A DNA stretch of 64,000 nucleotides, taken from positions 414,283 to 478,282 of the forward strand of contig NZ_CP013128.1 of NCBI RefSeq assembly GCF_001484045.1, read 5' to 3'. Both the position numbers and the translations under genes were made by a program. Under the pieces are notes generated by a model. That model worked only from the letters and a program-made list of their open reading frames with translations, made no database searches and had not been told where the DNA came from. This document shows positions 1 to 64,000 of the stretch, piece after piece (the first letter of the stretch is position 1; each line of letters starts with the position of its first letter). Source of the stretch: Mycoplasma sp. (ex Biomphalaria glabrata) (GTDB taxonomy: Bacteria; Bacillota_I; Bacilli_A; Mycoplasmatales; GCF-1484045).

Positions 1-513
1 GGTTTTGAATTTGTTGATAAAATCGTTGGAGGAAAAGTTCCAAGAGAATACATTAATCCAGTTCGTGATGGTTTTAAAGAAGCACTTGAAAATGGTTTAT
101 GCTGAGGTTATCCAATGATTGATGTTAAAGCGACATTATTTGATGGTTCATATCATGATGTTGATTCATCAGAAATGGCCTTTAAAATTGCTGCTTCACT
201 AGCATTGAAAGAAGCTAAAGAAAAATGTAAACCAGTTTTACTTGAACCTATTATGGCGGTTAACGTTATTACGCCAGACGAATATTTCGGAGATGTTGTT
301 GGTAACTTATCATCAAGACGTGGAGAAATTCAAGAAACAGATAAAGACGGAAATGCTAATAAAATTAAGGCATTTGTACCATTAAGTGATATGTTTGGAT
401 ACGCTACAGATTTAAGATCATTTACTCAAGGTCGTGGAATTTATACAATGCAATTTAGTCATTATCAAGAGACTCCAAAAAATATTGCTGAAAAAATTCA
501 AAAAGGAAAATAA
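1..513 (+). CDS. fusA: Elongation factor G, C-terminal part
   Basis: This is the last 170 codons of EF-G, the GTPase that moves tRNAs and mRNA through the ribosome. The frame is open from base 1, so the start lies outside the window. Visible hallmarks of domains IV and V are [15 protein letters not shown] (from about residue 40) and [16 protein letters not shown] near the end. A TGA at 103-105 is read as Trp. The next gene begins one base after the TAA. The G domain cannot be seen. Identity is certain from the conserved C-terminal motifs. Confidence 0.97.
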
Positions 514-514
514 T

Positions 515-769
515 ATGCCTAAAAAACTAAAACAGAAAAATATTAAAACTCTTTTGAAAGAGGAAAATCAAAATATTGATCCAATTATCCCAAAAGAACC
601 AGTTGACCCAAAAACAGTAGAAATTAAATCAACTGACAAAAATTTTTTCATTAGTAGAAGATCAGATTTTTTAAAGGAAAAGAAAAAAATGAACACTGTG
701 TTCATTGTTATTCTGATCCTTGTAATTTTAGGAACTATCGGCATTATTCTTTATTACTTTTTAAAGTAA
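515..769 (+). CDS. Small tail-anchored membrane protein, unknown function
   Basis: An 84-residue protein, very basic at its N-terminus, with one strongly hydrophobic segment at about residues 61-82 and almost nothing after it, so it resembles a C-tail-anchored protein. The start is the ATG one base after the fusA stop; the fusA 3' end supplies AAAAGGAAAA as ribosome binding site. Its place between fusA and tuf suggests co-expression with elongation factors. SecE was considered because it is also small with a late membrane helix, but the usual Trp-Pro containing region around the helix is not seen. Function unknown. Confidence 0.75.
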   Translation: MPKKLKQKNIKTLLKEENQNIDPIIPKEPVDPKTVEIKSTDKNFFISRRSDFLKEKKKMNTVFIVILILVILGTIGIILYYFLK

Positions 770-851
770 GCAAGAATATTGTTTTTTTGAATAAAAAATA
801 ATAAAATAAATAAAGTTTTGCAAAAAATTAAGAAAAGAAAGAGGAAATCAA

Positions 852-2036
852 ATGGCAAAAGAAAAATTTACTAGAACCAAAACACATTTTAATATTGGTA
901 CAATTGGTCACGTTGACCACGGAAAAACAACTTTAACAGCTGCAATTACAACATACTTATCAAAATCAGGTAATGCAAAAGCTAAAGGATATTCAGATAT
1001 CGACGCTGCTCCAGAAGAAAGAGAACGTGGAATTACAATTAACACAGCTCACGTTGAGTATGAATCTAAAAAAAGACACTACGCACATGTTGACTGTCCA
1101 GGACATGCTGATTATGTTAAAAACATGATTACAGGTGCTGCTCAAATGGATGGAGCTATCTTAGTAGTATCGGCTACAGATGGCCCAATGCCACAAACCC
1201 GTGAACATATCTTGTTATCAAAACAAGTTGGTGTTCCAAAAATGGTAGTATTTTTAAATAAATGCGACATGGTTGAAGATGAAGAGTTAATTGATTTAGT
1301 TGAAATGGAAGTTAGAGAATTATTATCTCAATACGGTTTTGATGGAGACAATACCCCAGTAATCCGCGGATCAGCTTTGGAAGGATTAAATGGAAATCCT
1401 GTATGAGAAGCTAAATTGGGTGAATTAATTGAAGCTGCTGACACATATTTAGACGACCCAGCTCGTGAAATGGATAAACCATACTTAGTATCAATTGAAG
1501 ATGTGTTTACAATTACAGGACGTGGAACAGTTGTTACAGGTAGAGTTGAAAGAGGAGTTTTACCAATCAACGAAGAAGTTGAAATTATTGGTTTAAAACC
1601 AACAAAGAAAAGTGTTGTAACTGGTATCGAAATGTTCAATAAATACTTAGACGAAGCTACTGCTGGTGATAATGTTGGATTACTATTAAGAGGAGTTCAA
1701 AGATCAGACGTACAAAGAGGACAAGTTATTGCTAAACCAGGTTCAGTTAAAGCTCACACAAAATTTAAAGCTCAAGTATATGCTTTAACTAAAGATGAAG
1801 GTGGACGTCATACACCATTCTTCTCAAATTACAGACCTCAATTCTTCTTTAGAACAACTGATGTTACTGGTGTTATAAACTTAAATCAAGGTGTTGAAAT
1901 GGTTATGCCAGGAGACAATGCGGAATTAAATGTTGAATTAATTGCGCCTGTTGCTATTGAAAAAGGAACAAAGTTCTCAATCCGTGAAGGTGGAAGAACT
2001 ATTGGTGCTGGTTCAATTACTGAAATTATTGCTTAA
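852..2036 (+). CDS. tuf: Elongation factor Tu
   Basis: EF-Tu, 394 residues, the usual length; it delivers aminoacyl-tRNA to the ribosome in a GTP-dependent way. The G1 motif GHVDHGKT is at residues 19-26, DCPGH at about 81-85 and NKCD at about 136-139, followed by the two beta-barrel domains ending in [25 protein letters not shown] precedes the ATG. One TGA (1404-1406) encodes Trp. It has its own 82-base upstream region, with only weak promoter-like sequence (TTGAAT and TAAAGT), and a clear terminator after it, so it is probably a separate or partly separate transcript from fusA. Confidence 0.99.
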
Positions 2037-2059
2037 TTAATTTAAACAATAAATAATAA

Positions 2060-2086
2060 ATAGAAGGTAGTACCTTCTATTTTTTA
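2060..2086 (+). terminator. Rho-independent terminator after tuf
   Basis: A perfect 10-base inverted repeat, ATAGAAGGTA and TACCTTCTAT, is separated by a single G and followed by T residues. It lies 23 bases after the tuf stop. Confidence 0.9.
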
Positions 2087-2087
2087 T

Positions 2088-2093
2088 TACAAT
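2088..2093 (+). promoter_or_regulatory. -10 box of leaderless pepF promoter
   Basis: TACAAT ends 9 bases before the ATG at 2103 and no ribosome binding site lies between, so the transcript would start at or just before the ATG. It directly follows the tuf terminator. Confidence 0.45.
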
Positions 2094-2102
2094 TAAAACA
2101 AT

Positions 2103-3875
2103 ATGAATAATTTAAATAAATATGATTGAAACTTGTTACCTTTGCTTCAAAACAAAACCATTGAACAGTGGAAAAAAGAAATTATTGAGCATTATGAAAT
2201 AATTTTTTCTTTGAAAGGGAAAATTACTAATAGTATTGATAATTTAAAAGAATTCTTAGATCACTCAAAAAAAAGCTCGATTATTGTTTCGAAAATAGGG
2301 TGTTATTTACATAATTTGGAAAATGTTGATTTATCTAATACAGAAATTTCCAAATTAGTTAACGATTTTGATTTATTTTTATATCCTTGAGGGATTAAAT
2401 TATCCTTTGTTTCCAACGAACTTAAAGATAATGTTGAAAAAATACTAAATATGTTGGATGAAGAAACTGCAATTTATAAAAAATCATTTGAGCGATTGAA
2501 AAGAAGAAAAAAACATAAAATTTCTAATCGAGAGGAAAAATTGTTGTCAGTATTATCGAATGCATTAGGTAATTCCGATGAAATATTTTCTAAATTAACA
2601 AATGTTGATTTTTCCTTTGGAGAAGTAGAGGATTCGCAAGGTGTAAAATATAAATTAACTCAGGGAACAGCCTCAAAACTATTGCGCGATAAAGACATTG
2701 TTCTTCGTAAAAATTCATATTTTGCTTTTTGAAAAGAATATAAAAAACATGAAAACACGCTATCAGCAACATATTACGCCAATCTTTGTGAAACTAGTGC
2801 CTTTTCCAAAATTTATAAATATAAAAGCTCACTAGAAGCAGCACTTTTTTCAGATAATGTTACTCCAAAATTTTATAATTTTGCACTTAATCAAATTGCT
2901 AAAAATAGTAAATTATTACTTAAATGAAGGAAAATTCTTGTTAACAAAACTGGTATTTCCAATCCAAAACCATGAGATTGAAATACAGAAATTTTTAGTC
3001 CAATTGATAAGAAATATGAAATTAATGATTCGCAAAGAATTATTAAAGACGCTTTGAGTATTCTTGGTTCAGATTATGTAGCAAAATTAGATAAAGCATT
3101 TGAGAATAATTGAATTGATTGACTACCAAAAGATTCCAAAAGAAGTGGTGCTTATTCGTATGGAGTTTGAGAGGGGAATCCCTACATCTTACTGAATTGA
3201 AATGGTAAATATTTAGATTTATCAACCTTAGCGCATGAGTTAGGTCATTCAATGCACACACTTTACTCAAATGAAAATCAAGATTACGAATATCACGATT
3301 ATCCGATTTTTTTAGCAGAAGTTGCCTCAACAACAAATGAACTTTTACTTGTCGAATATTTATTAAAGCATGAAGAAAATCCGCAAATGAGAGCATACAT
3401 TTTAGAGAATGCTATTAGAGAAATTATTGGAACAATTTACCGTCAAGCGTTATTTGCTGATTTTGAACAAATTGTTCATAATAAAGTTGACCAAAATGAA
3501 CCAATCACGTTGGATGTTTTTAAAAATATTTGTAAAGAATTATATCCAAAATACTTTCCAAAATTAAAAACAGAAACGTATGAGGATGAATTTGAAAATT
3601 TATGAGGATTATATGTTCCGCATTTTTATAGTGATTTTTATGTTTATAAATATGCAACTGCAATGATAAGTGCGATTTCATTTACGAATAAAATTTTGAA
3701 CGGTAATAAAGGCGATGTGGAAAATTATTTATCTTTTTTAAAAATGGGTTCAAGCGAATGACCAATTGATGCTCTTAAGAAATCTGGAGTTGATTTGCTA
3801 GATAAAAAAACTTATGATGAAGCATTTGAATTATTGGAGCATTATTTATGTGAATTGGAAAAGCTTTTAAATTAA
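2103..3875 (+). CDS. pepF: Oligoendopeptidase F (M3 family zinc peptidase)
   Basis: A 590-residue cytoplasmic zinc metallopeptidase of family M3B that cleaves short peptides; the family is usually about 600 residues. The zinc site HELGH is at residues 378-382, followed by the downstream Glu region FLAEVAST, the expected third ligand. Six or more TGA codons are read as Trp, so the gene looks broken under the standard code. The ATG at 2103 gives MNNLNKYDWNLLP, the typical N-terminus. There is no ribosome binding site; a TACAAT 9 bases upstream suggests a leaderless mRNA. It probably digests imported peptides for amino acids. Confidence 0.96.
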
Positions 3876-3877
3876 TT

Positions 3878-3883
3878 TATAAT
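3878..3883 (+). promoter_or_regulatory. Possible -10 box for the 3933 gene
   Basis: TATAAT lies just after the pepF stop and 49 bases before the next ATG; no convincing -35 box. The AAAGGGGG site before 3933 fits a transcript with a leader. Confidence 0.35.
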
Positions 3884-3932
3884 TAAGATGTTTTAATGTA
3901 TATAGTTACATTTACTAATTAAAGGGGGATTT

Positions 3933-4640
3933 ATGGGTATTTATACACCAAGCACAACAGCGGTAAGATCTAGATGATCAAAGGTTTTTAGAGCATTAGC
4001 TTTAATTATTATTATAGGTTTAGGTATTGCAACAACTTCGCTGGCAATCTCGTTAAAAAATGCAAACGGAACAATTGAGCATATGAACGATAATCCAGTT
4101 GATCCAAGTAAATCAGGAAAACAACAAGCCGAGGGTGTCATTGTTCAAACATTTTTAAACTCTAATTCATGACAAAAGAAACAAGGTTCAACAACTGAAT
4201 ATTTAACTATGGCAGAGTTTTTAGGTGAAAATTTAATAAGTACGTTTGTGAGTAAATTGCCACAATTCGATCCAACACAATCAAATTTAAATGCCATTTC
4301 AGCAAGTTCAAGTAGCATAAATATTCTTAATTATTCACTGACTCCTGATGTTACAAATTACAACAGCAATAATCAAAAATACAAAGTTAATGAAGTTCAA
4401 GTAGTATTTACCTGTTCGTTTACATATGTAACAGATAGCCCAACTCCGCCTCCTGCAAAAGGTTATGCTCCAACGATGGAAGTGCATTTAAAATTTAGAA
4501 CAGGAACTGACTACACACAAGACAAGGATCCAAGCGTTTCTCCGACTTCTAATCCAAAAATATTAATATGAACTGATATGATATCTGCCTATTCAATTTA
4601 TATTCCTAATTCGAATAATCCATACCCAGATGGAAATTAA
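3933..4640 (+). CDS. Signal-anchored extracytoplasmic protein, unknown
   Basis: A 235-residue protein with one hydrophobic segment at about residues 23-43 after a short basic N-terminus, then a polar region rich in Ser, Thr, Asn and Pro (PTPPPAKG near residue 165). It is probably anchored in the membrane with most of it outside; no lipobox cysteine is seen. Strong AAAGGGGG ribosome binding site before the ATG. The stop is a TAA followed by TAG, and the next gene begins 2 bases later, so the two are one operon. I do not recognise the family. Confidence 0.8.
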
Positions 4641-4642
4641 TA

Positions 4643-6328
4643 GTGAGCAAAATGAATTCATACATTACAAATTTTAATACAATTGTTGAAAACAATAATT
4701 TAAAAATAAACCACAATCACGAAACTGTTGCAGATAATTTCCCCTTTTTAGAAAAAATAATTGTTTTTGTCGTTGAAAATATAAAAAAAGAAAAATCATT
4801 TATTGGCACTATTGCAATAAACGATAAAACTAATGAAATTTATTTAAACGCGCATCTAATAGTGGCTAAAATATTATTTGATCACTTTTTTCTTAATAAA
4901 AAAATTGATAACGATATAGCAAAAAGAATTAATCACCCTTTAATTAATTCAATTGTAAAAAATGATTTGAATTTTCAACAATCGATCAATTATTTTCATT
5001 ATTTAATAAAGGATTTCACAGATTGATTGGTAGGTGTTAATTTAAAGAAAGAAGATGTTGTAGTTTTTTTTGATAAAGTGCAAATTAATGTTTTACAAAA
5101 TAACATCTATGAAGATCAAGTTATTTCAGACATGAATAATTCATTATCATTAGTTTTTGATACGTCGATTGCTCAATTATTCGAAAACAAATTATTTAAT
5201 TTCATGGATCAAAAACTTGTTTCTAGTAAGTATTCAGAATTGAGAGATATCTTTAATAAAGAATTTAAATCTATTTTTTCACGATTAGCTACTAACCAAA
5301 GTTTTATTAATAATTTAGACAATTTTATTCACTCGTCATTAATAATTGACGATTTATTTTTAGTTTCTCAATCTCAAATTTCTATAAATTATCAAACATG
5401 AAAACACGCTATTTCAATCAGAATAACACGAGTTTTAGAAAGAAATTTTGGCGAAAAAAATAAAACAGTAACTGATTTTGTCAACATATTAAATCATTAT
5501 AAGTTGAGATTTTATATTGTTTTATATTTAGCAACTAAAAAATTTGATAACTTTTCTAATTTATCAACATTATCTATTTTTTGTGCATTAGAATTGTACT
5601 CGCATAATATTCCTTTGGAATTTATTTCAGCAATAATTGTTGAGCATAGCAGACTAGAAAATAATAAAGTTGTAATTGCAAATTCTAAATCATTAGATAA
5701 TGTTTTAAGAAAATTGTTAAGTTATGTATTAAGAATTTATATGTCTAAAAAACCAATTAATTTTAATCAAGCAGGGCAATTATTATTAAATTCAATAGTT
5801 TCATTAAATCAAGTGAACGATATAGATGAATTTATTAAACATGCTAAAGATTTTCTAGTTAAATTTGATGAAAAAAATAACGATGAAGAAGGTATAGATG
5901 ATATTTTAGATGATTCATTTGTTGGTAAATTTTTAAATAACGAGAAAATTAATTCCCCAAAAATGTCATATTTGTTGCCTAAATTAATTATGTTTTCTGA
6001 AATAACAAAATATAAGCATGAGATTGCAGATATTAAAATACCTTATTTAATTTATTTACCTCAGTTATTTCAGAAGAATGTTGAATTGAATCATTTGTCA
6101 ATTGGAGATTTATTCCCGATTGCTGCAGACGATTACCAAAAGCTAGCAACAAATAATATGGATATTCAATTTGCATATATTTCTGCATGCAAAAATTTTA
6201 GTCATTTGTTGCATGATAAAGTAATTCAAGAAACAATAAATACTAGATCATTTAATGAAGATCAGAGAAATAAAAGGAAAAATCAATATATCGATTTATT
6301 TATAGATGTCTTAAGAATAAATAAATAA
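4643..6328 (+). CDS. Large hypothetical protein
   Basis: A 561-residue protein joined across two TGA (Trp) codons at 5024-5026 and 5399-5401. No membrane segment or known motif is visible; it is rich in Asn, Ile, Leu and Phe and looks mostly helical. The GTG at 4643 is chosen because GGA sits a suitable distance upstream; an ATG at 4652 is the alternative. It follows the signal-anchored protein by 2 bases and its stop codon touches the stop of the next, opposite-strand gene with no gap. Function unknown. Confidence 0.8.
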
Positions 6329-6901
6329 CTATTCTTGGAACATTGTTGAAATGTGACTTCTTACTTTTGAAGATTCATTATAGTTTTCTTCAATAAAGTT
6401 GGTAAATTTTCTCTCTAATTCAATTAGTTCGATATATGAAGATACATGAATTACAAAACAACAAACATTTTCCTTTTGCTTAATATTGCATTCGTAATTT
6501 TGAAAAATAATTTTTCTTTTCTCGTTTGTTGTAAAGATTACTCTAGTCTTAAATATATCCATTAATTCGATTTTTTTATCATATTCTGTATTATGTTGAA
6601 CTAAATTTTGACCAAAATAATCAGCTAACTTTAAAGTTAAGTTACTACTTGTAATAGCCATTTCGTGAGTCATAATTTTTGAACCATGGATAGATATAAA
6701 ATCAAATAATTCAGTTATATTGGTTATAGATGTTAATTTAGCATGTAAGCCTTTATAAAAAGATATTATTTTTGGGTGTTGATCATTATCTTCCATTATT
6801 TTTTTTCGATATCTTTCAATTAAAAAATGTTTCACATCTTGAATACTTTCATAAATATCTTCATTAGTTTCTTTAAATATATTTTTAATATCATTATTCA
6901 T
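6329..6901 (-). CDS. Hypothetical protein
   Basis: A 190-residue soluble, charged protein with no membrane segment and no motif I recognise. It is the only minus-strand gene in the first 60 kb and converges on the preceding gene with zero bases between the stops. The ATG at 6901 has no ribosome binding site; a TAAAAT on the minus strand ends 6 bases upstream, suggesting a leaderless mRNA. It is divergent from the ribosomal operon. Confidence 0.7.
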   Translation of the reverse strand: MNNDIKNIFKETNEDIYESIQDVKHFLIERYRKKIMEDNDQHPKIISFYKGLHAKLTSITNITELFDFISIHGSKIMTHEMAITSSNLTLKLADYFGQNLVQHNTEYDKKIELMDIFKTRVIFTTNEKRKIIFQNYECNIKQKENVCCFVIHVSSYIELIELERKFTNFIEENYNESSKVRSHISTMFQE

Positions 6902-6907
6902 ACTTAA

Positions 6908-6913
6908 ATTTTA
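6908..6913 (-). promoter_or_regulatory. -10 box of a leaderless minus-strand promoter
   Basis: TAAAAT on the minus strand, 6 bases before the ATG at 6901, with no ribosome binding site between. Confidence 0.35.
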
Positions 6914-6957
6914 CTTTTTAATAATTTATTTTTTCAAATTTGATTTTATTTTTTTTA

Positions 6958-6966
6958 TGTTAAAAT
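6958..6966 (+). promoter_or_regulatory. Extended -10 promoter of the S10-spc operon
   Basis: TGTTAAAAT, an extended -10 (TG, one base, TAAAAT). A TTGATT lies upstream at 6940-6945 but only 15 bases away. Transcription would start near 6973, leaving a leader of about 48 bases with AAGGAG before rpsJ. Confidence 0.65.
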
Positions 6967-7020
6967 TTTATTTGTGTTTAAAAAAAATCAACACACCAAT
7001 CATAGTTGTTAAGGAGAAAT

Positions 7021-7323
7021 ATGCAAAAACTAAGAATTAGATTAAAAGCATACGATAGCAAAGTACTTGACGAATCAATTAAAAAAATCGTTGAAGTATT
7101 ACAAGGTCTAGAGGCTGATATTAGGGGACCAATTCCACTACCTACAAAAATCGAAAAATATACAATTTTAAGATCTGTACATAAACATAAAGACTCAAGA
7201 GAACAATTTGAAAGAAGAACTCACGTGAGACTAATGGATATTTACAATCCAAATAACAATATTATTAACAAATTGAAATCTCTTTCATTACCTTCATCAG
7301 TAAATATAGAGATTAAATTTTAG
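7021..7323 (+). CDS. rpsJ: 30S ribosomal protein S10
   Basis: S10, 100 residues (usual about 102), a component of the 30S head that also binds NusB in antitermination. The motif [18 protein letters not shown] in the middle is diagnostic. The ATG at 7021 follows AAGGAGAAAT directly; an upstream in-frame TTG at 7006 is rejected because it would overlap that site. It is the first gene of the S10-spc ribosomal operon and sits behind an extended -10 promoter. Confidence 0.98.
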
Positions 7324-7344
7324 TTTATTAGAGAAGGAGTAATA

Positions 7345-8019
7345 ATGAAGGGTTTATTAGGAAAAAAAATTGGAATGACACAAATTTACTCAAAAACTGG
7401 AAAGGCAATCCCTGTAACAGTTATTGAAGTAACACCTAATGTAGTTACACAAGTAAAAACATTAGAAAATGATGGTTATGTAGCTACTCAATTATCTTTT
7501 GGAGATATAAGAGAAAATTTATTAACAAAATCACAAAAAACTCATTTTGCTAAAGCTAATACTACAGCAAAAAAATACACAAGAGAAATTAGAGATATGA
7601 ATGGTTACAATTTAGGTGATAACGTTACTGCTTCTATTTTTCAAAAAGGTGAAATGGTGGATGTAGCTAGTGTATCTAAAGGACACGGGTTTTCAGGACC
7701 TATTAAAAGACATAATCAATCAACAGGTCCAATGGGTCACGGTTCAGGGTACCACAGAGGTGTAGGATCAATGGGTTCAATCACAAATAATAGAATATTT
7801 AAAGGTAAAAACATGCCTGGTCAATATGGACATGACAACACAACAGTTCAAAATTTACAAATTGTAGATTTTAGTGAAGAAAACAACTTTGTATTGGTGA
7901 GCGGAGCAATTCCGGGACCAAAAAATTCATTAGTGGTAATTTATGAATCAATTAAGCATCCAGGAGTTGTTAAACCGATTGAACTTGTAAATTACAATAC
8001 AAAGAAAGAAAGTGAATAA
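7345..8019 (+). CDS. rplC: 50S ribosomal protein L3
   Basis: L3, 224 residues, one of the first proteins to bind 23S rRNA and close to the peptidyl transferase centre. The N-terminus LLGKKIGMTQIYS and the central loop GSGYHRGVGSMGS are typical. GAGAAGGAG precedes the ATG. The stop is separated by one base from the rplD start, so translation is probably coupled. Confidence 0.98.
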   Translation: MKGLLGKKIGMTQIYSKTGKAIPVTVIEVTPNVVTQVKTLENDGYVATQLSFGDIRENLLTKSQKTHFAKANTTAKKYTREIRDMNGYNLGDNVTASIFQKGEMVDVASVSKGHGFSGPIKRHNQSTGPMGHGSGYHRGVGSMGSITNNRIFKGKNMPGQYGHDNTTVQNLQIVDFSEENNFVLVSGAIPGPKNSLVVIYESIKHPGVVKPIELVNYNTKKESE

Positions 8020-8020
8020 T

Positions 8021-8653
8021 ATGCAAGCAAAAGTATTAAATAATAAAGGTCAAGAAGTAAAAAATATTAAACTTGCTGACGATGTTTTCGCTATTGAAAA
8101 TCCAAATAGTCATGCAATTTTTTCATCAGTTATTTCAGAAGAAGCTTCATGAAGACAAGGAACTCATTCTACTAAAACTAAAGCTGAAGTTAGTGGCGGT
8201 GGAAAGAAACCATGAGCTCAAAAAGGTACAGGTAATGCTAGACAAGGTTCTACAAGAAATCCGCAATGAAGACATGGTGGAATTGCTTTTGGACCAAAAC
8301 CAAATAGAAATTACTCATTAAAATTAAATAAAAAAGAACAAAACCTATCATTGAGATCTGCATTATCAATTAAAATGGCAAAACAAGAAATTACAATTAT
8401 TGATTCATTCTCATTAAATGAATTTTCAACTAAAAAGTTCTTAACTAACTTAAAGGATTTAGGACTAGACAACAAAAAAGTTTTAATTATTGCTAATCAA
8501 CCAAGTGATTTTTTAGCAAAATCAGTAGATAATGTTGCTAATGTTTTATTACTTGGTGTAAATCAAGTAACGACAAGAAGCATTTTAAATAACGATGTTA
8601 TTTTAGCTTCAGAGGAATCAATTAAAGCTTTAGAAGAAAGATTGGTGAAATAA
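8021..8653 (+). CDS. rplD: 50S ribosomal protein L4
   Basis: L4, 210 residues, lines the peptide exit tunnel; in other bacteria it also represses the S10 operon. Three TGA codons encode Trp (for example in KKPWAQKGTGNARQGS, the conserved tunnel loop). The ATG lies one base after the rplC stop and the L3 3' end AAAGAAAG may serve as ribosome binding site. rplW starts one base after its stop. Confidence 0.98.
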
Positions 8654-8654
8654 T

Positions 8655-8984
8655 ATGGATTTAATTAATGTAATTAAAAAACCTGTTTTAACAGAAAAAT
8701 CATACCGCGGTATTCAAGATCAAAAATATACATTTGAAGTAGATCGTAAGTCAACAAAACTCGAAATTAAAAAAGCATTTGAACAATTGTTTGGAGCAAA
8801 AGTTGCGAGTGTTAATGTAATTAACAAAGAAGGTAAAAAGAAAACTGTTGGTAGATTCACTGGAAGAAAAAATCATGCTAAATATGCAATTATAACTTTA
8901 AAACCAGGTGAAAAACTAGAAATTTTTGATGAAGCCAATGCTGTTGAAGACAATGCTCAATCAGAACTTAAAGGAGATGAATAA
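8655..8984 (+). CDS. rplW: 50S ribosomal protein L23
   Basis: L23, 109 residues, sits at the tunnel exit and is the docking point for trigger factor and [12 protein letters not shown] near the N-terminus and [20 protein letters not shown] are conserved. A short acidic tail after residue 95 is longer than in many bacteria. The final A of its TAA is the first base of the rplB start codon. Confidence 0.97.
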
Positions 8985-9823
8985 TGCCAGTAAAGGTATA
9001 TAAACCAACCACAAATAGTCGTAGAAATTACTCTGTATTAGATTACAAAGCAACTATTACAAAACAAACTCCAGAAAAAAGCTTAACAGTTTCTTTCAAA
9101 AAACATGCCGGTAGAAATAATCAAGGTGTTATCACGGTAAGACATCAAGGTGGCGGTCACAAAAGAAGATATCGTTTAATCGATTTCAAAAGAAATAAAT
9201 TTGATATCCCAGCTAAAGTAGTGGCGTTTGAATATGATCCAAATAGAACATGTAATATTGCATTATTGAATTATGTTGATGGTGAAAAGAGATACATCAT
9301 TGCTCCACAGAATTTAAATGTCGGTGATGAAATTATTTCAAGCACTAAAGCACCAATCAAACCAGGGAACACATTACCATTAATTAATATTCCTGAAGGT
9401 ACATTTATTCACAATGTTGAAATGAATCCTGGAAGAGGTGGACAACTAGCAAGAAGTGCTGGAAGTTCTGTTCAAATTTTAGGATTTGAAGAAGGTAATA
9501 AATATGCAATCGTTCGTTTAACTAGTGGTGAAACGAGAAAAATTCTTTCAAATTGTTTAGCAACAATTGGTACAGTTGGAAATGAAGAACACAATATTGT
9601 TTCTATCGGTAAAGCCGGGAGAAGCCGTTGAATGGGAATTAGACCAACCGTTCGTGGATCTGTTATGAACCCAAATGATCACCCACATGGTGGTGGTGAA
9701 GGTAAAACGCCAGTTGGACGTAAAAGTCCAATGACTCCATGAGGTAAAAAAGCTTATGGTGTTAAAACAAGAAATAAGAAAAAATTTAGCTCTAAATTAA
9801 TCATTAGAGGAAGAAAGAAATAG
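8984..9823 (+). CDS. rplB: 50S ribosomal protein L2
   Basis: L2, 279 residues, essential for peptidyl transferase activity and subunit joining. [19 protein letters not shown] (about residue 47) and [13 protein letters not shown] near residue 230 are the family signatures. Two TGA Trp codons occur, at conserved positions such as [12 protein letters not shown]. The ATG overlaps the rplW stop by one base; AAAGGAG lies just upstream. Confidence 0.99.
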
Positions 9824-9832
9824 GGAGGGAAT

Positions 9833-10108
9833 ATGGCTCGTAGTTTAAAGAAAAGTTATTTCGTTGAAGAAAGCTTAGTAAAAAAAGTTAAAGCAATGAA
9901 TGAAAGTAACAAACGTTCAGTAATTAAAACTTGATCAAGAAGAAGCACAATAATTCCTGAATTTATAGGGCATACATTTGCCGTTCATAATGGTAAAGAA
10001 CACATCCCTGTTTTCATTAGAGAAGATATGGTTGGTTACAAATTAGGACAATTCGTTCCAACAAGAAAATTTGTTACACACAGTAAAAACAAAAGTGATA
10101 GTAAGTAG
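9833..10108 (+). CDS. rpsS: 30S ribosomal protein S19
   Basis: S19, 91 residues (usual 92), in the 30S head next to S13. [18 protein letters not shown] and [11 protein letters not shown] are diagnostic, and one TGA encodes the conserved Trp of TWSRRSTI. GGGAGGGA precedes the ATG. It contains too many short frames under the standard code to be found without recoding TGA. Confidence 0.98.
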
Positions 10109-10127
10109 TCATAGAGAAAGGTAGATT

Positions 10128-10472
10128 ATGGAAGCAAAAGCATTTGTAAGTAAAATTAGAATTACACCAAGAAAAATGCGTTTAGTTGTTGATTTAGTTA
10201 GAAATAAATCTGTAAACGAAGCGTCATTAATCTTAAAAAATACAGATAAATCAGGAGCATATGTTGTTTCAAAATTATTGAAATCAGCAATTGCAAATGC
10301 AGTTAATAATCAAGGAATGAAAGCTGATGAACTAGTTATCTCGTCAATAATGGTAGGAGATGGACCAACATTAAAAAGAATGCATCCAAGAGCTAGAGGT
10401 AGATCTGGAGCAATTTTAAAGAGAAGTTGTAACATCAATATAACATTGTCAGACAATAAAGGTCAGGAGTAA
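10128..10472 (+). CDS. rplV: 50S ribosomal protein L22
   Basis: L22, 114 residues, contacts all 23S rRNA domains and reaches the exit tunnel. KIRITPRKMRLVVDLVRNK near the start and MHPRARGRSG (tunnel loop end) are typical. The ATG at 10128 follows AGAAAGGT. The stop is two bases before the rpsC start. Confidence 0.98.
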   Translation: MEAKAFVSKIRITPRKMRLVVDLVRNKSVNEASLILKNTDKSGAYVVSKLLKSAIANAVNNQGMKADELVISSIMVGDGPTLKRMHPRARGRSGAILKRSCNINITLSDNKGQE

Positions 10473-10474
10473 AA

Positions 10475-11137
10475 ATGGGACAAAAAGTTAATGCACATGG
10501 TTTAAGAGTCGGAATTAACAAGGGTTGAAGATCATCATGATTTGGAGACAAGAAAAATTATGCTAACTGATTAGTTGAAGATTCTAGAATAAGAGAAGCA
10601 ATTACAAAAATCGCTGGGAAGAAAAATATTTCTGAAATTCTTATTGAAAGAATTGATGATTGTCCAAATATTGTAGTTATGACTGCAATGCCTGGTTTAG
10701 TTCTAAAAAAGAATGGTGAAGGTTTAGAATCTATTAAGAAAGAACTTACACAAAATTTAAAATTAAAAAAATATAATGTGGAAATTCAAGAAGTAGAAAA
10801 TTTAAATTTAGATGCTCAAAGTGTCGCTTCATCTGTAGCTGAACAAATCGAAAATAGAGTTTCACACCGTGTTGCTCAAAAAAAAGCTATTGCTAACGTA
10901 ATGGGTGCTGGTGCTTTAGGAATTAAGATTAAAGTTTCCGGAAGACTTGGTGGAGTAGATATGGCCAGAGAAGAAGGATATACTCGTGGGAAAGTTCCTA
11001 TGCAAACATTAAGAGGACAAATTTCTTACGGTTTTGCTGAAGCAAAAACTAAGTATGGTCAAGTTGGAGTAAAAGTATGAATCTATACAGGTGATTCTTT
11101 GAAAAAACAAGAGGAGGAAAACAATGTTAATGCCTAA
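10475..11137 (+). CDS. rpsC: 30S ribosomal protein S3
   Basis: S3, 220 residues, at the mRNA entry site and part of the ribosomal helicase. [18 protein letters not shown] opens the protein, a KH domain lies at about residues 40-110 and [17 protein letters not shown] in the C-terminal domain. Several TGA codons encode Trp. The final codons overlap the rplP start by 14 bases. GGTCAGGAG is the ribosome binding site. Confidence 0.98.
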
Positions 11138-11534
11138 ACGTACAAAATATCGTAGACCACACCGTGTGTCATATGAAGGAAAAGCCAAAGGCGGGAAAGA
11201 ACTGAACTTTGGAGAATACGGATTAAGATCTGAAGAAGGAGCATGAATTACAGCTCAACAGATCGAAGCTGCCCGTGTTGCTTTTACTAGATATATGAAA
11301 AGAGGAGGTAAAGTTTGAATTAGAATTTTCCCTCACATGGCTATGACCAAAAAACCATTAGAGGTTAGAATGGGTTCAGGAAAAGGTGCTCCTGAAAAAT
11401 GAGTTGCTATTGTAAAAGAAGGAACTATTATGTTCGAAATTGCTGAAGTTTCGGAAGAAGTAGCAAGAGAAGCTTTTAGATTAGCATCACACAAGTTGCC
11501 TGTTAAATGTACATTTGTGAAGAGAGGTGAATAA
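11124..11534 (+). CDS. rplP: 50S ribosomal protein L16
   Basis: L16, 136 residues, near the A site and needed for late 50S assembly. The start [14 protein letters not shown] is canonical, which selects the ATG at 11124 over the internal ATG at 11130; GAGGAGG lies 6 bases upstream, inside rpsC. TGA Trp codons appear in GAWITAQQ and PEKWVA. Its stop overlaps the rpmC start by one base. Confidence 0.98.
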
Positions 11535-11980
11535 TGTTAGATATTAGAGATATTAGAAAAAAAGACTTAACTGAGTTACAAACTCAATTAACAGAACTAA
11601 AACAAAAATTATTTGCTTTACGTTTTCAAAATTCAGTTGGTAAATTAGAACATCCTGGTGAAATTGCATCTCTTAAAAAAGATATTGCTCGTATTTTAAC
11701 AGTGATTCATGAACAAAAAATGGGAATCAATCAAAATTGACAACCTAAAGTTATTAAAACACCAAAAACAGAAGTTGAAAATTTAGATAGTGTTGAAGTA
11801 ATTGCTGAAGAAAAAACTGCAAAATTAGATGAAGTGAAAGAAAAAACGTCAAAAGCGAAAGTAGCAAAAGCTAAAACTTCAGGAACAAAGAAATCAGTTT
11901 CAACTGCTCCAAAGAAATCAGCTATTAAAAATATTAAAGTTGACAAAACAGAGGAAAAATTAGAGGTAATTCATGACTAA
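11534..11980 (+). CDS. rpmC: 50S ribosomal protein L29 with long C-terminal extension
   Basis: Residues 1-68 form a normal L29 (DIRDIRKKDLTELQTQLTEL, then LRFQNSVGKLEHPGEI), which sits at the tunnel exit beside L23. A TGA at 11738-11740 is Trp, not stop: the frame continues for 80 more residues rich in Lys, Ala, Glu, Ser and Thr, for a total of 148 residues against the usual 60-70. The extended frame ends just after the rpsQ start (8-base overlap), which supports its reality. Extended L29 proteins are known in some mycoplasmas. Confidence 0.93.
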
Positions 11981-12256
11981 AACAACTGACTCAAGTGTAA
12001 GATCAAAGAGAAAATCATTGATTGGTGTTGTAGTGAGCAATAAAATGGCTAAAACAGCAACTGTTTTAGTTGAAACTTACAAAAAACACCCAATTTACAA
12101 AAAAGAATTAAATATTCTAAAAAATATCATGCTCACGATGAAAATCAAGTAGCAAAAATCGGAGATTGAGTAAAGATTTCTGAAACAAGACCAATCTCAG
12201 CAACTAAAAGATTTTATGTTGTTGAAGTTGTAAAACACGTCGAAGACATTAAATAG
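11973..12256 (+). CDS. rpsQ: 30S ribosomal protein S17, frameshifted
   Basis: S17, about 94 residues when corrected, binds 16S rRNA early in 30S assembly. The first part reads [20 protein letters not shown] and HPIYKK from the ATG at 11973 (AGAGGTAATTC upstream). After the six A bases at 12099-12104 that frame hits TAG at 12150, while the -1 frame continues with [20 protein letters not shown] and ends at TAG 12254-12256. A seventh A would restore one frame. S17 is expected to be essential, so this is either a sequencing error or ribosomal slippage on the A run. Both halves are well conserved, which argues against a true pseudogene. Confidence 0.93.
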
Positions 12257-12266
12257 GAGGTACAAG

Positions 12267-12635
12267 ATGGTACAACAAGAATCGAGATTAAAAGTAGCGG
12301 ATAATAGTGGTGCTAAAGAACTATCTGTAATTCGTTGTTTGGGTGGATCACATAGACGTTATGCGTTTGTTGGAGACATTGTAGTTTGTTCAGTGAAAGA
12401 TGCTATTCCAAATGGCCAAGTTAAAAAAGGTCAAGTTGTTAAAGCAGTTATTGTTCGTACAAAACAAGGAATTAAAAGACAAACTGGAGAAACATTAAAG
12501 TTCGATGAAAATGCAGCTGTAATCATTCGTGAAGACTTAAGTCCAAGAGGAACGCGTATTTTCGGACCAATAGCAAGGGAACTAAGAGATAAAGGATTTA
12601 TGAAAATAATTTCTCTAGCTTTAGAGGTTCTATAG
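12267..12635 (+). CDS. rplN: 50S ribosomal protein L14
   Basis: L14, 122 residues, exactly the usual length, at the subunit interface contacting 16S r[22 protein letters not shown] is the classic N-terminus and [14 protein letters not shown] the C-terminal signature. TAGGAGG precedes the ATG, overlapping the rpsQ stop region. Confidence 0.99.
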
Positions 12636-12643
12636 GAGTAATT

Positions 12644-12961
12644 ATGAAAATTAAAAAAGGCGATAAAGTAAAAGTTATCACAGGAAAAGATAGAGGTAAA
12701 GAAGGTACTGTTATTAAGTCATTTCCAAGTGAAAACCGCATTAAAGTTGAAGGTATTAACATTGTTACAAAACACATTAAACCAAGTCAAAAAAACCAAG
12801 AAGGTGGAATTGTTAAGGTTGAAGGAAAAATTAACGTTTCTAATGTAATGTTTTTAGATTCAAAAGCTAAAGGAACTAAAACTTCAAGAATCGGTTACCG
12901 TTTAGAAGATGACAGAAAAGTAAGATTTTCGAAAAAAACAGGGAATAAAATAGGTGCTTAA
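12644..12961 (+). CDS. rplX: 50S ribosomal protein L24
   Basis: L24, 105 residues, initiates 50S assembly. The KOW motif [17 protein letters not shown] is at residues 4-20, and [17 protein letters not shown] follows. TAGGAG lies before the ATG. The stop ends one base before the rplE start. Confidence 0.98.
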
Positions 12962-12962
12962 T

Positions 12963-13505
12963 ATGAATTTAAAAGATAAATATACACAAGTAATTGCAAA
13001 AGAATTATTTACTGAATTTAAATATAAATCACCAATGCAAGTTCCAAAATTAGAAAAAATTGTTATTAATATTGGAGCTGGAGATGCTGCTGCAAATCAA
13101 AAAATAATGGATAACGTTGTTGAAGAACTACAAAGCATTACTGGTCAAAAACCTGTTGTTACTAAGTCAAAAAAATCAATTGCTTCTTTTAAATTAAGAG
13201 AAGATATGAAAATTGGATGCAAAGTAACTTTAAGAAATAAAAAAATGTATGATTTTTTAGATAAATTAATCAACATTGCATTACCGAGGGTAAGAGATTT
13301 TCAAGGAATCTCAAGTACAGCATTTGATGGACATGGAAATTACACTTTAGGTATTAAGGAACAAATCATTTTCCCTGAAATCGATTACGACAAGGTAACG
13401 CGTTTAAGAGGAATGGATATTGTTTTCGTTACTTCAGCAAAAACAAATGAAGAAGGTAAAGCTTTATTAAAAAAATTAGGTTTACCGTTTAAAGATAAAC
13501 ACTAA
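12963..13505 (+). CDS. rplE: 50S ribosomal protein L5
   Basis: L5, 180 residues, binds 5S rRNA and contacts P-site t[35 protein letters not shown] and [11 protein letters not shown] are family signatures. The ATG at 12963 gives MNLKDKY, matching homologues; an in-frame GTG nine bases earlier lies within rplX and is rejected. Confidence 0.98.
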
Positions 13506-13517
13506 CAAGGAGAGAAA

Positions 13518-13703
13518 ATGGCAAGAAAAGCATTAGTTGTAAAATCAAAAAAACAAGCAAAATTTAGTTCACGCGAATATACAAGATGTGAAATCTGTGG
13601 AAGACCGCACTCAGTTTTGAAAAAATTTAAAATATGTCGTATATGTTTTAGAAAAATGGCTTACAAAGGTGAGATACCTGGCGTAAAAAAATCAAGTTGA
13701 TAA
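13518..13703 (+). CDS. rpsZ: 30S ribosomal protein S14, zinc type
   Basis: A 61-residue short-form S14 with four zinc cysteines, C24, C27, C40 and C43, as in Firmicutes and Mollicutes. [20 protein letters not shown] spans them. The terminal TGA is Trp (KKSSW) and the true stop is the TAA right after it. CAAGGAGAG is the ribosome binding site. It is part of the 30S head near the decoding region. Confidence 0.98.
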
Positions 13704-13722
13704 GGAATAAAGGAGTTAAATT

Positions 13723-14121
13723 ATGATGACAGATCCAATCGCAGATATGCTGACGAGAATTAGAAATGCAAATAAAGCACACATCACGACTTTGAGCATG
13801 GATAATTCAAAAATCAAAAAAGAAATCGCAAGAATTTTACATGAAGAAGGTTTCATTACTAGTTTTGATGTAAAAAAAGAAGAAAATTCACCAAAAGAAA
13901 TTTTGAACATTGAATTAAAATATAACGACAAAAACGGTGTTATTAAAGGCATCAAAAGAATTTCAAAACCAGGTTTAAGAGTTTATACAAACTCTAAGGA
14001 AATGCCAAAGGTTTTATCAGGCTTAGGAGTGGCAATTGTGTCAACTTCTAAAGGAATTATGACAGGAAAACAAGCTAAAACGCAAAACTTAGGTGGCGAA
14101 GTTTTAGTGTTTGTTTGATAG
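13723..14121 (+). CDS. rpsH: 30S ribosomal protein S8
   Basis: S8, 132 residues, a central 16S rRNA binder that represses the spc operon in other bacteria. MTDPIADMLTRIRNANKA opens it and KTQNLGGEVLVFVW closes it; the penultimate TGA is Trp and the stop is TAG. Two consecutive ATGs (13723, 13726) exist; AAAGGAG at 7 bases spacing favours the first. Confidence 0.98.
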
Positions 14122-14130
14122 GAGATCATT

Positions 14131-14667
14131 ATGTCAAAAATCGGAGCTAAACCAATTAAAATACCAAACGGAGTAACAATTACTCAATCAGGAAATCTAT
14201 TTGTTGTTCAAGGACCAAAAGGAAAAATTGAAAAATCTTTAATTAACGTAACTATGGAAATTAAAGAAGAACAATTACATTTAACTCCTAATAACAATAT
14301 CACTAAACCATCTATGTTTTGAGGAACAGCTTCATCAATTATTAGAGGAATGATTGAAGGTGTTACAAATGGGTTTATAAAAGAACTAAATATTGTCGGA
14401 GTTGGTTACAAAGCAGCTGTTGCTGGGAAAAATTTAAATCTTGCCTTAGGTTTTTCACACCCAGTTAATTTACCAATCCCAACAGGAATAACGGTAGAAA
14501 CACCAAAACCAACAATCATTATTATCAAAGGAATTGATAAAGAACAAGTTGGACAATTTGCAGCTTTAATTAGATCATATAAAATGCCAGAACCTTACTT
14601 AGGTAAAGGAATCTTGTACAAAGATGAGAAAATTATTAGAAAAGCTGGAAAAGCAGCTGGTAAATAG
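14131..14667 (+). CDS. rplF: 50S ribosomal protein L6
   Basis: L6, 178 residues, near the factor-binding site of the 50S subunit. [16 protein letters not shown] opens the first domain; [19 protein letters not shown] and [20 protein letters not shown] mark the second. A TGA at 14320-14322 encodes the Trp of FWGTA. TAGGAG precedes the ATG. Confidence 0.98.
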
Positions 14668-14676
14668 GAGATTAAT

Positions 14677-15027
14677 ATGTTAGGTAAAAATATAACAAAT
14701 CAAAGAAGAAGACATTTAAGACTTCGCAAAAGATTAATAGGTACTTCAAATCAACCTAGATTATGCGTGACTGTTTCAAATAAATACATTTCAGCACAAA
14801 TCATCGATGATAGTAATCACCATACATTAGCGTTTGCTACAACACAAACAATGGAACTTGCAAATAAAAATAACATTGAAGCAGCAACTAAGTTAGGTGA
14901 AGTGCTAGCTAATAGAGCAAAAGAAAAAAACATTACATCAATAATTTTTGATAGAGCAGGTAGAAAATACCATGGTAAAGTACAAGCTTTTGCTGATGCA
15001 TGTAGAGCTAACGGATTAATTTTTTAG
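14677..15027 (+). CDS. rplR: 50S ribosomal protein L18
   Basis: L18, 116 residues, brings 5S rRNA to the 50S subunit together with L5. RRHLRLRKRLIGTSNQPRL and the end FADACRANGLIF are typical. TAGGAG is the ribosome binding site, overlapping the rplF stop. Confidence 0.98.
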   Translation: MLGKNITNQRRRHLRLRKRLIGTSNQPRLCVTVSNKYISAQIIDDSNHHTLAFATTQTMELANKNNIEAATKLGEVLANRAKEKNITSIIFDRAGRKYHGKVQAFADACRANGLIF

Positions 15028-15035
15028 GAGTAAAA

Positions 15036-15650
15036 ATGGAAGATATTAAACAAAAACAACAAACAATAAACGAAAACTCAAAAGAAACAAAACCTTTTGT
15101 TAAAAAAACTGATCGTCCAGGTGGTCCAAGAAAACCGGGAATGCGTCCAAGAAAAGAATTTTCAACTGATTTAGTTTTTGAAATAATTAAAATTAAAAAA
15201 GTTACTAAAGTTGTAAAAGGTGGTAGAAGATACCGTTTTAGTGTGATCGTTGTTGGTGGAGATAAAAAGGGTCGTGTTGGATACGGTACCGGAAAAGCGT
15301 TTGAAGTTCCAGATGCTATTAAAAAAGCCAAAAAAGAAGTATTAAAAAACATGATTAGAGTTCCTTTAACAAAAGAAACACAAACAATAGCTCACGAAAT
15401 CATTGGTCACAAAGGTGCTTCACAAGTGCTATTAAAACCAGCTACAGAAGGAACTGGAATTGTTGCTGGTGGATCTATCCGTATTTTCTTAGAATTAGGC
15501 GGAGTTAGAAATATCTATAGTAAATCATTTGGAGCTAGATCAGAATTAAATATGATTTTAGCAACAATTGATGGAATCAAAAATCTAAGAACAAAACAAC
15601 AAATTTCTAAGAGTCGCGATAAAAAAGTGGCAGAAATTATGTTTAACTAA
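15036..15650 (+). CDS. rpsE: 30S ribosomal protein S5
   Basis: S5, 204 residues, at the mRNA entrance, important for accuracy. After a charged N-terminal extension of about 40 residues (Lys, Arg and Pro rich) come the double-stranded RNA-binding fold KKVTKVVKGGRRYRFSVIVV and GTGKAFEVPDAIKKAKKE. TAGGAG precedes the ATG. No rpmD (L30) follows, as is usual in Mollicutes; rplO is only 10 bases downstream. Confidence 0.98.
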   Translation: MEDIKQKQQTINENSKETKPFVKKTDRPGGPRKPGMRPRKEFSTDLVFEIIKIKKVTKVVKGGRRYRFSVIVVGGDKKGRVGYGTGKAFEVPDAIKKAKKEVLKNMIRVPLTKETQTIAHEIIGHKGASQVLLKPATEGTGIVAGGSIRIFLELGGVRNIYSKSFGARSELNMILATIDGIKNLRTKQQISKSRDKKVAEIMFN

Positions 15651-15660
15651 GGAGAATGAA

Positions 15661-16107
15661 ATGAAACTAAACGATATACAAGCTCAAAAAGGTTCTCGTC
15701 ATACTAAAAAAACATTAGGTCGTGGTATTGGGTCAGGTCTTGGAAAAACTTCAGGACGTGGACACAAAGGTCAAGGTTCTAGAAAAAGTGGAAACGTTAG
15801 AATTGGTTTTGAAGGTGGACAAACTCCTTTATATAGAAGAATTCCGAAACGTGGGTTTACAAACTTTACTAAAAAAGATTTTTTAATTATTAATGTTGGT
15901 TTATTAAACGCATTAGAAATTGAAGGCGAAATTACACTAGAAATTTTGGTTGAAGCTGGTGTTATTAAGGCTCCAAAGAATAATCAATACTTAAAAGTTT
16001 TAGGAGAAGGTGATGTAACAAAACCATTAGTGGTTAAGGCATCTGCTTTTACAAAACAAGCTAAAGAAAAAATTGAAGCAGCTAACGGACAAGCAATCGT
16101 AATTTAA
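15661..16107 (+). CDS. rplO: 50S ribosomal protein L15
   Basis: L15, 148 residues, a late 50S assembly protein. The Gly/Lys-rich RNA-binding start GRGIGSGLGKTSGRGHKG and FEGGQTPLYRRIPKRGF are diagnostic. AAGGAG is the ribosome binding site. It is the last gene before a strong terminator, so in this genome secY has its own promoter. Confidence 0.98.
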   Translation: MKLNDIQAQKGSRHTKKTLGRGIGSGLGKTSGRGHKGQGSRKSGNVRIGFEGGQTPLYRRIPKRGFTNFTKKDFLIINVGLLNALEIEGEITLEILVEAGVIKAPKNNQYLKVLGEGDVTKPLVVKASAFTKQAKEKIEAANGQAIVI

Positions 16108-16112
16108 ATCAA

Positions 16113-16142
16113 AAAAAGTGTAGTGAGAACTACACTTTTTTG
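16113..16142 (+). terminator. Terminator after rplO
   Basis: AAAAAGTGTAG and CTACACTTTTT form a perfect 11-base stem around TGAGAA, followed by T residues. It closes the S10-spc operon. Confidence 0.92.
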
Positions 16143-16158
16143 TTGTTGTATGTTTGGT

Positions 16159-16187
16159 TTGCAATCATTCTTTGTTAATATTATAAA
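16159..16187 (+). promoter_or_regulatory. secY promoter
   Basis: TTGCAA and TATAAA separated by 17 bases, just after the rplO terminator, with a leader of about 40 bases to the secY start. Confidence 0.7.
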
Positions 16188-16232
16188 GTATAAAAATTTG
16201 TGTTAAACAAATTATAAAGTAAGGGGGAAATA

Positions 16233-17705
16233 GTGTCTGATAGATTAACCATGGTCCAAACGATCAAATATATGCTTAATTCAAAAGAGCTATATAAGAA
16301 GTTATTGTTCACTATTGGAATATTAATACTATTTCGTCTTGGTTCAAATTTAACAATTCCTGGAGTTACAGCTCAAGCAAATGATACAAGTAATCCGTTA
16401 GCTGCCTTAATGGGTGGGAAAAATGGGAACGATTTATTGAGCGTTTTGGGCATGCTTGGTGGTGGAGGTCTACGAAGATTTAGCATTTTCGCCTTAGGAA
16501 TTTCGCCATACATTATGTCAACGATTATTGTCCAATTGTTATCATCTGATGTTATTCCATCATGAACTCATTTAAATAAGTCTGGTGAAGCTGGTAGAAA
16601 ACGTTTAGATTTTTATGGGCGTATTATGACATTTTTTATAGCTATTGCACAGGGATATGCTTTTACAGCAACATTGCAATCGTCAAATGCTATTTCTTTT
16701 ACTAAAGATAATGGTTTATTTACATCTTTTTACGTAGTTATGGTGTTAGTAGGAGGAAGTTACTTATCACTATGATTTGGTGATAGAATTACTAAAAGTG
16801 GTTTGGGTAACGGAGTTTCATTATTAATTTTTTCTGGAATTGTTGCTAATTTACCTTGAAATTTTTTCGAAATATTCCAAAACGCCATTAACCCAACTGG
16901 ACCATTAGTTTACATTTTTAAAGGGATTTTGGATTCGATATTCTGTGTGTTAATTTTTATTGTTCTAACGGTCGCAACGGTTTATTTGTCGCAATCATTA
17001 CGAAAAATTCCTGTGCAAAACTTAGGAGCCGGATTGGCGTTAAAAAATGAGGAAATTTCATATCTACCATTAAGAGTTAACTCCGCAGGAGTTATTCCAG
17101 TTATTTTTTCTTCTGCTATTTTAACAACACCAATTACAATTACTCAATTTATTTCAAATGATGAAGTAAAAAGTGTTATTACAACAATATTTTCAACTTC
17201 TCAACCCTTTGGAATGTTCTTATATTTCGCATTAACTTTTGCTTTTACATATTTTTACTCACACATTACTGTTAATTCAGAAGATATAGCTGAGAATTTC
17301 CGTAAAAATGGAACATTTATTCCAGGTATTAATCCTGGTAAGGATACCGAGAATTATTTGAAAACAACATTAAACCGTCTAAATTTTATTGGAGGGTTTA
17401 CCTTAGCCGTTATTGCAGTTTTTCCATACATTATGGCTAAAGTTTTAAATATTCCATCACAAATTGCTATGGGTGGTACAGGATTAATTATTTTAGTTGG
17501 TGTTGCTATTGACACACTGACTCAAATTCAGGGAAGAATTCGTCAAAAATCATATTCTGAATTTAAAAGTCAAACTATATTCTTGGATGATATTCGTAAT
17601 GCTAATGTTATGAATCAAGAAAATAAAAAATTTGAAATCATTCAAGATGGTTACTCAAAAAATAATGATCCAAATTCAGGAGAATTTGGTGGATGATTGT
17701 GGTAG
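16233..17705 (+). CDS. secY: Protein translocase subunit SecY
   Basis: SecY, 490 residues, the channel of the Sec translocon with ten predicted membrane segments. GTG start with AAGGGGG 5 bases upstream. RLGSNLTIPGV in the first periplasmic region, GISPYIMSTIIVQLL (plug/helix 2) and FGDRITKSGLGNGVSLLIF are conserved. Several TGA codons encode Trp; the frame ends GGWLW then TAG at 17703-17705. The end overlaps an alternative adk start. SecE was not identified in the window. Confidence 0.98.
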
Positions 17706-17710
17706 ATAAT

Positions 17711-18364
17711 ATGAATATTATTATTTTTGGTCCACCTGGATCGGGTAAAGGAACTATTAGTCAGGTTCTAGTAAATAAACATAATTACAAACATTTAGCA
17801 TTGGGTGACGTTTTTCGCGAGCATATTAAAAAACAAACTAAACTAGGATTAGAAATTAAGAAAATTGTTGAATCAGGAAACCTTGTTAGTGATGAATTAG
17901 TTTCACAAGTCGCTAAAGAAGAATTAGTAAAAATTGGTCGCAAGCAACACTTAATTATTGATGGATATCCAAGAACAATAGGACAAGGTAATGCCTTAGA
18001 TATAATTTCAAAAGAACTTAATATTAATTGAAATTTTGCTGTCTATTTAGATGTTGAACGCGAAATTATAATTGATCGAATCATCACTAGAAGGGTATGT
18101 TCGAAATGCGGGTCAACATACAATATTAGATATAATCCACCGAAAGTAGCTAATGTTTGTGATATATGTGGTGGAGAAGTTATCCAAAGAACAGATGATA
18201 AACGCGAAATTATTACTACACGTTTAGATAATTATATAAACGAGACAGCTCCGCTAGTTGATTTCTATAAAGACAAAGGTATTTTTAGAACAATTTCATC
18301 ACACGGGGATGTAAATGAAATTGTTAATGAAATATTAAATTTACAATTAAAAAATGAAAGTTAG
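17711..18364 (+). CDS. adk: Adenylate kinase
   Basis: Adenylate kinase, 217 residues: ATP + AMP to 2 ADP. The P-loop GPPGSGKGT is at residues 7-15 and DGYPRT at about 83-88. The lid has CSKC and CDIC pairs, a zinc-binding lid as in Gram-positive bacteria. The ATG at 17711 gives the canonical MNIIIFGPPG. An in-frame ATG at 17693, inside secY, has a better placed AGGAG and is a possible alternative. The end overlaps map by 11 bases. Confidence 0.97.
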
Positions 18365-19103
18365 TGTTAAAACCCCTTTAGAAATTCAAAAAATCCGTGA
18401 AGTCGGATTAATTTTAAGAAATTTGAAAAACCACTTACGTCAAATTATTAAATCATCAATGACTTTAAATCAAATTAACGATATAGCTCATGATTATATT
18501 ACTCAACAGCAGGGAATCCCTTCTTTTTTAAATTATAGTGGTTTTCCGAAAAGTATTTGTACTAGTGTTAATGAAGTTTTAATTCATGGTGTCCCCTCAG
18601 AATATTCTTTAAAACCGGGTGATTTACTTTCACTAGATATAGGTGTTTATAAGAACGGGTATCATGTAGATTCTGCTTTTAGCATGATCATCGATAATAT
18701 CGATAACAAAAAAGCTCAAGATTTAATTAAATGCGCAGAAGAAAGTTTTTTTAATTCTATTAAAAATATTAAAGACGGTGCGCATTTATCAGATATTGGA
18801 AAAATTATTGAGGAAACGATTACATCTTGAAACTTTTTTGGTACAAGTTTGTATTGTGGTCACGGGATTGGTAAAAATCTTCACGAAGCACCAATGATTT
18901 TAAATTATTATGAACCGAGTTATGATTTAATATTAAAAACCGGCATGGTTTTAGCTATTGAACCGATGGTTCTTGATGGTAGTCCGGAAACGATTGTTGA
19001 TAAGAACGATAATTGATCAGTTATCTCTAAAAATCACCAACTAACTGCGCATTATGAACATACAATAGTGATAACAAAAACAGGTTACGAAATATTAACT
19101 TAG
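18354..19103 (+). CDS. map: Methionine aminopeptidase, type I
   Basis: A 249-residue metallopeptidase that removes N-terminal Met. The metal ligands are visible: Asp in [16 protein letters not shown], His in [13 protein letters not shown], Glu in LAIEPMV and Glu near the end in AHYEHT. Starts within the adk end, so translation is likely coupled. TGA Trp codons at 18828 and 19015. Confidence 0.97.
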
Positions 19104-19149
19104 TTTATGAATATTAATAACATAAATAATTTTTAAAAAAAATGAAAAA

Positions 19150-19158
19150 TGATATAAT
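19150..19158 (+). promoter_or_regulatory. Extended -10 promoter upstream of infA
   Basis: TGATATAAT is a perfect TG-n-TATAAT extended -10. No good -35 box. Predicted start near 19165, leaving a leader of about 100 bases. Confidence 0.75.
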
Positions 19159-19164
19159 CTACAA

Positions 19165-19263
19165 AGTTATAGAGTTTTTATTCCCATGCTTGTATTTCTT
19201 ATACAAGTATTTTATATGGAAATAGAAGGATAAATCCCCTGACCTATAACGTGGAGGTTGAAC
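19165..19263 (+). promoter_or_regulatory. Long leader of the infA operon
   Basis: About 100 bases between the likely transcription start and infA, long for this genome. It contains a hairpin, CTTGTAT and ATACAAG around TTCTT (19189-19207), a second GC-richer part (CCCCTGACCTATAACGTGG), and GGAGG just before the start. It may be a ribosomal-protein binding leader, but I see no match to a named family. Confidence 0.4.
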
Positions 19264-19509
19264 TTGGCCGAACGTAATTTTATTACTATGGATGGAACAG
19301 TAAAGGAATTGATTTCAGATTCAAATATTATTGTTTTGTTAGATAACAAGATCGAAGTTATTGCCCATCCATCAGGAAAAATGCGTATTAACAAGATCCA
19401 TTTATTACAAGGAGATCGCGTTCAAGTACAAATCTCGCCTTATGATTTAACAAAAGGCAGAATAACTTACAGGCTTCGTATCAAGAAAGGTGAAAAAAAT
19501 GAAAGTTAG
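19264..19509 (+). CDS. infA: Translation initiation factor IF-1
   Basis: IF-1, 81 residues, a single OB fold that blocks the ribosomal A site at initiation. The conserved pattern is [20 protein letters not shown] and [16 protein letters not shown], ending [12 protein letters not shown]. The start is the TTG at 19264, six bases after GGAGG; an earlier TTG at 19258 abuts that site. TTG is unusual for a gene of this class. Overlaps rpmJ by 11 bases. Confidence 0.96.
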
Positions 19510-19612
19510 AACATCAGTTAAAAAAATATGTAACAAATGTCAAATTATTCGCCGTAAAGGTCGCGTAATGGTAATTTGCGAAAACCCAAAACATAAACAA
19601 CGTCAAGGATAG
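19499..19612 (+). CDS. rpmJ: 50S ribosomal protein L36
   Basis: L36 with its exact usual length of 37 residues. Zinc ligands C11, C14, C27 and H32 are all present (zinc form). The ATG lies inside the end of infA, with AAAGGTG before it. Found by eye because it is too short for usual ORF calling. Confidence 0.98.
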
Positions 19613-19621
19613 GAGAAATTA

Positions 19622-20002
19622 GTGGCAAGAATTTTAAATATAGATATTCCTAATAATAAAAGAGTAATTATCGCTTTAACAAGCATTTACGGAATTGGTC
19701 TTTCAACATCAAAGGAAATCTTGGAAACTGCAAAAGTTGATGAAAACAAAAAAGTTAAAGATTTAACAGAAGAAGAATTAACAAGTATTAGAAATGCTGC
19801 AAATAATTACTTAACAGAAGGTAGCTTAAGAAGAGAAGTAGCTTTAAACATTAAGAGATTAATGGAAATTGGAAGCTATCGTGGTTTAAGACACAGAAAA
19901 AGTTTACCTGTTCGTGGACAAAGAACTAGAAGTAATTCTAGAACAAGAAAAGGTCCAAGAAAAACAGTTGCTAATAAGAAAAAAACTACAGCTAAAACAT
20001 AG
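19622..20002 (+). CDS. rpsM: 30S ribosomal protein S13
   Basis: S13, 126 residues, in the 30S head, contacts 50S and P-site t[22 protein letters not shown] at the start and [19 protein letters not shown] near the end are conserved. GTG start with TAGGAG 6 bases upstream. Confidence 0.98.
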
Positions 20003-20033
20003 TAGTTAATTTTATTTTTCAGAAAGGATTAAA

Positions 20034-20447
20034 ATGGCAAAAACAAATAATGCAAAAACTGTTTCAACATCAGAAAAAAAACGTAAACAGAAAAAATTTA
20101 ATATCCAAAAAGCCCAAGCGCATATTCACGCTTCTTTTAACAACACAATCATTACAATTACTAATGAAAAAGGTGAAGCAATTACGTGAAGCAGTGGTGG
20201 AGCGTTAGGATATAAAGGATCTAAAAAATCAACACCGTTTGTAGCTCAACAAGCAGCTGCATCATGTGCAAAAATTCTTAAAGATTATGGAGTTCAAGAA
20301 ATTTCAATTTTCGTTAAAGGATTAGGACCTGGGCGTGAAGCTGCTATTAGAGGAATTCAAGGAACAGGTTTAGCTGTATTAAGCATTAAAGATGTTACTT
20401 CAGCACCGCACAATGGATGTAGAGCTCCAAGAGCTCCAAGAAAATAA
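20034..20447 (+). CDS. rpsK: 30S ribosomal protein S11
   Basis: S11, 137 residues, on the 30S platform near the mRNA exit. AHIHASFNNTIITITNEKG, GPGREAAIRG and the C-terminal GCRAPRAPRK are diagnostic. One TGA encodes the Trp of ITWSSGG. AGAAAGGA precedes the ATG. Confidence 0.98.
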
Positions 20448-20460
20448 TTAAGGAGAGAAC

Positions 20461-21417
20461 ATGGATAAATTTATTAGACCTACATTTGAAATAATTCACG
20501 AGAGTGACGATAAAAGGCACTGCATAGTTGCGGTTGAACCGTTAGAACGCGGATTAGGTGTTACGTTAGGTAACTCTCTAAGAAGAGTATTATTATCATC
20601 GATTCCTGGAGTAGCAGCATATGCTGTTAAATTTCATGGAGCAAGACACGAATTTTCAACAATTCCAAACGTTCTAGAAAGTATTCCGAATATTATTATT
20701 AATATTAAAAATTTAGTAGTAAAACCGGAAAATTTATTTCAGGAATCAAAAGAAGAAATCGTTTTAAAAATTGAAAATGCAACTGGCGAAGTAAAAGCCG
20801 GCAATATTAAATGCCCTACTGGTTTTTCAATAACTAATCCAGATTTACACATTGCAACTGTTACAGAGGGAAAAACATTTTCTGGAAATATTTATGTTGC
20901 AATTAATCGCGGTTTTGTTTTATTTACAAAAAATAAATTAAACATGAAAAAATCAGAAGGAATGATAGCTATTGACTCAAACTATTCACCTGTTAAAAAT
21001 GTAAAAGTTGTAGTAGAAGAAACAAGAATCGGAAAAGTTAAAGATTTAGAAAAATTAACTTTAGAAATCGAAACAAATGGAGCAATTACTGCAAAAAAAG
21101 CAGTAGCATTTGCAAGCAAAGTTGTTATCGAACACTTAAATGAATTTGCTAATTGAGCTTCAGATATTCAAGCACAGGAATTGATTGTTGATCAAAAAGA
21201 AACAGAACAAAGAACATTCTTAAGTTCAAGTTTAATTGATTTAGATTTAACAGTTCGCCCATTCAATGCTTTAAAACAACAAGGTATTGAAAGAATTGAA
21301 CAATTGTGTGAAATGTCATTGTTTGATTTAAACAACATTAAAAACCTTGGTAAAAAATCAGTTGAAGAAATTATTGAAAAATTAGACCAAAAAGGTTTAA
21401 AACTAAGACAAGAATAA
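20461..21417 (+). CDS. rpoA: RNA polymerase alpha subunit
   Basis: RpoA, 318 residues. N-terminal domain with GLGVTLGNSLRRVLLSSIPG (dimer interface), then a C-terminal domain with LDLTVRPFNALKQQGIERI and IKNLGKKSVEEI, the helix-hairpin-helix that binds DNA UP elements. A TGA at 21154-21156 is Trp. AAGGAG is the ribosome binding site. Expected place between rpsK and rplQ. Confidence 0.99.
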
Positions 21418-21433
21418 TTAAGAAGGAGAAAAC

Positions 21434-21793
21434 ATGTCATTTATTCAAAAACGTGGACAAAACACAACATGAAGAAATAATTTGATGAGAAATTTGGTTA
21501 CTGAATTAATTGTTCACGGTCAATTAGAAATCATCGAAGTTAGAGCAAAAGAAGTTCAAAAACATGCTGATAAAATGATTACCTTAGCTAAAGAAGGTAG
21601 TTTGCATTCAAGAAGACAAGCATTAGCTTATTTAAGAGATATTAAAGACAAAAATGGAATTAGCGCAATTGATATATTGTTCACAAAAATTGCTGAAAAA
21701 TATAAAGATCGTAATGGTGGTTACACACAAGTTATTAAAACTGAAAACCGCCGCGGTGATAGCACTCAAATGGCAATCATTCGTTTAGTATAA
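21434..21793 (+). CDS. rplQ: 50S ribosomal protein L17
   Basis: L17, 119 residues, at the base of the 50S subunit near the tunnel exit. MSFIQKRGQNTTWRNNLMRN (with TGA as Trp), HSRRQALAYLRD and GGYTQVIKTENRRGDST are typical. AGAAGGAG precedes the ATG. Last gene of the infA-rplQ operon, followed by a terminator. Confidence 0.98.
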
Positions 21794-21817
21794 ACTCAAC
21801 CAAAATTTAAAAAAATT

Positions 21818-21852
21818 AAAATTATAACACCTCAAGTGTTATAATTTTTTTA
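21818..21852 (+). terminator. Terminator after rplQ, overlapping the ecfA1 promoter
   Basis: A 13-base perfect stem, AAAATTATAACAC and GTGTTATAATTTT, with CTCAA loop and T run. The T run ends just before the ecfA1 ATG at 21854. Confidence 0.9.
21837..21845 (+). promoter_or_regulatory. Extended -10 inside the rplQ terminator, leaderless ecfA1 promoter
   Basis: TGTTATAAT (TG-n-TATAAT) is the 3' arm of the rplQ terminator; its end lies 8 bases before the ecfA1 ATG and no ribosome binding site is present. Confidence 0.6.
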
Positions 21853-21853
21853 T

Positions 21854-22678
21854 ATGTCTGAAAAAAATTTGAATATCATCGAAGTTGAAAATTTAAACTT
21901 TGGTTATTCACCAAAAAAATTAGTAATTAAAAATCTTTCAGTTAAAATTCCTCGTGGTAAGTACACCACAATTTTAGGGCATAACGGTAGTGGGAAAAGT
22001 ACACTTTGTAAATTATTGCTTGGTATTATTTTTTCTCATGATGGAACAGTTAAAATTAACGATTTTGATATTTATAAAGACTACGAACAAGCTCGTAAAT
22101 TTTTAGGAGTAGTGTTTCAAAATCCTGAAAATCAATTCATTGGAACAACTGTTAGAGATGATATCGCTTTTGGTTTAGAAAATAATTGTATTGATCCCAA
22201 ATTGATGGATGAAATAATTTTAAAAAATGCAAAAATCGTTAAGATGGAAGAATACTTAGATTTTGAACCACAGAGATTATCGGGTGGTCAAAAACAAAAG
22301 GTTGCTATAGCTAGTGTTCTAGCTTTAAATACTGAAATTATTATTTTTGATGAATCCACGAGTATGCTCGATCCTAAATCAAAAAGAGAACTTCGAGCAC
22401 TAATGATTGATATATGCCGTAAAAATAAAAAAACAGTAATAAGTGTGACGCATGACATGAACGAGGCTAACAGTGCTGATAACATTATTGTCCTAAAGGA
22501 TGGGGAATTATTGATCGAAGGAACACCGAAATATGTATTTTCTCACGGTTCAATAATCAAAAAATCCAAATTAGATGAACCATTTCCACTTCTTTTATCT
22601 AAAGAAATTAATAAAAAAGATAAGAATTTTCCAAGAACATTATCGTACGAAGAGTTGGTGAAAAATTTATGCAAATAA
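21854..22678 (+). CDS. ecfA1: ECF transporter ATPase EcfA1
   Basis: One of two ATPases of an energy-coupling-factor vitamin transporter (274 residues). Walker A GHNGSGKST at residues 42-50, FQNPENQFIGTTVRDDIAFG typical of EcfA, signature LSGGQKQKV at about 141, Walker B IIIFDEST, then the H-loop VTHDM. Overlaps ecfA2 by 10 bases. No ribosome binding site; the ATG follows a terminator/promoter overlap. No substrate-binding S subunit lies nearby, so this is a shared (group II) ECF module. Confidence 0.97.
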   Translation: MSEKNLNIIEVENLNFGYSPKKLVIKNLSVKIPRGKYTTILGHNGSGKSTLCKLLLGIIFSHDGTVKINDFDIYKDYEQARKFLGVVFQNPENQFIGTTVRDDIAFGLENNCIDPKLMDEIILKNAKIVKMEEYLDFEPQRLSGGQKQKVAIASVLALNTEIIIFDESTSMLDPKSKRELRALMIDICRKNKKTVISVTHDMNEANSADNIIVLKDGELLIEGTPKYVFSHGSIIKKSKLDEPFPLLLSKEINKKDKNFPRTLSYEELVKNLCK

Positions 22679-23544
22679 AATGTAATCAAATTAATTTCAT
22701 TTATCAACCTAAAACAGAATTTGCAAAACACGCATTGGTCGATATCAACACAACTTTTGCAGAAGGAAAAATAACTTGCATAGTCGGCAACACAGGAAGC
22801 GGGAAATCTACATTAATTCAATTATTTAATGCAATTGAACGTCCATCTTCGGGCGAAATTTTTGTTGGAAATAAGTGAATAATTCAAAAGAAAAACCGAA
22901 TTAAAGATATTAAAAATCTTCGCCAAAGTGTTGGGCAAGTTTTTCAATTTGCAGAATACCAATTATTTGAAGACACAGTTAAAAAAGATATTTTGTTTGG
23001 TTTAAAAAGTTTGGGTCAAAAGAAAACTCAAGAATATTATGATGGTGCAGCAAATAAGTATATTAAGCTAGTTGGTTTGAAAACGGAATTTTTAGACAGT
23101 AGTCCTTTTGAATTATCAGGCGGTCAAAAACGTAGAGTGGCTATTGCAGGCATTTTAGCTATGGACCCGGATGTAATTATTTTTGACGAACCAACAGCTG
23201 GTTTAGATCCAGATGGTGAAATAGAAATTATGAAAATCATCGAATCTTTGCAAAAAGAGCATCATAAAACAATTATTTTCATAACTCACAATATGGATCA
23301 TGTTTTAGAACATGCAGATAATGTTATCGTTATGAAGAATGGTGAAATAACTGCGACAGGGACTCCTATTGAGATTTTTGAAGACAAAAGCATAATTGAA
23401 AAAAATGACTTACTTTTACCGAAAGTATATGAAATAATTCATGATGCTAGATTGGTTAATGAATTAAGAAAATATAAAAAAGAAGTTCGCAACATTAAAG
23501 ATTTAGCAAAATTTATTTTGTGATCAAGGGGGAATAATGAATAA
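22669..23544 (+). CDS. ecfA2: ECF transporter ATPase EcfA2
   Basis: Second ECF ATPase, 291 residues. Walker A VGNTGSGKST (about residue 38), GQVFQFAEYQLFEDTVKKDI (Q-loop region), LSGGQKRRVAIAG and Walker B VIIFDEPTAGLD. Two TGA Trp codons (22876, 23521). Its last codons overlap the ecfT start by 8 bases. Pairs with EcfA1 beneath EcfT. Confidence 0.97.
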
Positions 23545-24394
23545 TTTTGTTCTTGGTCAATATATTCCTAAAAATACCATCATACATCGCTTAGATCCTC
23601 GTATTAAGTTTTTAGGATTGATTGTTTTGATAACTGCCATTTTTATCAAAGGTTATTGAGAATCTTTTACATATGTATCAATTTTTGTTGTTATTTTATT
23701 TATATTAGCTCAAGCACCGCCAAGAATAATTATTTCGATCTTCAAATCATTAATATTTATGGGAATATTCTTGTTTATTATAAATATGTTTGCTATATCG
23801 AGTTCTCATCAAGAAGTATTGGTCAATTGATCTTTTATTAAAATAACTTCTAAAACAATAACAATTACGGCATATATTATTTCTAGAATTGTTATTATGA
23901 TGTTTTTAACATTTATTTTAACTATGACAACTAAACCATTAGATTTAACAATAGCGATAGAAGATTTATTAAAACCTTTAAGAATTGTTAAATTTCCGTC
24001 AAGTATTATTGCTATGATTATTTCCATTGCCTTGCGTTTTATTCCTACTTTAATTGATGAAACATTGAGAATAATGAAAGCACAAGCCAGTCGAGGAGTT
24101 GACTTTAAACATGGTAAGATTAAGGAAAAAATGAAGGCATTGACTGCTTTGATAATCCCTTTGTTTGTTAGTTCTTTCCAAAAAGCAAATGATTTATCAA
24201 ATGCTATGGAAGCTCGAGGTTATAATCCTTACGGGAAAAGAACTAGATATCACCAATTTAAAATTAAATTATTTGATATTTTTGCTTTCTTACTAGTTTT
24301 AGGATTATTATCACTAGTTATTGTCACTTCAATAATCCCTGAACTTCAATGAATGCATGCTGGAGATAATTCTAGTTGATCGCCATATGCTTAA
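23537..24394 (+). CDS. ecfT: ECF transporter transmembrane subunit EcfT
   Basis: A 285-residue membrane protein with about five predicted helices. Typical features: FVLGQYIPKNTIIHRLDPRIK at the start, and two coupling Ala-Arg-Gly motifs, AQASRG and AMEARGY, which contact the ATPases. AAGGGGG precedes the ATG. Several TGA Trp codons. Its end overlaps truA by 8 bases. Confidence 0.95.
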
Positions 24395-25118
24395 TCGTTA
24401 TTTAGTTACGTGTTCTTTTGATGGTCGTTTGTATAGCGGATGAAATGTTCAAGTTTCTACGCCAACAATACAAGCAACCATTCAAAATGCATTTAAAAAA
24501 ATTTTTAAACAGGAAATTAAAATTTATAGTTCAGGGAGAACCGATGCCGGGGTTCATGCTGAAAAAATGTACTTTCACTTTGATTTCGCTAACGATTTTG
24601 ATTTAAACAAGATATTAATGTGATTAAATCGTTTATTACCGTTAGATATACGTGTTATCAAAATTAGAAAAGTCAGTTTAAATTTTCATGCTCGATTTAG
24701 TGCTAAATGAAAAATTTATAGGTATAAATTTAAATACAACACACACCAATTTAATAATCAATATTATTTATTAATTAATAAAAATGAAATTGATTTTTCT
24801 CGATTGGAAGAAATTTTAAATGTATTTATCGGTGAACATGATTTTTATAATTTTTCAACTAAGTCAATAATTAAAAATAATACTATTCGTTTAATTAAAT
24901 ATATTAAAATTAAAAAAATGAAAATGGGTTTTGAAATAGAAATTTGTGGAAATGGATTTCTGCATAATATGGTTCGCAAAATTATTGCATTTGCAATAGA
25001 TAACATGAATAATACGAATTGAAGAGATGAAATTACTAAATTTTTGGATAAGAAAAATAATGTTTATCCAAAAAAAGTTCCAGGCTATGCTCTATATTTG
25101 AAAAATGTTATTTATTAG
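24387..25118 (+). CDS. truA: tRNA pseudouridine(38-40) synthase TruA
   Basis: A 243-residue enzyme that makes pseudouridine at positions 38-40 of the tRNA anticodon arm. The catalytic Asp is D53 in SGRTDAGVHA, and GNGFLHNMVRKI lies in the C-terminal half. The ATG overlaps ecfT, a gene order common in Firmicutes and Mollicutes. Several TGA Trp codons, so standard-code reading breaks it into pieces. Confidence 0.95.
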
Positions 25119-25125
25119 TTGGGTA

Positions 25126-25131
25126 TATAAT
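25126..25131 (+). promoter_or_regulatory. -10 box of a leaderless promoter (PHP gene)
   Basis: TATAAT ends 7 bases before the ATG at 25139; no ribosome binding site. Confidence 0.6.
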
Positions 25132-25138
25132 TAAATCT

Positions 25139-25948
25139 ATGGACATACAGAAAATCAAGAATTGTTATCATTCTCACACAATATATTGTAAACATGCGAC
25201 ATTAACACCAGAAGAATTAGTGCAAATGGCAATTAGTGAAGGTTTCGAAATAATCGGAGTTAGTGAACACGTTCCGTATAAAAATAATCGCCAAAATGGA
25301 GCTTCATTTCGTTTAGATATTAATAAAATCAAGGATTATTTTAATGATATGAATTTCCTAAAAGAAAAGTATAAAGATCAAATAAAAATTTATACTGGTT
25401 TTGAATGCGAATATTACCAAGGCGAGGAAAATTGATATAAGGAACTATCTAAAAATCCTAATGTTGATTACCTGATATTTGGCAATCATGCTTATCCTAG
25501 TGAAAATAATCCCATTTTCACTACTTCTAATCCATCAAAGAATCGCGAAGAGGGATTAGAACTTTATTGTAAATCCGCCATAAAAGGGATGAGATCGGGG
25601 TTGTTTAAATATTTTGCACATCCAGATGTTTTTATGAAAAATGAACAATGCTGAGATAGTTTGACGGAAAGTATTTCACGCGATATTATAGCATGTGCTA
25701 TTGAATGTGATATTCCGCTAGGTTTTAACTTTACCGGTTATTTAATCGGTAAAAGAGAATTTAAACATGGATTAAGATATATTTATCCTCATAAGGAATT
25801 TTGAGAATTAGTATCTAAAATGGGAGCAAAAACAATAATAGAACCAGATGCCCATGGACGAATGGGGCTTCGCCAAGAGTATTTAAAAGAAATAATTAAA
25901 TACGCAAATCAGTTCAAATTAAACATAATTGAAAAAATAGAAATTTAG
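25139..25948 (+). CDS. PHP-domain phosphoesterase (HisJ/HisK-like)
   Basis: A 269-residue PHP-superfamily metal-dependent phosphatase. CYHSHTIYCKH at residues 9-19 carries the first His pair, EHVP, FECEYY (Glu), GNHAY, FAHPDVF and EPDAHGR supply the other metal ligands. The family includes histidinol-phosphatase, but no histidine genes are near and mollicutes rarely make histidine, so the true substrate is uncertain. A TATAAT 7 bases before the ATG and no ribosome binding site indicate a leaderless mRNA. Confidence 0.85.
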
Positions 25949-25949
25949 T

Positions 25950-25977
25950 TTGTTAAATATAAAAAATATTATATAAT
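25950..25977 (+). promoter_or_regulatory. rplM-rpsI promoter
   Basis: TTGTTA and TATAAT spaced by 16 bases; start near 25984, about 60 bases before rplM. Confidence 0.75.
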
Positions 25978-25983
25978 TTAAAT

Positions 25984-26044
25984 TGCCTATTTTGACTATG
26001 TAGCCCTGGTACCGTTATATGTGTTTAAAGAAAGGAAATAAACT
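25984..26044 (+). promoter_or_regulatory. Leader of rplM-rpsI
   Basis: About 60 bases with GCCCTGGTACCGTTATATG and AAAGAAAGGAAATAA before the ATG. L13 leaders are known autoregulatory elements in Firmicutes; the length fits, but I cannot confirm the fold. Confidence 0.35.
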
Positions 26045-26476
26045 ATGAGACAAACGACAAATTTAAAACATTTAGAAGTAAACCCGCAATGATTTTTAAT
26101 CGATGCGCAAGGACAAGTTCTAGGAAGACTAGCAACACAAATCGCTGATCTATTAAGAGGTAAAAATAAACCAGATTTTACTCCAAATGTAGATTCAGGA
26201 GCATTTATTGTTGTTATTAATGCCGATAAAATTGTTTTAACTGGAAATAAACTAAATGATAAAATTTACTACTCTCATTCAATGTATCCTGGTGGTTTAA
26301 AACAAAGAACTGCTAAAGATATGTTGGCTAAATTCCCTGAAAGAGTTTTAGAAAAAGCTGTTCATGGAATGATCCCTCACACAAAATTAGGGGATAAGCA
26401 AAGAAAAAAATTGTTTGTATACGCTGGAGATAAACATCCACATGAAGCACAACAACCAATTAAATTAGATTTATAG
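26045..26476 (+). CDS. rplM: 50S ribosomal protein L13
   Basis: L13, 143 residues, an early 50S assembly protein. [19 protein letters not shown] and [15 protein letters not shown] are conserved; the first Trp is a TGA. AGAAAGGAAA precedes the ATG. Forms the usual pair with rpsI. Confidence 0.98.
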
Positions 26477-26485
26477 GAGAACAAA

Positions 26486-26881
26486 ATGATTAGTAAAGTT
26501 ATTAACTCAACTGGTAAAAGAAAAAATGCAGTTTGTAAATTAAGATTAATTTCTAATGGTACAGGAAAAATTACTATTAACGATAAATCTATAAATGAAT
26601 ACTTTCAAAATGATTTTTTAGTAAGTAATTCAGAAAAACCTTTTTCTTTAACAGAAACTGTAAATCAATTTGATGTTGTTGCTGATGTTCTTGGTGGAGG
26701 ATTGTCTGCACAATCTGATGCATTAAGACACGCTATCGCTCAAGCATTAGCGGAATATAATGAAGAATTAAGATCAGTTCTTAAATCAAATAAATTTTTA
26801 ACAAGAGATTCTCGTGTTAAGGAACGTAAAAAATACGGTCTAAAATCTGCACGTAGAGCTCCACAATACTCAAAAAGATAG
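26486..26881 (+). CDS. rpsI: 30S ribosomal protein S9
   Basis: S9, 131 residues; its C-terminal tail reaches the P site. STGKRKNAVCKLRLI at the start, GGGLSAQSDALRHAIAQAL in the middle and RKKYGLKSARRAPQYSKR at the end are diagnostic. TAGGAG is the ribosome binding site. Confidence 0.98.
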   Translation: MISKVINSTGKRKNAVCKLRLISNGTGKITINDKSINEYFQNDFLVSNSEKPFSLTETVNQFDVVADVLGGGLSAQSDALRHAIAQALAEYNEELRSVLKSNKFLTRDSRVKERKKYGLKSARRAPQYSKR

Positions 26882-26897
26882 CAATATCTTTTTACAT

Positions 26898-26974
<77 letters not shown>

Positions 26975-26995
26975 TTATGACAATTGTCGCCATTT

Positions 26996-27020
26996 AAAAC
27001 CCTTTCGCAAGGGTTTTTTT
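26996..27020 (+). terminator. Terminator after tRNA-Ile
   Basis: AAAACCCTT and AAGGGTTTT around TCGC, followed by a T run. Confidence 0.9.
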
Positions 27021-27061
27021 ATTATTCATGAACATCGATATTTTATAGTCCTTAATTACAT

Positions 27062-27091
27062 TTGTAAGTTTTTTTTATTTAAAATTATATT
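27062..27091 (+). promoter_or_regulatory. Promoter of the 27140 ABC unit
   Basis: TTGTAA and TATATT spaced by 18 bases, with a leader of about 40 bases and AGAAGGG before the ATG. Confidence 0.5.
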
Positions 27092-27139
27092 AGCAAAATA
27101 GTTCAAAAATTTTATTTTTATATACAAGAAGGGTTTTAA

Positions 27140-28186
27140 ATGAACAAAAAAATAGGCAACAAAAAACGTAGCAAATTTGTTAAATTAGCCACACTAGTCG
27201 GTGTTTCATTGTCAATGATTCCACTAGCCGGATTTACACTTAACAATAATACAAAAAACGTAGCAAATAGCGTTTTTAATATCGAGAGAAAAGGGGACAA
27301 ATTAAATTTAACATTTAACTTTTTAAATTTTGAAAAATATTTAATCTATAATGCACAATTACCAATTCCAACTGATTGAAAACCACTTCAGCAATCAAGT
27401 AGTTTTCCATGAAGTCCGGGAGGAACAGGTTGAGATACAAGCATGGGATATACTTATTCAGTAAATACGTTATCTCAAGATAAAGGATTAGGAAATCCTA
27501 CATCTTCATCTTTAACGGATACACAAGCAATTTCAGATAGAAATCTTAAAGAATTAACAACATGATTAGAAAATGTTAAAAACCAAACAAACACATCAGG
27601 AGCAAAAATAGTTGTTGCTGCAGATTGTGTGAATTGTTCTAATCCATCTCAAGATGGAGAACAATTGGGTAGTTTTCCAATTGATCCAAGTTATTACGAT
27701 GTTAAGGATGGTAATGGTTCACCAACCAATAAAACACCTGGTACAATCTCACATAATCCTGTTGATACAGCATCATTTACACTAGGTTATACAAGTATTT
27801 TTAGACTTTCATTCCATTTTGATATTTCAGCAACCAAAGATAGTTCAATTCTTGTTTCAATGGCTGATGGTTGATTATCAAATACTGCTGCAAAGCAATT
27901 TGAAGATTTCATTCAAACTGGTAAATGCTCTCCACAACTGTATGTTGGTTCGTGATTTCAATTTCCTATCACTTACCAAGGTTGACTAACTGAAAAAGTT
28001 CAAGGTAATGATGATTCTCATCAAAATTTACCAGATGGATACTTTTTTAACTTATGAACAGTTCCAGGTAATGAAGTAACAGGAGCAACAATGGGTGTAG
28101 TTAGTTATATTTTTATTGCTGCGTCGATATTAATCATTTTAGGTTTATTTACACCTGCTTACATTAGAGCCATTAGAAGATGATAA
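27140..28186 (+). CDS. Extracytoplasmic membrane-anchored protein of an ABC unit
   Basis: A 348-residue protein with a basic start and a hydrophobic segment at about residues 14-34 (signal or anchor), a Ser/Thr/Asn/Trp-rich outer domain, and a second hydrophobic helix at about 320-340 followed by a basic end (AIRRW). Both ends would be in or across the membrane with the middle outside. Many Trp codons are TGA. It is followed at 26 bases by an ABC ATPase and then an ABC-2 permease, so it is likely the surface partner of that transporter. No family recognised. Confidence 0.8.
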
Positions 28187-28212
28187 AGAAAGTTATTTAG
28201 GGGGTAAATAAT

Positions 28213-29358
28213 ATGAAAAATTTAAGAGATCTAAAATTTTTAAAAAACTGAAGAGATAATATTGAAAAAAAACGTGCAACCTTGTATCGCGCAAAAGAAA
28301 AGATGACGGCGGCTGAAGAAAGAGCTAAACCTCAATCTCAAAAAGATCTTGAAAAACTTGAACGAAAAATGTCTTCAATTGAAGAACAAGTTAAAAGAGA
28401 TGCTTCGTTTAGAGGATCAGCGATCGAGATTAAAGCCTTTACTAAAGTTTTTAAAAGTTTTTTTGCTGTAAAAGATGCCACATTTAATGTAAGTTCTGGT
28501 GTTATTCATGGTTTCTTGGGACCAAATGGTTCTGGAAAAACAACAACAATTAAATGTTTAATTGGTGCTGAGAGAAAATCATATGGAAATTTAAAGGTGT
28601 TTGGGAAAGTTGCGGGATCTGTTGAAGCAAAATCAACAATTGGTTATATTCCTGAAGCTGCTCGTTTCCCAAAACACATGAATTCAATAGAATATTTAAT
28701 TAACATGGCAAAGCTATCAGGAGTAGAACCAAATGCGGCTTATGAAATTGTTAAATCAATTCTTGAATCAATGGGACTATGAAAATTTCGTTATAAAAAA
28801 CCAATTTTCTTTTCATCTGGTATGCAAAAGAAAATGTTATTAGCTCAAGCGATGATTAATGATCCAAAATTATTAATTCTTGATGAACCAGCTGAAAACC
28901 TTGATCCAACAACTCGTGCTCAATTGTATAACGAGTTAGTAAGATTAAAAGATTTAGGGAAAACAATTTTTATTTCATCTCACGTTTTGGCGGAATTGAA
29001 TGATATTGTTCAAGAAATCACAATCTTACGTTTTGGTAAAGTATTGTTCTCAGGGAAAACAGATACAATTGCTTCTTCGGGATTATCAACTTATCGAATT
29101 ATTACAAATGATAATGATAAATTAATTACTTTATTAAATAAACAAGGTTTTTCTTGTAAGGAAACAGATGATGGAGTAATTATTAAAATTGAAAGTGAAT
29201 CACAAAACTACATTATTCAAAATATTATTTACCAAAATAGTTTATACATTAAGGAATATGTGCAAGCTAAAAAATCACTACAAGATGTTTATGATTCACT
29301 AGTAACAGAGAATGACTTCAGTTCACCTGAAGATAAAGGAGGTAAAGGTGAAAATTAA
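28213..29358 (+). CDS. ABC transporter ATPase with N-terminal helical extension
   Basis: A 381-residue ATPase. Residues 15-65 are a charged, probably coiled-coil region absent from ordinary ABC ATPases. Walker A GPNGSGKT is at 103-110, the signature region reads FSSGMQKKM rather than LSGGQ, and Walker B is LILDEPAENLDP. The architecture (ATPase followed by ABC-2 permease) matches exporters of drugs, peptides or polysaccharides. AGGGGGTAA precedes the ATG. Overlaps the permease by 11 bases. Confidence 0.9.
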
Positions 29359-30439
29359 TACAAGATCAAAAGAGCATTTAACAAAAAGTTATATTGGTCT
29401 AGACTTTGACTTTTCAAAAATGAGAATTGCTGGAAAAGCACGTGGGTTTTCAATTTTTAACTATACATTAGTAAAAATGTTGAGAAGTCCAAGTACAATA
29501 TTCTTCCTAGTAATTTCATTTATATTAACAGCAACTTTACTATACATTGGAACTAACGTATCAACTTTTACACTTGATAAAAAAGTTTCCTTAATGAATT
29601 CTACATATACTGTTGTTTACTTTACGATGTTTTTGTGTGGTATTTTTACAATATTTTTAGCGACAAAATGTTCACAAACAATTTGTGATGAAATCGAAGA
29701 AGGAACATTTCTTGTTGTTTTATCAAAACCGATTTCTCGTTTAAGTTTATTACTACAAAAATGACTTTCCTTTCAATTAATTGGAATGGTTTTAGTTATT
29801 TCTGTTTTATTATTCGATTCAGCTTTCTTAGCTATCGTTTTACAAAATGATCAAATATTTGAACAATTTATTAAATCAGTGGTTTTCATTTTTATTTTTT
29901 CAATAATTTACCAACTATTGTTTTCATCAATCTTCTTCATTATTTCATTTAGTGTAAGTTCAAGAACATTAATTATTATTGCTGCTTTAACTTCGATTCT
30001 ATTATTGGTTTTAAACGTAATTATTCCTTTATTCACAGTTAATAATGTTTTACAAATTCAAAAAGGAATTAAACAATTAACGGTTTCTAATGATTTATAT
30101 CCAGTTATTACTAATGAAATAAATACCTTCGGGATTATTGCTATTTTTGATATTTCGTACCAATTACAAACAATTTTCCACTTAGCTCAAACGTATTTCG
30201 GAGCTAAAGCTGCTGAAAATAACGAAATTGGAAGTTCAGGTTTCTTATCACAATTTGACTACTTCGAAAAACCAAACATTCTTCCTCCGCAATCAACAGG
30301 AGGAACTTCTCCAATTGCATTAATTAATGGATGATCAGATTTTATTAATGCATGAGTCTTGTTGGGAATTTATTTAGTTATCTCTGCTGGGTTATTAGTA
30401 GGAACATACTACTCATTAATTAACAAAGATTTTAGATAA
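29348..30439 (+). CDS. ABC-2 type permease
   Basis: A 363-residue membrane protein with about six predicted helices; the first follows residue 40, and the glutamate-rich EIEEGTFLVVLSKPISR motif is typical of ABC-2 permeases (NatB/YhaP type). The GTG at 29348 is chosen because AAAGGAGG lies 5 bases upstream; an in-frame ATG at 29312 has no such site. Works with the ATPase just upstream; substrate unknown. Followed by a terminator. Confidence 0.9.
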
Positions 30440-30462
30440 AATAAAAATAATAAAAATTATAT

Positions 30463-30488
30463 AAAAAATTGCCTTTGGCAATTTTTTT
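30463..30488 (+). terminator. Terminator after the ABC unit
   Basis: AAAAAATTGCC and GGCAATTTTTT around TTT, with a T run. Confidence 0.88.
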
Positions 30489-30504
30489 ATTTTTGACTAA
30501 CATA

Positions 30505-30510
30505 TATAAT
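30505..30510 (+). promoter_or_regulatory. -10 box of leaderless MATE gene
   Basis: TATAAT ends 9 bases before the ATG at 30520, with no ribosome binding site, just after a terminator. Confidence 0.6.
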
Positions 30511-30519
30511 TTAAATATT

Positions 30520-31959
30520 ATGATAAAACGTCATATGGTTTTTTTTAGAGCACATAACATTTTTGATAAAAAATTTTTAAAATCAATATTACCATTTTTA
30601 ATACCTGCTATTCTACAAGCATTAATCGATGTATTAATTAATTTTATTGACTCATTTTTGATTGGGAGTGTTAATACCCCAAATCACACAGATAATGTTT
30701 CAGCTTTAGTGGGAGTTACCGCTACGCAATCATTAATTTTTGTTGGGATATCAGTGATTATTGGCGCAGCATATGGTTGTAGTACATACGCTGCTCAATT
30801 TTTTGGTGCTGAAAAATATAGAGATTTACAAAAAAACAATATTGTTAGGTTATATTTGTCTGTTGTGACGGGTTTAATTTTTATGATTATTTGCTTTATT
30901 TTTCAAAGTACATTATTAAATTTATTTTTAAATGTCGATGGAACTGTCGGATCGAATGATAATGTTGGACCAATTGCTTTGACTTATGCCAAAACTTATG
31001 CACAATATGCCTTTTGAACTCTTCCATTAATTGGTGTGAGTTACACATTAATTGCGTCATATCGCGATTGTAAATATGTTTTACCCCCTTTTTGCAGTAG
31101 TTTGTTTGTGTTGATCATTAAATTTGCGATAACATTACCTATTTGTTTATCAAATCGTGATAATCCTGATTTAATAATTAATGTACTAGGAATTTCGAGA
31201 CTAGTTTCATATTTTATTATTCCGATTTTTTTAATTATTTATGGATACTGAAAGAAGTACGAATTCTTGCCAAGATTTTTTATTTTTAAAGATAACGAAC
31301 TCGTAAAAAAAGTTCTTATTAAAGCATTGCCGTTGATTGTTAATGAATTATTGTGAACAGTTGCTATCTCAAGTCAAATTTATTCTTATTCGAAACTAGG
31401 GGGTAATAGATTAGCTGGAGCAGAGGTTTCCTTTTCAATAAATGAATTATTTTTTACATTTTCACTAGGTTTGGCACCAATAGTTGCTGCCTTAGTTGGT
31501 CACCGCTTAGGAGAGAATGATTTAAAAAACGCAAAAAGAGATGCATATCGCTTAATTATTTTTTCTGGATTTGTTTCAATAATTATTGAAGTTCTTATAT
31601 TAATTTCAGCATTCATTGTTCCAAGATATTTATATTCAGGATTAACCACGGATGCTATTTCATACGCAAGAAATATGTTACTTGTTTTAGCTGGATTTTA
31701 CATTTTCATGGTGATCAATGGGGTTATTTATTATATTTTAAGAATTGGCGGAGATATTAAATCGGTGTTTATTGTTGATTCTATATCAACTATTTTAATA
31801 AATGGTTTGGGAACTTTCTTACTTGTTGAATTTTTATCACCATATATTGATTATGACCCAACGATTATTTATCTAATTATTTGTGCATCATACATTATAA
31901 AAACTACAATTTGTTTCTATATTTTCCAAAAAAAACGTTGGTTAAGAAGTTTGGTTTAA
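30520..31959 (+). CDS. MATE family efflux transporter
   Basis: A 479-residue inner-membrane protein with about twelve hydrophobic segments and the two-fold repeat of the MATE family (GSVNTPN and VGVTATQSLIFVGISVIIGA in the first half, SFSINELFFTFSLGLAP in the second). It would export drugs or toxic compounds using a sodium or proton gradient. Three TGA Trp codons. Substrate unknown. Confidence 0.9.
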
Positions 31960-32006
31960 TAGAAATTAATGGGAATAATGACTATATTAAATTAACTCAT
32001 AAATTA

Positions 32007-32012
32007 TATAAT
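32007..32012 (+). promoter_or_regulatory. -10 box of leaderless ackA
   Basis: TATAAT ends 8 bases before the ackA ATG at 32021; no ribosome binding site between. Confidence 0.6.
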
Positions 32013-32020
32013 TGTTATGT

Positions 32021-33220
32021 ATGAATAAAAAAGTTTTAGTTATTAATGCAGGAAGCACTTCTTGCAAATTCATGATATTTGAATTTCCATCAGAAAAAAT
32101 ATTAGCACAGGGGAATGCGCGTAACATTGGTTTAGAAGATTGCGCAATTTTAATTGAGTATGGTGATCAAAAAAATGAAACATTTACGCCAAGTTTTAAT
32201 TATCAACAAGCATTAAATAAAATATTTAGTTTAGTAGTTGATTTAAAAGTAATTAAATCATTAGAGGAATTAGAATTTGTAGGACACCGTTTTGTGCATG
32301 GTGGAGAACTAAAAGAATCTAAATTGATGACGAATGATATTGTGGAAACAATCGAAAAAATGTCTCCATTTGTACCATTACACAATCCACCATCTTTACA
32401 ATGTTACAAATTAATTAAGGAAAATTACCCTCATTTTAAGCATGTAGCCGTATTCGATACATCATTTCACGCAACAATTCCTAATTTTGAATTTTTATTT
32501 CCAGTTCCATTAAGATTTTATACAAATCACAAAATTCGAAGATACGGTTTTCATGGGACAAGTTTTCGTTCAATTCTACAAATGTTCATCGATGAAACAG
32601 GAATTAAAAAACCAAATTTAATTGTTGCTCATATTGGCGGAGGTGGAAGTGTTTGCGCCATTAAGGATGGAAAATCTTACGCTACAACGATGGGACTAAC
32701 ACCACTTGGTGGTTTTTCAATGTTAACAAGATCGGGAGATTTAGATCCATCGGTATTAGAACATATCATAAAAACAGAAAATTTAACATTAGACCAAGCA
32801 ATGGAAGTTTTATGAAAAAAATCTGGAGTTCAAGGTTTAGCAGAATTACCAACTGGGAAAAGTTTTATAGATTTAACAAAGGAAGCACGTGAAGGTAACG
32901 AAAAGTATGCAATTGCTTTAAGAAATTACACTGAAGGAATCATTGGCTACATTGCAAAATATTATTTTAAATTAAGAGGAAAAGTTGATGCAATTATTTT
33001 TACAGGAGGGGTTTGTGAACATAGCGTTTATGTTCGTGAACAATTCTTTAGCGCCATTCAAGAAACTCTACAATTAAAATATAAAAAAGACTATAATCCC
33101 AATCATTCAATTAAATCATGACATGAATTAACTGATGAAAATAATAAATTAAAAATGATTGTTTTACCAACTAAAGAAGAATTAATCATTGCAAGGGACA
33201 CATACGAAATAACGAATTAA
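32021..33220 (+). CDS. ackA: Acetate kinase
   Basis: Acetate kinase, 399 residues: acetyl phosphate + ADP to acetate + ATP. VLVINAGSTSCKFMIFEF at the start, VFDTSFHATIP, RYGFHGTS and HIGGGGSVCAI are family signatures. The ATG at 32021 is preferred over TTG at 32012. It is followed 10 bases later by PFOR, so the pair forms a pyruvate-to-acetate ATP-forming path; a phosphotransacetylase is not seen in the window. Confidence 0.97.
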
Positions 33221-33230
33221 GGGGTTATTT

Positions 33231-36200
33231 ATGAAAAAAATAATTATTAATGGAACAACAGCTGCCGCTTTAACAGCTTATCAATTTTCAGAGGTTTGTG
33301 CTATTTATCCAATTTCGCCATCTTCAAGTATTTCAGAATACATGGATATTTACTCAGCAAAGAAAAAGGCGAATGTTCTAGGAAATGTGGTTGATATTAT
33401 TCAAATGCAATCTGAAGTAGGAGCGATAGCTGCTGTTCATGGAGCTTTACAAACTGGAGTATTGTCATCTACATTTACTTCTTCGCAAGGTTTATTATTG
33501 ATGTTGCCAAATCTTTATAAATTACGTGGAGAAATGTTGCCATCTGTTATATATGTAGCGAGTCGTTCAATCGCTTCTAGAAGTTTAAGTATTTTTTGTG
33601 ACCATCAAGATATTTATGCGACAAGAATTACTGGTGTTCCAATAGTTTCTGCCGCATCAGTTCAAGAAATTTTAGATTTAGCTCCAGCCATTCATGCATC
33701 ATCTTTACAAGCATCATCACCTTTTATTTTCTTTTTTGACGGATTTAGAACAGGTCATGAAACTCAAAAAGTGGAAGAGTATACACAGGAAATGTATAAT
33801 CAATTTCTAAATAATGATGATTTAACGAAATTTAGAAATAGAACTATGACCCCAATGGATCCAGATACACGCGGAACGTCAGAGGATGAATCCTCTTTTT
33901 TTCAATCTATTGAGTCACAAAATTTTCAAAATCAATTAATTATTGATTCAGTAAAAGAACAATTCAAAAAAGTGGAGAAATTAACAGGTCGTCATTATGC
34001 ACCTTTTGTTTATAATGGCGCAAAAAATCCTAAATATGTAATGATTATTATGGGTTCAGCAACAGAAATTGCAGAAGAAACAATCAACAATTTAAACGAG
34101 AAAAATGATGAATATGGTGTTATAAAAGTTCATTTGTATCGCCCATTCAGTGTAAAAGATTTTGTTAATGTTTTACCTAAATCTGTGCAAAAAATTGTTG
34201 TTTTAGACCGTGCTAAAGAATGGGGTGCTAATGGTGAACCACTATATTTAGATACTGTTGCAACAATAAACGAAAACAAAGATCAATTTAAAAAATTAGA
34301 CCTAATTATTGGTGGAAGATATGGTTTGAGTTCAAAAGATTTCAATCCTGCAATGGTAAAAAGCTGTTTTGATCATTTACAATCTAATAATCCATTTCAT
34401 TCATTCACTGTCGGAATTAATGACGATATGAACATGACATCTATTAAAATCGATGATTCATATATTATCGAAAAAAGTGACGAAAAATCATACTTGTTTT
34501 GAGGTCTGGCTGGTGACGGAATGGTTTCAGCTGGAAACACAATTACCAACTTTATTGGCGAAAATTCAAAAGATAATGTACAAGTTTATGTTACTTATGA
34601 TTCAAGAAAAGCTGGCGGAATTACAAGAAGTTTTTTGCGAGTTAGTCCAAAACAAATTAAAGCTCCATACTATTCGCAAGCAAATAACTTAATTCTTTGC
34701 TCGAAGGATAGTTTTGTTCTTTCTATAAGAAGTATGTTGTCTACTTTAGGGAAGAATGGGATTTTCTTATTGAACACTCAAAGAACATCGCAAGAAATTG
34801 TTGAAATATTACCAAATCGAATGAAAAAACAATTAGCTGATAAAAATGCCAAATTTTATATTATTGATGCAATGAAATTGTCGAAAGAAGCTGGCCTAGG
34901 TGAAAGAATGAATACTGTTATTCAGATGGCGTTTTTATACCTTATTTCAGATGAGAAAAAATTTAATGAATCAAAACAAACATTAAAAGACATTGTTGAA
35001 AAAACTTATGGGAAAAAAGGACAAGACATTGTTGAAGCAAATTTTAAAGCTATGGATTTAGTGTCAAAGGAAAATTTATTAGAAATTAATGTTGATCCTC
35101 ATTGAAAAAAACTACTTATTAATGAAAAACCGATCGACAAAAATATCTCATATGAGGAATTTACGAGATTAATGAACAACATGGATGGGAACGATATTCC
35201 AGTTAGTTTTTTTGCTTCTGAAATTAAAGGAAAGTCACTTTTAGATGGTAAAGCATTGAATCAAGACATTACATTCAATTTGAAACGACAAATGGCTAAT
35301 AATATTCCAGTTTGAAATCCAGAGAATTGTATTCAATGTTCACAATGTGCTTTTTATTGCCCACACGCTACTATCCGCGCTTTTCAATTAACTAATGAAG
35401 AAATAAAAAATGCTCCTAAATCTTTTCCAACCATTGAACAAACAAATCCCGCGAATCAAAAATACCGTTTTGCAATCCATATCGATGCAGAGAATTGTGT
35501 AGGCTGTGGTTTGTGTTCTAATATTTGCCCAGGAAAAGGTCCAGATAAAAAAGCCCTAAAAATGACACCAGCAAAAGAAGTAGCTTTTAAAAATGTTGAT
35601 TTAACTAATTATCTTTTCAAGAAAGTTGAATACAAAACAGATGGTTATTCAACTGATACCATTAAGGGAGCAGCTTTATTGTATCCATATTTTGAAGCTA
35701 GTGGAGCTTGTGCTGGATGTGGAGAAACTCCTTATTATCGTTTATTAACTCAATTATTCGGAAAAGATATGGTGATTGCTAATGCAACTGGATGTACTTC
35801 CATATATTCAGGAACATACCCCTTCACACCACTTACAAGAGATAAAGATGGTTTAGGACCAACTTGAGCCAATTCGTTATTTGAAGATAATGCAGAATTT
35901 GGTTTTGGAATGGTTAGTGCTTCATCGTATAAAAATAATGTTTTACGAGAAACAATTATCAAGAATCTAGATAAAGCAGAACCGGAATTTAAGGAAATTT
36001 TACAACAATATCTAATTGCGCAATCTCGCGAAGAACAACGAAATCTACGCTCTCAATTATTGACTTGAACTAAAAAAACTAAAGTTACTGAATTAAAACT
36101 AATTGATAATTTTAAAGATGTTCTTGTTAAAAAATCGCACTGAATTATTGGAGGAGATGGTTGATCATACGATATAGGTTATTCTGGTATTGATCATGTT

Positions 36201-36794
36201 GTTGCTAGTGGAAAAGATATAAACATTTTAATTTTAGATACGGAAGTGTATTCAAACACAGGTGGGCAAAAATCAAAATCTTCTCAAATCGCTTCGGTTG
36301 AAAAGTTTGCCTTTAATGGTAAAGATGTGGTGAAAAAAGATATTGCTTTAATTTTAATGCAATACAAAAATGTTTATATTGCTAAAATTTCTCTAGGAAT
36401 GAATCCAATGCAAGCAATTAAGGCTTTAAAAGAAGCAGAATCTTACGATGGACCATCAGTTGTAATTTGTTATTGTCCATGTGTAGAACACGGAATTAAA
36501 GGAGGAATGTTTAATCAAAGACTTCATTCAATGCAAGCAGTAATGACGGGTTATTGACAAATTTATCGTCATGATCCAAGATTAATTGATAAAAACCAAA
36601 ATCCATTTCAACTGGATTTTAAAAATCCTAATTTTGAAAATTTACAAACTTTTTTAATGTCAGAAAATCGTTTTGCAATATTGCAAAAAAATAATCCTAG
36701 TCACGCTCAAGAATTATATACTAAATTAAGAGCTAGTTTGGAAGATAAATTCAAACAAGTTAAATTTTTAAGTGAAAATTATTATGGAAAATAA
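33231..36794 (+). CDS. nifJ: Pyruvate:ferredoxin (flavodoxin) oxidoreductase
   Basis: A single-chain PFOR of 1187 residues, full length for the family. It oxidises pyruvate to acetyl-CoA and CO2 and reduces ferredoxin or flavodoxin. Domains in order: pyrimidine-binding domain I (IYPISPSSSISEYMD), domain III in the middle, two 4Fe-4S clusters (CIQCSQCAFYCPHA from C700 and CVGCGLCSNICPG from C756), and the TPP-binding domain with GDGWSYDIGYSGIDH near 976 and NTGGQ. Many TGA Trp codons. AAGGGG lies before the ATG. The end overlaps leuS by 11 bases. Unusual in UGA-Trp mollicutes, which normally use pyruvate dehydrogenase. Confidence 0.96.
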
Positions 36795-39207
36795 AGAAAC
36801 AAATCAATTTGCTTATGATCATTTAGCAATCGAAAGAAAATGACAAAAATATTGAGAACAAAAGAAAATTTTTAAAACAAACATTAAGTCCTTAAAACCG
36901 AAGCAATATATATTAGATATGTTTCCGTATCCGAGTGGTAGTGGTTTACATGTTGGTCATCCAAAGGGTTATACTGCAACAGATGTAGTTGCGAGATTTA
37001 AACGTTTTCAAGGATTTGAAGTACTTCATCCAATTGGTTGAGATGCTTTTGGTTTGCCAGCTGAACAATATGCATTAAAAACAGGGAATGATCCAAGTAC
37101 TTTTACTTTGGAAAATATAGATAATTTTCGAAAACAACTAAAATCATTAGGTTTCAGTTTTGATTATGACCTAGAAGTAAACACAACAGATGAAAATTAC
37201 TACAAATGAACACAGTGAATTTTCCTTCAACTATACAAGCACAATTTGGCAAAAATTGAAACAATTGATGTAAATTATTGTCCTGAATTAGGAACAGTAT
37301 TGGCTAACGAAGAAATTTTAACTATTAACGGCAAAATGGTTAGTGAACGTGGAGAATTTCCTGTTTATAAAAAACCTATGCGACAATGGGTTTTAAAAAT
37401 CACGCAATATGCAGATAAATTACTTGAATTGGATGATTTGGATTGACCAAACGGGATTAAAGAATTACAAAAAAAATGAATAGGTAAAAGTTACGGCCAC
37501 ACTATTAAATTTGAAACTAATAAAGATGTTTTTGTAAATGTATTTACAACTAGATTGGATACATTAGCAGGTGTTTCATATATAGTATTAGCTCCAGAAC
37601 ATATTGATGTATTGCGATTAACTACAAGTGATAATTTGCAACAAGTGAAACGATATATTGATGAAGCAAAATTAAAAAATGATTTTGAGAGACAAAATAA
37701 TATTGAAAACATTACGGGATGTTTCCTAGGTTCGTACGCAATTAATCCTTTAAATAATCAACAAATACCAATTTATATTGCAGATTATGTCTTAAATCAT
37801 TATGGTACTGGAGTAGTTATGGCTGTACCAGCTCATGATAAACGTGATCATAAATTTGCTAAAAAATTTAATTTGCCAATTACCTATGTTATTGAATGTT
37901 CAAAAGAAGATTGTTATGAAGGTGATGGTAAACATATTAATAGCGGATGTGCTAATGGATTATTAATTGAAAACGCTAAAACAGCATTTATGAATGAACT
38001 GAATATAAAAAACGTTGTTACACAATCAATTAATTATAAATTGAAGGATTGAATTTTTTCTCGCCAACGTTATTGAGGAGAACCTTTCCCAATAATTTTT
38101 GATGAGGAAGGGAAAAGTTACCCTATCGATGAAAAAGAATTACCAATTTTACTTCCAAAAGTTAAAAAAATTGAGATTGGTCACGAAGGACAAAGCCCTC
38201 TTTCAAAAATAACTAATTGAATTAAATTTGAAAAAGATGGGAAAATGTATACACGTGATAGTAATACCATGCCTCAATGAGCTGGAAGTTGTTGATACTA
38301 TATTGCCTATATTCTAAAAAAAGATGATGAATACATTCCAATTAATTCAAATGAAGCTAAAGAATTATTAGATAAATGATTACCAGTTGATTTGTATGTT
38401 GGTGGCCAAGAACATGCTGTTTTACATCTATTGTATGCAAGATTTTGACATCGTTTTTTATTTGATATTGGTATCACTTCGAAAAAAGAACCTTTTCAAA
38501 AATTATTTAATCAAGGTATTATTTTGGGAGAAAATGGCGAAAAAATGTCAAAATCAAAGGGAAACGTTATCAATCCTGATGATTTAGTTCATCAATATGG
38601 GGCAGATGCATTTAGACTTTACGAAATGTTTATGGGACCATTAGACGCAACACTACCATGAAGTAATGATAATTTAATGGCAATGCGTAAGTGAATCGAT
38701 CGTATGTATTTAGCGATTAAAAACTGTCAAATCCAAGATAATGATGATTTAAATTACGAATTCAATTTGATGGTAAAAAAAGTAACAGATAATTTAGGAT
38801 TATTAAAATTTAATGTTTCAATTAGTGAATTTATGATTTTTGTAACTCAATTAATAAATAAAAAAGTTATTTCAAAAAAACATTTAAAATCATTTCTTGT
38901 TATGTTAAATACATTTATTCCGCACATAAGTTCCGAAATATGATCAAACTACTTTGAAGAAAACATTAATGAGCAAATATGACCATTAGTTAATGAAAGT
39001 GATTTAATCAAATCAGAAATTACATTACCAATTCAAATTGACGGAAAAACAAAATTTTTCCTACAAGTTCCAAATAATGCTAGTGAAAAAGAGATTTTAG
39101 GTTTGTTAAAAGGAAATCCTGAATTTACTAATAAATATGACACAAACAACATTCAACGCATTATTTATGTAAAAAATAAAATTATTAACTTAATCATAGG
39201 TAAATAA
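36784..39207 (+). CDS. leuS: Leucyl-tRNA synthetase
   Basis: LeuRS, 807 residues, bacterial type. The ATP-binding HIGH-like motif is HVGH at 56-59 ([16 protein letters not shown]) and KMSKS is at 587-591. The editing domain sits between (about 220-400) and includes [16 protein letters not shown]. Around twenty TGA codons encode Trp. The ATG is inside the PFOR end, so translation is probably coupled. Confidence 0.97.
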
Positions 39208-39248
39208 TTAATTATTCTAATAATAGGCATTATTTATTGGAGATTATC

Positions 39249-39497
39249 ATGAAATGCTTTTTAGATTTATGTAATTCAAAGATCAAACTAGGTTTTATGA
39301 ATTCACACAGCGATCTTGATGTTTATTATTTTAACTCTAAAATACTTCTTAAATCTGCAAGTTATAATTTACATCGTATTGAATCTAATAACATAATCGC
39401 TTCTTGTCCTCAAACTAAATTGGGTGACGACATCATAACAAAAAAGTGTATAATGAAACCTAATTTAGTATTACACCGACTATATAATTATTTTTAG
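39249..39497 (+). CDS. Small hypothetical protein
   Basis: An 82-residue protein, MKCFLDLCNSKIKLGFM at its start, with six cysteines and no membrane segment. GGAG six bases before the ATG supports translation; a TTG at 39237 is an unlikely earlier start. Lies between leuS and a dipeptidase. Family not recognised. Confidence 0.5.
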   Translation: MKCFLDLCNSKIKLGFMNSHSDLDVYYFNSKILLKSASYNLHRIESNNIIASCPQTKLGDDIITKKCIMKPNLVLHRLYNYF

Positions 39498-39510
39498 AAA
39501 GGGAATAACA

Positions 39511-40902
39511 ATGATTAACTTTAAAGAGGAAATTGATAAAAGAAGAGAAAGTATTTTAGAAGACTTGAAATTAATTATCCAAACAAAAACAGTTTACGAT
39601 GAATTTACAATATCTCCAGAAACCCCTTTCGGAAGATATGTTGCAAAAGGTTTTAAACGTTTACATCAATTAGCTGATCGTGATGGATTTATTTTTAAGG
39701 ATGACGCAGGATATGCTTGTCATATCGAATATGGAAATGGAGAAGACCTATATGCAGCATTAGCTCATATAGATACAGTTCCTTTTGATGAAAATCATTG
39801 AACTTATCATCCGACTTCAGCTACGGTAATTGATAATGAAATGTGAGGACGCGGAACGCAGGATGATAAAGGACCATTAATTGCTTGTTATCATGCATTA
39901 AAAATTATCAAGGAATTAAAGTTGCCAATTAAAAATAAGTTTCGTTTAATTGTTGGTGGTGATGAAGAAAGATTTTCAAATTGTATCAAACATTATATGG
40001 AAACCCACCCTCAACCTAAGCTAGCCTTTACCCCTGACGGAAATTTCCCAGTTACCTCAGCAGAAAAATATATTCGTGTTTTTAATTTAACAGGAAAAAT
40101 CGAAAATAATGACATCATCATTATGATGAAAGCAGGATTTGCAACAAATATTGTTCCTGACATTTGTGAAGTTATTGTAAAAGACATTAATTACAAAATG
40201 GAAAAATATTTTGTAGAATTTTTAACAAAAAATAATTTACGCGGAAAAGTTGAAAAGCTACAAGATGGCGTATTGCATTTGTTTTTAAAAGGAAAATCTT
40301 CTCATGCTTGCGAGCCGGAAAAAGGTGTTAACGCTATCGGAAGGATGTGTGAATTTTTAGCTGATTTTACAGAAAATGAAGTAGTTCAATTTATTAATTT
40401 TTATTTTAATGATGATATTCATGGTCACAATTTAGGAGTGCATTATTTTGATAGTTTTGAAGGGAATACAACATTAACACTGAGTCAATTAAATTATGAA
40501 AATTCAAAATTTCAAATGGCAATTGACACAAGAACTCCAAATAAAGAAATTAAAGAAAAATTACCAAAAACATTAGAACGCAAATTGGCAGAAAATTTTA
40601 CAAATTCAGTTCAAGTTAGCTTAATTAAAGAAGGGAAAGGATTATTTTTTGATCCAAAATCTGAAGAAGTAAATTTTTTCCTAAATATCTATAAAAACAT
40701 TACTAAAGATTATGATGCAAAACCTTTAGCAACAGGCGGAGGAACATATGCAAAAAATGTAGATAATTGTATGTGTTTTGGAGCAATTTTTGAAGGTGAC
40801 CCAGATCGTGCTCATCAAATTGATGAAAAAATCAATTTAGATAGCTATTTTTTAGCAATTGAAATTTATTGTCATACTATTTATAAAATGCTTAATAATT
40901 AA
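39511..40902 (+). CDS. pepV: M20 family dipeptidase (PepV-like)
   Basis: A 463-residue metallopeptidase of family M20, resembling PepV, which releases amino acids from dipeptides. Metal-binding motifs: AHIDTVP (His, Asp), GRGTQDDKG (bridging Asp), GGDEE (catalytic Glu and ligand), with a final His ligand in PDRAHQIDE. GAAAGGGA precedes the ATG, and a TATAAT at 39483-39488 could be its promoter. One TGA Trp in NHWTYHP. Confidence 0.93.
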
Positions 40903-40906
40903 CAAG

Positions 40907-40912
40907 TATAAT
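40907..40912 (+). promoter_or_regulatory. -10 box of a leaderless promoter (40921 gene)
   Basis: TATAAT ends 8 bases before the ATG at 40921, without ribosome binding site. Confidence 0.6.
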
Positions 40913-40920
40913 AAAAATAT

Positions 40921-41304
40921 ATGTTAGTTTTATCAAATGTAATGGATTCAATTGGAAGATGCCTGGAAAATGTTCCTATATGATTTTGAATGGTTGTTTT
41001 AACAATCGCTTCGTTAGCTATTTTATTAACAATAATTGCATTAGCTATTAAATCAGGTAGCAACAAAGGTATAAAAACAATTAATGGTGAATTAGATGTT
41101 GAAAAGCATCAACTTTTAAAGAGTGGTATTATTCCGTCTGAAAAGGAAAAAATTGCACTATTGCAAATGTCGACATTTTACTTTAGTAAATCTTTATTAA
41201 CGGCTATTTTTTTTATCGGAAAAAGATTAACTTTAATTTCTGTATTTTTATTTTTATTAGCTTTATTATTAGCAACTTGCGGAATTTTATACTTTAATAT
41301 ATAA
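40921..41304 (+). CDS. Two-helix membrane protein, unknown
   Basis: A 127-residue protein with two hydrophobic helices, at about residues 23-44 and 101-124, joined by a basic loop. Two TGA Trp codons near the start (VPIWFWMVVL). No motif recognised. Leaderless by position (TATAAT 8 bases upstream). Confidence 0.7.
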
Positions 41305-41306
41305 AT

Positions 41307-41335
41307 TTGGTATATTTTCTCAAATATTGTAATAT
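41307..41335 (+). promoter_or_regulatory. tRNA-His promoter
   Basis: TTGGTA and TAATAT spaced by 17 bases, about 28 bases before the tRNA. Confidence 0.5.
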
Positions 41336-41363
41336 TAAATGTGTTAGTTTTAACTAATAATAT

Positions 41364-41440
41364 GGCGGATGTGGCGAAGTGGTTAACGCACTAGATTGTG
41401 GCTCTAGCACTCGAGGGTTCAAGTCCCTTCATTCGCCCCA
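41364..41440 (+). tRNA. tRNA-His (GTG)
   Basis: Cloverleaf with encoded extra G at position -1 pairing to C73, acceptor GCGGATG with CATTCGC, anticodon loop TTGTGGC (anticodon GTG), T-loop GGTTCAAGTCC and encoded CCA. The extra G is the hallmark of tRNA-His. Confidence 0.95.
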
Positions 41441-41491
41441 TTTTTTTTATAAATTATTACTTAATATATAAAAAAAATGAGAGGAATTCTT

Positions 41492-42022
41492 TTGAAAAAT
41501 TTAGCACCAGGAATGATTATTAAAGTTCATGCATACAAACATGATGGTACCATTTATCGAGAATGATCACGTTGCAAAGTAATGAAAAATGAACCAAATT
41601 ACTTGATTCTAAATAATAAAGATATTTTAATTAAAGAAATTAAAGGTCAAACCTATCGTACTAAAGAATTAGCAATTTGATTTTTACCAAAAAATGAGTG
41701 GTTTAATATTTTAGCGATTATTCACGATAATGACATTAGTTGATATTGTAATTTAGCAACACCTATTGTTTATGATGGTGAAGTGTTAAAATACATTGAT
41801 TATGATATTGATTTAAAGGTATTTGAAAATGGCAAATACGCTATTAAAGATTTGGACGAGTTTTTTGAACATAAAGAAAATTACAATTATCATTTAAAAA
41901 TTTGTGAAAAAATTGAAAATAATTTAATTGATTTAGTTAAAAAAATTCGCGAGCAAACACATTTTTTTAACAAAGAATTCGTTAATGAATTAGTTGGAAA
42001 ATATAATGATAAAAATTGCTAG
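41492..42022 (+). CDS. Nucleoside tri-/diphosphate phosphatase, DUF402 family
   Basis: A 176-residue DUF402 (Ntdp-like) protein. The characteristic pattern is seen: VHAYKHDGTIYREWSRC, TYRTKELAIWFLPKNEWFN, WYCNLATPI and LKYIDYDIDLKVF. Family members hydrolyse nucleoside tri- and diphosphates using the conserved acidic residues. The start is a TTG at 41492, 6 bases after AGAGGA; no ATG gives the full family N-terminus. Heads the tsaE-tsaB-tsaD group (tsaE overlaps its end). Confidence 0.88.
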
Positions 42023-42464
42023 TTTTTCGAACTATAATGAAATCGATGTTAAAAAATTAGTTAAGAAATTAACTAAACATTTTTATAACGGATTAATTAT
42101 TTATTTTGAAGGCGAAGTAGGTTCTGGTAAAACCTTCTTAATTGATAAATTAATTAATGAATTAGATGAAAAAATTCACGCTTCAAGTGCAACGTTCACG
42201 ATTGTAGAAACTAAGAAAGTTAATAATTACACTCTAAATCATATCGATTGTTATCGTTTGGAAGATAATAGCGAAAATAAAAATTTATTAATGGAATCGC
42301 TAGAAGTTGATTTAGTTTTTATTGAATGAGCAAGTAAATTAAATTTTTTACAAGATATACCGCATTTACTAATAAAAATTCAGAACAACAATAATGAAAG
42401 TCGTAATTATTTAATATATACAAATGATGAAAAAATTAACCAAAAATTTAAGGATATCCAATAA
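42006..42464 (+). CDS. tsaE: tRNA t6A biosynthesis ATPase TsaE
   Basis: TsaE, 152 residues, the ATPase of the TsaBDE complex that makes t6A37 in tRNAs decoding ANN codons. P-loop GEVGSGKT at about residues 33-40, the acidic HIDCYRLED and FIEWASK follow. The ATG at 42006 overlaps the previous gene. One base separates it from tsaB. Confidence 0.92.
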
Positions 42465-42465
42465 T

Positions 42466-42996
42466 ATGTATAAATTATTAATCGACTGCACGTCAAATTA
42501 CTTAATTATCGCTTTAATAAAAGATAGTAATTTATTATTTTCTTTAAAAAAAGATAATGCAAAAAATCACACTGAGAATGCACTAGAAGAAATTATTAAA
42601 ATGATTAAACATAATAATTTAAATAAAGAAGATATTGGTCAATTATTAGTAGTGAGCGGTCCTGGAAGCTTTACCGGAATACGTGTAGCTTTAACAATCG
42701 CTAAAACTTGAAAAATTTGAAATCCTTCTATTCAATTATTTTCTACAAATAGTTTTTTATTAAATAGTTTTGGTAGAAACGAAGTGAAAATAAGAGCAAA
42801 TAGATACGAAGTATATTTTGCAAATGTAGATAACTTAAAGTTGAGTAATGTTCAGACTAAAAGAGACCAAGAATCAATTAGTGATTATGAATCGTTTGAC
42901 CTAGAAAAAATTGATTTGTCATATTTATTAAATTGTTTTTTAGAAGTAAAAAAATTAGAAGATTTTCAACCATTTTATTTTAAAGGGGTGATCTAA
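42466..42996 (+). CDS. tsaB: tRNA t6A biosynthesis protein TsaB
   Basis: TsaB, 176 residues, the inactive TsaD paralogue that stabilises the complex. VSGPGSFTGIRVALTIAKT is the family signature. Shorter than the usual 220-230 residues, typical of reduced genomes. One base overlap with tsaD. Two TGA Trp codons. Confidence 0.93.
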
Positions 42997-43919
42997 TGAA
43001 AATACTGGCTATAGAAACTTCTTGTGACGAAACTAGTTTAGCAATTATTGATAACGATACCTTAGTTTGCAACTTAGTTTTATCACAAATTAAAAATCAC
43101 CGTGAATATAAAGGAGTTATTCCTGAATTGGCTGCTAGGTTGCATTATGAAAATTTTCATTTTTTGTTTGAAGAAATGACAAAATACAATGTTGAATTAA
43201 ATTCAATTGATGTAATTACGTACACTTCAGAACCAGGTTTGCCTGGTGCATTAAGCGTCGGTAAAGTTTTGGCAGAAACATTGAGTTACCTATTGAATGT
43301 CAAAACCTATCCAATTAATCACATTTACGGACACATAAATTCAGTTAATATTGATGATAATTATTTGTATCCAGCTATTGCTTTAGTTGTAAGTGGAGGG
43401 CATACAAATCTTTATCTCCTAAAAGATAAAAAAAATTATGAACTTCTAGGAAAAAGTTTAGATGATGCAGCTGGAGAATGTTTAGATAAGGTAGGGAAGG
43501 TTATGGGATTAGACTATCCAGCTGGACCAGAAATTGATAAATTAGCAAACTCATGATATGGTCCGGAGTTACCATGTCCAAATCTTCGAAACAGACACGA
43601 ATATAATTTCTCATATAGCGGAATAAAATCTTATTTTATTAATTATTGAAATAGTAAACCTCTAGTTAAGGAACAAGTTTCTTACACTATTCAAAATTTT
43701 ATTATTTCTGATTTGATGACAAAAGCAGAAAAAGCAATTAAAAATTACCAGGCTAGAAGTTTTTCAATTTCGGGCGGTGTTTCTAATAACAATAAACTTA
43801 GAATGGAATCTATCAAACTCGGAGAAAAATTAAGTATTAAAGTATTGATTCCACATAAAGAATTTACAACCGATAATGCCGCTATGATAGCTAATGCATT
43901 CAAACATATTAATCGATAA
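42996..43919 (+). CDS. tsaD: tRNA N6-threonylcarbamoyladenosine synthase TsaD
   Basis: TsaD (Gcp/Kae1), 307 residues, transfers the threonylcarbamoyl group to A37 of tRNA. The metal-binding His pair is H109 and H113 in NHIYGHI, with ILAIETSCDETS at the start and VSGGHT after. AAAGGGGTG precedes the ATG, which overlaps tsaB by one base. Confidence 0.97.
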
Positions 43920-43946
43920 ATTTTTATAAATAAATGCATTATCATT

Positions 43947-43952
43947 TATAAT
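43947..43952 (+). promoter_or_regulatory. -10 box upstream of the 43963 gene
   Basis: TATAAT ends 10 bases before the ATG at 43963, without ribosome binding site. Confidence 0.5.
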
Positions 43953-43962
43953 AATTTGTAAT

Positions 43963-44309
43963 ATGAATCCAACAGAAAACTTAGAACAATTAAAAAAATT
44001 TTATGAATATATTAATTCCCCAAAAATAAAAAAATTAGATTTTTTTATCTAATATTTTTGGTTTTTCCAACTCCAATGATAATTGGAATATTGTGATTAG
44101 TTTTAGGTATTGAACCTAAGTGAGCCGCAACATTTTTCTTTATTATGCCGATTCTTTCGCTAGTGGTGGCTATATGAATTTTTAAATCTATTTTTGAAAA
44201 TAAATTTGGAGATAAAAAATCATCAAATGAACACGGAAATGATCATAGATTTAATGGATCGAAAAACGATAGTGAAAACATCCAAGATGCAGAAATAATT
44301 GAGGAATAA
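43963..44309 (+). CDS. Small two-helix membrane protein, frameshifted
   Basis: From the ATG at 43963 the frame reads MNPTENLEQLKKFYEYINSP and stops at TAA 44050-44052. The -1 frame from the seven-T run (44040-44046) continues YLIFLVFPTPMIIGILWLVL, with a second helix (FFFIMPILSLVVAIWIF) and an acidic tail ending at 44309, for about 115 residues. One more T in the run would join them. The joined protein has two helices directly after the junction. Function unknown; asnS starts two bases after its end. Confidence 0.5.
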
Positions 44310-44311
44310 TT

Positions 44312-45646
44312 ATGGATATTAAAAAAATTTTAACACTAAAAAAATCACAACAATTGGAAGTTACGGGTTGGGTTAAAAGTATTAGAGTTGGAAAGAACAT
44401 AGCCTTCATTGTTTTACAAGATGGTAGCACTTTTTCAAAACTACAAATTGTTTGTAAAAATGATTTAGAAAATTTTAATGATATTTGTAAATTAACTATT
44501 TCAACAGCTATCAAAATAACAGGGGAACTAAAAATTACAGAGGGGCAAAAGCAAGCATGTGAAATTTTAGCAAGTGAAGTTAAAATTTTAAAATCATCTG
44601 ATTTAGACTTTCCATTGCAAAAAAAAGAACATTCAATGGAATTTTTAAGATCAATCGCTCATTTAAGACCAAAGTCTGACTATTTTTTTGCTGTTTTCAA
44701 AATTAGAAGTTTTTTATTTCAAAAAATTCACCAATTTTATGCGCAAAATAATTTTCATTATTTAACGTCTCCTTTAATAACAAGTAATGATTGTGAAGGA
44801 GCTGGTGAATCTTTTGTTTTAGATTCACCAACAGAAAAAAATTTTTTTTCAAAGCAAGCAATGCTATCTGTTAGTGGACAATTAATGGGAGAAGCATTCG
44901 CTCAATCTTTTAAAAATATTTATGTTTTTGGTCCAGCTTTTCGAGCTGAAAAATCGAATACAACAAAACATTTAGCGGAGTTTTGAATGTTAGAACCAGA
45001 ATTGGCTTTTTGTGACTTAGAAAAAATTATTAATCATGCCAAGGAACTAGTTGAATATTTAACTTCAGAAACATTGCGTGAATGTTTAACAGAACTAGAA
45101 TATTTATCACAAGTGAATAACTTAGACTTAATTACTCGTCTAAAAAAACTAAATAATTTTGAATGCAAAATTATTAGTTATACAGAAGCTATTAAAATTT
45201 TGGAAAAAAATAAAGAAATATTTGAAAACAAAAACATTCATTGAGGGATGGATCTACAAACAGAACACGAAAAATTCCTGTGTGAAAAAGAATTTCAAAA
45301 ACCTATTTTTGTCACACATTATCCGAAAGAAATTAAAGCCTTTTACATGAAACAAGATAATGATGGAAAGACAGTTCAAGCTTTTGACTTCCTAGTTGAA
45401 GGTATTGGTGAATTAATTGGAGGAAGCGTTCGTGAGGATGATTATGATATTTTAAATAAAACTATTGAACGTTTAAACATTTCAAAACAACCTCTAGAAT
45501 GATATTTAAATTTACGTAAGTATGGATACGATTCTAGTGCTGGTTTTGGTTTAGGTTTTGAGAGATTAATTATGTACATAACAGGAACACAAAATATTCG
45601 CGATTGCATTCCTTTTCCAAGATCATTTAACTACCTATATTTCTAG
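44312..45646 (+). CDS. asnS: Asparaginyl-tRNA synthetase
   Basis: AsnRS, 444 residues, class II. OB-fold anticodon domain at the start ([19 protein letters not shown]), then class II motifs: [20 protein letters not shown] (motif 2) and [15 protein letters not shown] (motif 3). Four TGA Trp codons. GAGGAATAATT before the ATG. Makes Asn-tRNA directly, so no transamidation path for Asn is required. Confidence 0.97.
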
Positions 45647-45672
45647 AAATTTGTAAAAAAGTCCTAATCATA

Positions 45673-45678
45673 TATAAT
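45673..45678 (+). promoter_or_regulatory. -10 box of a leaderless promoter (45686 gene)
   Basis: TATAAT ends 7 bases before the ATG at 45686, with no ribosome binding site. Confidence 0.6.
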
Positions 45679-45685
45679 TTTAATT

Positions 45686-46300
45686 ATGATACTTTTAAGA
45701 AGAATGCTTTGTTGAATTTTAGATTTATCTTTATTGGCGGTATTGTTTTTCGGACTAACACTTGTTAACAAATTAATTCCATTTCATAATGGGAAGTTTT
45801 ACTATTTTCTAGACGTGATTGAATTAGTTACTATCTACATAATTTTATTTTTGATAGTTCCGTTTTTTTTAAAAAAGAAAACTATTTTTCAATTAGTTTT
45901 TAAATTAGAGATTAAAGGTTCAAGTGAAAAATTAAAATATCTTGAATATTTTAAGTTCATTTTTTTCCCAATTACTTTACCTCTTTTACTAATAGTTATA
46001 AATTTACTATTAGCGCCATTGAATAGTTCATTTGTTTCAACCATTATAGAGACGTTAATTAATGGTAGTTTATTACTAATAACGCTTTTTGCAATAACAG
46101 CGTTAATCGATAAAAACCATGTAGCTATTCATGAAAAATTATTCAAAATCTACTGTATAAATTCTTTTGAAGAAGAAAAAATAGAATTAGGAAAATTTGA
46201 CATTACAGAAGAATATACATCTATTATTAAACCTTCAATTAACGATGAATCAGTGAATGAAATTGACAAAATATTAAGAAGCAATAATGAAACAGTATAA
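45686..46300 (+). CDS. RDD-like membrane protein
   Basis: A 204-residue protein with four hydrophobic segments (about residues 12-30, 45-64, 95-114 and 122-140). RRMLCWILDLSLL at the start has the Arg and Asp spacing of RDD-family membrane proteins. Function unknown. Its end overlaps the helicase gene by 14 bases, so the two are co-transcribed. Confidence 0.65.
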
Positions 46301-48266
46301 TAGAGAACAATTACAAGCTATTGAGACATTTAAAGGACCTGTTAAAGTAGTTGCTGGGGCTGGTACTGGTAAAACAACAGTATTGGTTGGTCATTTTAAA
46401 AACTTAGTTGAAAACCATAATGTTTCTCCAGAACGAATTGCTTGCTTCGCTTTTAACAAAAAAGCAAGATATGAAATGATTAAAAGATTAGAATATTTGA
46501 AAAATGAAAATATTTTTACTGATTTTTGAATAAATACTTTTCATTCTTTTGCATTACAATTTATTCGCGAGGAATATGTTGCTGCAAAATTAGTAAATCG
46601 TAATTTTGATGTCTTGGACGAAAATTCAGCAAAAAGATTGTACACAGAAATAAAAGACATTTTCTTATCGAATTACGAAAAAAATGAAGAAGCTTATAAC
46701 AAATGAAAAGAAGTCACTAGAAAAATCGATAGTCAAATCTTAATGCACCATATCGAAAGAATTAAAATAGATTGCTTAAAAAGATTAGATGAATTAACAC
46801 ATGAAGATGTCGTTATTCCTAATGATAATGATGAATACAAAGAAGAAGAGATTTTTTATTTAAAGTATGCAATAAATCTTTTTTTTAGAAGACAAATAGA
46901 TTTAAATTCATTAGACTATGAAGATTTAATTATTTACAACTTTAACATTTTAAAAAATAATCCTGATATTAGAAGGAAATGACAATCTAAATTTGATCAT
47001 ATTCTTGTTGATGAATTTCAGGATATTGACGGAACACAGTATCAAATCATTAAATATTTAGCGATTGGACATAAGAATATTTTTATTGTCGGAGACCCTG
47101 ATCAATGTATTTACGAATGAAGAAGAGCAGATATTAATATTTTATTAAATATTTTTGATAATGATTTTCCGAATGCTAAAATAATCACTTTAAATGAGAA
47201 CTACCGTAGTCCTCAAAACATTTTAGATGTTGCAAATAACATCATTAATCACAATACTAAAAGAATTAATAATATTTTCAAACATCTAAATTCAAAAATT
47301 GAAGCGAATCCCAGAAATATTGTTTCAAAGCAGTTCTATCACTTTAAAGATGAATTATATTGGTTGATTCAAACTATTAAAAATTTTGAAGTTCAAAAAA
47401 ATTTTAATTTTAAAAACATAATGGTCGTTTTTAGAAGTAAAAAAATGTGATCGTTTGTTGAAATAGAATTCAAAAAAAATAATATACCGTATGTAATTTA
47501 TGGAAAATCAAAATTTTTTGAATCTAAAGAAGTGAAGACATTTCTATCATATTTAACATTGATAATTAAGGAATCTGATCAAGAGTTATTAAATGTTATA
47601 AATTTTCCTGCTCGAAAAGTAGGTAAGAAAAGTCTTCAAAAATATTTAGATGAATCAGTTGAACAAGAAATGTCATTCTATAATTGATTTTTTGCAAAAA
47701 CAGATTTTAAAGAACCACTAAAAAATTTACAAGAAATTCTTATTAAATATCGAAATCAAATTAATAATTTTTCAAAGAATGATGATATTAAAAATTTAGT
47801 AACTTCATATATTACGGAATTGAATTTATTTGAATTTTTTGGAGAGTATGAACCACATCACCACGAATCAAATAAGCAAAGAGTGGAAAATTTAAATGAA
47901 GTAATTCAATTATTTACTAATGAATTTAATGGGAATGATCCAATTGAATCTTCAATTAATTTTTTGAATCAATTTATCGGCACAGATATATCTGAAGGTA
48001 ATGAAGAAAATAAGGTTATTCTTTCTACGATCCATGCAGCCAAAGGTTTGGAATTCGACATCGTCTTTATACCATTTTTATGCGAAAGGATTTTTCCTAA
48101 TGGACGTTCAATAGCTGAAGGAAATAAGGAAGAGGAATATCGACTAGCTTATGTTGCAATCACTCGAGCTAAGAAATATTTATATTTATCAAATCACAGC
48201 ATGGATTTTACGGGAAATTATTTTAAACCAAGCACATTTTATAAAGTCGGAAAAATTCAAATTTAA
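46287..48266 (+). CDS. UvrD/PcrA-type DNA helicase
   Basis: A 659-residue superfamily 1 helicase (3'-5') for repair and conflict resolution. Walker A AGAGTGKT at residues 23-30, motif II VDEFQDID, motif III GDPDQCIYEWR, motif V STIHAAKGLEFDIVFIP and motif VI YVAITRAKKYLY. Shorter than PcrA of Firmicutes (about 720), the C-terminal tail is reduced. Could be called PcrA or UvrD; the sequence alone does not decide. Confidence 0.92.
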
Positions 48267-48270
48267 TATT

Positions 48271-48276
48271 TATAAT
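48271..48276 (+). promoter_or_regulatory. -10 box of a leaderless promoter (48286 gene)
   Basis: TATAAT ends 9 bases before the ATG at 48286, without ribosome binding site. Confidence 0.55.
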
Positions 48277-48285
48277 TAAATTATT

Positions 48286-49908
48286 ATGTGATATTTATTT
48301 TTCTTTTTCTTTTTAATATTTGCATTATCAATAATTTATTTTTTATATAAAAAGATTCAAGTTTTAAATAGAAATATTAACTTTAAGGCTGAAGACATTA
48401 TTCCCTTTAGTTATTCATTTGATTCAAAAACGATATTATTTACAAAAAATGAAAGCATTTTTAATGAAGCAAGAGAAATCAGCTATGTTAATTTCTCATC
48501 ATATATCAGTTCAAAAAATCGATTAGATATTGATTTTTTATTTTCTAATTTCGGAAATATTTTTAATTATCGAGGTATTAATAGAATCGAATTATATTCA
48601 GATAAAAAGTCATATTCATATTTTTTAAAAATTTTGTCATCAGATAATAAAACAAAAACAGTTTACGGAGTTTTAGAACAGGTAAATGACTTTAGTGCAC
48701 ATCGCCATGTTCCTAAGAAAATTCTAGAAAAATATGAATTATCAAGTTATGTGAGCCATATAGATTTCATTATTAAGTCTAATCAAATTTTGAACCAAGA
48801 ATACTCTTCAAAAAATTTAGTAGGCAAGAAGTACGCTTTTGCTTATGCTAGTTTTATTAACAAAAATTCTTCAATTAACACTTTATCAAATAGTGATAAA
48901 GAGGATTTATTTGAATCGATAAAAGAATGTTTAAAAGAAATTAATTACGATAAAACTTATTTTGCTATAACTGATGATATGAATTTATTTATTTTCAAGT
49001 ATGACATTAGCAAACGAAGTGACTTGGAAAATTTTTGTCAAAAATTTAACGACAAATTGAATTCACGTTTGAACGCGAAAAGTATTATGGTATCGCTAAC
49101 TATGACTTTTGGAGTTTATTTTGGTAATCAAATAACAAAAAATGATGATTTACAACGTAATATGGAATATGCTAAAGTTAGTTGATATCAAGCTATTGCT
49201 TATAATTTATTCATTTATACTTATCACCCACAAGATTCCATATTAACTATTTCTAATAAAATCGAAAATCGTATTATTGAAGAACTAAAGAGAAATGAGT
49301 TATCTGTTACTTTTAGTGAAATTAAAAAAGAAACAAAAACATTTGCAAAACTAGCACAGTTAGACAAAAATATTTCCAAAAGTAAAAAAACCGACCAATT
49401 CATAATTCAATGATTTTTAGTTGAAAATAAATTTGCTGATTTTGTCGATTTAATTGCTAAGGAAACTAAAAAAGCTAATTGTAAAATTATGGTAAAAATT
49501 TCATTTGACACCCTAAAAACAAATTTGCAAAGCATTATTAATTATGAAAAAATAATTAAGGAAGAAAGATTTATATTTTTAATTTCAGATTATACATACG
49601 AAGACATTATGATATTAAAGTGAGTTTTTCAAATCTTGAAAAAACATGATATTGAATATGGTTTATGACATTTCAAATTTTATGACAATATGTACTCAAT
49701 CTTAAATCAAATTGAACCAAAGTACTTGATTTTATCATCAGATATTAACATAAGTATTGGAAAAAGAACAACTTTAATTGTTGCCTTACAAGGATTAGTT
49801 CAATATTGTGAGGAAAAAGATATTAAATTAATTGTTAATGAATTAGAAACGATTAAAAGTAAATATTACTACGATCAATTTAATATTAAAATGCGACTTT
49901 TACCTTAA
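48286..49908 (+). CDS. Membrane protein with degenerate GGDEF/EAL-like regions
   Basis: A 540-residue protein. One N-terminal helix (residues 2-20, MWYLFFFFLIFALSIIYFLY with TGA as Trp) anchors it. The middle part has the GGDEF fold rhythm (SLTMTFGVYFG, then LQRNMEYAKVSWYQAIAYN) but ITDDMNLFIF where the GGDEF motif would be. The C-terminal part follows the EAL layout (FIFLISDYTYEDIMILKWV and EPKYLILSSDI) but lacks the EAL, Asn and DDFG catalytic residues. So it is probably a non-enzymatic sensor scaffold. It lies 37 bases before the response regulator. This assignment rests on pattern and is moderate. Confidence 0.5.
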
Positions 49909-49932
49909 TTTTGAAATATTTCTTTATTTTTA

Positions 49933-49938
49933 TATTAT
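49933..49938 (+). promoter_or_regulatory. -10 box of a possible leaderless promoter (response regulator)
   Basis: TATTAT ends 7 bases before the ATG at 49946; AAGG right before the ATG is too close to be a usual ribosome binding site. Confidence 0.4.
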
Positions 49939-49945
49939 TTAAGGT

Positions 49946-50598
49946 ATGAAAATATTAGTAATAGATGATAATAAACAAATCAATGATTATTGAAGTTTAG
50001 AACTTTTTCGTATGAACTTTTCAGTAGAATCTTCTTTTTCTATTGAACAAACATATACTTTATTAGAAAAAAATTCTTTTGACTTAATTTTATTAGATCT
50101 TCACTTAGGCACAAATGTTTGTGATGGATTTGAAATAATAGATTATATTAATAGAAAAAAATTTTCTACAAGTGTTATTGTAATTTCTGGAAACAATATT
50201 GAAGATTTTGATGAAAGTCAATTGCTGAAAATTAAAAACTCCTTTGCATTTGTTAAAAAACCATGTCTTAAAAATGAATTAACCCTTGTTATCGAAAAAT
50301 GACTTACGTATGTTAAAAACAAAAACATAATATCTTACGGGAAATATGAATTAGATTCAAATAAAAAAATTATTTACAAAAATAAAAAATTTTAAATCTA
50401 AGTGAAATTGAATACAGTATTCTATCACATTTAATTGTTGCTCAAGGGAAAACATTGCCGAAAAAATACTTTTCTAATGAAATTAGTGACACATTAGAAC
50501 AACATTTAGGTGTTTACATTTTTAGATTACGCGAAAAAATTGGTTCTAATTCGATAATTTTAATCAGAAATAAAGGAATTTTACTAAATTATGAGTAA
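49946..50598 (+). CDS. OmpR/PhoB-like response regulator, frameshifted
   Basis: A receiver domain (residues 1-120): acidic pair D7-D8 in MKILVIDDN, phosphoacceptor D51 in LILLDLHLG, Ser in VIVIS and conserved Lys in FVKKP. After KNKKF the frame stops at 50393-50395. The -1 frame continues without a break as LNLSEIEYSILSHLI, ending at 50598 with a winged-helix-like segment (LEQHLGVYIFRLREKIG), as expected for an OmpR-type output domain. One more T in the run at 50390-50393 would give a normal regulator of about 217 residues. It overlaps the sensor kinase gene by 8 bases, forming a two-component pair beside pst. Confidence 0.8.
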
Positions 50599-51844
50599 AT
50601 TAAGAATAACAATAGCATTAATAAATTTTTTCACCAATAAAAGAAAAATCGAAATATCCTTTTTAATTTCATTTGTTTTTTTAATTTGAATTCAAATGCT
50701 AACCATTTGATCAGTGGCTTACTATGTCCACGGAGGATGGTTATTTAGTAGAGCTGATTTTTATTACACAATAATGCCTCTAGCAATATTTAATGGGGTT
50801 TATTGTTTCGGATTTGCATTATTTTGAGGATTAGCTGCATATATAAATATAACAAGCTCAAGTTATGTTTCGAAAATTAGGGATGATATAAAACACCAAC
50901 TTTTGGAAGAAGGAAACAGAATTAACTTAAACAATGAAGCATTTAAAAATATTAGTATTCATGACATCTTAAAATCTTCTAACGATCCAATTTTCATTAT
51001 TGATAATAAAAATAACATTTATACAAATGAAGATATTCTTGCTAGGATCTGACCAAGTGATAATTTATTGATTAAAAATAGAATTCTAAAGTTATCTAAA
51101 TGAAGATTAAAAAATATTAGCATTAATGAGAGTCATTATTTAATTGATTACTATGACATTAAATCAAATGATTATTTAATAATAATTATGAGAGATATTT
51201 CTCAATACCATTACGATAAGAAGATTACTCGCCATGAAATAAAGAATAATTTACAAAATATTTTAATAGAAATTGATAGTAATAATGTCGATAGTACAAT
51301 TAAAGATAATATTTCATTTCATATTAAGAAAATAGATGAGTATTTAAATAACTCGGGGAAAATTGAATTAAATATTGAAAACGTTGATCTAAAAATTTTT
51401 GAAAAACAACTTTTTCAATCAATAAATAATGAAAAATATGAATTAATTATTACAAATAAATTGAATATTAATAATTGATTTTTTGATAAAAATAAAATTG
51501 AACATGCTATAAAAAATGCTGTTCTAAATTCATTTCATCATGCTGCAGTAAATAAAGTTAATCTAGATATAACAACTGATAGTAAATATTTACATTTTTC
51601 TATTATTGATTTAGGAAAAGGAATTGATCAAATTTCATTAAATGATGTCAAACAAGGTCACAATAATATTGGATTTGACCTAATTAACAATATTATAGAA
51701 GCTCATAAAAATAAAAACGGAGAAGCTGGATTTCTTACAATTAATTCGAAAAAAGATGTTGGAACTCTTGTCAAAATTTCAATTCCTAACATGAATAAAA
51801 TTACAAAAAATTACAAAACAATGTATAATATTAACGAAATTTAA
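50591..51844 (+). CDS. Sensor histidine kinase, PhoR-like
   Basis: A 417-residue membrane sensor kinase. Two hydrophobic helices (about residues 22-45 and 66-90), a PAS-like region (DPIFIIDNKNNIYTNE, about 135-150), H-box TRHEIKNN with H215 as the phosphorylation site, N-box HAIKNAVLNSFHHA near 305, G1 IDLGKGID, G2 GHNNIGFDLINNI and GTLVKISIP. All elements of a functional kinase appear present. It is followed 51 bases later by pstS, so by location it would sense phosphate as PhoR does. Many TGA Trp codons. Confidence 0.85.
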
Positions 51845-51849
51845 TTTTT

Positions 51850-51874
51850 ATTATTAAATTTATTGATTAATAAT
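51850..51874 (+). promoter_or_regulatory. Inverted repeat upstream of pstS, possible operator
   Basis: ATTATTAA and TTAATAAT form a perfect 8-base inverted repeat with centres 17 bases apart, between the kinase and pstS. AT-rich background weakens it. A regulator site is a guess. Confidence 0.3.
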
Positions 51875-51895
51875 CCTGTTGTGAGGAGAAGATAG

Positions 51896-53080
51896 ATGCT
51901 AAAACGTTACTATAAGAAGATATTAGTTGTTCTTGCAGTTATCGCCTTGCTATCATTTACTCTTGTTGGTTTCCTTGTTAAAGGAAGTAATGTTCTAGTA
52001 GCGGCAGGTAGTACAACTGTTTTGCCTTTATTAGAAGACGGTGCAGAGGAATATAACGCTCAAACTGGACAAAAAATTACAGTTTCTCCGGGCGGAAGCA
52101 CGGTTGGTATTGAATACATCAAACAAAAAAACAAGATAGTAGATTTTGGTGACTCTTCACGTTACCCTAAGGAAGCTGAAGTTGGTAGTGATTATTCTGA
52201 TTGAAAAAATCTTTCAACAATTACGTTAGCATATGATGTTGTTGTAATGATTGTTAACCTAGAAGAAACGGGATGTTCTGTTACACAAGGAAATAATTTA
52301 ACATTAACTCCTCAAGAACTTCTTGATATTTATTCTGGAAAGATTACTACATGATCACAATTAGCACAAAATGATCCAGGAACTCATTTAAGTTGTTCAT
52401 CACAGAACAATGAAACATGACTTGTTATGAGAGAGTCTGGTTCTGGAACAAGGGATGCTTTTTTTCAAGCTCTAGATCAATATTCAGGTGCTAAGAGTGG
52501 AACATCGCAAAATTTATATATAGCATCCTCACATGGTAATAAAGCCAATCATAGTCTGGAAGTAAATTCAACAGGTGGAGTTGTAACTGATGTTGATAAT
52601 AATCCAGGAGCAATCGGTTTTATTTCACTCGGATACGAATCTTCTGTTAAAAAATCAACATTCGTTTCAGTAAAAACATCATCTACTCAATATAATCCGT
52701 TAGACGCTGGTTTCGAAAGTAATGTCTACAATCAATCGATTTCGAACGCTAATCCAGCTACTCCAGATAAAAATAATTATCTATTTTGACATCCAATGAA
52801 CGTTATTATTGATGTTACGAATAATCGAATGCCTGATATTAGAACATTTATTATATGATTACTTGATTACGAAATTAAACAATACGACGGAGGCAAAGGA
52901 TCTTTCGGATACATTCCGCCAGATATTAGTAGCATAAAAGGAAATACGCCGATTGAAAAAATAACTACATATTGAGACGAAATTTTAAGTATTTCTGATA
53001 AAGATAAAGCTGCTAAATTACAATATAATAAACCATGATGAGAAAATACATTCGATATCATTGCGAAGTGAACGTGATAA
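51896..53080 (+). CDS. pstS: Phosphate ABC transporter substrate-binding protein PstS
   Basis: PstS, 394 residues, captures phosphate outside the membrane. N-terminal hydrophobic helix (about 9-29) without a lipobox Cys, so it is probably anchored by this helix rather than by lipid. AAGSTTVLPLLEDGA and SPGGSTVGIEYI, then MRESGSGTRDAFFQA, are the phosphate-binding motifs. GAGGAG before the ATG. Heads the pst-phoU operon. Confidence 0.95.
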
Positions 53081-53086
53081 TAAAAT

Positions 53087-53980
53087 ATGAAAACTACATC
53101 AATTTTAAAAAAATACGAAGATAAAAAGCAAATTATTGATCAAATTGCTAAATACAGTACTTTAATAATTGCTATATTTTTTGGTGCAATATTTCTTTCA
53201 ATATTAGTTTTTTTAATTGTTCGCGGTGTAAACGGATTAGCAGATATTTTTTCAGTAACAAAATGAGATTTTGTTAATAATTATGGAGTTTTGCCTGTCC
53301 TTGTTGGGTCATTATTTGTAACTTTATTTGCTATTTTAATTTCATTACCAATTTCGCTTTGTACATCGATCGTTATTAATGAATTTACAACTCAAAAAGT
53401 GCGAATTATTTTAATATCAATTGTTGAAATATTAGCAGGAATTCCTTCAGTAATTTATGGTTTCTTTGGGGTTATGTTTTTTGTAGAAAACGGTTTATTA
53501 AATTATTCAGTTTTTTTAGCTGCTCTAATATTGGCATTTATGATTGTGCCAAACATCACACACTTTATTAATATTTCTTTACAAACTTTACCAGAACACT
53601 ATCGCAATGCCTCATATGCTTTAGGAGCTAATCGCATTGAAACAATTATGAAAGTTTTAATTCCAAATATTCGTAGCGGAATTATGGCTGGAACGATGAT
53701 TGGTTTATCAAGAGCGATTGGTGAAACAATTGCTGTAACAATGTTAATTGGAGGAACATCTAATATCGATGCTCATTCATTTTTCACAGATTTTTTTAAC
53801 TCATTTTTGTTTGCTCCAAATTTAACATTATCATCTGTTATTGCCAATAACTTCCTAGAAGCCACTAAACATGAGCAAGACATTTTGTATGCAATTGCGA
53901 TTGTTTTATTATTGCTTGTAACAATAATTAACTTTTTTGCTTTATGAATTATTAGAAGTAGGGAAAAAAATGCTAAATAA
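53087..53980 (+). CDS. pstC: Phosphate ABC transporter permease PstC
   Basis: PstC, 297 residues, about six membrane helices. EILAGIPSVIYGFFGVMFFV and the cytoplasmic loop ASYALGANRIETIMKVLIP (EAA motif contacting PstB) are typical. One TGA Trp near 53945. Overlaps pstA by 11 bases. Confidence 0.95.
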
Positions 53981-54893
53981 ATACACTAGAAATGCGAAAA
54001 ATCGTTCGATATATTATTGATCTTGATTAGTGATCTTATTTTCAGGAACTTTTGTTACTATTGGTTTTACTTTCTTAATTCTGTTTTACATTATCATTAA
54101 CGGATTACAACATTTTCATTTAGACATGTTGGGGAAGCCATATAATTCAAAATCACCAATGAGTGGAGGGATGGGACCATTCCTGTTATCATCACTGATG
54201 ATTTTATTTCTAACAATGGTGATGTCGATTCCATTATGTTTATTCTTTGCAATTTATTATGTTGAATATTTAAAGAATCCTCGTACTAAAGATATTATTT
54301 TTTCAACATTAAATGTTTTAAATTCTATTCCATCAATTATTTTTGGAATTGTTGGGAATACAATATTTGTTGTCACTTTTCACTTAGGTTATACAGGATT
54401 TTCCATTTTATCAGGTTCATTAACGTTGTTCTTAGTAATTTTTCCAATTTTATCAATTTCGATGATTCAAGCAATGACAAAAGTATCACGCATTACAATT
54501 GAGAGTTCTTATGCGCTTGGTTCAACAAAATGACAAACTATTTATAAAGTTCTTTTACCTGAGTCAATGAAATCGATGTCAGGAGGGATTATTCTATCAA
54601 TTAGTAGAGTCCTTGGAGAAAGTGCTCCAGTATATTTAACTGTTGGTGCTTCCGTTTTTGCTCCTGCTAATTTCTTAGACCAAGGTCGATCACTTGTTGT
54701 ATGTATTTTCTTATTGTTTCAAAATCCAAGTCCTGGTAGTACAGACTTTATTTATTCAATGGCCTTTGTCTTAATATTTTTAATTTTTATAATAATAGTT
54801 ACAACAAGAATCTTCTTCTTCTTTATTGATAAAACAAATATTCAAGAGAAGAGAAAGCTTAAAGGTGTGTATGAAAAAATTTTTAAAAGATAA
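53970..54893 (+). CDS. pstA: Phosphate ABC transporter permease PstA
   Basis: PstA, 307 residues, partner of PstC. LNSIPSIIFGIVGNTIFV and the EAA-like loop SSYALGSTKWQTIYKVLLPE, then SRVLGESAPVYLTVG, are typical. GGGAAAAAA before the ATG. Overlaps the pstB start by 23 bases. Confidence 0.95.
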
Positions 54894-55794
54894 AACTGAA
54901 AAACTAAAATTAAGAAAAAAAACTAAATCGACAACTCAAGTTGATAAAGATTTAATCATTTCTAATACACAAGAACTGGATATTAATGATTTAGAAAAAG
55001 AAATTTCTCATAAAAAAATTATGCAATTTGATAACGTTAAAAAGAGTAAATTTGTATTTTCGGTTGAGAATTTGAATGTTTATTATGGTAAGAAACACGC
55101 TTTAAAAAATATTTCGATTGATATCGAAAAAAATAAAATTACAGCATTAATCGGACCATCAGGTTGTGGAAAAAGTACTTTTTTACGTTCTCTAAATCGC
55201 ATGAATGATTTTTTCCCAAGCATTAATATTGAAGGAACTATTTTATTTGAGGGTCAAGACATTTACAAAACTTTCCCAAATGCATCATTATTAAGATCGA
55301 CAATTGGAATGGTATTTCAAAAACCATCACCATTTTCTTTTTCAATATATGATAATATTGCTTATGCTCCCCGTATTCATGGAATTAAAAAGAAAGAGCA
55401 ACTAGATCAAATTGTTGAAAAATCTTTAAAGCAGGCAGCATTATGAGATGAAGTGAAAGATAATTTACATCATTCAGCACTTGAATTATCGGGAGGGCAG
55501 CAACAGAGATTGTGTATTGCTCGCGCTATCGCTCTTGAACCTGAAGTTATTTTATTAGATGAACCAACTTCAGCTCTTGACCCAATTGCTTCACAAAAAA
55601 TTGAAGAATTAATTGTGCAATTAAAAGAACGATACACAATTATTATTGTTACTCACTCAATGCGTCAAGCATCTAACGTTTCAGATAACACCGCTTTCTT
55701 TGTGAAGGGTGAAATTATTGAATACAATACAACAAAACACATTTTCTCAAAGCCAGAACATGAACTAACTAAAAAATACTTGCGAGGTGTTTAA
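54871..55794 (+). CDS. pstB: Phosphate ABC transporter ATPase PstB with N-terminal extension
   Basis: PstB, 307 residues. Residues 1-60 are a basic, charged extension not found in usual PstB (about 250 residues). Walker [30 protein letters not shown], signature LSGGQQQRL, Walker [13 protein letters not shown] are present, so it should be active. The ATG follows AAAGGTGTGT; upstream in-frame starts inside pstA are less likely. Confidence 0.95.
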
Positions 55795-55795
55795 A

Positions 55796-56455
55796 ATGAT
55801 CAATCAATTAGAATTAACAGAAGTTAAAAAAACCTTAAATAATTATTATTTAACAATTTTAGATTATTCAAATCAGATATTAAAAAAAATAGAAACCACA
55901 AGTTACGATTCAGCAAAATTAAAGCAATTAGTTGAACATGATTTAATCATCGATCGTGAACACTATAATTTAACAGAGGATTATATTTGATTTATTGCCA
56001 AAAAACGCCCACTAGCGTTAGATTTAAGAAGAATAATTGCTTATATTTTAATTATCAAAGAATTAGAACGTGTATCGGATGGATTTAAGAATGTTGCAAA
56101 AAATATTTTAAGTAACAATTGTCCACCTTCTGGTATCCACAAATATGTTGCCCCATTTTATAAAAAAATTGTTCATCAATTTGAAGATTTATCAAAAACA
56201 TTAACAAAGTACGACCTAGATACTTTGAAAAAAATTTCTGCTCAACACATGATAATTAATCAAGAATACCATAAAATCGCTAGTGAATTGAATCACCAAA
56301 CAGTTAAATCGACATCAGAATCAGAAGTAGCTTTGTTAACAAGTTACATTGTTTGTTTAAAAAATTTAGAAAGAACAGATGATCACTTAGTAAATATTTG
56401 TGAAGAAATTAACTATATTTATGAAGGAACTCATCAAATCGACAATGAAAAATAA
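55796..56455 (+). CDS. phoU: Phosphate transport regulator PhoU
   Basis: PhoU, 219 residues, all-helical with the two repeats that bind metal and damp PhoR signalling through PstB. RPLALDLRRIIAYILIIKELE and ELERVSDGFKNVAKNIL fit the family; LERTDDHLVNICEEINYI ends the second repeat. GAGGTG before the ATG. Presence of PhoU beside Pst and a sensor kinase makes a complete Pho system. Overlaps proS by 11 bases. Confidence 0.93.
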
Positions 56456-57869
56456 TCAATTAATTAAACACTCTATAATCGAAGATTCATCTAGTTGATA
56501 CACTAACGTTTTAAATCAAGGAAAATTTGTTAACTACGGTCTTGTAAAAGGAACAATTGCTTTAACTCCTTATTCTTGCAAAATTTGAGAAAACATTCAG
56601 AATCACTTTAATAATCAATTTCGTAAACTAAACATTGATAATGTTTATTTACCATCTTTAATTCCGTTAAGTGAATTACAAATTGAAAAAGATCACTTAG
56701 ATGGGTTCTTGCCAGAAGTGGCAATTGTCACACAAGTTGGTGAGAAAAAAATTGCTCCATTAGTTATTAGACCAACTAGTGAAGTTTTATTTTGTCATTA
56801 TTTTAAAAATAATTTAGTATCTTATCGTGATTTACCAATTCAATTAAATCAATGATGTAATGTTGTTCGTTGAGAAAAAAATACTCGCCCATTTCTGCGT
56901 AACTCAGAATTTTTATGACAAGAAGGGCACACTATTCACGAAACATCACTAGAAGCTCAAACGATGGTAGATAATGCTTTAAACACATATAAAGATTTTG
57001 TTAACAACACCTTAGACATTTATTGTTTGAGTGGCAAAAAGACTGAACGTGAGAAATTCGCAGGTGCTGATGAAACAAATACTATCGAGTTAATTATGAA
57101 GGATGGTCAGTGTTTACAATCTGCTACTTCTCATAATCTAGGACAAAATTTTACCAAGATGTTTGACATCGCTTACCAAAAAAATAATAAAAAAGAATTA
57201 CCGTTTCAGACATCATTTGGTATTTCAACAAGAATAATCGGAGGATTAATATTGTCACATGGTGATGACCAAGGTGCGATTATGCCACCAGACATTGCCC
57301 CATATCAAGTTGTTATTTGCACAATATTAGCAAACAAAGAACAAGCTGTATCGATAGAAGCAAAAAAATTGTATGTTTCATTAAACAAAAAGTATCGTGT
57401 CCTGTTAGATGATTCAGATAAATCGATTGGTTTTAAGATTAATGATTATGAAGTACAAGGAATTCCGATTCGTATCGAGATTGGACCAAAAAATATTGTT
57501 AATGATGAAGTAGTAATTGTTACTCGCATTAATGGTCACAAAGAAACTATTAATTTTACTCAAATAGATGAAAAAATTGCTGAGATTTTAAAAACAACTA
57601 AACAAGAATTATTTTTACGAAGTAAAACTAATTTAGAAAAGAAAATTAAAAAAATTAACAGCAAAACCGAATTTATTGATTGAATTATTAATCATAAGGG
57701 TGTAGCATTAGTGCCATTTTGTCTAGATGAACATCATGAAAAAAAGATCAAAGATGAACATGGTATTACTGCTCGTTGCATTTCAACAGACCATCACATT
57801 AATGATGAAGTTTGCTTTGAAACTAATAAACCCGCTAAAGCTTGAGTTTACTTTGGTAGAGCATATTAA
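56445..57869 (+). CDS. proS: Prolyl-tRNA synthetase
   Basis: ProRS, 474 residues, of the shorter archaeal/eukaryote-like type (no insertion editing domain) usual in Mollicutes. Motifs: RPTSEVLFCHYF (motif 2 region), [28 protein letters not shown] and GGLILSHGDDQGAIMPP (motif 3), ending KAWVYFGRAY. No ribosome binding site; the ATG is inside phoU, so it is probably translated by coupling as the end of the pst operon. Its last codons are duplicated at 58537-58582. Confidence 0.96.
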
Positions 57870-57871
57870 TT
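57826..57871 (+). repeat. proS 3' end repeat, copy 1 (intact gene)
   Basis: 46 bases covering the final codons and stop of proS. Matched by 58537-58582 with only two differences, both at third codon positions and silent (AGA/AGG and TAT/TAC). Confidence 0.85.
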
Positions 57872-57896
57872 TACCACTTTTTTAAAATAATTAATT

Positions 57897-57905
57897 TGTT
57901 AAAAT
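57897..57905 (+). promoter_or_regulatory. Extended -10 promoter for the 57937 gene
   Basis: TGTTAAAAT, the same extended -10 used by the S10 operon; about 25 bases of leader with TAGGGGAAA before the ATG. Confidence 0.55.
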
Positions 57906-57936
57906 TAATGAAAATTAAGTTAATGAGTAGGGGAAA

Positions 57937-58485
57937 ATGATTAAAGATGTATTAGAACTTGCATATAGAATTGGTAAAGGATCGATAAATGGTATTTTAA
58001 AAGAGTATGGAATTGTGGGCAAAAGAAAACAACGAGAATTTATTACTAAATTGAATTTAGAAATTAATAACACAATTTCTAATAAAAATTTAAATACAAA
58101 TAATAATTCAAATGAAAATAAAATTATAATTAATTGTAGTGAAAGCTTGTCATCAAAAGACAACAATTCAGACGAGAAAAAAACAGAACAAAGTGCGCGA
58201 TTTACTGAAAAAGACCTCTTAGATCATATTGAAAAATGAATAGATAAAACAAAACCAAATCAAAAAAAAGAAATTTTTAATTATGCACAGAAATTAATAA
58301 ATAGTTCAAATGGACAAGAACTTTTTTTACATAATTCGCCTCAAAAAACATTTGCTGACATGTTTGGTATAGATATAGGTTCAGGCTTCCATATTCGGGG
58401 ACAAAAAAATAGTCAATATTCGATTAAATTTAATTCTGAAGAAAGGAAAATTATATCCAAAATAATGAAAGAAAATCAAGAATAG
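57937..58485 (+). CDS. Hypothetical protein between duplicated proS ends
   Basis: A 182-residue soluble protein, basic at the start (GSINGILKEYGIVGKRKQRE), Asn- and Ser-rich in the middle and acidic at the end; no membrane segment. TAGGGG before the ATG and its own promoter. It is the only gene between the two copies of the proS 3' end, so it may be the cargo of an integrated element. No known domain seen. Confidence 0.7.
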
Positions 58486-58536
58486 TATTTTCTATTTAGA
58501 AAAAACACATTATCAAATGTAATATGAAATTTTTTT

Positions 58537-58582
58537 ATAAACCCGCTAAAGCTTGAGTTTACTTTGGTAGGGCATACTAATT
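58537..58582 (+). repeat. proS 3' end repeat, copy 2 (detached)
   Basis: A 46-base copy of the proS end, reading KPAKAWVYFGRAY plus TAA, 711 bases after copy 1. It is not attached to an intact gene, as for an attachment-type duplication. Confidence 0.85.
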
Positions 58583-58619
58583 AAATAAAAAATGAATGAG
58601 CCTCAAAAAGAGGTTTAAG

Positions 58620-58931
58620 ATGAAATATAAGGATACATTATGCCAAGTTAAACAGGCATTCTATAACTATGAATTAGCACAAATATTTATTCTGTCAGGA
58701 AAACAAGTGAACATTAATGTTAATTCAAAAAGTTTAACACCTGAAAAATATGTTGAGGTGATTAATTTTGTAATTAAAAAATTAAAAAAGGAAGAACAAC
58801 GAATATTAAATAATAATTTTCTAGAAAAAGATTTTCAAAATTGATGATGTGAATATTATTCACGTTCCACATACTATCGCTTATCGAAAGAAGCTTATGA
58901 TAATTTTTTAAATCTAATTAAGGAGATATAA
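58620..58931 (+). CDS. Small helix-turn-helix protein (sigma region 4-like)
   Basis: A 103-residue protein; residues 55-95 (LKKEEQRILNNNFLEK, then WWCEYYSRSTYYRLSKEAYD) resemble the sigma-70 region 4 / ArpU-type helix-turn-helix of mollicute and phage regulators. Two consecutive TGA Trp codons at 58842-58847. AGAGG six bases before the ATG; an in-frame ATG at 58596 is less likely. Its stop overlaps the next ATG by one base, forming an operon with the secreted protein. Confidence 0.6.
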
Positions 58932-60139
58932 TGAAAATATTTGTCATAATCTTATTAATATTTACCACTTCCGTTAGTGATTTACAAAAAAACAATATAG
59001 ATGTTAATAACAACCAAAGAAAAAATGAATACGTTAATACATCTAGACAATTTGCAAATTTAAAGAATGACCCGCCATATGACCATAGTAATCAATACTA
59101 TAAGTTTGACAGTGTTGAAATTAAATTATTTCAACCACAAAATATGTTCGAATTAATTGCTCATGTTGAGAGTCATAAAATTTTTCCCAACAATGCTCCA
59201 AATCCATTGGAATTAACCTATTCAATAAATGGTTCAGCTGTTCAAAGTTTAGATGAACAATTTTCGTCAACCGGTCTTGATAAAAAAGACATGATTGTTA
59301 ATATTCCAATGCAACAAGCGATTGATGATAAGGGAGTAATTAATATTAATTTAGATCTACATTATTATTTCATTTTTTTACCAACTCATGTTGTTTATCG
59401 AAGTGATCCAAGAATCTATAGTGGAACGTTTAATATTGGTGATTTTTTAAAAATTACTGATCAATATATCAATAATGACGATATTACTAATAATTCTATT
59501 TCAACAGGACTACCTTTAGATATAACATTAAATGCTAATGATAATTCGTACACATACACTGGTGACAAGGATTATGTAATTACTAGAACAAAATCACTTC
59601 AGGATAATGATGAATTTTTAGGTAATTCAGTTTTTAAAATAACAGAAAAAGACCCAGATCATGATAATTTTTTTACAACTAGTGTTTCACAAGGTATTTT
59701 AAATTTTACTAAGGGTTTTAGTTTTCAAAAAATCGACATGGGCATAATAGAGAATGGGGATAATAGCAAAACAATTTTTTTTAATGAAGAAAACTATTAT
59801 GATCCAATATCAGATAAAGTTGTATTAGGATACAGTTGTGATTTTCATTCAACTCATGATGGCTTAAATTTTGATCCTTATGTGTGGAATAATCCTGGTG
59901 AAATAGTTATTCCAATTGCTTTTACAGGATTACTATCATTTGGAGTTTGTATTCATCTTACTTTTAATGGATACAAACCATTAGCAGGTGAAAGTGGTAT
60001 ATGACGATTATGTCAAGATGATATTGACATAAGTAAGTTGAAATATTTAAATACGTTATTTTTTAGTGCTAATGATGACAATAAATTTAAAGAGGGAATA
60101 ACATTTGATCAATTTGAAAACGATTATTGAAACCATTAA
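58931..60139 (+). CDS. Secreted protein, unknown
   Basis: A 402-residue protein with an N-terminal signal-like helix (MKIFVIILLIFTTSVS), then a beta-rich, Asn/Asp/Ser-rich outer domain (for example EIKLFQPQNMFELIAHVE). No lipobox Cys. A hydrophobic patch near residues 325-345 may be internal. AAGGAGATATA before the ATG. It overlaps the following membrane gene by 35 bases, so the two are co-expressed. No match to a known domain. Confidence 0.75.
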
Positions 60140-60581
60140 ATTTTCCTTAAAAGTTAATAAGAAAATCTATTTATTATTGGTATTTGCAATAATACTAGGA
60201 ATTAGTTTTTATGGATTATATCGAAATTTTTCAAGCACATACACAAATAAAGACAATAATAAACTAAGTATAAAAATTCTAAAAACAGCATATGAAAACT
60301 GCATAGACAACAACACATTATCTAGGTGCATTGAAAATGAAAATAATAATATCATTTTAAATAAAGAATTATTTGAGTACTTTGTGACAAATTTTTATCT
60401 TATTGAAACTAATGCCATCGTTACATCATATAAAATTGATGATGAATTTAAAGACGTAAAATTGAGTTTTTACTATCCGACTAGCACTAATAACGATTTA
60501 CAAGCAATATGCCTTGTAAATTTTGACACAACAAATTATAATTACCAATTCAACGAATCTTTTTATTGAAAAAAAATTTAA
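60105..60581 (+). CDS. Single-helix membrane protein, unknown
   Basis: A 158-residue protein with one helix (about residues 20-38, IYLLLVFAIILGISFYGLY) and a polar, probably outer, C-terminal domain. The start is TTG at 60105, seven bases after AGAGGGA, inside the previous gene. No ATG fits. Overlaps a small minus-strand gene by 4 bases at its end. Function unknown; partner of the secreted protein by position. Confidence 0.65.
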
Positions 60582-60727
60582 ATTGAATTTCTATTTTTTT
60601 TATCTAGTTTGTTCATGATGTTTTTTCTGTTTTTGTTTTCTTTTTTTGATGATTTATAAAATAAACCAGAACCTAACAGAACAACAACTATAACAGCTAG
60701 AATAATGAGAACGCTATCTGCGACCAT
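60578..60727 (-). CDS. Small membrane protein (49 residues)
   Basis: Minus-strand ORF of 49 residues: MVADSVLIILAVIVVVLLGS, a single hydrophobic helix, then a basic Lys/Asn-rich tail. AAGGAG lies four bases before the ATG and a TATAAT (60746-60751, minus) lies upstream. Too short for usual calls. Looks like a small membrane peptide such as a toxin or regulator, but the function is unknown. Confidence 0.6.
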   Translation of the reverse strand: MVADSVLIILAVIVVVLLGSGLFYKSSKKENKNRKNIMNKLDKKNRNSI

Positions 60728-60745
60728 ATATCTCCTTGTTTATTT

Positions 60746-60751
60746 ATTATA
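60746..60751 (-). promoter_or_regulatory. -10 box for the 49-residue protein
   Basis: TATAAT on the minus strand, 18 bases before its ATG, preceded by TG; ribosome binding site lies between. Confidence 0.5.
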
Positions 60752-60954
60752 CAAAAGATTCATTTCTATGCTAATAAAATTAAATTTAATAATAAACTCT
60801 TTAAATAAAGAAGTATAGAAGTTTATTTATTAATCAACGCATGTGCATAAATTACACTTATTTAATATTACTTTTATATAATTTATATTTTTGAATAAGA
60901 AATATAAGAATTTTAATATACAAAAATATAAATGCGTTTTCGTTTGTGTTTTTT

Positions 60955-60960
60955 TATAAT
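60955..60960 (+). promoter_or_regulatory. -10 box for the TIR-like gene
   Basis: TATAAT 35 bases before the ATG at 60996; TAAGGGT between is the ribosome binding site. The region 60728-60995 otherwise shows only AT-rich sequence. Confidence 0.5.
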
Positions 60961-60995
60961 AAAATATAAAATTATTTAAAAATTAAGGGTAATTT

Positions 60996-61646
60996 ATGAA
61001 TAGCAAAAGTAATGTTTTTATATCATTTTCATATAATCAATCAAAGGATTGAAAAGACGAAATTAGCGAAATGTTAGTAAAAAAAGATGTTATAGTAGAT
61101 TATTCCGAAAAGACAGACAGAGATCATCAAAATAATCCAGCAATCTGAAATGCGTTAAAATTAAGAATTGCCGGAGCATCTGTAACAGTTGTTTTGTACT
61201 CTGATGATTTTGAACAAGGAAAAGGCGGAAAAGCAATGGAGAAAAAAGATGATGCTAATGAATTAGATCCGCAATTTAACCAAGGATGAATTTATAAAGA
61301 AATTAGAGAATCACTAGTGGATGCTCAAAATAATCCAGTTAATGGCATTCTCGTTATAATGCCTGATGAAATATATGATGAATATCATCAAGTTGTTTCT
61401 TGTACGAAAACATCAGAACCAAGAATCCAAATTTTCGCAGATACCATCCCCCCTATAATAAAAGAAAACATTTTAAATGTTCATGATAAATTTAAAAAAT
61501 CTGTATGCTCATGTTGTTGTAATTTTATTGAAGATTCATACATATCAATAATTAAATATTCTTCTTTTTGTAAAAATCCAGTTTATTACATTAGTGAAAC
61601 TAAGAAAAAAAAGGGTAGAGCAAAAGAATTCAAAATTCGATATTAA
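60996..61646 (+). CDS. TIR-like domain protein (ThsB/DUF1863 type)
   Basis: A 216-residue soluble protein with the MTH538/ThsB-type TIR-like fold: NVFISFSYNQSKDWKDEI (residues 6-23), ASVTVVLYSDDF (61-72), GWIYKEIRESL (97-107, with E102 in the place of the catalytic Glu) and GILVIM. In Thoeris defence, ThsB proteins make a cyclic ADP-ribose signal after phage infection. A Cys cluster (CSCCC) lies near residue 170. It is followed 13 bases later by a membrane protein, so the pair could be a sensor and effector. Family assignment moderate to good. Confidence 0.75.
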
Positions 61647-61659
61647 AAGAAGGTAAGAA

Positions 61660-62100
61660 ATGTACAATAAGGAAAATCATCTTCAAAGATTGAGTATTAT
61701 TATTGAAAGACAATCTAATTTTAGTATGAAATTTTATATTCTTTTATTTTCGTTAGTGTCCTTCACCATTCCTATTTATACATTTGCATTTGAAAGTGGA
61801 ATGTTTAAAAATACTTGTCAAACAATTCTTATTTCAATTTTCTCTTTCTTAGTGGTGAATACAGTTTCAATTGTATTTTTTTATAATTCCTATAAATATT
61901 TAAAAATGGAAAGATGCTTCATTATTTTGCAATCAAAAGTAAATAATGGGAAAATTAATGAAGAAAACTATGATTGAAAAAAGTTTTCCAAAGAGGAAGA
62001 AGTAAACAAAAAAACATTCGTATTCTGAAGTTCTCTAATAGCAATGATATTAATTGCGACTATATCTATTATATTGCCTATAATTCAAATATTTATTTAG
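61660..62100 (+). CDS. Three-helix membrane protein paired with the TIR-like gene
   Basis: A 146-residue protein with helices at about residues 24-43, 54-76 and 120-144, and a charged loop between the second and third. One TGA (61975-61977) and another in FWSSL encode Trp. AGAAGGT precedes the ATG. Could be the membrane-damaging effector of a TIR-signalled defence pair; this is inference from position only. Confidence 0.7.
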
Positions 62101-62235
62101 TTTTGGTAATTAAATTAGATTATTTAACGAAATTCTTTTTTATAAAAATTTTAATAATTCAGATTTTTTAAACATTTTTTTATTTTCTTTACAAAAAATT
62201 TATTTATTAAAAAAATTGCTGGTGCTTAATTTACA

Positions 62236-62241
62236 TATAAT
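62236..62241 (+). promoter_or_regulatory. -10 box of leaderless acpP
   Basis: TATAAT ends 8 bases before the ATG at 62250; TTGCTG is 14 bases upstream, short for a -35. No ribosome binding site. Confidence 0.6.
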
Positions 62242-62249
62242 AATTATGT

Positions 62250-62480
62250 ATGAACAAAAAAGACATCTTAGACATTATCCAAAAAGAGTTAGAAAAGAAA
62301 AACGTTAAAATTAAAGTTAATGAAAATACAGTTATTAAGGATTTAAATATTGATTCATTAGATATTTTAGAATTTTCTATTAATGTTGAAAATGAATGTG
62401 ATGTTACAATTCCAGAAGATAAGTTATTAAAAATAAAAACAATTGGTGAATTTTTAGTTTTAATAGAGGCAAATAAATAA
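62250..62480 (+). CDS. acpP: Acyl carrier protein
   Basis: ACP, 76 residues, highly acidic and helical, with the phosphopantetheine site S36 in NIDSLDILEF. It carries acyl groups for lipid synthesis. Leaderless start by position. Alone, with no fatty acid genes nearby, as is common in mollicutes. Confidence 0.93.
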   Translation: MNKKDILDIIQKELEKKNVKIKVNENTVIKDLNIDSLDILEFSINVENECDVTIPEDKLLKIKTIGEFLVLIEANK

Positions 62481-62482
62481 TA

Positions 62483-62512
62483 TTGCAATATTACCTATAC
62501 TTTTAGTATAAT
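62483..62512 (+). promoter_or_regulatory. Promoter of the tRNA-Asn/Glu/Trp cluster
   Basis: TTGCAA and TATAAT spaced by 18 bases, about 32 bases before tRNA-Asn. Confidence 0.6.
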
Positions 62513-62544
62513 GATTAAGTGTCTATTGACACCTCTAAATATTT

Positions 62545-62619
62545 GCCTTGTTAGCTCAGCGGTAGAGCAATCGGCTGTTAACCGATTGGCCGTAGGTTCG
62601 ATCCCTACACAAGGCGCCA
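62545..62619 (+). tRNA. tRNA-Asn (GTT)
   Basis: Acceptor GCCTTGT with ACAAGGC, anticodon loop CTGTTAA (GTT), T-loop GGTTCGATCC, encoded CCA. First of three tRNAs. Confidence 0.96.
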
Positions 62620-62623
62620 TTTA

Positions 62624-62699
62624 GGCCTGTTGGTGAAGCGGTCAACACACATGCCTTTCACGCATGCATACACGGGTTCGAATCCCGTACAGGTCACCA
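62624..62699 (+). tRNA. tRNA-Glu (TTC)
   Basis: Acceptor GGCCTGT with ACAGGTC, anticodon loop CTTTCAC (TTC), T-loop GGTTCGAATCC, encoded CCA. Confidence 0.95.
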
Positions 62700-62703
62700 A
62701 TAT

Positions 62704-62779
62704 AGGGGTATAGTTCAATTGGTAGAACGGCGGACTTCAAATCCGCGTGTTGTGGGTTCGAGTCCTGCTACCCCTGCCA
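62704..62779 (+). tRNA. tRNA-Trp (TCA), reads UGA
   Basis: Acceptor AGGGGTA with TACCCCT, anticodon loop CTTCAAA giving anticodon TCA, T-loop GGTTCGAGTCC, discriminator G and encoded CCA. The UCA anticodon decodes UGA as Trp (and UGG by wobble), the basis of genetic code 4 in this organism. Confidence 0.96.
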
Positions 62780-62804
62780 ATATTTAAACATAAAAAAATT
62801 GCAT

Positions 62805-62833
62805 AAAAAAAGCACCCATGTGGTGCTTTTTTT
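62805..62833 (+). terminator. Bidirectional terminator after tRNAs and degV
   Basis: AGCACC and GGTGCT around CATGT, with A and T runs on either side (AAAAAAAGCACC, GGTGCTTTTTTT), so it can end both the tRNA array and the minus-strand degV transcript. Confidence 0.85.
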
Positions 62834-62842
62834 CATTACTAA

Positions 62843-63694
62843 TTAAAAATAATTAATTTTTTTCTTTAAAAGAGCCCCATACATGTTTAGACCTAAGTGA
62901 GCACTAATAATGATTGCAACTTTTTTAGATTCAATCTTTTTATTAAATTTAGCTTCAAGCATTTGAACAAAGTTCTTAACTTCATCCTCATTTGGAATAG
63001 TATGAATAGCGACTATTTCATAATCTTTTCAACCTTTGTCACTTACGACTTTTTCAATTCCTTGGATAACTCCAGAAATTAAACCACGGTTTTTCCCGAT
63101 TGAATCAAATCCTTCGTAGTCAAATTTAATAATAGGATTAATTTTTAGTGTTGTTGCAACAATTAGTTTAGCTAAATTGATGCGACCACTTCTTTTTAAA
63201 TAACTCATATCAGATGGTACTAATATGGCAGCGTATTTCTTTTCTAATTCATATAGTCTATTTTGGATATAGTCAAAATCCTTATCTGCATAAATATCAT
63301 CTTGTAATTCTTCAAGAACATGAAGCATTAATAGAGCAATAATATTGCTATGTAATACAAAAACTTTACCTGGATATTTTTTTGCAACTAACAGAGAAGA
63401 AGCATATGAACCACTAAATTTTTCGGTAATTGGAATTACATAAATTTTTTCATATTTTTTTAATAATTCATCATATTTTTCTTTAATTGATTCTTGATTA
63501 GCTTGACTTGTTTTTAATAATCCTTGCGATAGTACTTGATATGCTTTAGCCGGATCTAAATCTATTCCATCATCTTTATAAACGTTATTATCGCCATCTA
63601 GTAGAGTTAATGGAATAAATTCTCATCCTAATTTTTCAACTTCACTTTTGCTTAAATTAATTCCTGAATCGACTAATATTCCAATCTTTTTCAT
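62843..63694 (-). CDS. DegV family fatty-acid-binding protein
   Basis: A 283-residue DegV-domain protein; these bind fatty acids for kinases that incorporate external lipids. MKKIGILVDSGINLSK at the start, ITEKFSGSYASSLL and PSDMSYLKRSGRI (typical ligand region), and IPNEDEVKNFV near the end. The minus-strand ATG at 63694 with AAGGGG five bases before is preferred over 63697. A nearby acyl carrier protein fits a lipid-use role. Confidence 0.92.
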
Positions 63695-63747
63695 CATATC
63701 CCCTTAAATTTTAGATGGTAATCTTTCTATTACTAAAATGCTTATTT

Positions 63748-63757
63748 AATTATAATT
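63748..63757. promoter_or_regulatory. Palindromic divergent promoter core
   Basis: AATTATAATT is its own reverse complement, giving a TATAAT -10 in both directions: plus strand 9 bases before the ATG at 63766, minus strand toward degV. Confidence 0.45.
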
Positions 63758-63765
63758 AAAATGAT

Positions 63766-64000
63766 ATGAAAAAAGACTATACAGAGAATATTTATACAGA
63801 AATTATCTCACCAATTAAAGGTAAGGTAACAGAAAATAAAGAAGTCAATTCTTCATTTACTGTCGAAAAAATTGTACGAAATACGAATGGAAAATCTCCT
63901 TTCACATCTTTGGATGATTACTGAAATAAAAGAAAAATTCATGAAAAAAAAGAAGCATACAAAGAATCATTCAAACAAGAGTATAAAACATTAAACGACA
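63766..64000 (+). CDS. Incomplete hypothetical protein
   Basis: The first 78 codons of a gene running past the window. MKKDYTENIYTEIISPIKGK is followed by a charged, Lys- and Glu-rich stretch; one TGA (DYWNKR) is Trp. SPIKGKV resembles a PTS IIA-like start but the rest does not support it. TATAAT 9 bases upstream suggests a leaderless mRNA. Confidence 0.55.

Follow-up and report, generated by a model that had tools for sequence, protein, structure and literature searches.

The 64,000-nucleotide stretch of DNA analysed here (the window) encodes, directly upstream of pstSCAB-phoU, a response regulator and a sensor histidine kinase that, judged from their sequences, very probably make up a divergent two-component system for phosphate, of the PhoBR (PhoPR) kind. 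The pair is real, rare and divergent, and it is possibly in decay in the window genome. The first-pass annotation had described a PhoBR-like pair at this locus; a pair does lie beside pst, but its regulator is frameshifted between the receiver and the DNA-binding domain. Support for the PhoBR assignment comes from receiver and HATPase profiles that score above their cut-offs, from alignment of the kinase to a PhoR profile and from the adjacent pstSCAB-phoU genes, and the winged helix, even out of frame, still scores as Trans_reg_C. The assignment is strengthened by a second genome of the order, G001, which has the same gene order with an intact regulator, by the pst or phoU neighbours of class-wide relatives and by the 99/97 grouping of pst-locus regulators. 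It is weakened by the reading frame of the regulator, the absence of a Pho box, scores far below cut-off with the NCBIfam PhoB and PhoR models, the degenerate G1 box of the G001 kinase and the failure of a class-wide tree to resolve.

Table 1. Features of the regulator-kinase-pst locus in the window
Feature	Position	Strand	Evidence
Membrane-anchored degenerate GGDEF-EAL protein, directly upstream of the regulator	48286..49908	+	Pfam EAL E 0.0016; GGDEF-EAL structure matches
PhoB/OmpR-type response regulator: receiver and first effector-domain strands, frameshift stop at end	49946..50395	+	Response_reg E 4e-14; D7, D8, D51, S81, K105
Frameshift separating receiver from winged helix, at AAAAAATTTT tract and TAA stop	50384..50395	+	Comparison with G001
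Winged helix (Trans_reg_C), rest of the regulator, -1 frame, open until kinase start	50389..50598	+	Trans_reg_C E 1.6e-5
Putative PhoR-like sensor histidine kinase: two TM segments, PAS-like region, DHp with H215, HATPase_c	50591..51844	+	HATPase_c E 5.8e-7; hhalign; G001 homologue
pstS, phosphate-binding protein	51896..53080	+	PBP_like_2 2.5e-25; ptsS_2 2.1e-30
pstC, permease	53087..53980	+	BPD_transp_1
pstA, permease	53970..54893	+	BPD_transp_1
pstB, ATPase, start uncertain	54826..55794	+	ABC_tran
phoU	55787..56455	+	PhoU 1e-22; phoU_full 8.5e-33, under that model's cut-off

Both the regulator and the kinase are present as open reading frames under code 4. The UGA-Trp code proposed for this DNA is borne out by the many TGAs that stand in frame within conserved genes and by a UCA-anticodon tRNA (62704-62779), which ARAGORN called SeC and which, by context and code, is probably tRNA-Trp(UCA). 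The receiver residues named in the annotation (the acidic pair D7/D8, the phosphoacceptor D51 and K105, the lysine of FVKKP) are all in place, as is S81, the serine of VISG, and the Response_reg match lies above the curated Pfam cut-off. Because the -1 frame just downstream encodes an OmpR-type winged helix, the regulator gene carries a frameshift; it is a split gene for a full OmpR/PhoB-type protein, not for a receiver-only protein. The receiver frame ends in ...YELDSNKKIIYKNKKF and a stop, and the -1 frame then reads LNLSEIEYSILSHLI...RNKGILLNYE and a stop, reaching the start of the kinase. This frame is open over 70 aa with no internal stop, and its product aligns with the G001 regulator, in which the winged helix is in frame, and with the orphan regulators of related families. 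In the assembled sequence, translation of the receiver does not extend into the DNA-binding half. The receiver part scored 30.9 bits against the PhoB equivalog model (NCBIfam TIGR02154) and the G001 regulator 65.8 bits, both short of the cut-off of 296.2.

The break lies at AAAAAATTTT, an A6T4 tract, where inspection of the alignment with G001 shows that one missing base and two extra bases both fit. Of the possible origins of the frameshift we rank a recent mutation as the most likely, a sequence error as less likely and recoding as the least likely, and we think that a recent mutation is probably what occurred. A sequence error, which would make the regulator an ordinary full-length PhoB-type protein, would agree with the intact homologue in G001, the conservation of the downstream frame and the position of the break in the A6T4 tract; we nevertheless consider it unlikely, since the window holds many A/T runs of equal or greater length without a reading error and the alignment does not favour one missing base over two extra. 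Some 200 A or T runs of at least six bases lie unbroken inside 25 long ORFs totalling 33 kb, and this regulator is the only apparent split gene in the window on an ORF map judged by ORF lengths and spacing rather than gene by gene against relatives. The longest A or T run in the window, whose DNA is about 28% G+C, is of eight bases; the lack of longer runs may reflect either selection against them or an assembly effect. Recoding, by ribosomal -1 slippage or transcript slippage at AAAAAA, would yield a receiver-only protein together with some full-length regulator. The shift is indeed in the -1 direction, on an A6 run just ahead of the stop, and both frames look conserved, but the tract is not a canonical X XXY YYZ heptamer, no stimulatory RNA structure was found downstream of it (z 0.6) and G001 does without a frameshift, and we regard recoding as quite improbable.

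The system may, on the other hand, already be dead, with the frameshift fixed, the kinase and the receiver remnant decaying and pst free of their control, a serious contender to which we give rather less than even weight. It would explain why the winged helix is out of frame in the sole apparent split gene of the window, and the intact A/T runs speak against an assembly that is error-prone throughout; related families have also often lost kinase and receiver function, and no Pho box was found at the locus. Against this, the winged-helix frame is free of stops and still matches its family, the kinase retains both its full length and its motifs, and a single base error is possible. Given the open winged-helix frame and the full-length kinase, any decay would therefore be recent.

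The kinase features listed in the first-pass annotation could all be placed: H215, the N-box HAIKNAVLN at 305, the G1 box DLGKGI at 340, the G2 box at 358, two hydrophobic segments (about 22-46 and 60-82) and a PAS-like region (about 126-200), the last aligning with the PAS of pst-linked PhoRs in hhalign only. The HATPase_c match is above the curated Pfam cut-off. When compared by hhalign with a PhoR profile made from eight kinases of the class, six of them adjoining pst- or phoU-linked regulators, the kinase aligned with 81% probability over 268 columns spanning the PAS, DHp and ATPase regions, and H215 fell opposite the histidine of SHELKTP in the pst-linked PhoRs. Of the domain profiles that had been put forward for checking the pair, Response_reg, HATPase and, out of frame, Trans_reg_C found their matches, but Pfam HisKA had none in the kinase. 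The match to the NCBIfam PhoR model is far under its cut-off, and the AlphaFold model of the kinase is poor (pLDDT 35).

Profile searches confirmed the annotated position directly upstream of pst, with the kinase followed by pstS, pstC, pstA, pstB and phoU. By analogy, we infer phosphate as the signal, phosphotransfer and regulated targets for this pair. The membrane kinase would learn the phosphate status from PstSCAB-PhoU, autophosphorylate on H215 and phosphorylate the regulator at D51; the regulator's winged helix would then control the pst genes, which probably lie on the same transcript as the regulator. It is very unlikely that the pair serves another signal and only happens to adjoin pst: family-level matches of OmpR-type regulators and kinases are promiscuous and the intramembrane sensor is short, yet the linkage to pst recurs in G001, in other families and among the top class-wide relatives. 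A scan for Pho boxes near the window operon and in G001 gave no array above shuffled sequence. Marginal Pho-box-like arrays lie upstream of pstS, beside orphan regulators, at three other loci of the order (L012, L060 and L068); these are TTAACA-like tandem repeats with a period of about 10 bp, reached by 0.5-4% of shuffles. The AlphaFold model of the GGDEF-EAL-like protein encoded ahead of the regulator is also poor (pLDDT 47), and a fold search with this low-confidence model matches GGDEF-EAL structures. Its homologue in G001 occupies the same place upstream of the regulator (L003 10946-12739). EAL-like proteins occur in 62 of the 320 genomes of the order, so the gene is not specific to the phosphate pair.

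Mycoplasmas have been stated to lack two-component systems (PMC9282661), and a study of Spiroplasma eriocheiris detected none (PMC5289999). Among the 320 genomes of the order, the pst-linked kinase-regulator pair occurs only in the window genome and in G001, which belong to different families, and it is not widespread in ordinary mycoplasmas. The genome paper of M. penetrans reportedly describes a two-component system. The rarity claimed in the first pass thus holds for the pair, but the window genome is not unique, and OmpR-type regulators without a kinase are less rare, Trans_reg_C being present in 34 of the 320 genomes. A kinase model built from the kinases of the window genome and G001 matched nothing else in the order apart from a small fragment in G303, and Response_reg was found in nine genomes at E 0.001. 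Some of the OmpR-type regulators in families f3, f7 and f10 (L012, L014-L017, L050, L060, L068) resemble the window locus in placing a Trans_reg_C protein upstream of pstSCAB-phoU, with one intervening gene in L050; they differ in that there is no adjacent kinase and the receiver is either without catalytic residues or unrecognisable. In the orphans of L012 and L017 the phosphoacceptor Asp is replaced by Glu. Other mollicute OmpR-type regulators sit elsewhere in the genome, away from pst. Because kinase-less OmpR-type regulators are fairly widespread, some of them upstream of pst, what mollicutes without a two-component system have lost is the kinase and the phosphorylatable receiver, not the whole protein family.

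Most of the selected relatives gave two HATPase matches each, the number to be expected from two topoisomerase subunits. G017 has an OmpR-like orphan and only two HATPase matches, probably gyrase/topoisomerase subunits; no receiver match was found in it, and at its pst locus pstS comes straight after metG, without an intervening regulator. Additional HATPase matches occur in G254, G255 and G261, relatives in f3; those in G254 and G255 were rejected as kinases, the genes being followed by a long ORF that we take to be of Z1-like type. A receiver match in G280 (L013 302-5033) was likewise rejected as a pst-type pair: its neighbours are a C5 DNA methyltransferase and an ATPase of 862 aa whose C-terminus is kinase-like, and the locus looks like a defence island. 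The match in G300 was set aside as well, being on a small contig that has no in-frame TGA and looks foreign. Elsewhere in the window, a ThsB-like TIR domain protein (60996-61646; Pfam E 1e-5) possibly functions in anti-phage defence, and a pyruvate:ferredoxin/flavodoxin oxidoreductase with 4Fe-4S domains (33231-36794), an enzyme unexpected in a mollicute, suggests an anaerobic habitat.

In an unrooted tree, the pst-locus regulators of the window, G001 and f3 form a group of their own (99/97) among the mollicute OmpR-like proteins. When class-wide regulators were added, the tree did not resolve their origin or placement, and long branches meet in it. Among the best 20 class-wide matches to the G001 regulator with surroundings examined, six lie beside pst and/or phoU, and one of these, L127 (genome G378, from another order of the class), has the full canonical phoB-phoR-pstSCAB-phoU order. 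Inheritance from a PhoBR-bearing ancestor, followed by loss in most mollicutes, is the simplest reading and a probable one; the pair could instead have been acquired by transfer. The loci may also record a stepwise conversion of PhoBR, from an intact pair (G001) through a broken regulator (window) and an orphan with a damaged receiver (some with Asp to Glu, as in L012 and L017) to none at pst (G017), the remaining orphans still controlling pst without phosphorylation; we place this just short of an even chance. The presence of the pair in two families, together with kinase-less remnants at the pst loci of others, suggests an ancestral PhoBR and incomplete loss, and provides a natural series for following the decay of a phosphorelay to a one-component regulator in minimal genomes. 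The family of systems is already known; what is new is that it has survived in a UGA-Trp mollicute with a genome of 0.65 Mb, and that the loci seem to form a decay series.

A close counterpart of the window locus is that of G001 (family f2; L003 4398-12739), where the same eight genes stand in the same order: degenerate GGDEF-EAL, regulator, kinase, pstS, pstC, pstA, pstB and phoU. There the regulator is unbroken, with Response_reg and Trans_reg_C in a protein of 228 aa, whereas the kinase is shorter than that of the window and has a degenerate G1 box (DNNQP) and a poor HATPase_c score (E 0.12), so that the phosphate pathway of G001 may be failing too. With the PhoB-PhoR and PhoP-PhoR systems of Bacillota (e.g. 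L127 in G378) the window locus shares the regulator-kinase-pstSCAB-phoU order, a receiver and an OmpR winged helix, which here stand in different frames, and a membrane kinase with PAS, DHp and HATPase regions. In contrast to those systems, it is very divergent, with HEIKNNL in place of HELKTP as the DHp motif; its sensor is short and intramembrane, its regulator is frameshifted, and an additional degenerate GGDEF-EAL gene lies upstream.

Follow-up and report, generated by a model that had tools for sequence, protein, structure and literature searches.

A single orphan gene has been inserted between proS and its ancestral downstream neighbour, a homologue of MG284/MPN403, in a mollicute genome assembled as one contig of 647,830 bases. 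The insertion is 711 bp long and lies in a 64-kb window (the whole stretch of DNA that was analysed), where the final bases of an intact proS recur on the far side of the orphan. Judging from gene order in relatives, the insertion is particular to this lineage and the adjacency of proS and MG284 is ancestral. The explanation that we favour, tentatively and with a confidence just short of even, is that a small DNA circle or fragment recombined with the 3' end of proS, leaving a CIME-like insert. The features of the locus are as follows:

56445–57869, + strand: proS, proline-tRNA ligase (TIGR00408), intact; NCBIfam score 520.6 bits against a cut-off of 437, start codon from the sequence
57826–57871, + strand: repeat copy 1, the proS 3' end including the stop codon plus 2 nt, attL-like; from the sequence and shuffles
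57872–58582, + strand: lineage-specific insert of 711 bp; from the repeat and gene order in relatives
57884–57940, + strand: ybaB-like block upstream of the orphan, 89% identical to the interval before ybaB and ending at the start codon
57937–58485, + strand: orphan cargo gene P0001, 182 aa with TGA read as Trp; AGGGG ribosome-binding-like site before the ATG
58537–58582, + strand: repeat copy 2, the displaced proS 3' end, attR-like, at the ancestral MG284 junction; from sequence comparison
58620–58931, + strand: gene of the MG284/MPN403 family, ancestrally next after proS, with TGA read as Trp; NF045770 score 75.1 bits against a cut-off of 37.3

Because of the repeat, the exact borders of the insert are ambiguous, and 57826–58536 would describe it equally well. 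proS matches TIGR00408 through the last profile position and ends in copy 1, so the target gene has been restored. In M. genitalium, proS is MG283 and an acyl carrier protein gene is MG287; the proS described here holds the position of MG283, and an acyl carrier protein gene of this genome is at 62250–62480. Between the genes of the proS-MG284 cluster and acpP, at 60996–62100, a ThsB-like TIR gene (98 bits to PADLOC ThsB) and, after it, a gene for a small membrane protein form a second insertion in the same cluster, possibly a Thoeris-like pair without ThsA. An ATG upstream of copy 2 shares its frame, so that 58523–58580 could encode an 18-residue peptide ending in the proS C-terminus, probably by chance.

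The original prediction that the last 46 bases of proS recur 711 bases downstream was confirmed. The two copies are identical at 44 of 46 positions and differ by one A/G change (AGA/AGG) and one T/C change (TAT/TAC). Apart from their 34-nt identical core, the window has no exact repeat, direct or inverted, that reaches 22 nt, and dinucleotide shuffles gave no match at up to 3 mismatches. A 20-nt core, searched with up to 3 mismatches, has just two copies genome-wide. Ungapped identity in successive 10-nt bins is 10, 10, 10 and 9 and then at most 6, with 1/10 directly upstream, so the limits of the repeat are abrupt.

The nearest comparison genomes (n = 59) are all related at the order level, and gene order was compared in other families of that order, to which this genome also belongs. 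A scan of proS in named genomes returned mostly Clostridia at 42–48% identity, without a near relative. The gene past copy 2 is, by its profile match, a homologue of MG284/MPN403, an identity newly recognised here. proS and MG284 are adjacent in 16 relatives from four other families. The distance from the proS stop to the MG284 domain is 232–439 nt in 14 of these, the remaining two having 627 and 745 nt; here the domain lies 879 nt from the copy 1 stop and, by arithmetic, ~168 nt from the copy 2 stop. An old layout shared among relatives, which had been named as the sign of an old tandem duplication without mobility, was sought at 45 relative proS loci, and the duplicated end was present at none of them. 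Sequence downstream of proS in those 45 loci matched the proS end with best scores of 8 to 13, similar to shuffled tails, as compared to 39 here. Adjacency in 16 relatives and the lack of duplicated ends at all 45 loci together indicate that the 711 bp were inserted in this lineage and that copy 2 marks the old junction. The 745-nt gap belongs to relative G050 and contains an apparent transposase fragment (L157 752–1068), which suggests that the proS-MG284 junction tolerates insertions in other lineages too.

The insert had been described as holding one gene of no known family, which is true once TGA is read as Trp. P0001 contains one TGA, and in the host this codon outnumbers TGG by 532 to 23 over the 115 long ORFs counted. 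Its codon usage is host-like, ranking 68 of 115, and its GC content is low (24.8%). Searches of Pfam, PHROGs, PADLOC and NCBIfam gave P0001 no match above cut-off, and it has no relatives in plasmids, phages or IMG/VR and no convincing relative in 298 genomes of the order and 395 of the class. Matches in relatives at E values of 0.001–0.01 fall mostly in the Asn-rich middle or in short stretches, and we do not believe them. The best E value against the PDB was 0.46. The AlphaFold model, with a mean pLDDT of 45, was too poor for a fold search; residues 11–50 are helical, with pLDDT values of 54–67. From the helical N-terminus of this low-confidence model one might guess, weakly, at a small DNA-binding protein.

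Some 56 nt upstream of P0001 are 89% identical (E 1e-14) to the interval between tadA and ybaB (G000:C1:354925–354980). A 32-nt piece of this block, allowing two free positions, occurs genome-wide at only these two sites, with no control match. The similarity ends at functional borders, running from the tadA stop to the start codon. Thus the cassette contains two host-like pieces, the ybaB-like block and the proS end, the former having gone unnoticed until now. Since the block is ybaB-like and its similarity ends at the start codon, the insert is predicted to carry a host-type promoter and ribosome-binding region. The block links the insert with the present host or one of its close kin, and not with a distant source. 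Either copying in place or arrival from a sister lineage, along with the proS end, may explain its presence. We considered P0001 as a paralogue of ybaB and rejected it, as the two proteins are unrelated. tadA itself (L018 ~2970–3420, minus strand) is apparently frameshifted with its remaining frame continuing; either a base is wrong in the sequence or this gene, essential as a rule, is truly decaying.

It had also been proposed that silent-only changes between the copies reflect selection in another proS. Both differences are indeed silent, but the inference from them is weak. In the coding part of the repeat 22% of random single changes are silent, and if copy 1 could change only silently while copy 2 drifted freely, both differences would be silent with p ~0.13 (0.27 if only transitions are allowed). 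The comparison leans towards constraint on both copies, by a factor of ~4 to 8. AGG accounts for 54 of 1608 Arg codons and TAC for 541 of 2335 Tyr codons; both are minority codons here, which makes the copy 2 state unusual for this genome. Were copy 1 the one that changed, from AGG and TAC to AGA and TAT, this would agree with the AT bias.

In the recombination reading that we favour, a small DNA circle or fragment would have brought in one gene with a ybaB-like promoter, together with its own version of the proS 3' end. Crossing over with the chromosomal proS 3' end inside the shared ~46 bp would then have produced an intact proS (copy 1), the cargo gene, the displaced proS end (copy 2) and MG284, in that order. 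The result would be a one-gene, integrase-less insert between attL/attR-like repeats, behaving like a CIME or islet. The recombinase may have acted in trans or since been lost; alternatively, the crossover may have been of the RecA type, with DNA from a sister lineage. This reading is favoured because the repeat is an exact gene end with its stop, restores proS and has abrupt limits, because the insert splits ancestral neighbours and leaves copy 2 close to MG284, and because the relatives lack the duplicated end and both differences are silent, given the drift probabilities above. Identities of 89% for the ybaB-like block and 96% for the proS end are compatible with pieces from a near relative.

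Several results count against recombination. The insert lacks an integrase, as originally predicted, and the one tyrosine recombinase detected in the genome is XerC-like, below equivalog cut-offs, frameshifted and far from the insert; against the integron integrase model TIGR02249 it scores 43 bits (cut-off 265). We found no Resolvase-family recombinase in the genome. We rejected the XerC-like protein as the enzyme behind the insert, given its frameshift and its unrelated inverted repeats at dndC. From the tyrosine and Resolvase-family searches of this genome, nothing would obviously integrate at proS. Sister cassettes were sought in the window, nine 20-kb stretches and smaller pieces, ~40% of the genome. 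Among the 460 ORF 3' ends sampled, a repeat within 8 kb was found only for proS and for one tandem-paralogue cluster, so a family of cassettes was rejected, the other ends yielding tandem paralogues only. A degenerate pattern search found no IMG/VR contig with the proS-end repeat, the cargo has no convincing relative in the order and class genomes, plasmids, phages or IMG/VR, and the literature searched held no report of elements at proS ends. Furthermore, a plain foreign-element model does not predict a host-like promoter block. The claim of an element integrating at the proS end therefore stands as to the insertion, which is real, but not as to mobility, given an insert without integrase, no second such element in the ~40% sampled and no relative of the cargo in the collections searched. 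We regard as doubtful a more novel reading, in which a minimal genome houses a mobile one-gene cassette of ~0.7 kb that has its own host-type promoter, attaches at the proS 3' end and relies on a recombinase acting in trans.

The XerC-like gene (L179 3627–4601, or G000:C1:20626–21600) is of separate interest: perfect 36-bp inverted repeats, spaced 903 bp apart, flank it. The 5' end of the dndC coding sequence lies in one arm, and the other holds an ATG and the matching first codons of a second frame, an arrangement that resembles an inversion switch. Inversion would exchange the start signals, which makes the locus, with an HNH gene and a HATPase gene next to it, a candidate switch for phase-variable DNA phosphorothioation (Dnd). 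An A8/C4 run lies near the point where the recombinase frame breaks.

The second short host piece in the insert makes a patchwork origin a serious rival, possible although on balance somewhat unlikely. Template switching or illegitimate repair would have copied the ~56 nt upstream of ybaB and the 46-nt proS end around a captured ORF, with no site-specific recombinase and no mobility. This would account for both short host-like duplications together and for the absence of a suitable integrase, and the divergences (6–7 of ~57 positions in the block, 2 of 46 in the proS end) are compatible with a single age. A random patch, however, would not be expected to stop at functional borders as the ybaB-like block does, which suggests selection, and the repeat extends slightly beyond the gene end and leaves proS whole, in the manner of att sites. 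The silent-only differences also argue, weakly, against it.

An unlikely alternative is that a larger integrative element with its own integrase once occupied the proS end and later shrank by deletion until a single gene was left between its att sites. The layout would fit the strict definition of CIMEs, elements that have lost their integration and transfer genes and retain attL and attR (PMC5704250), but the insert shows no trace of genes for an integrase, a relaxase or a phage. Still less probable is an old tandem duplication without mobility, in which the proS end was doubled first and the gene arose or inserted between the two copies afterwards. A direct repeat by itself gives no order of events; against this, the duplication is absent from relatives of four families, and no degenerate proS sequence could be demonstrated upstream of copy 2. 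We rejected apparent homology there (local score p ~0.015), as other parts of proS match too and an anchored test gave p values of 0.05–0.18. An assembly artefact is hardly credible: the frameshifts in tadA and the recombinase gene hint at base errors or real decay elsewhere, but the genome is a single contig, the cargo reads as an uninterrupted ORF whose codon usage matches the host, and an assembly error would hardly create 711 bp of spurious insert that includes two silent changes.

Should the insert be mobile, it would rank with the smallest att-bounded elements known, and a 648-kb genome would be seen to take up genes through a trans-acting recombinase. If immobile, it still shows an orphan gene with a predicted host-type promoter entering a conserved operon of a minimal bacterium, with the adjoining essential gene left unbroken. 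How does it compare with known systems? Integron gene cassettes are similar in size and in carrying one gene. In contrast to them, the insert has its own promoter-like block and no attC-like fold, as the repeat copies fold no better than shuffles (z 1.1 and 0.9), and the genome has no integron integrase at cut-off. MICE are the main known conjugative islands of mycoplasmas. They are 22–37 kb long, with inverted-repeat borders and a DDE recombinase (PMC7466169), unlike a 711-bp insert with direct repeats and no integrase. Islands inserted by tyrosine integrases at the ends of tRNA or protein genes share the att-like repeat at a housekeeping gene end, but here the insert lacks an integrase and there is no second example in the sampled genome or in relatives. 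CIMEs and att-flanked islets come closest, with direct repeats of a gene 3' end around integrase-less cargo and a restored target gene (PMC5704250). They differ in that the insert is only 711 bp, with one gene and a host-like promoter block, and that no trace of a parent element or parent integrase was found. As a matching integrase was sought in the genome and not found, although other strains may carry one, the insert should not be filed as a CIME, and its mobility is only putative. With its duplicated proS end around an orphan, it looks like the product of integration at a gene end.
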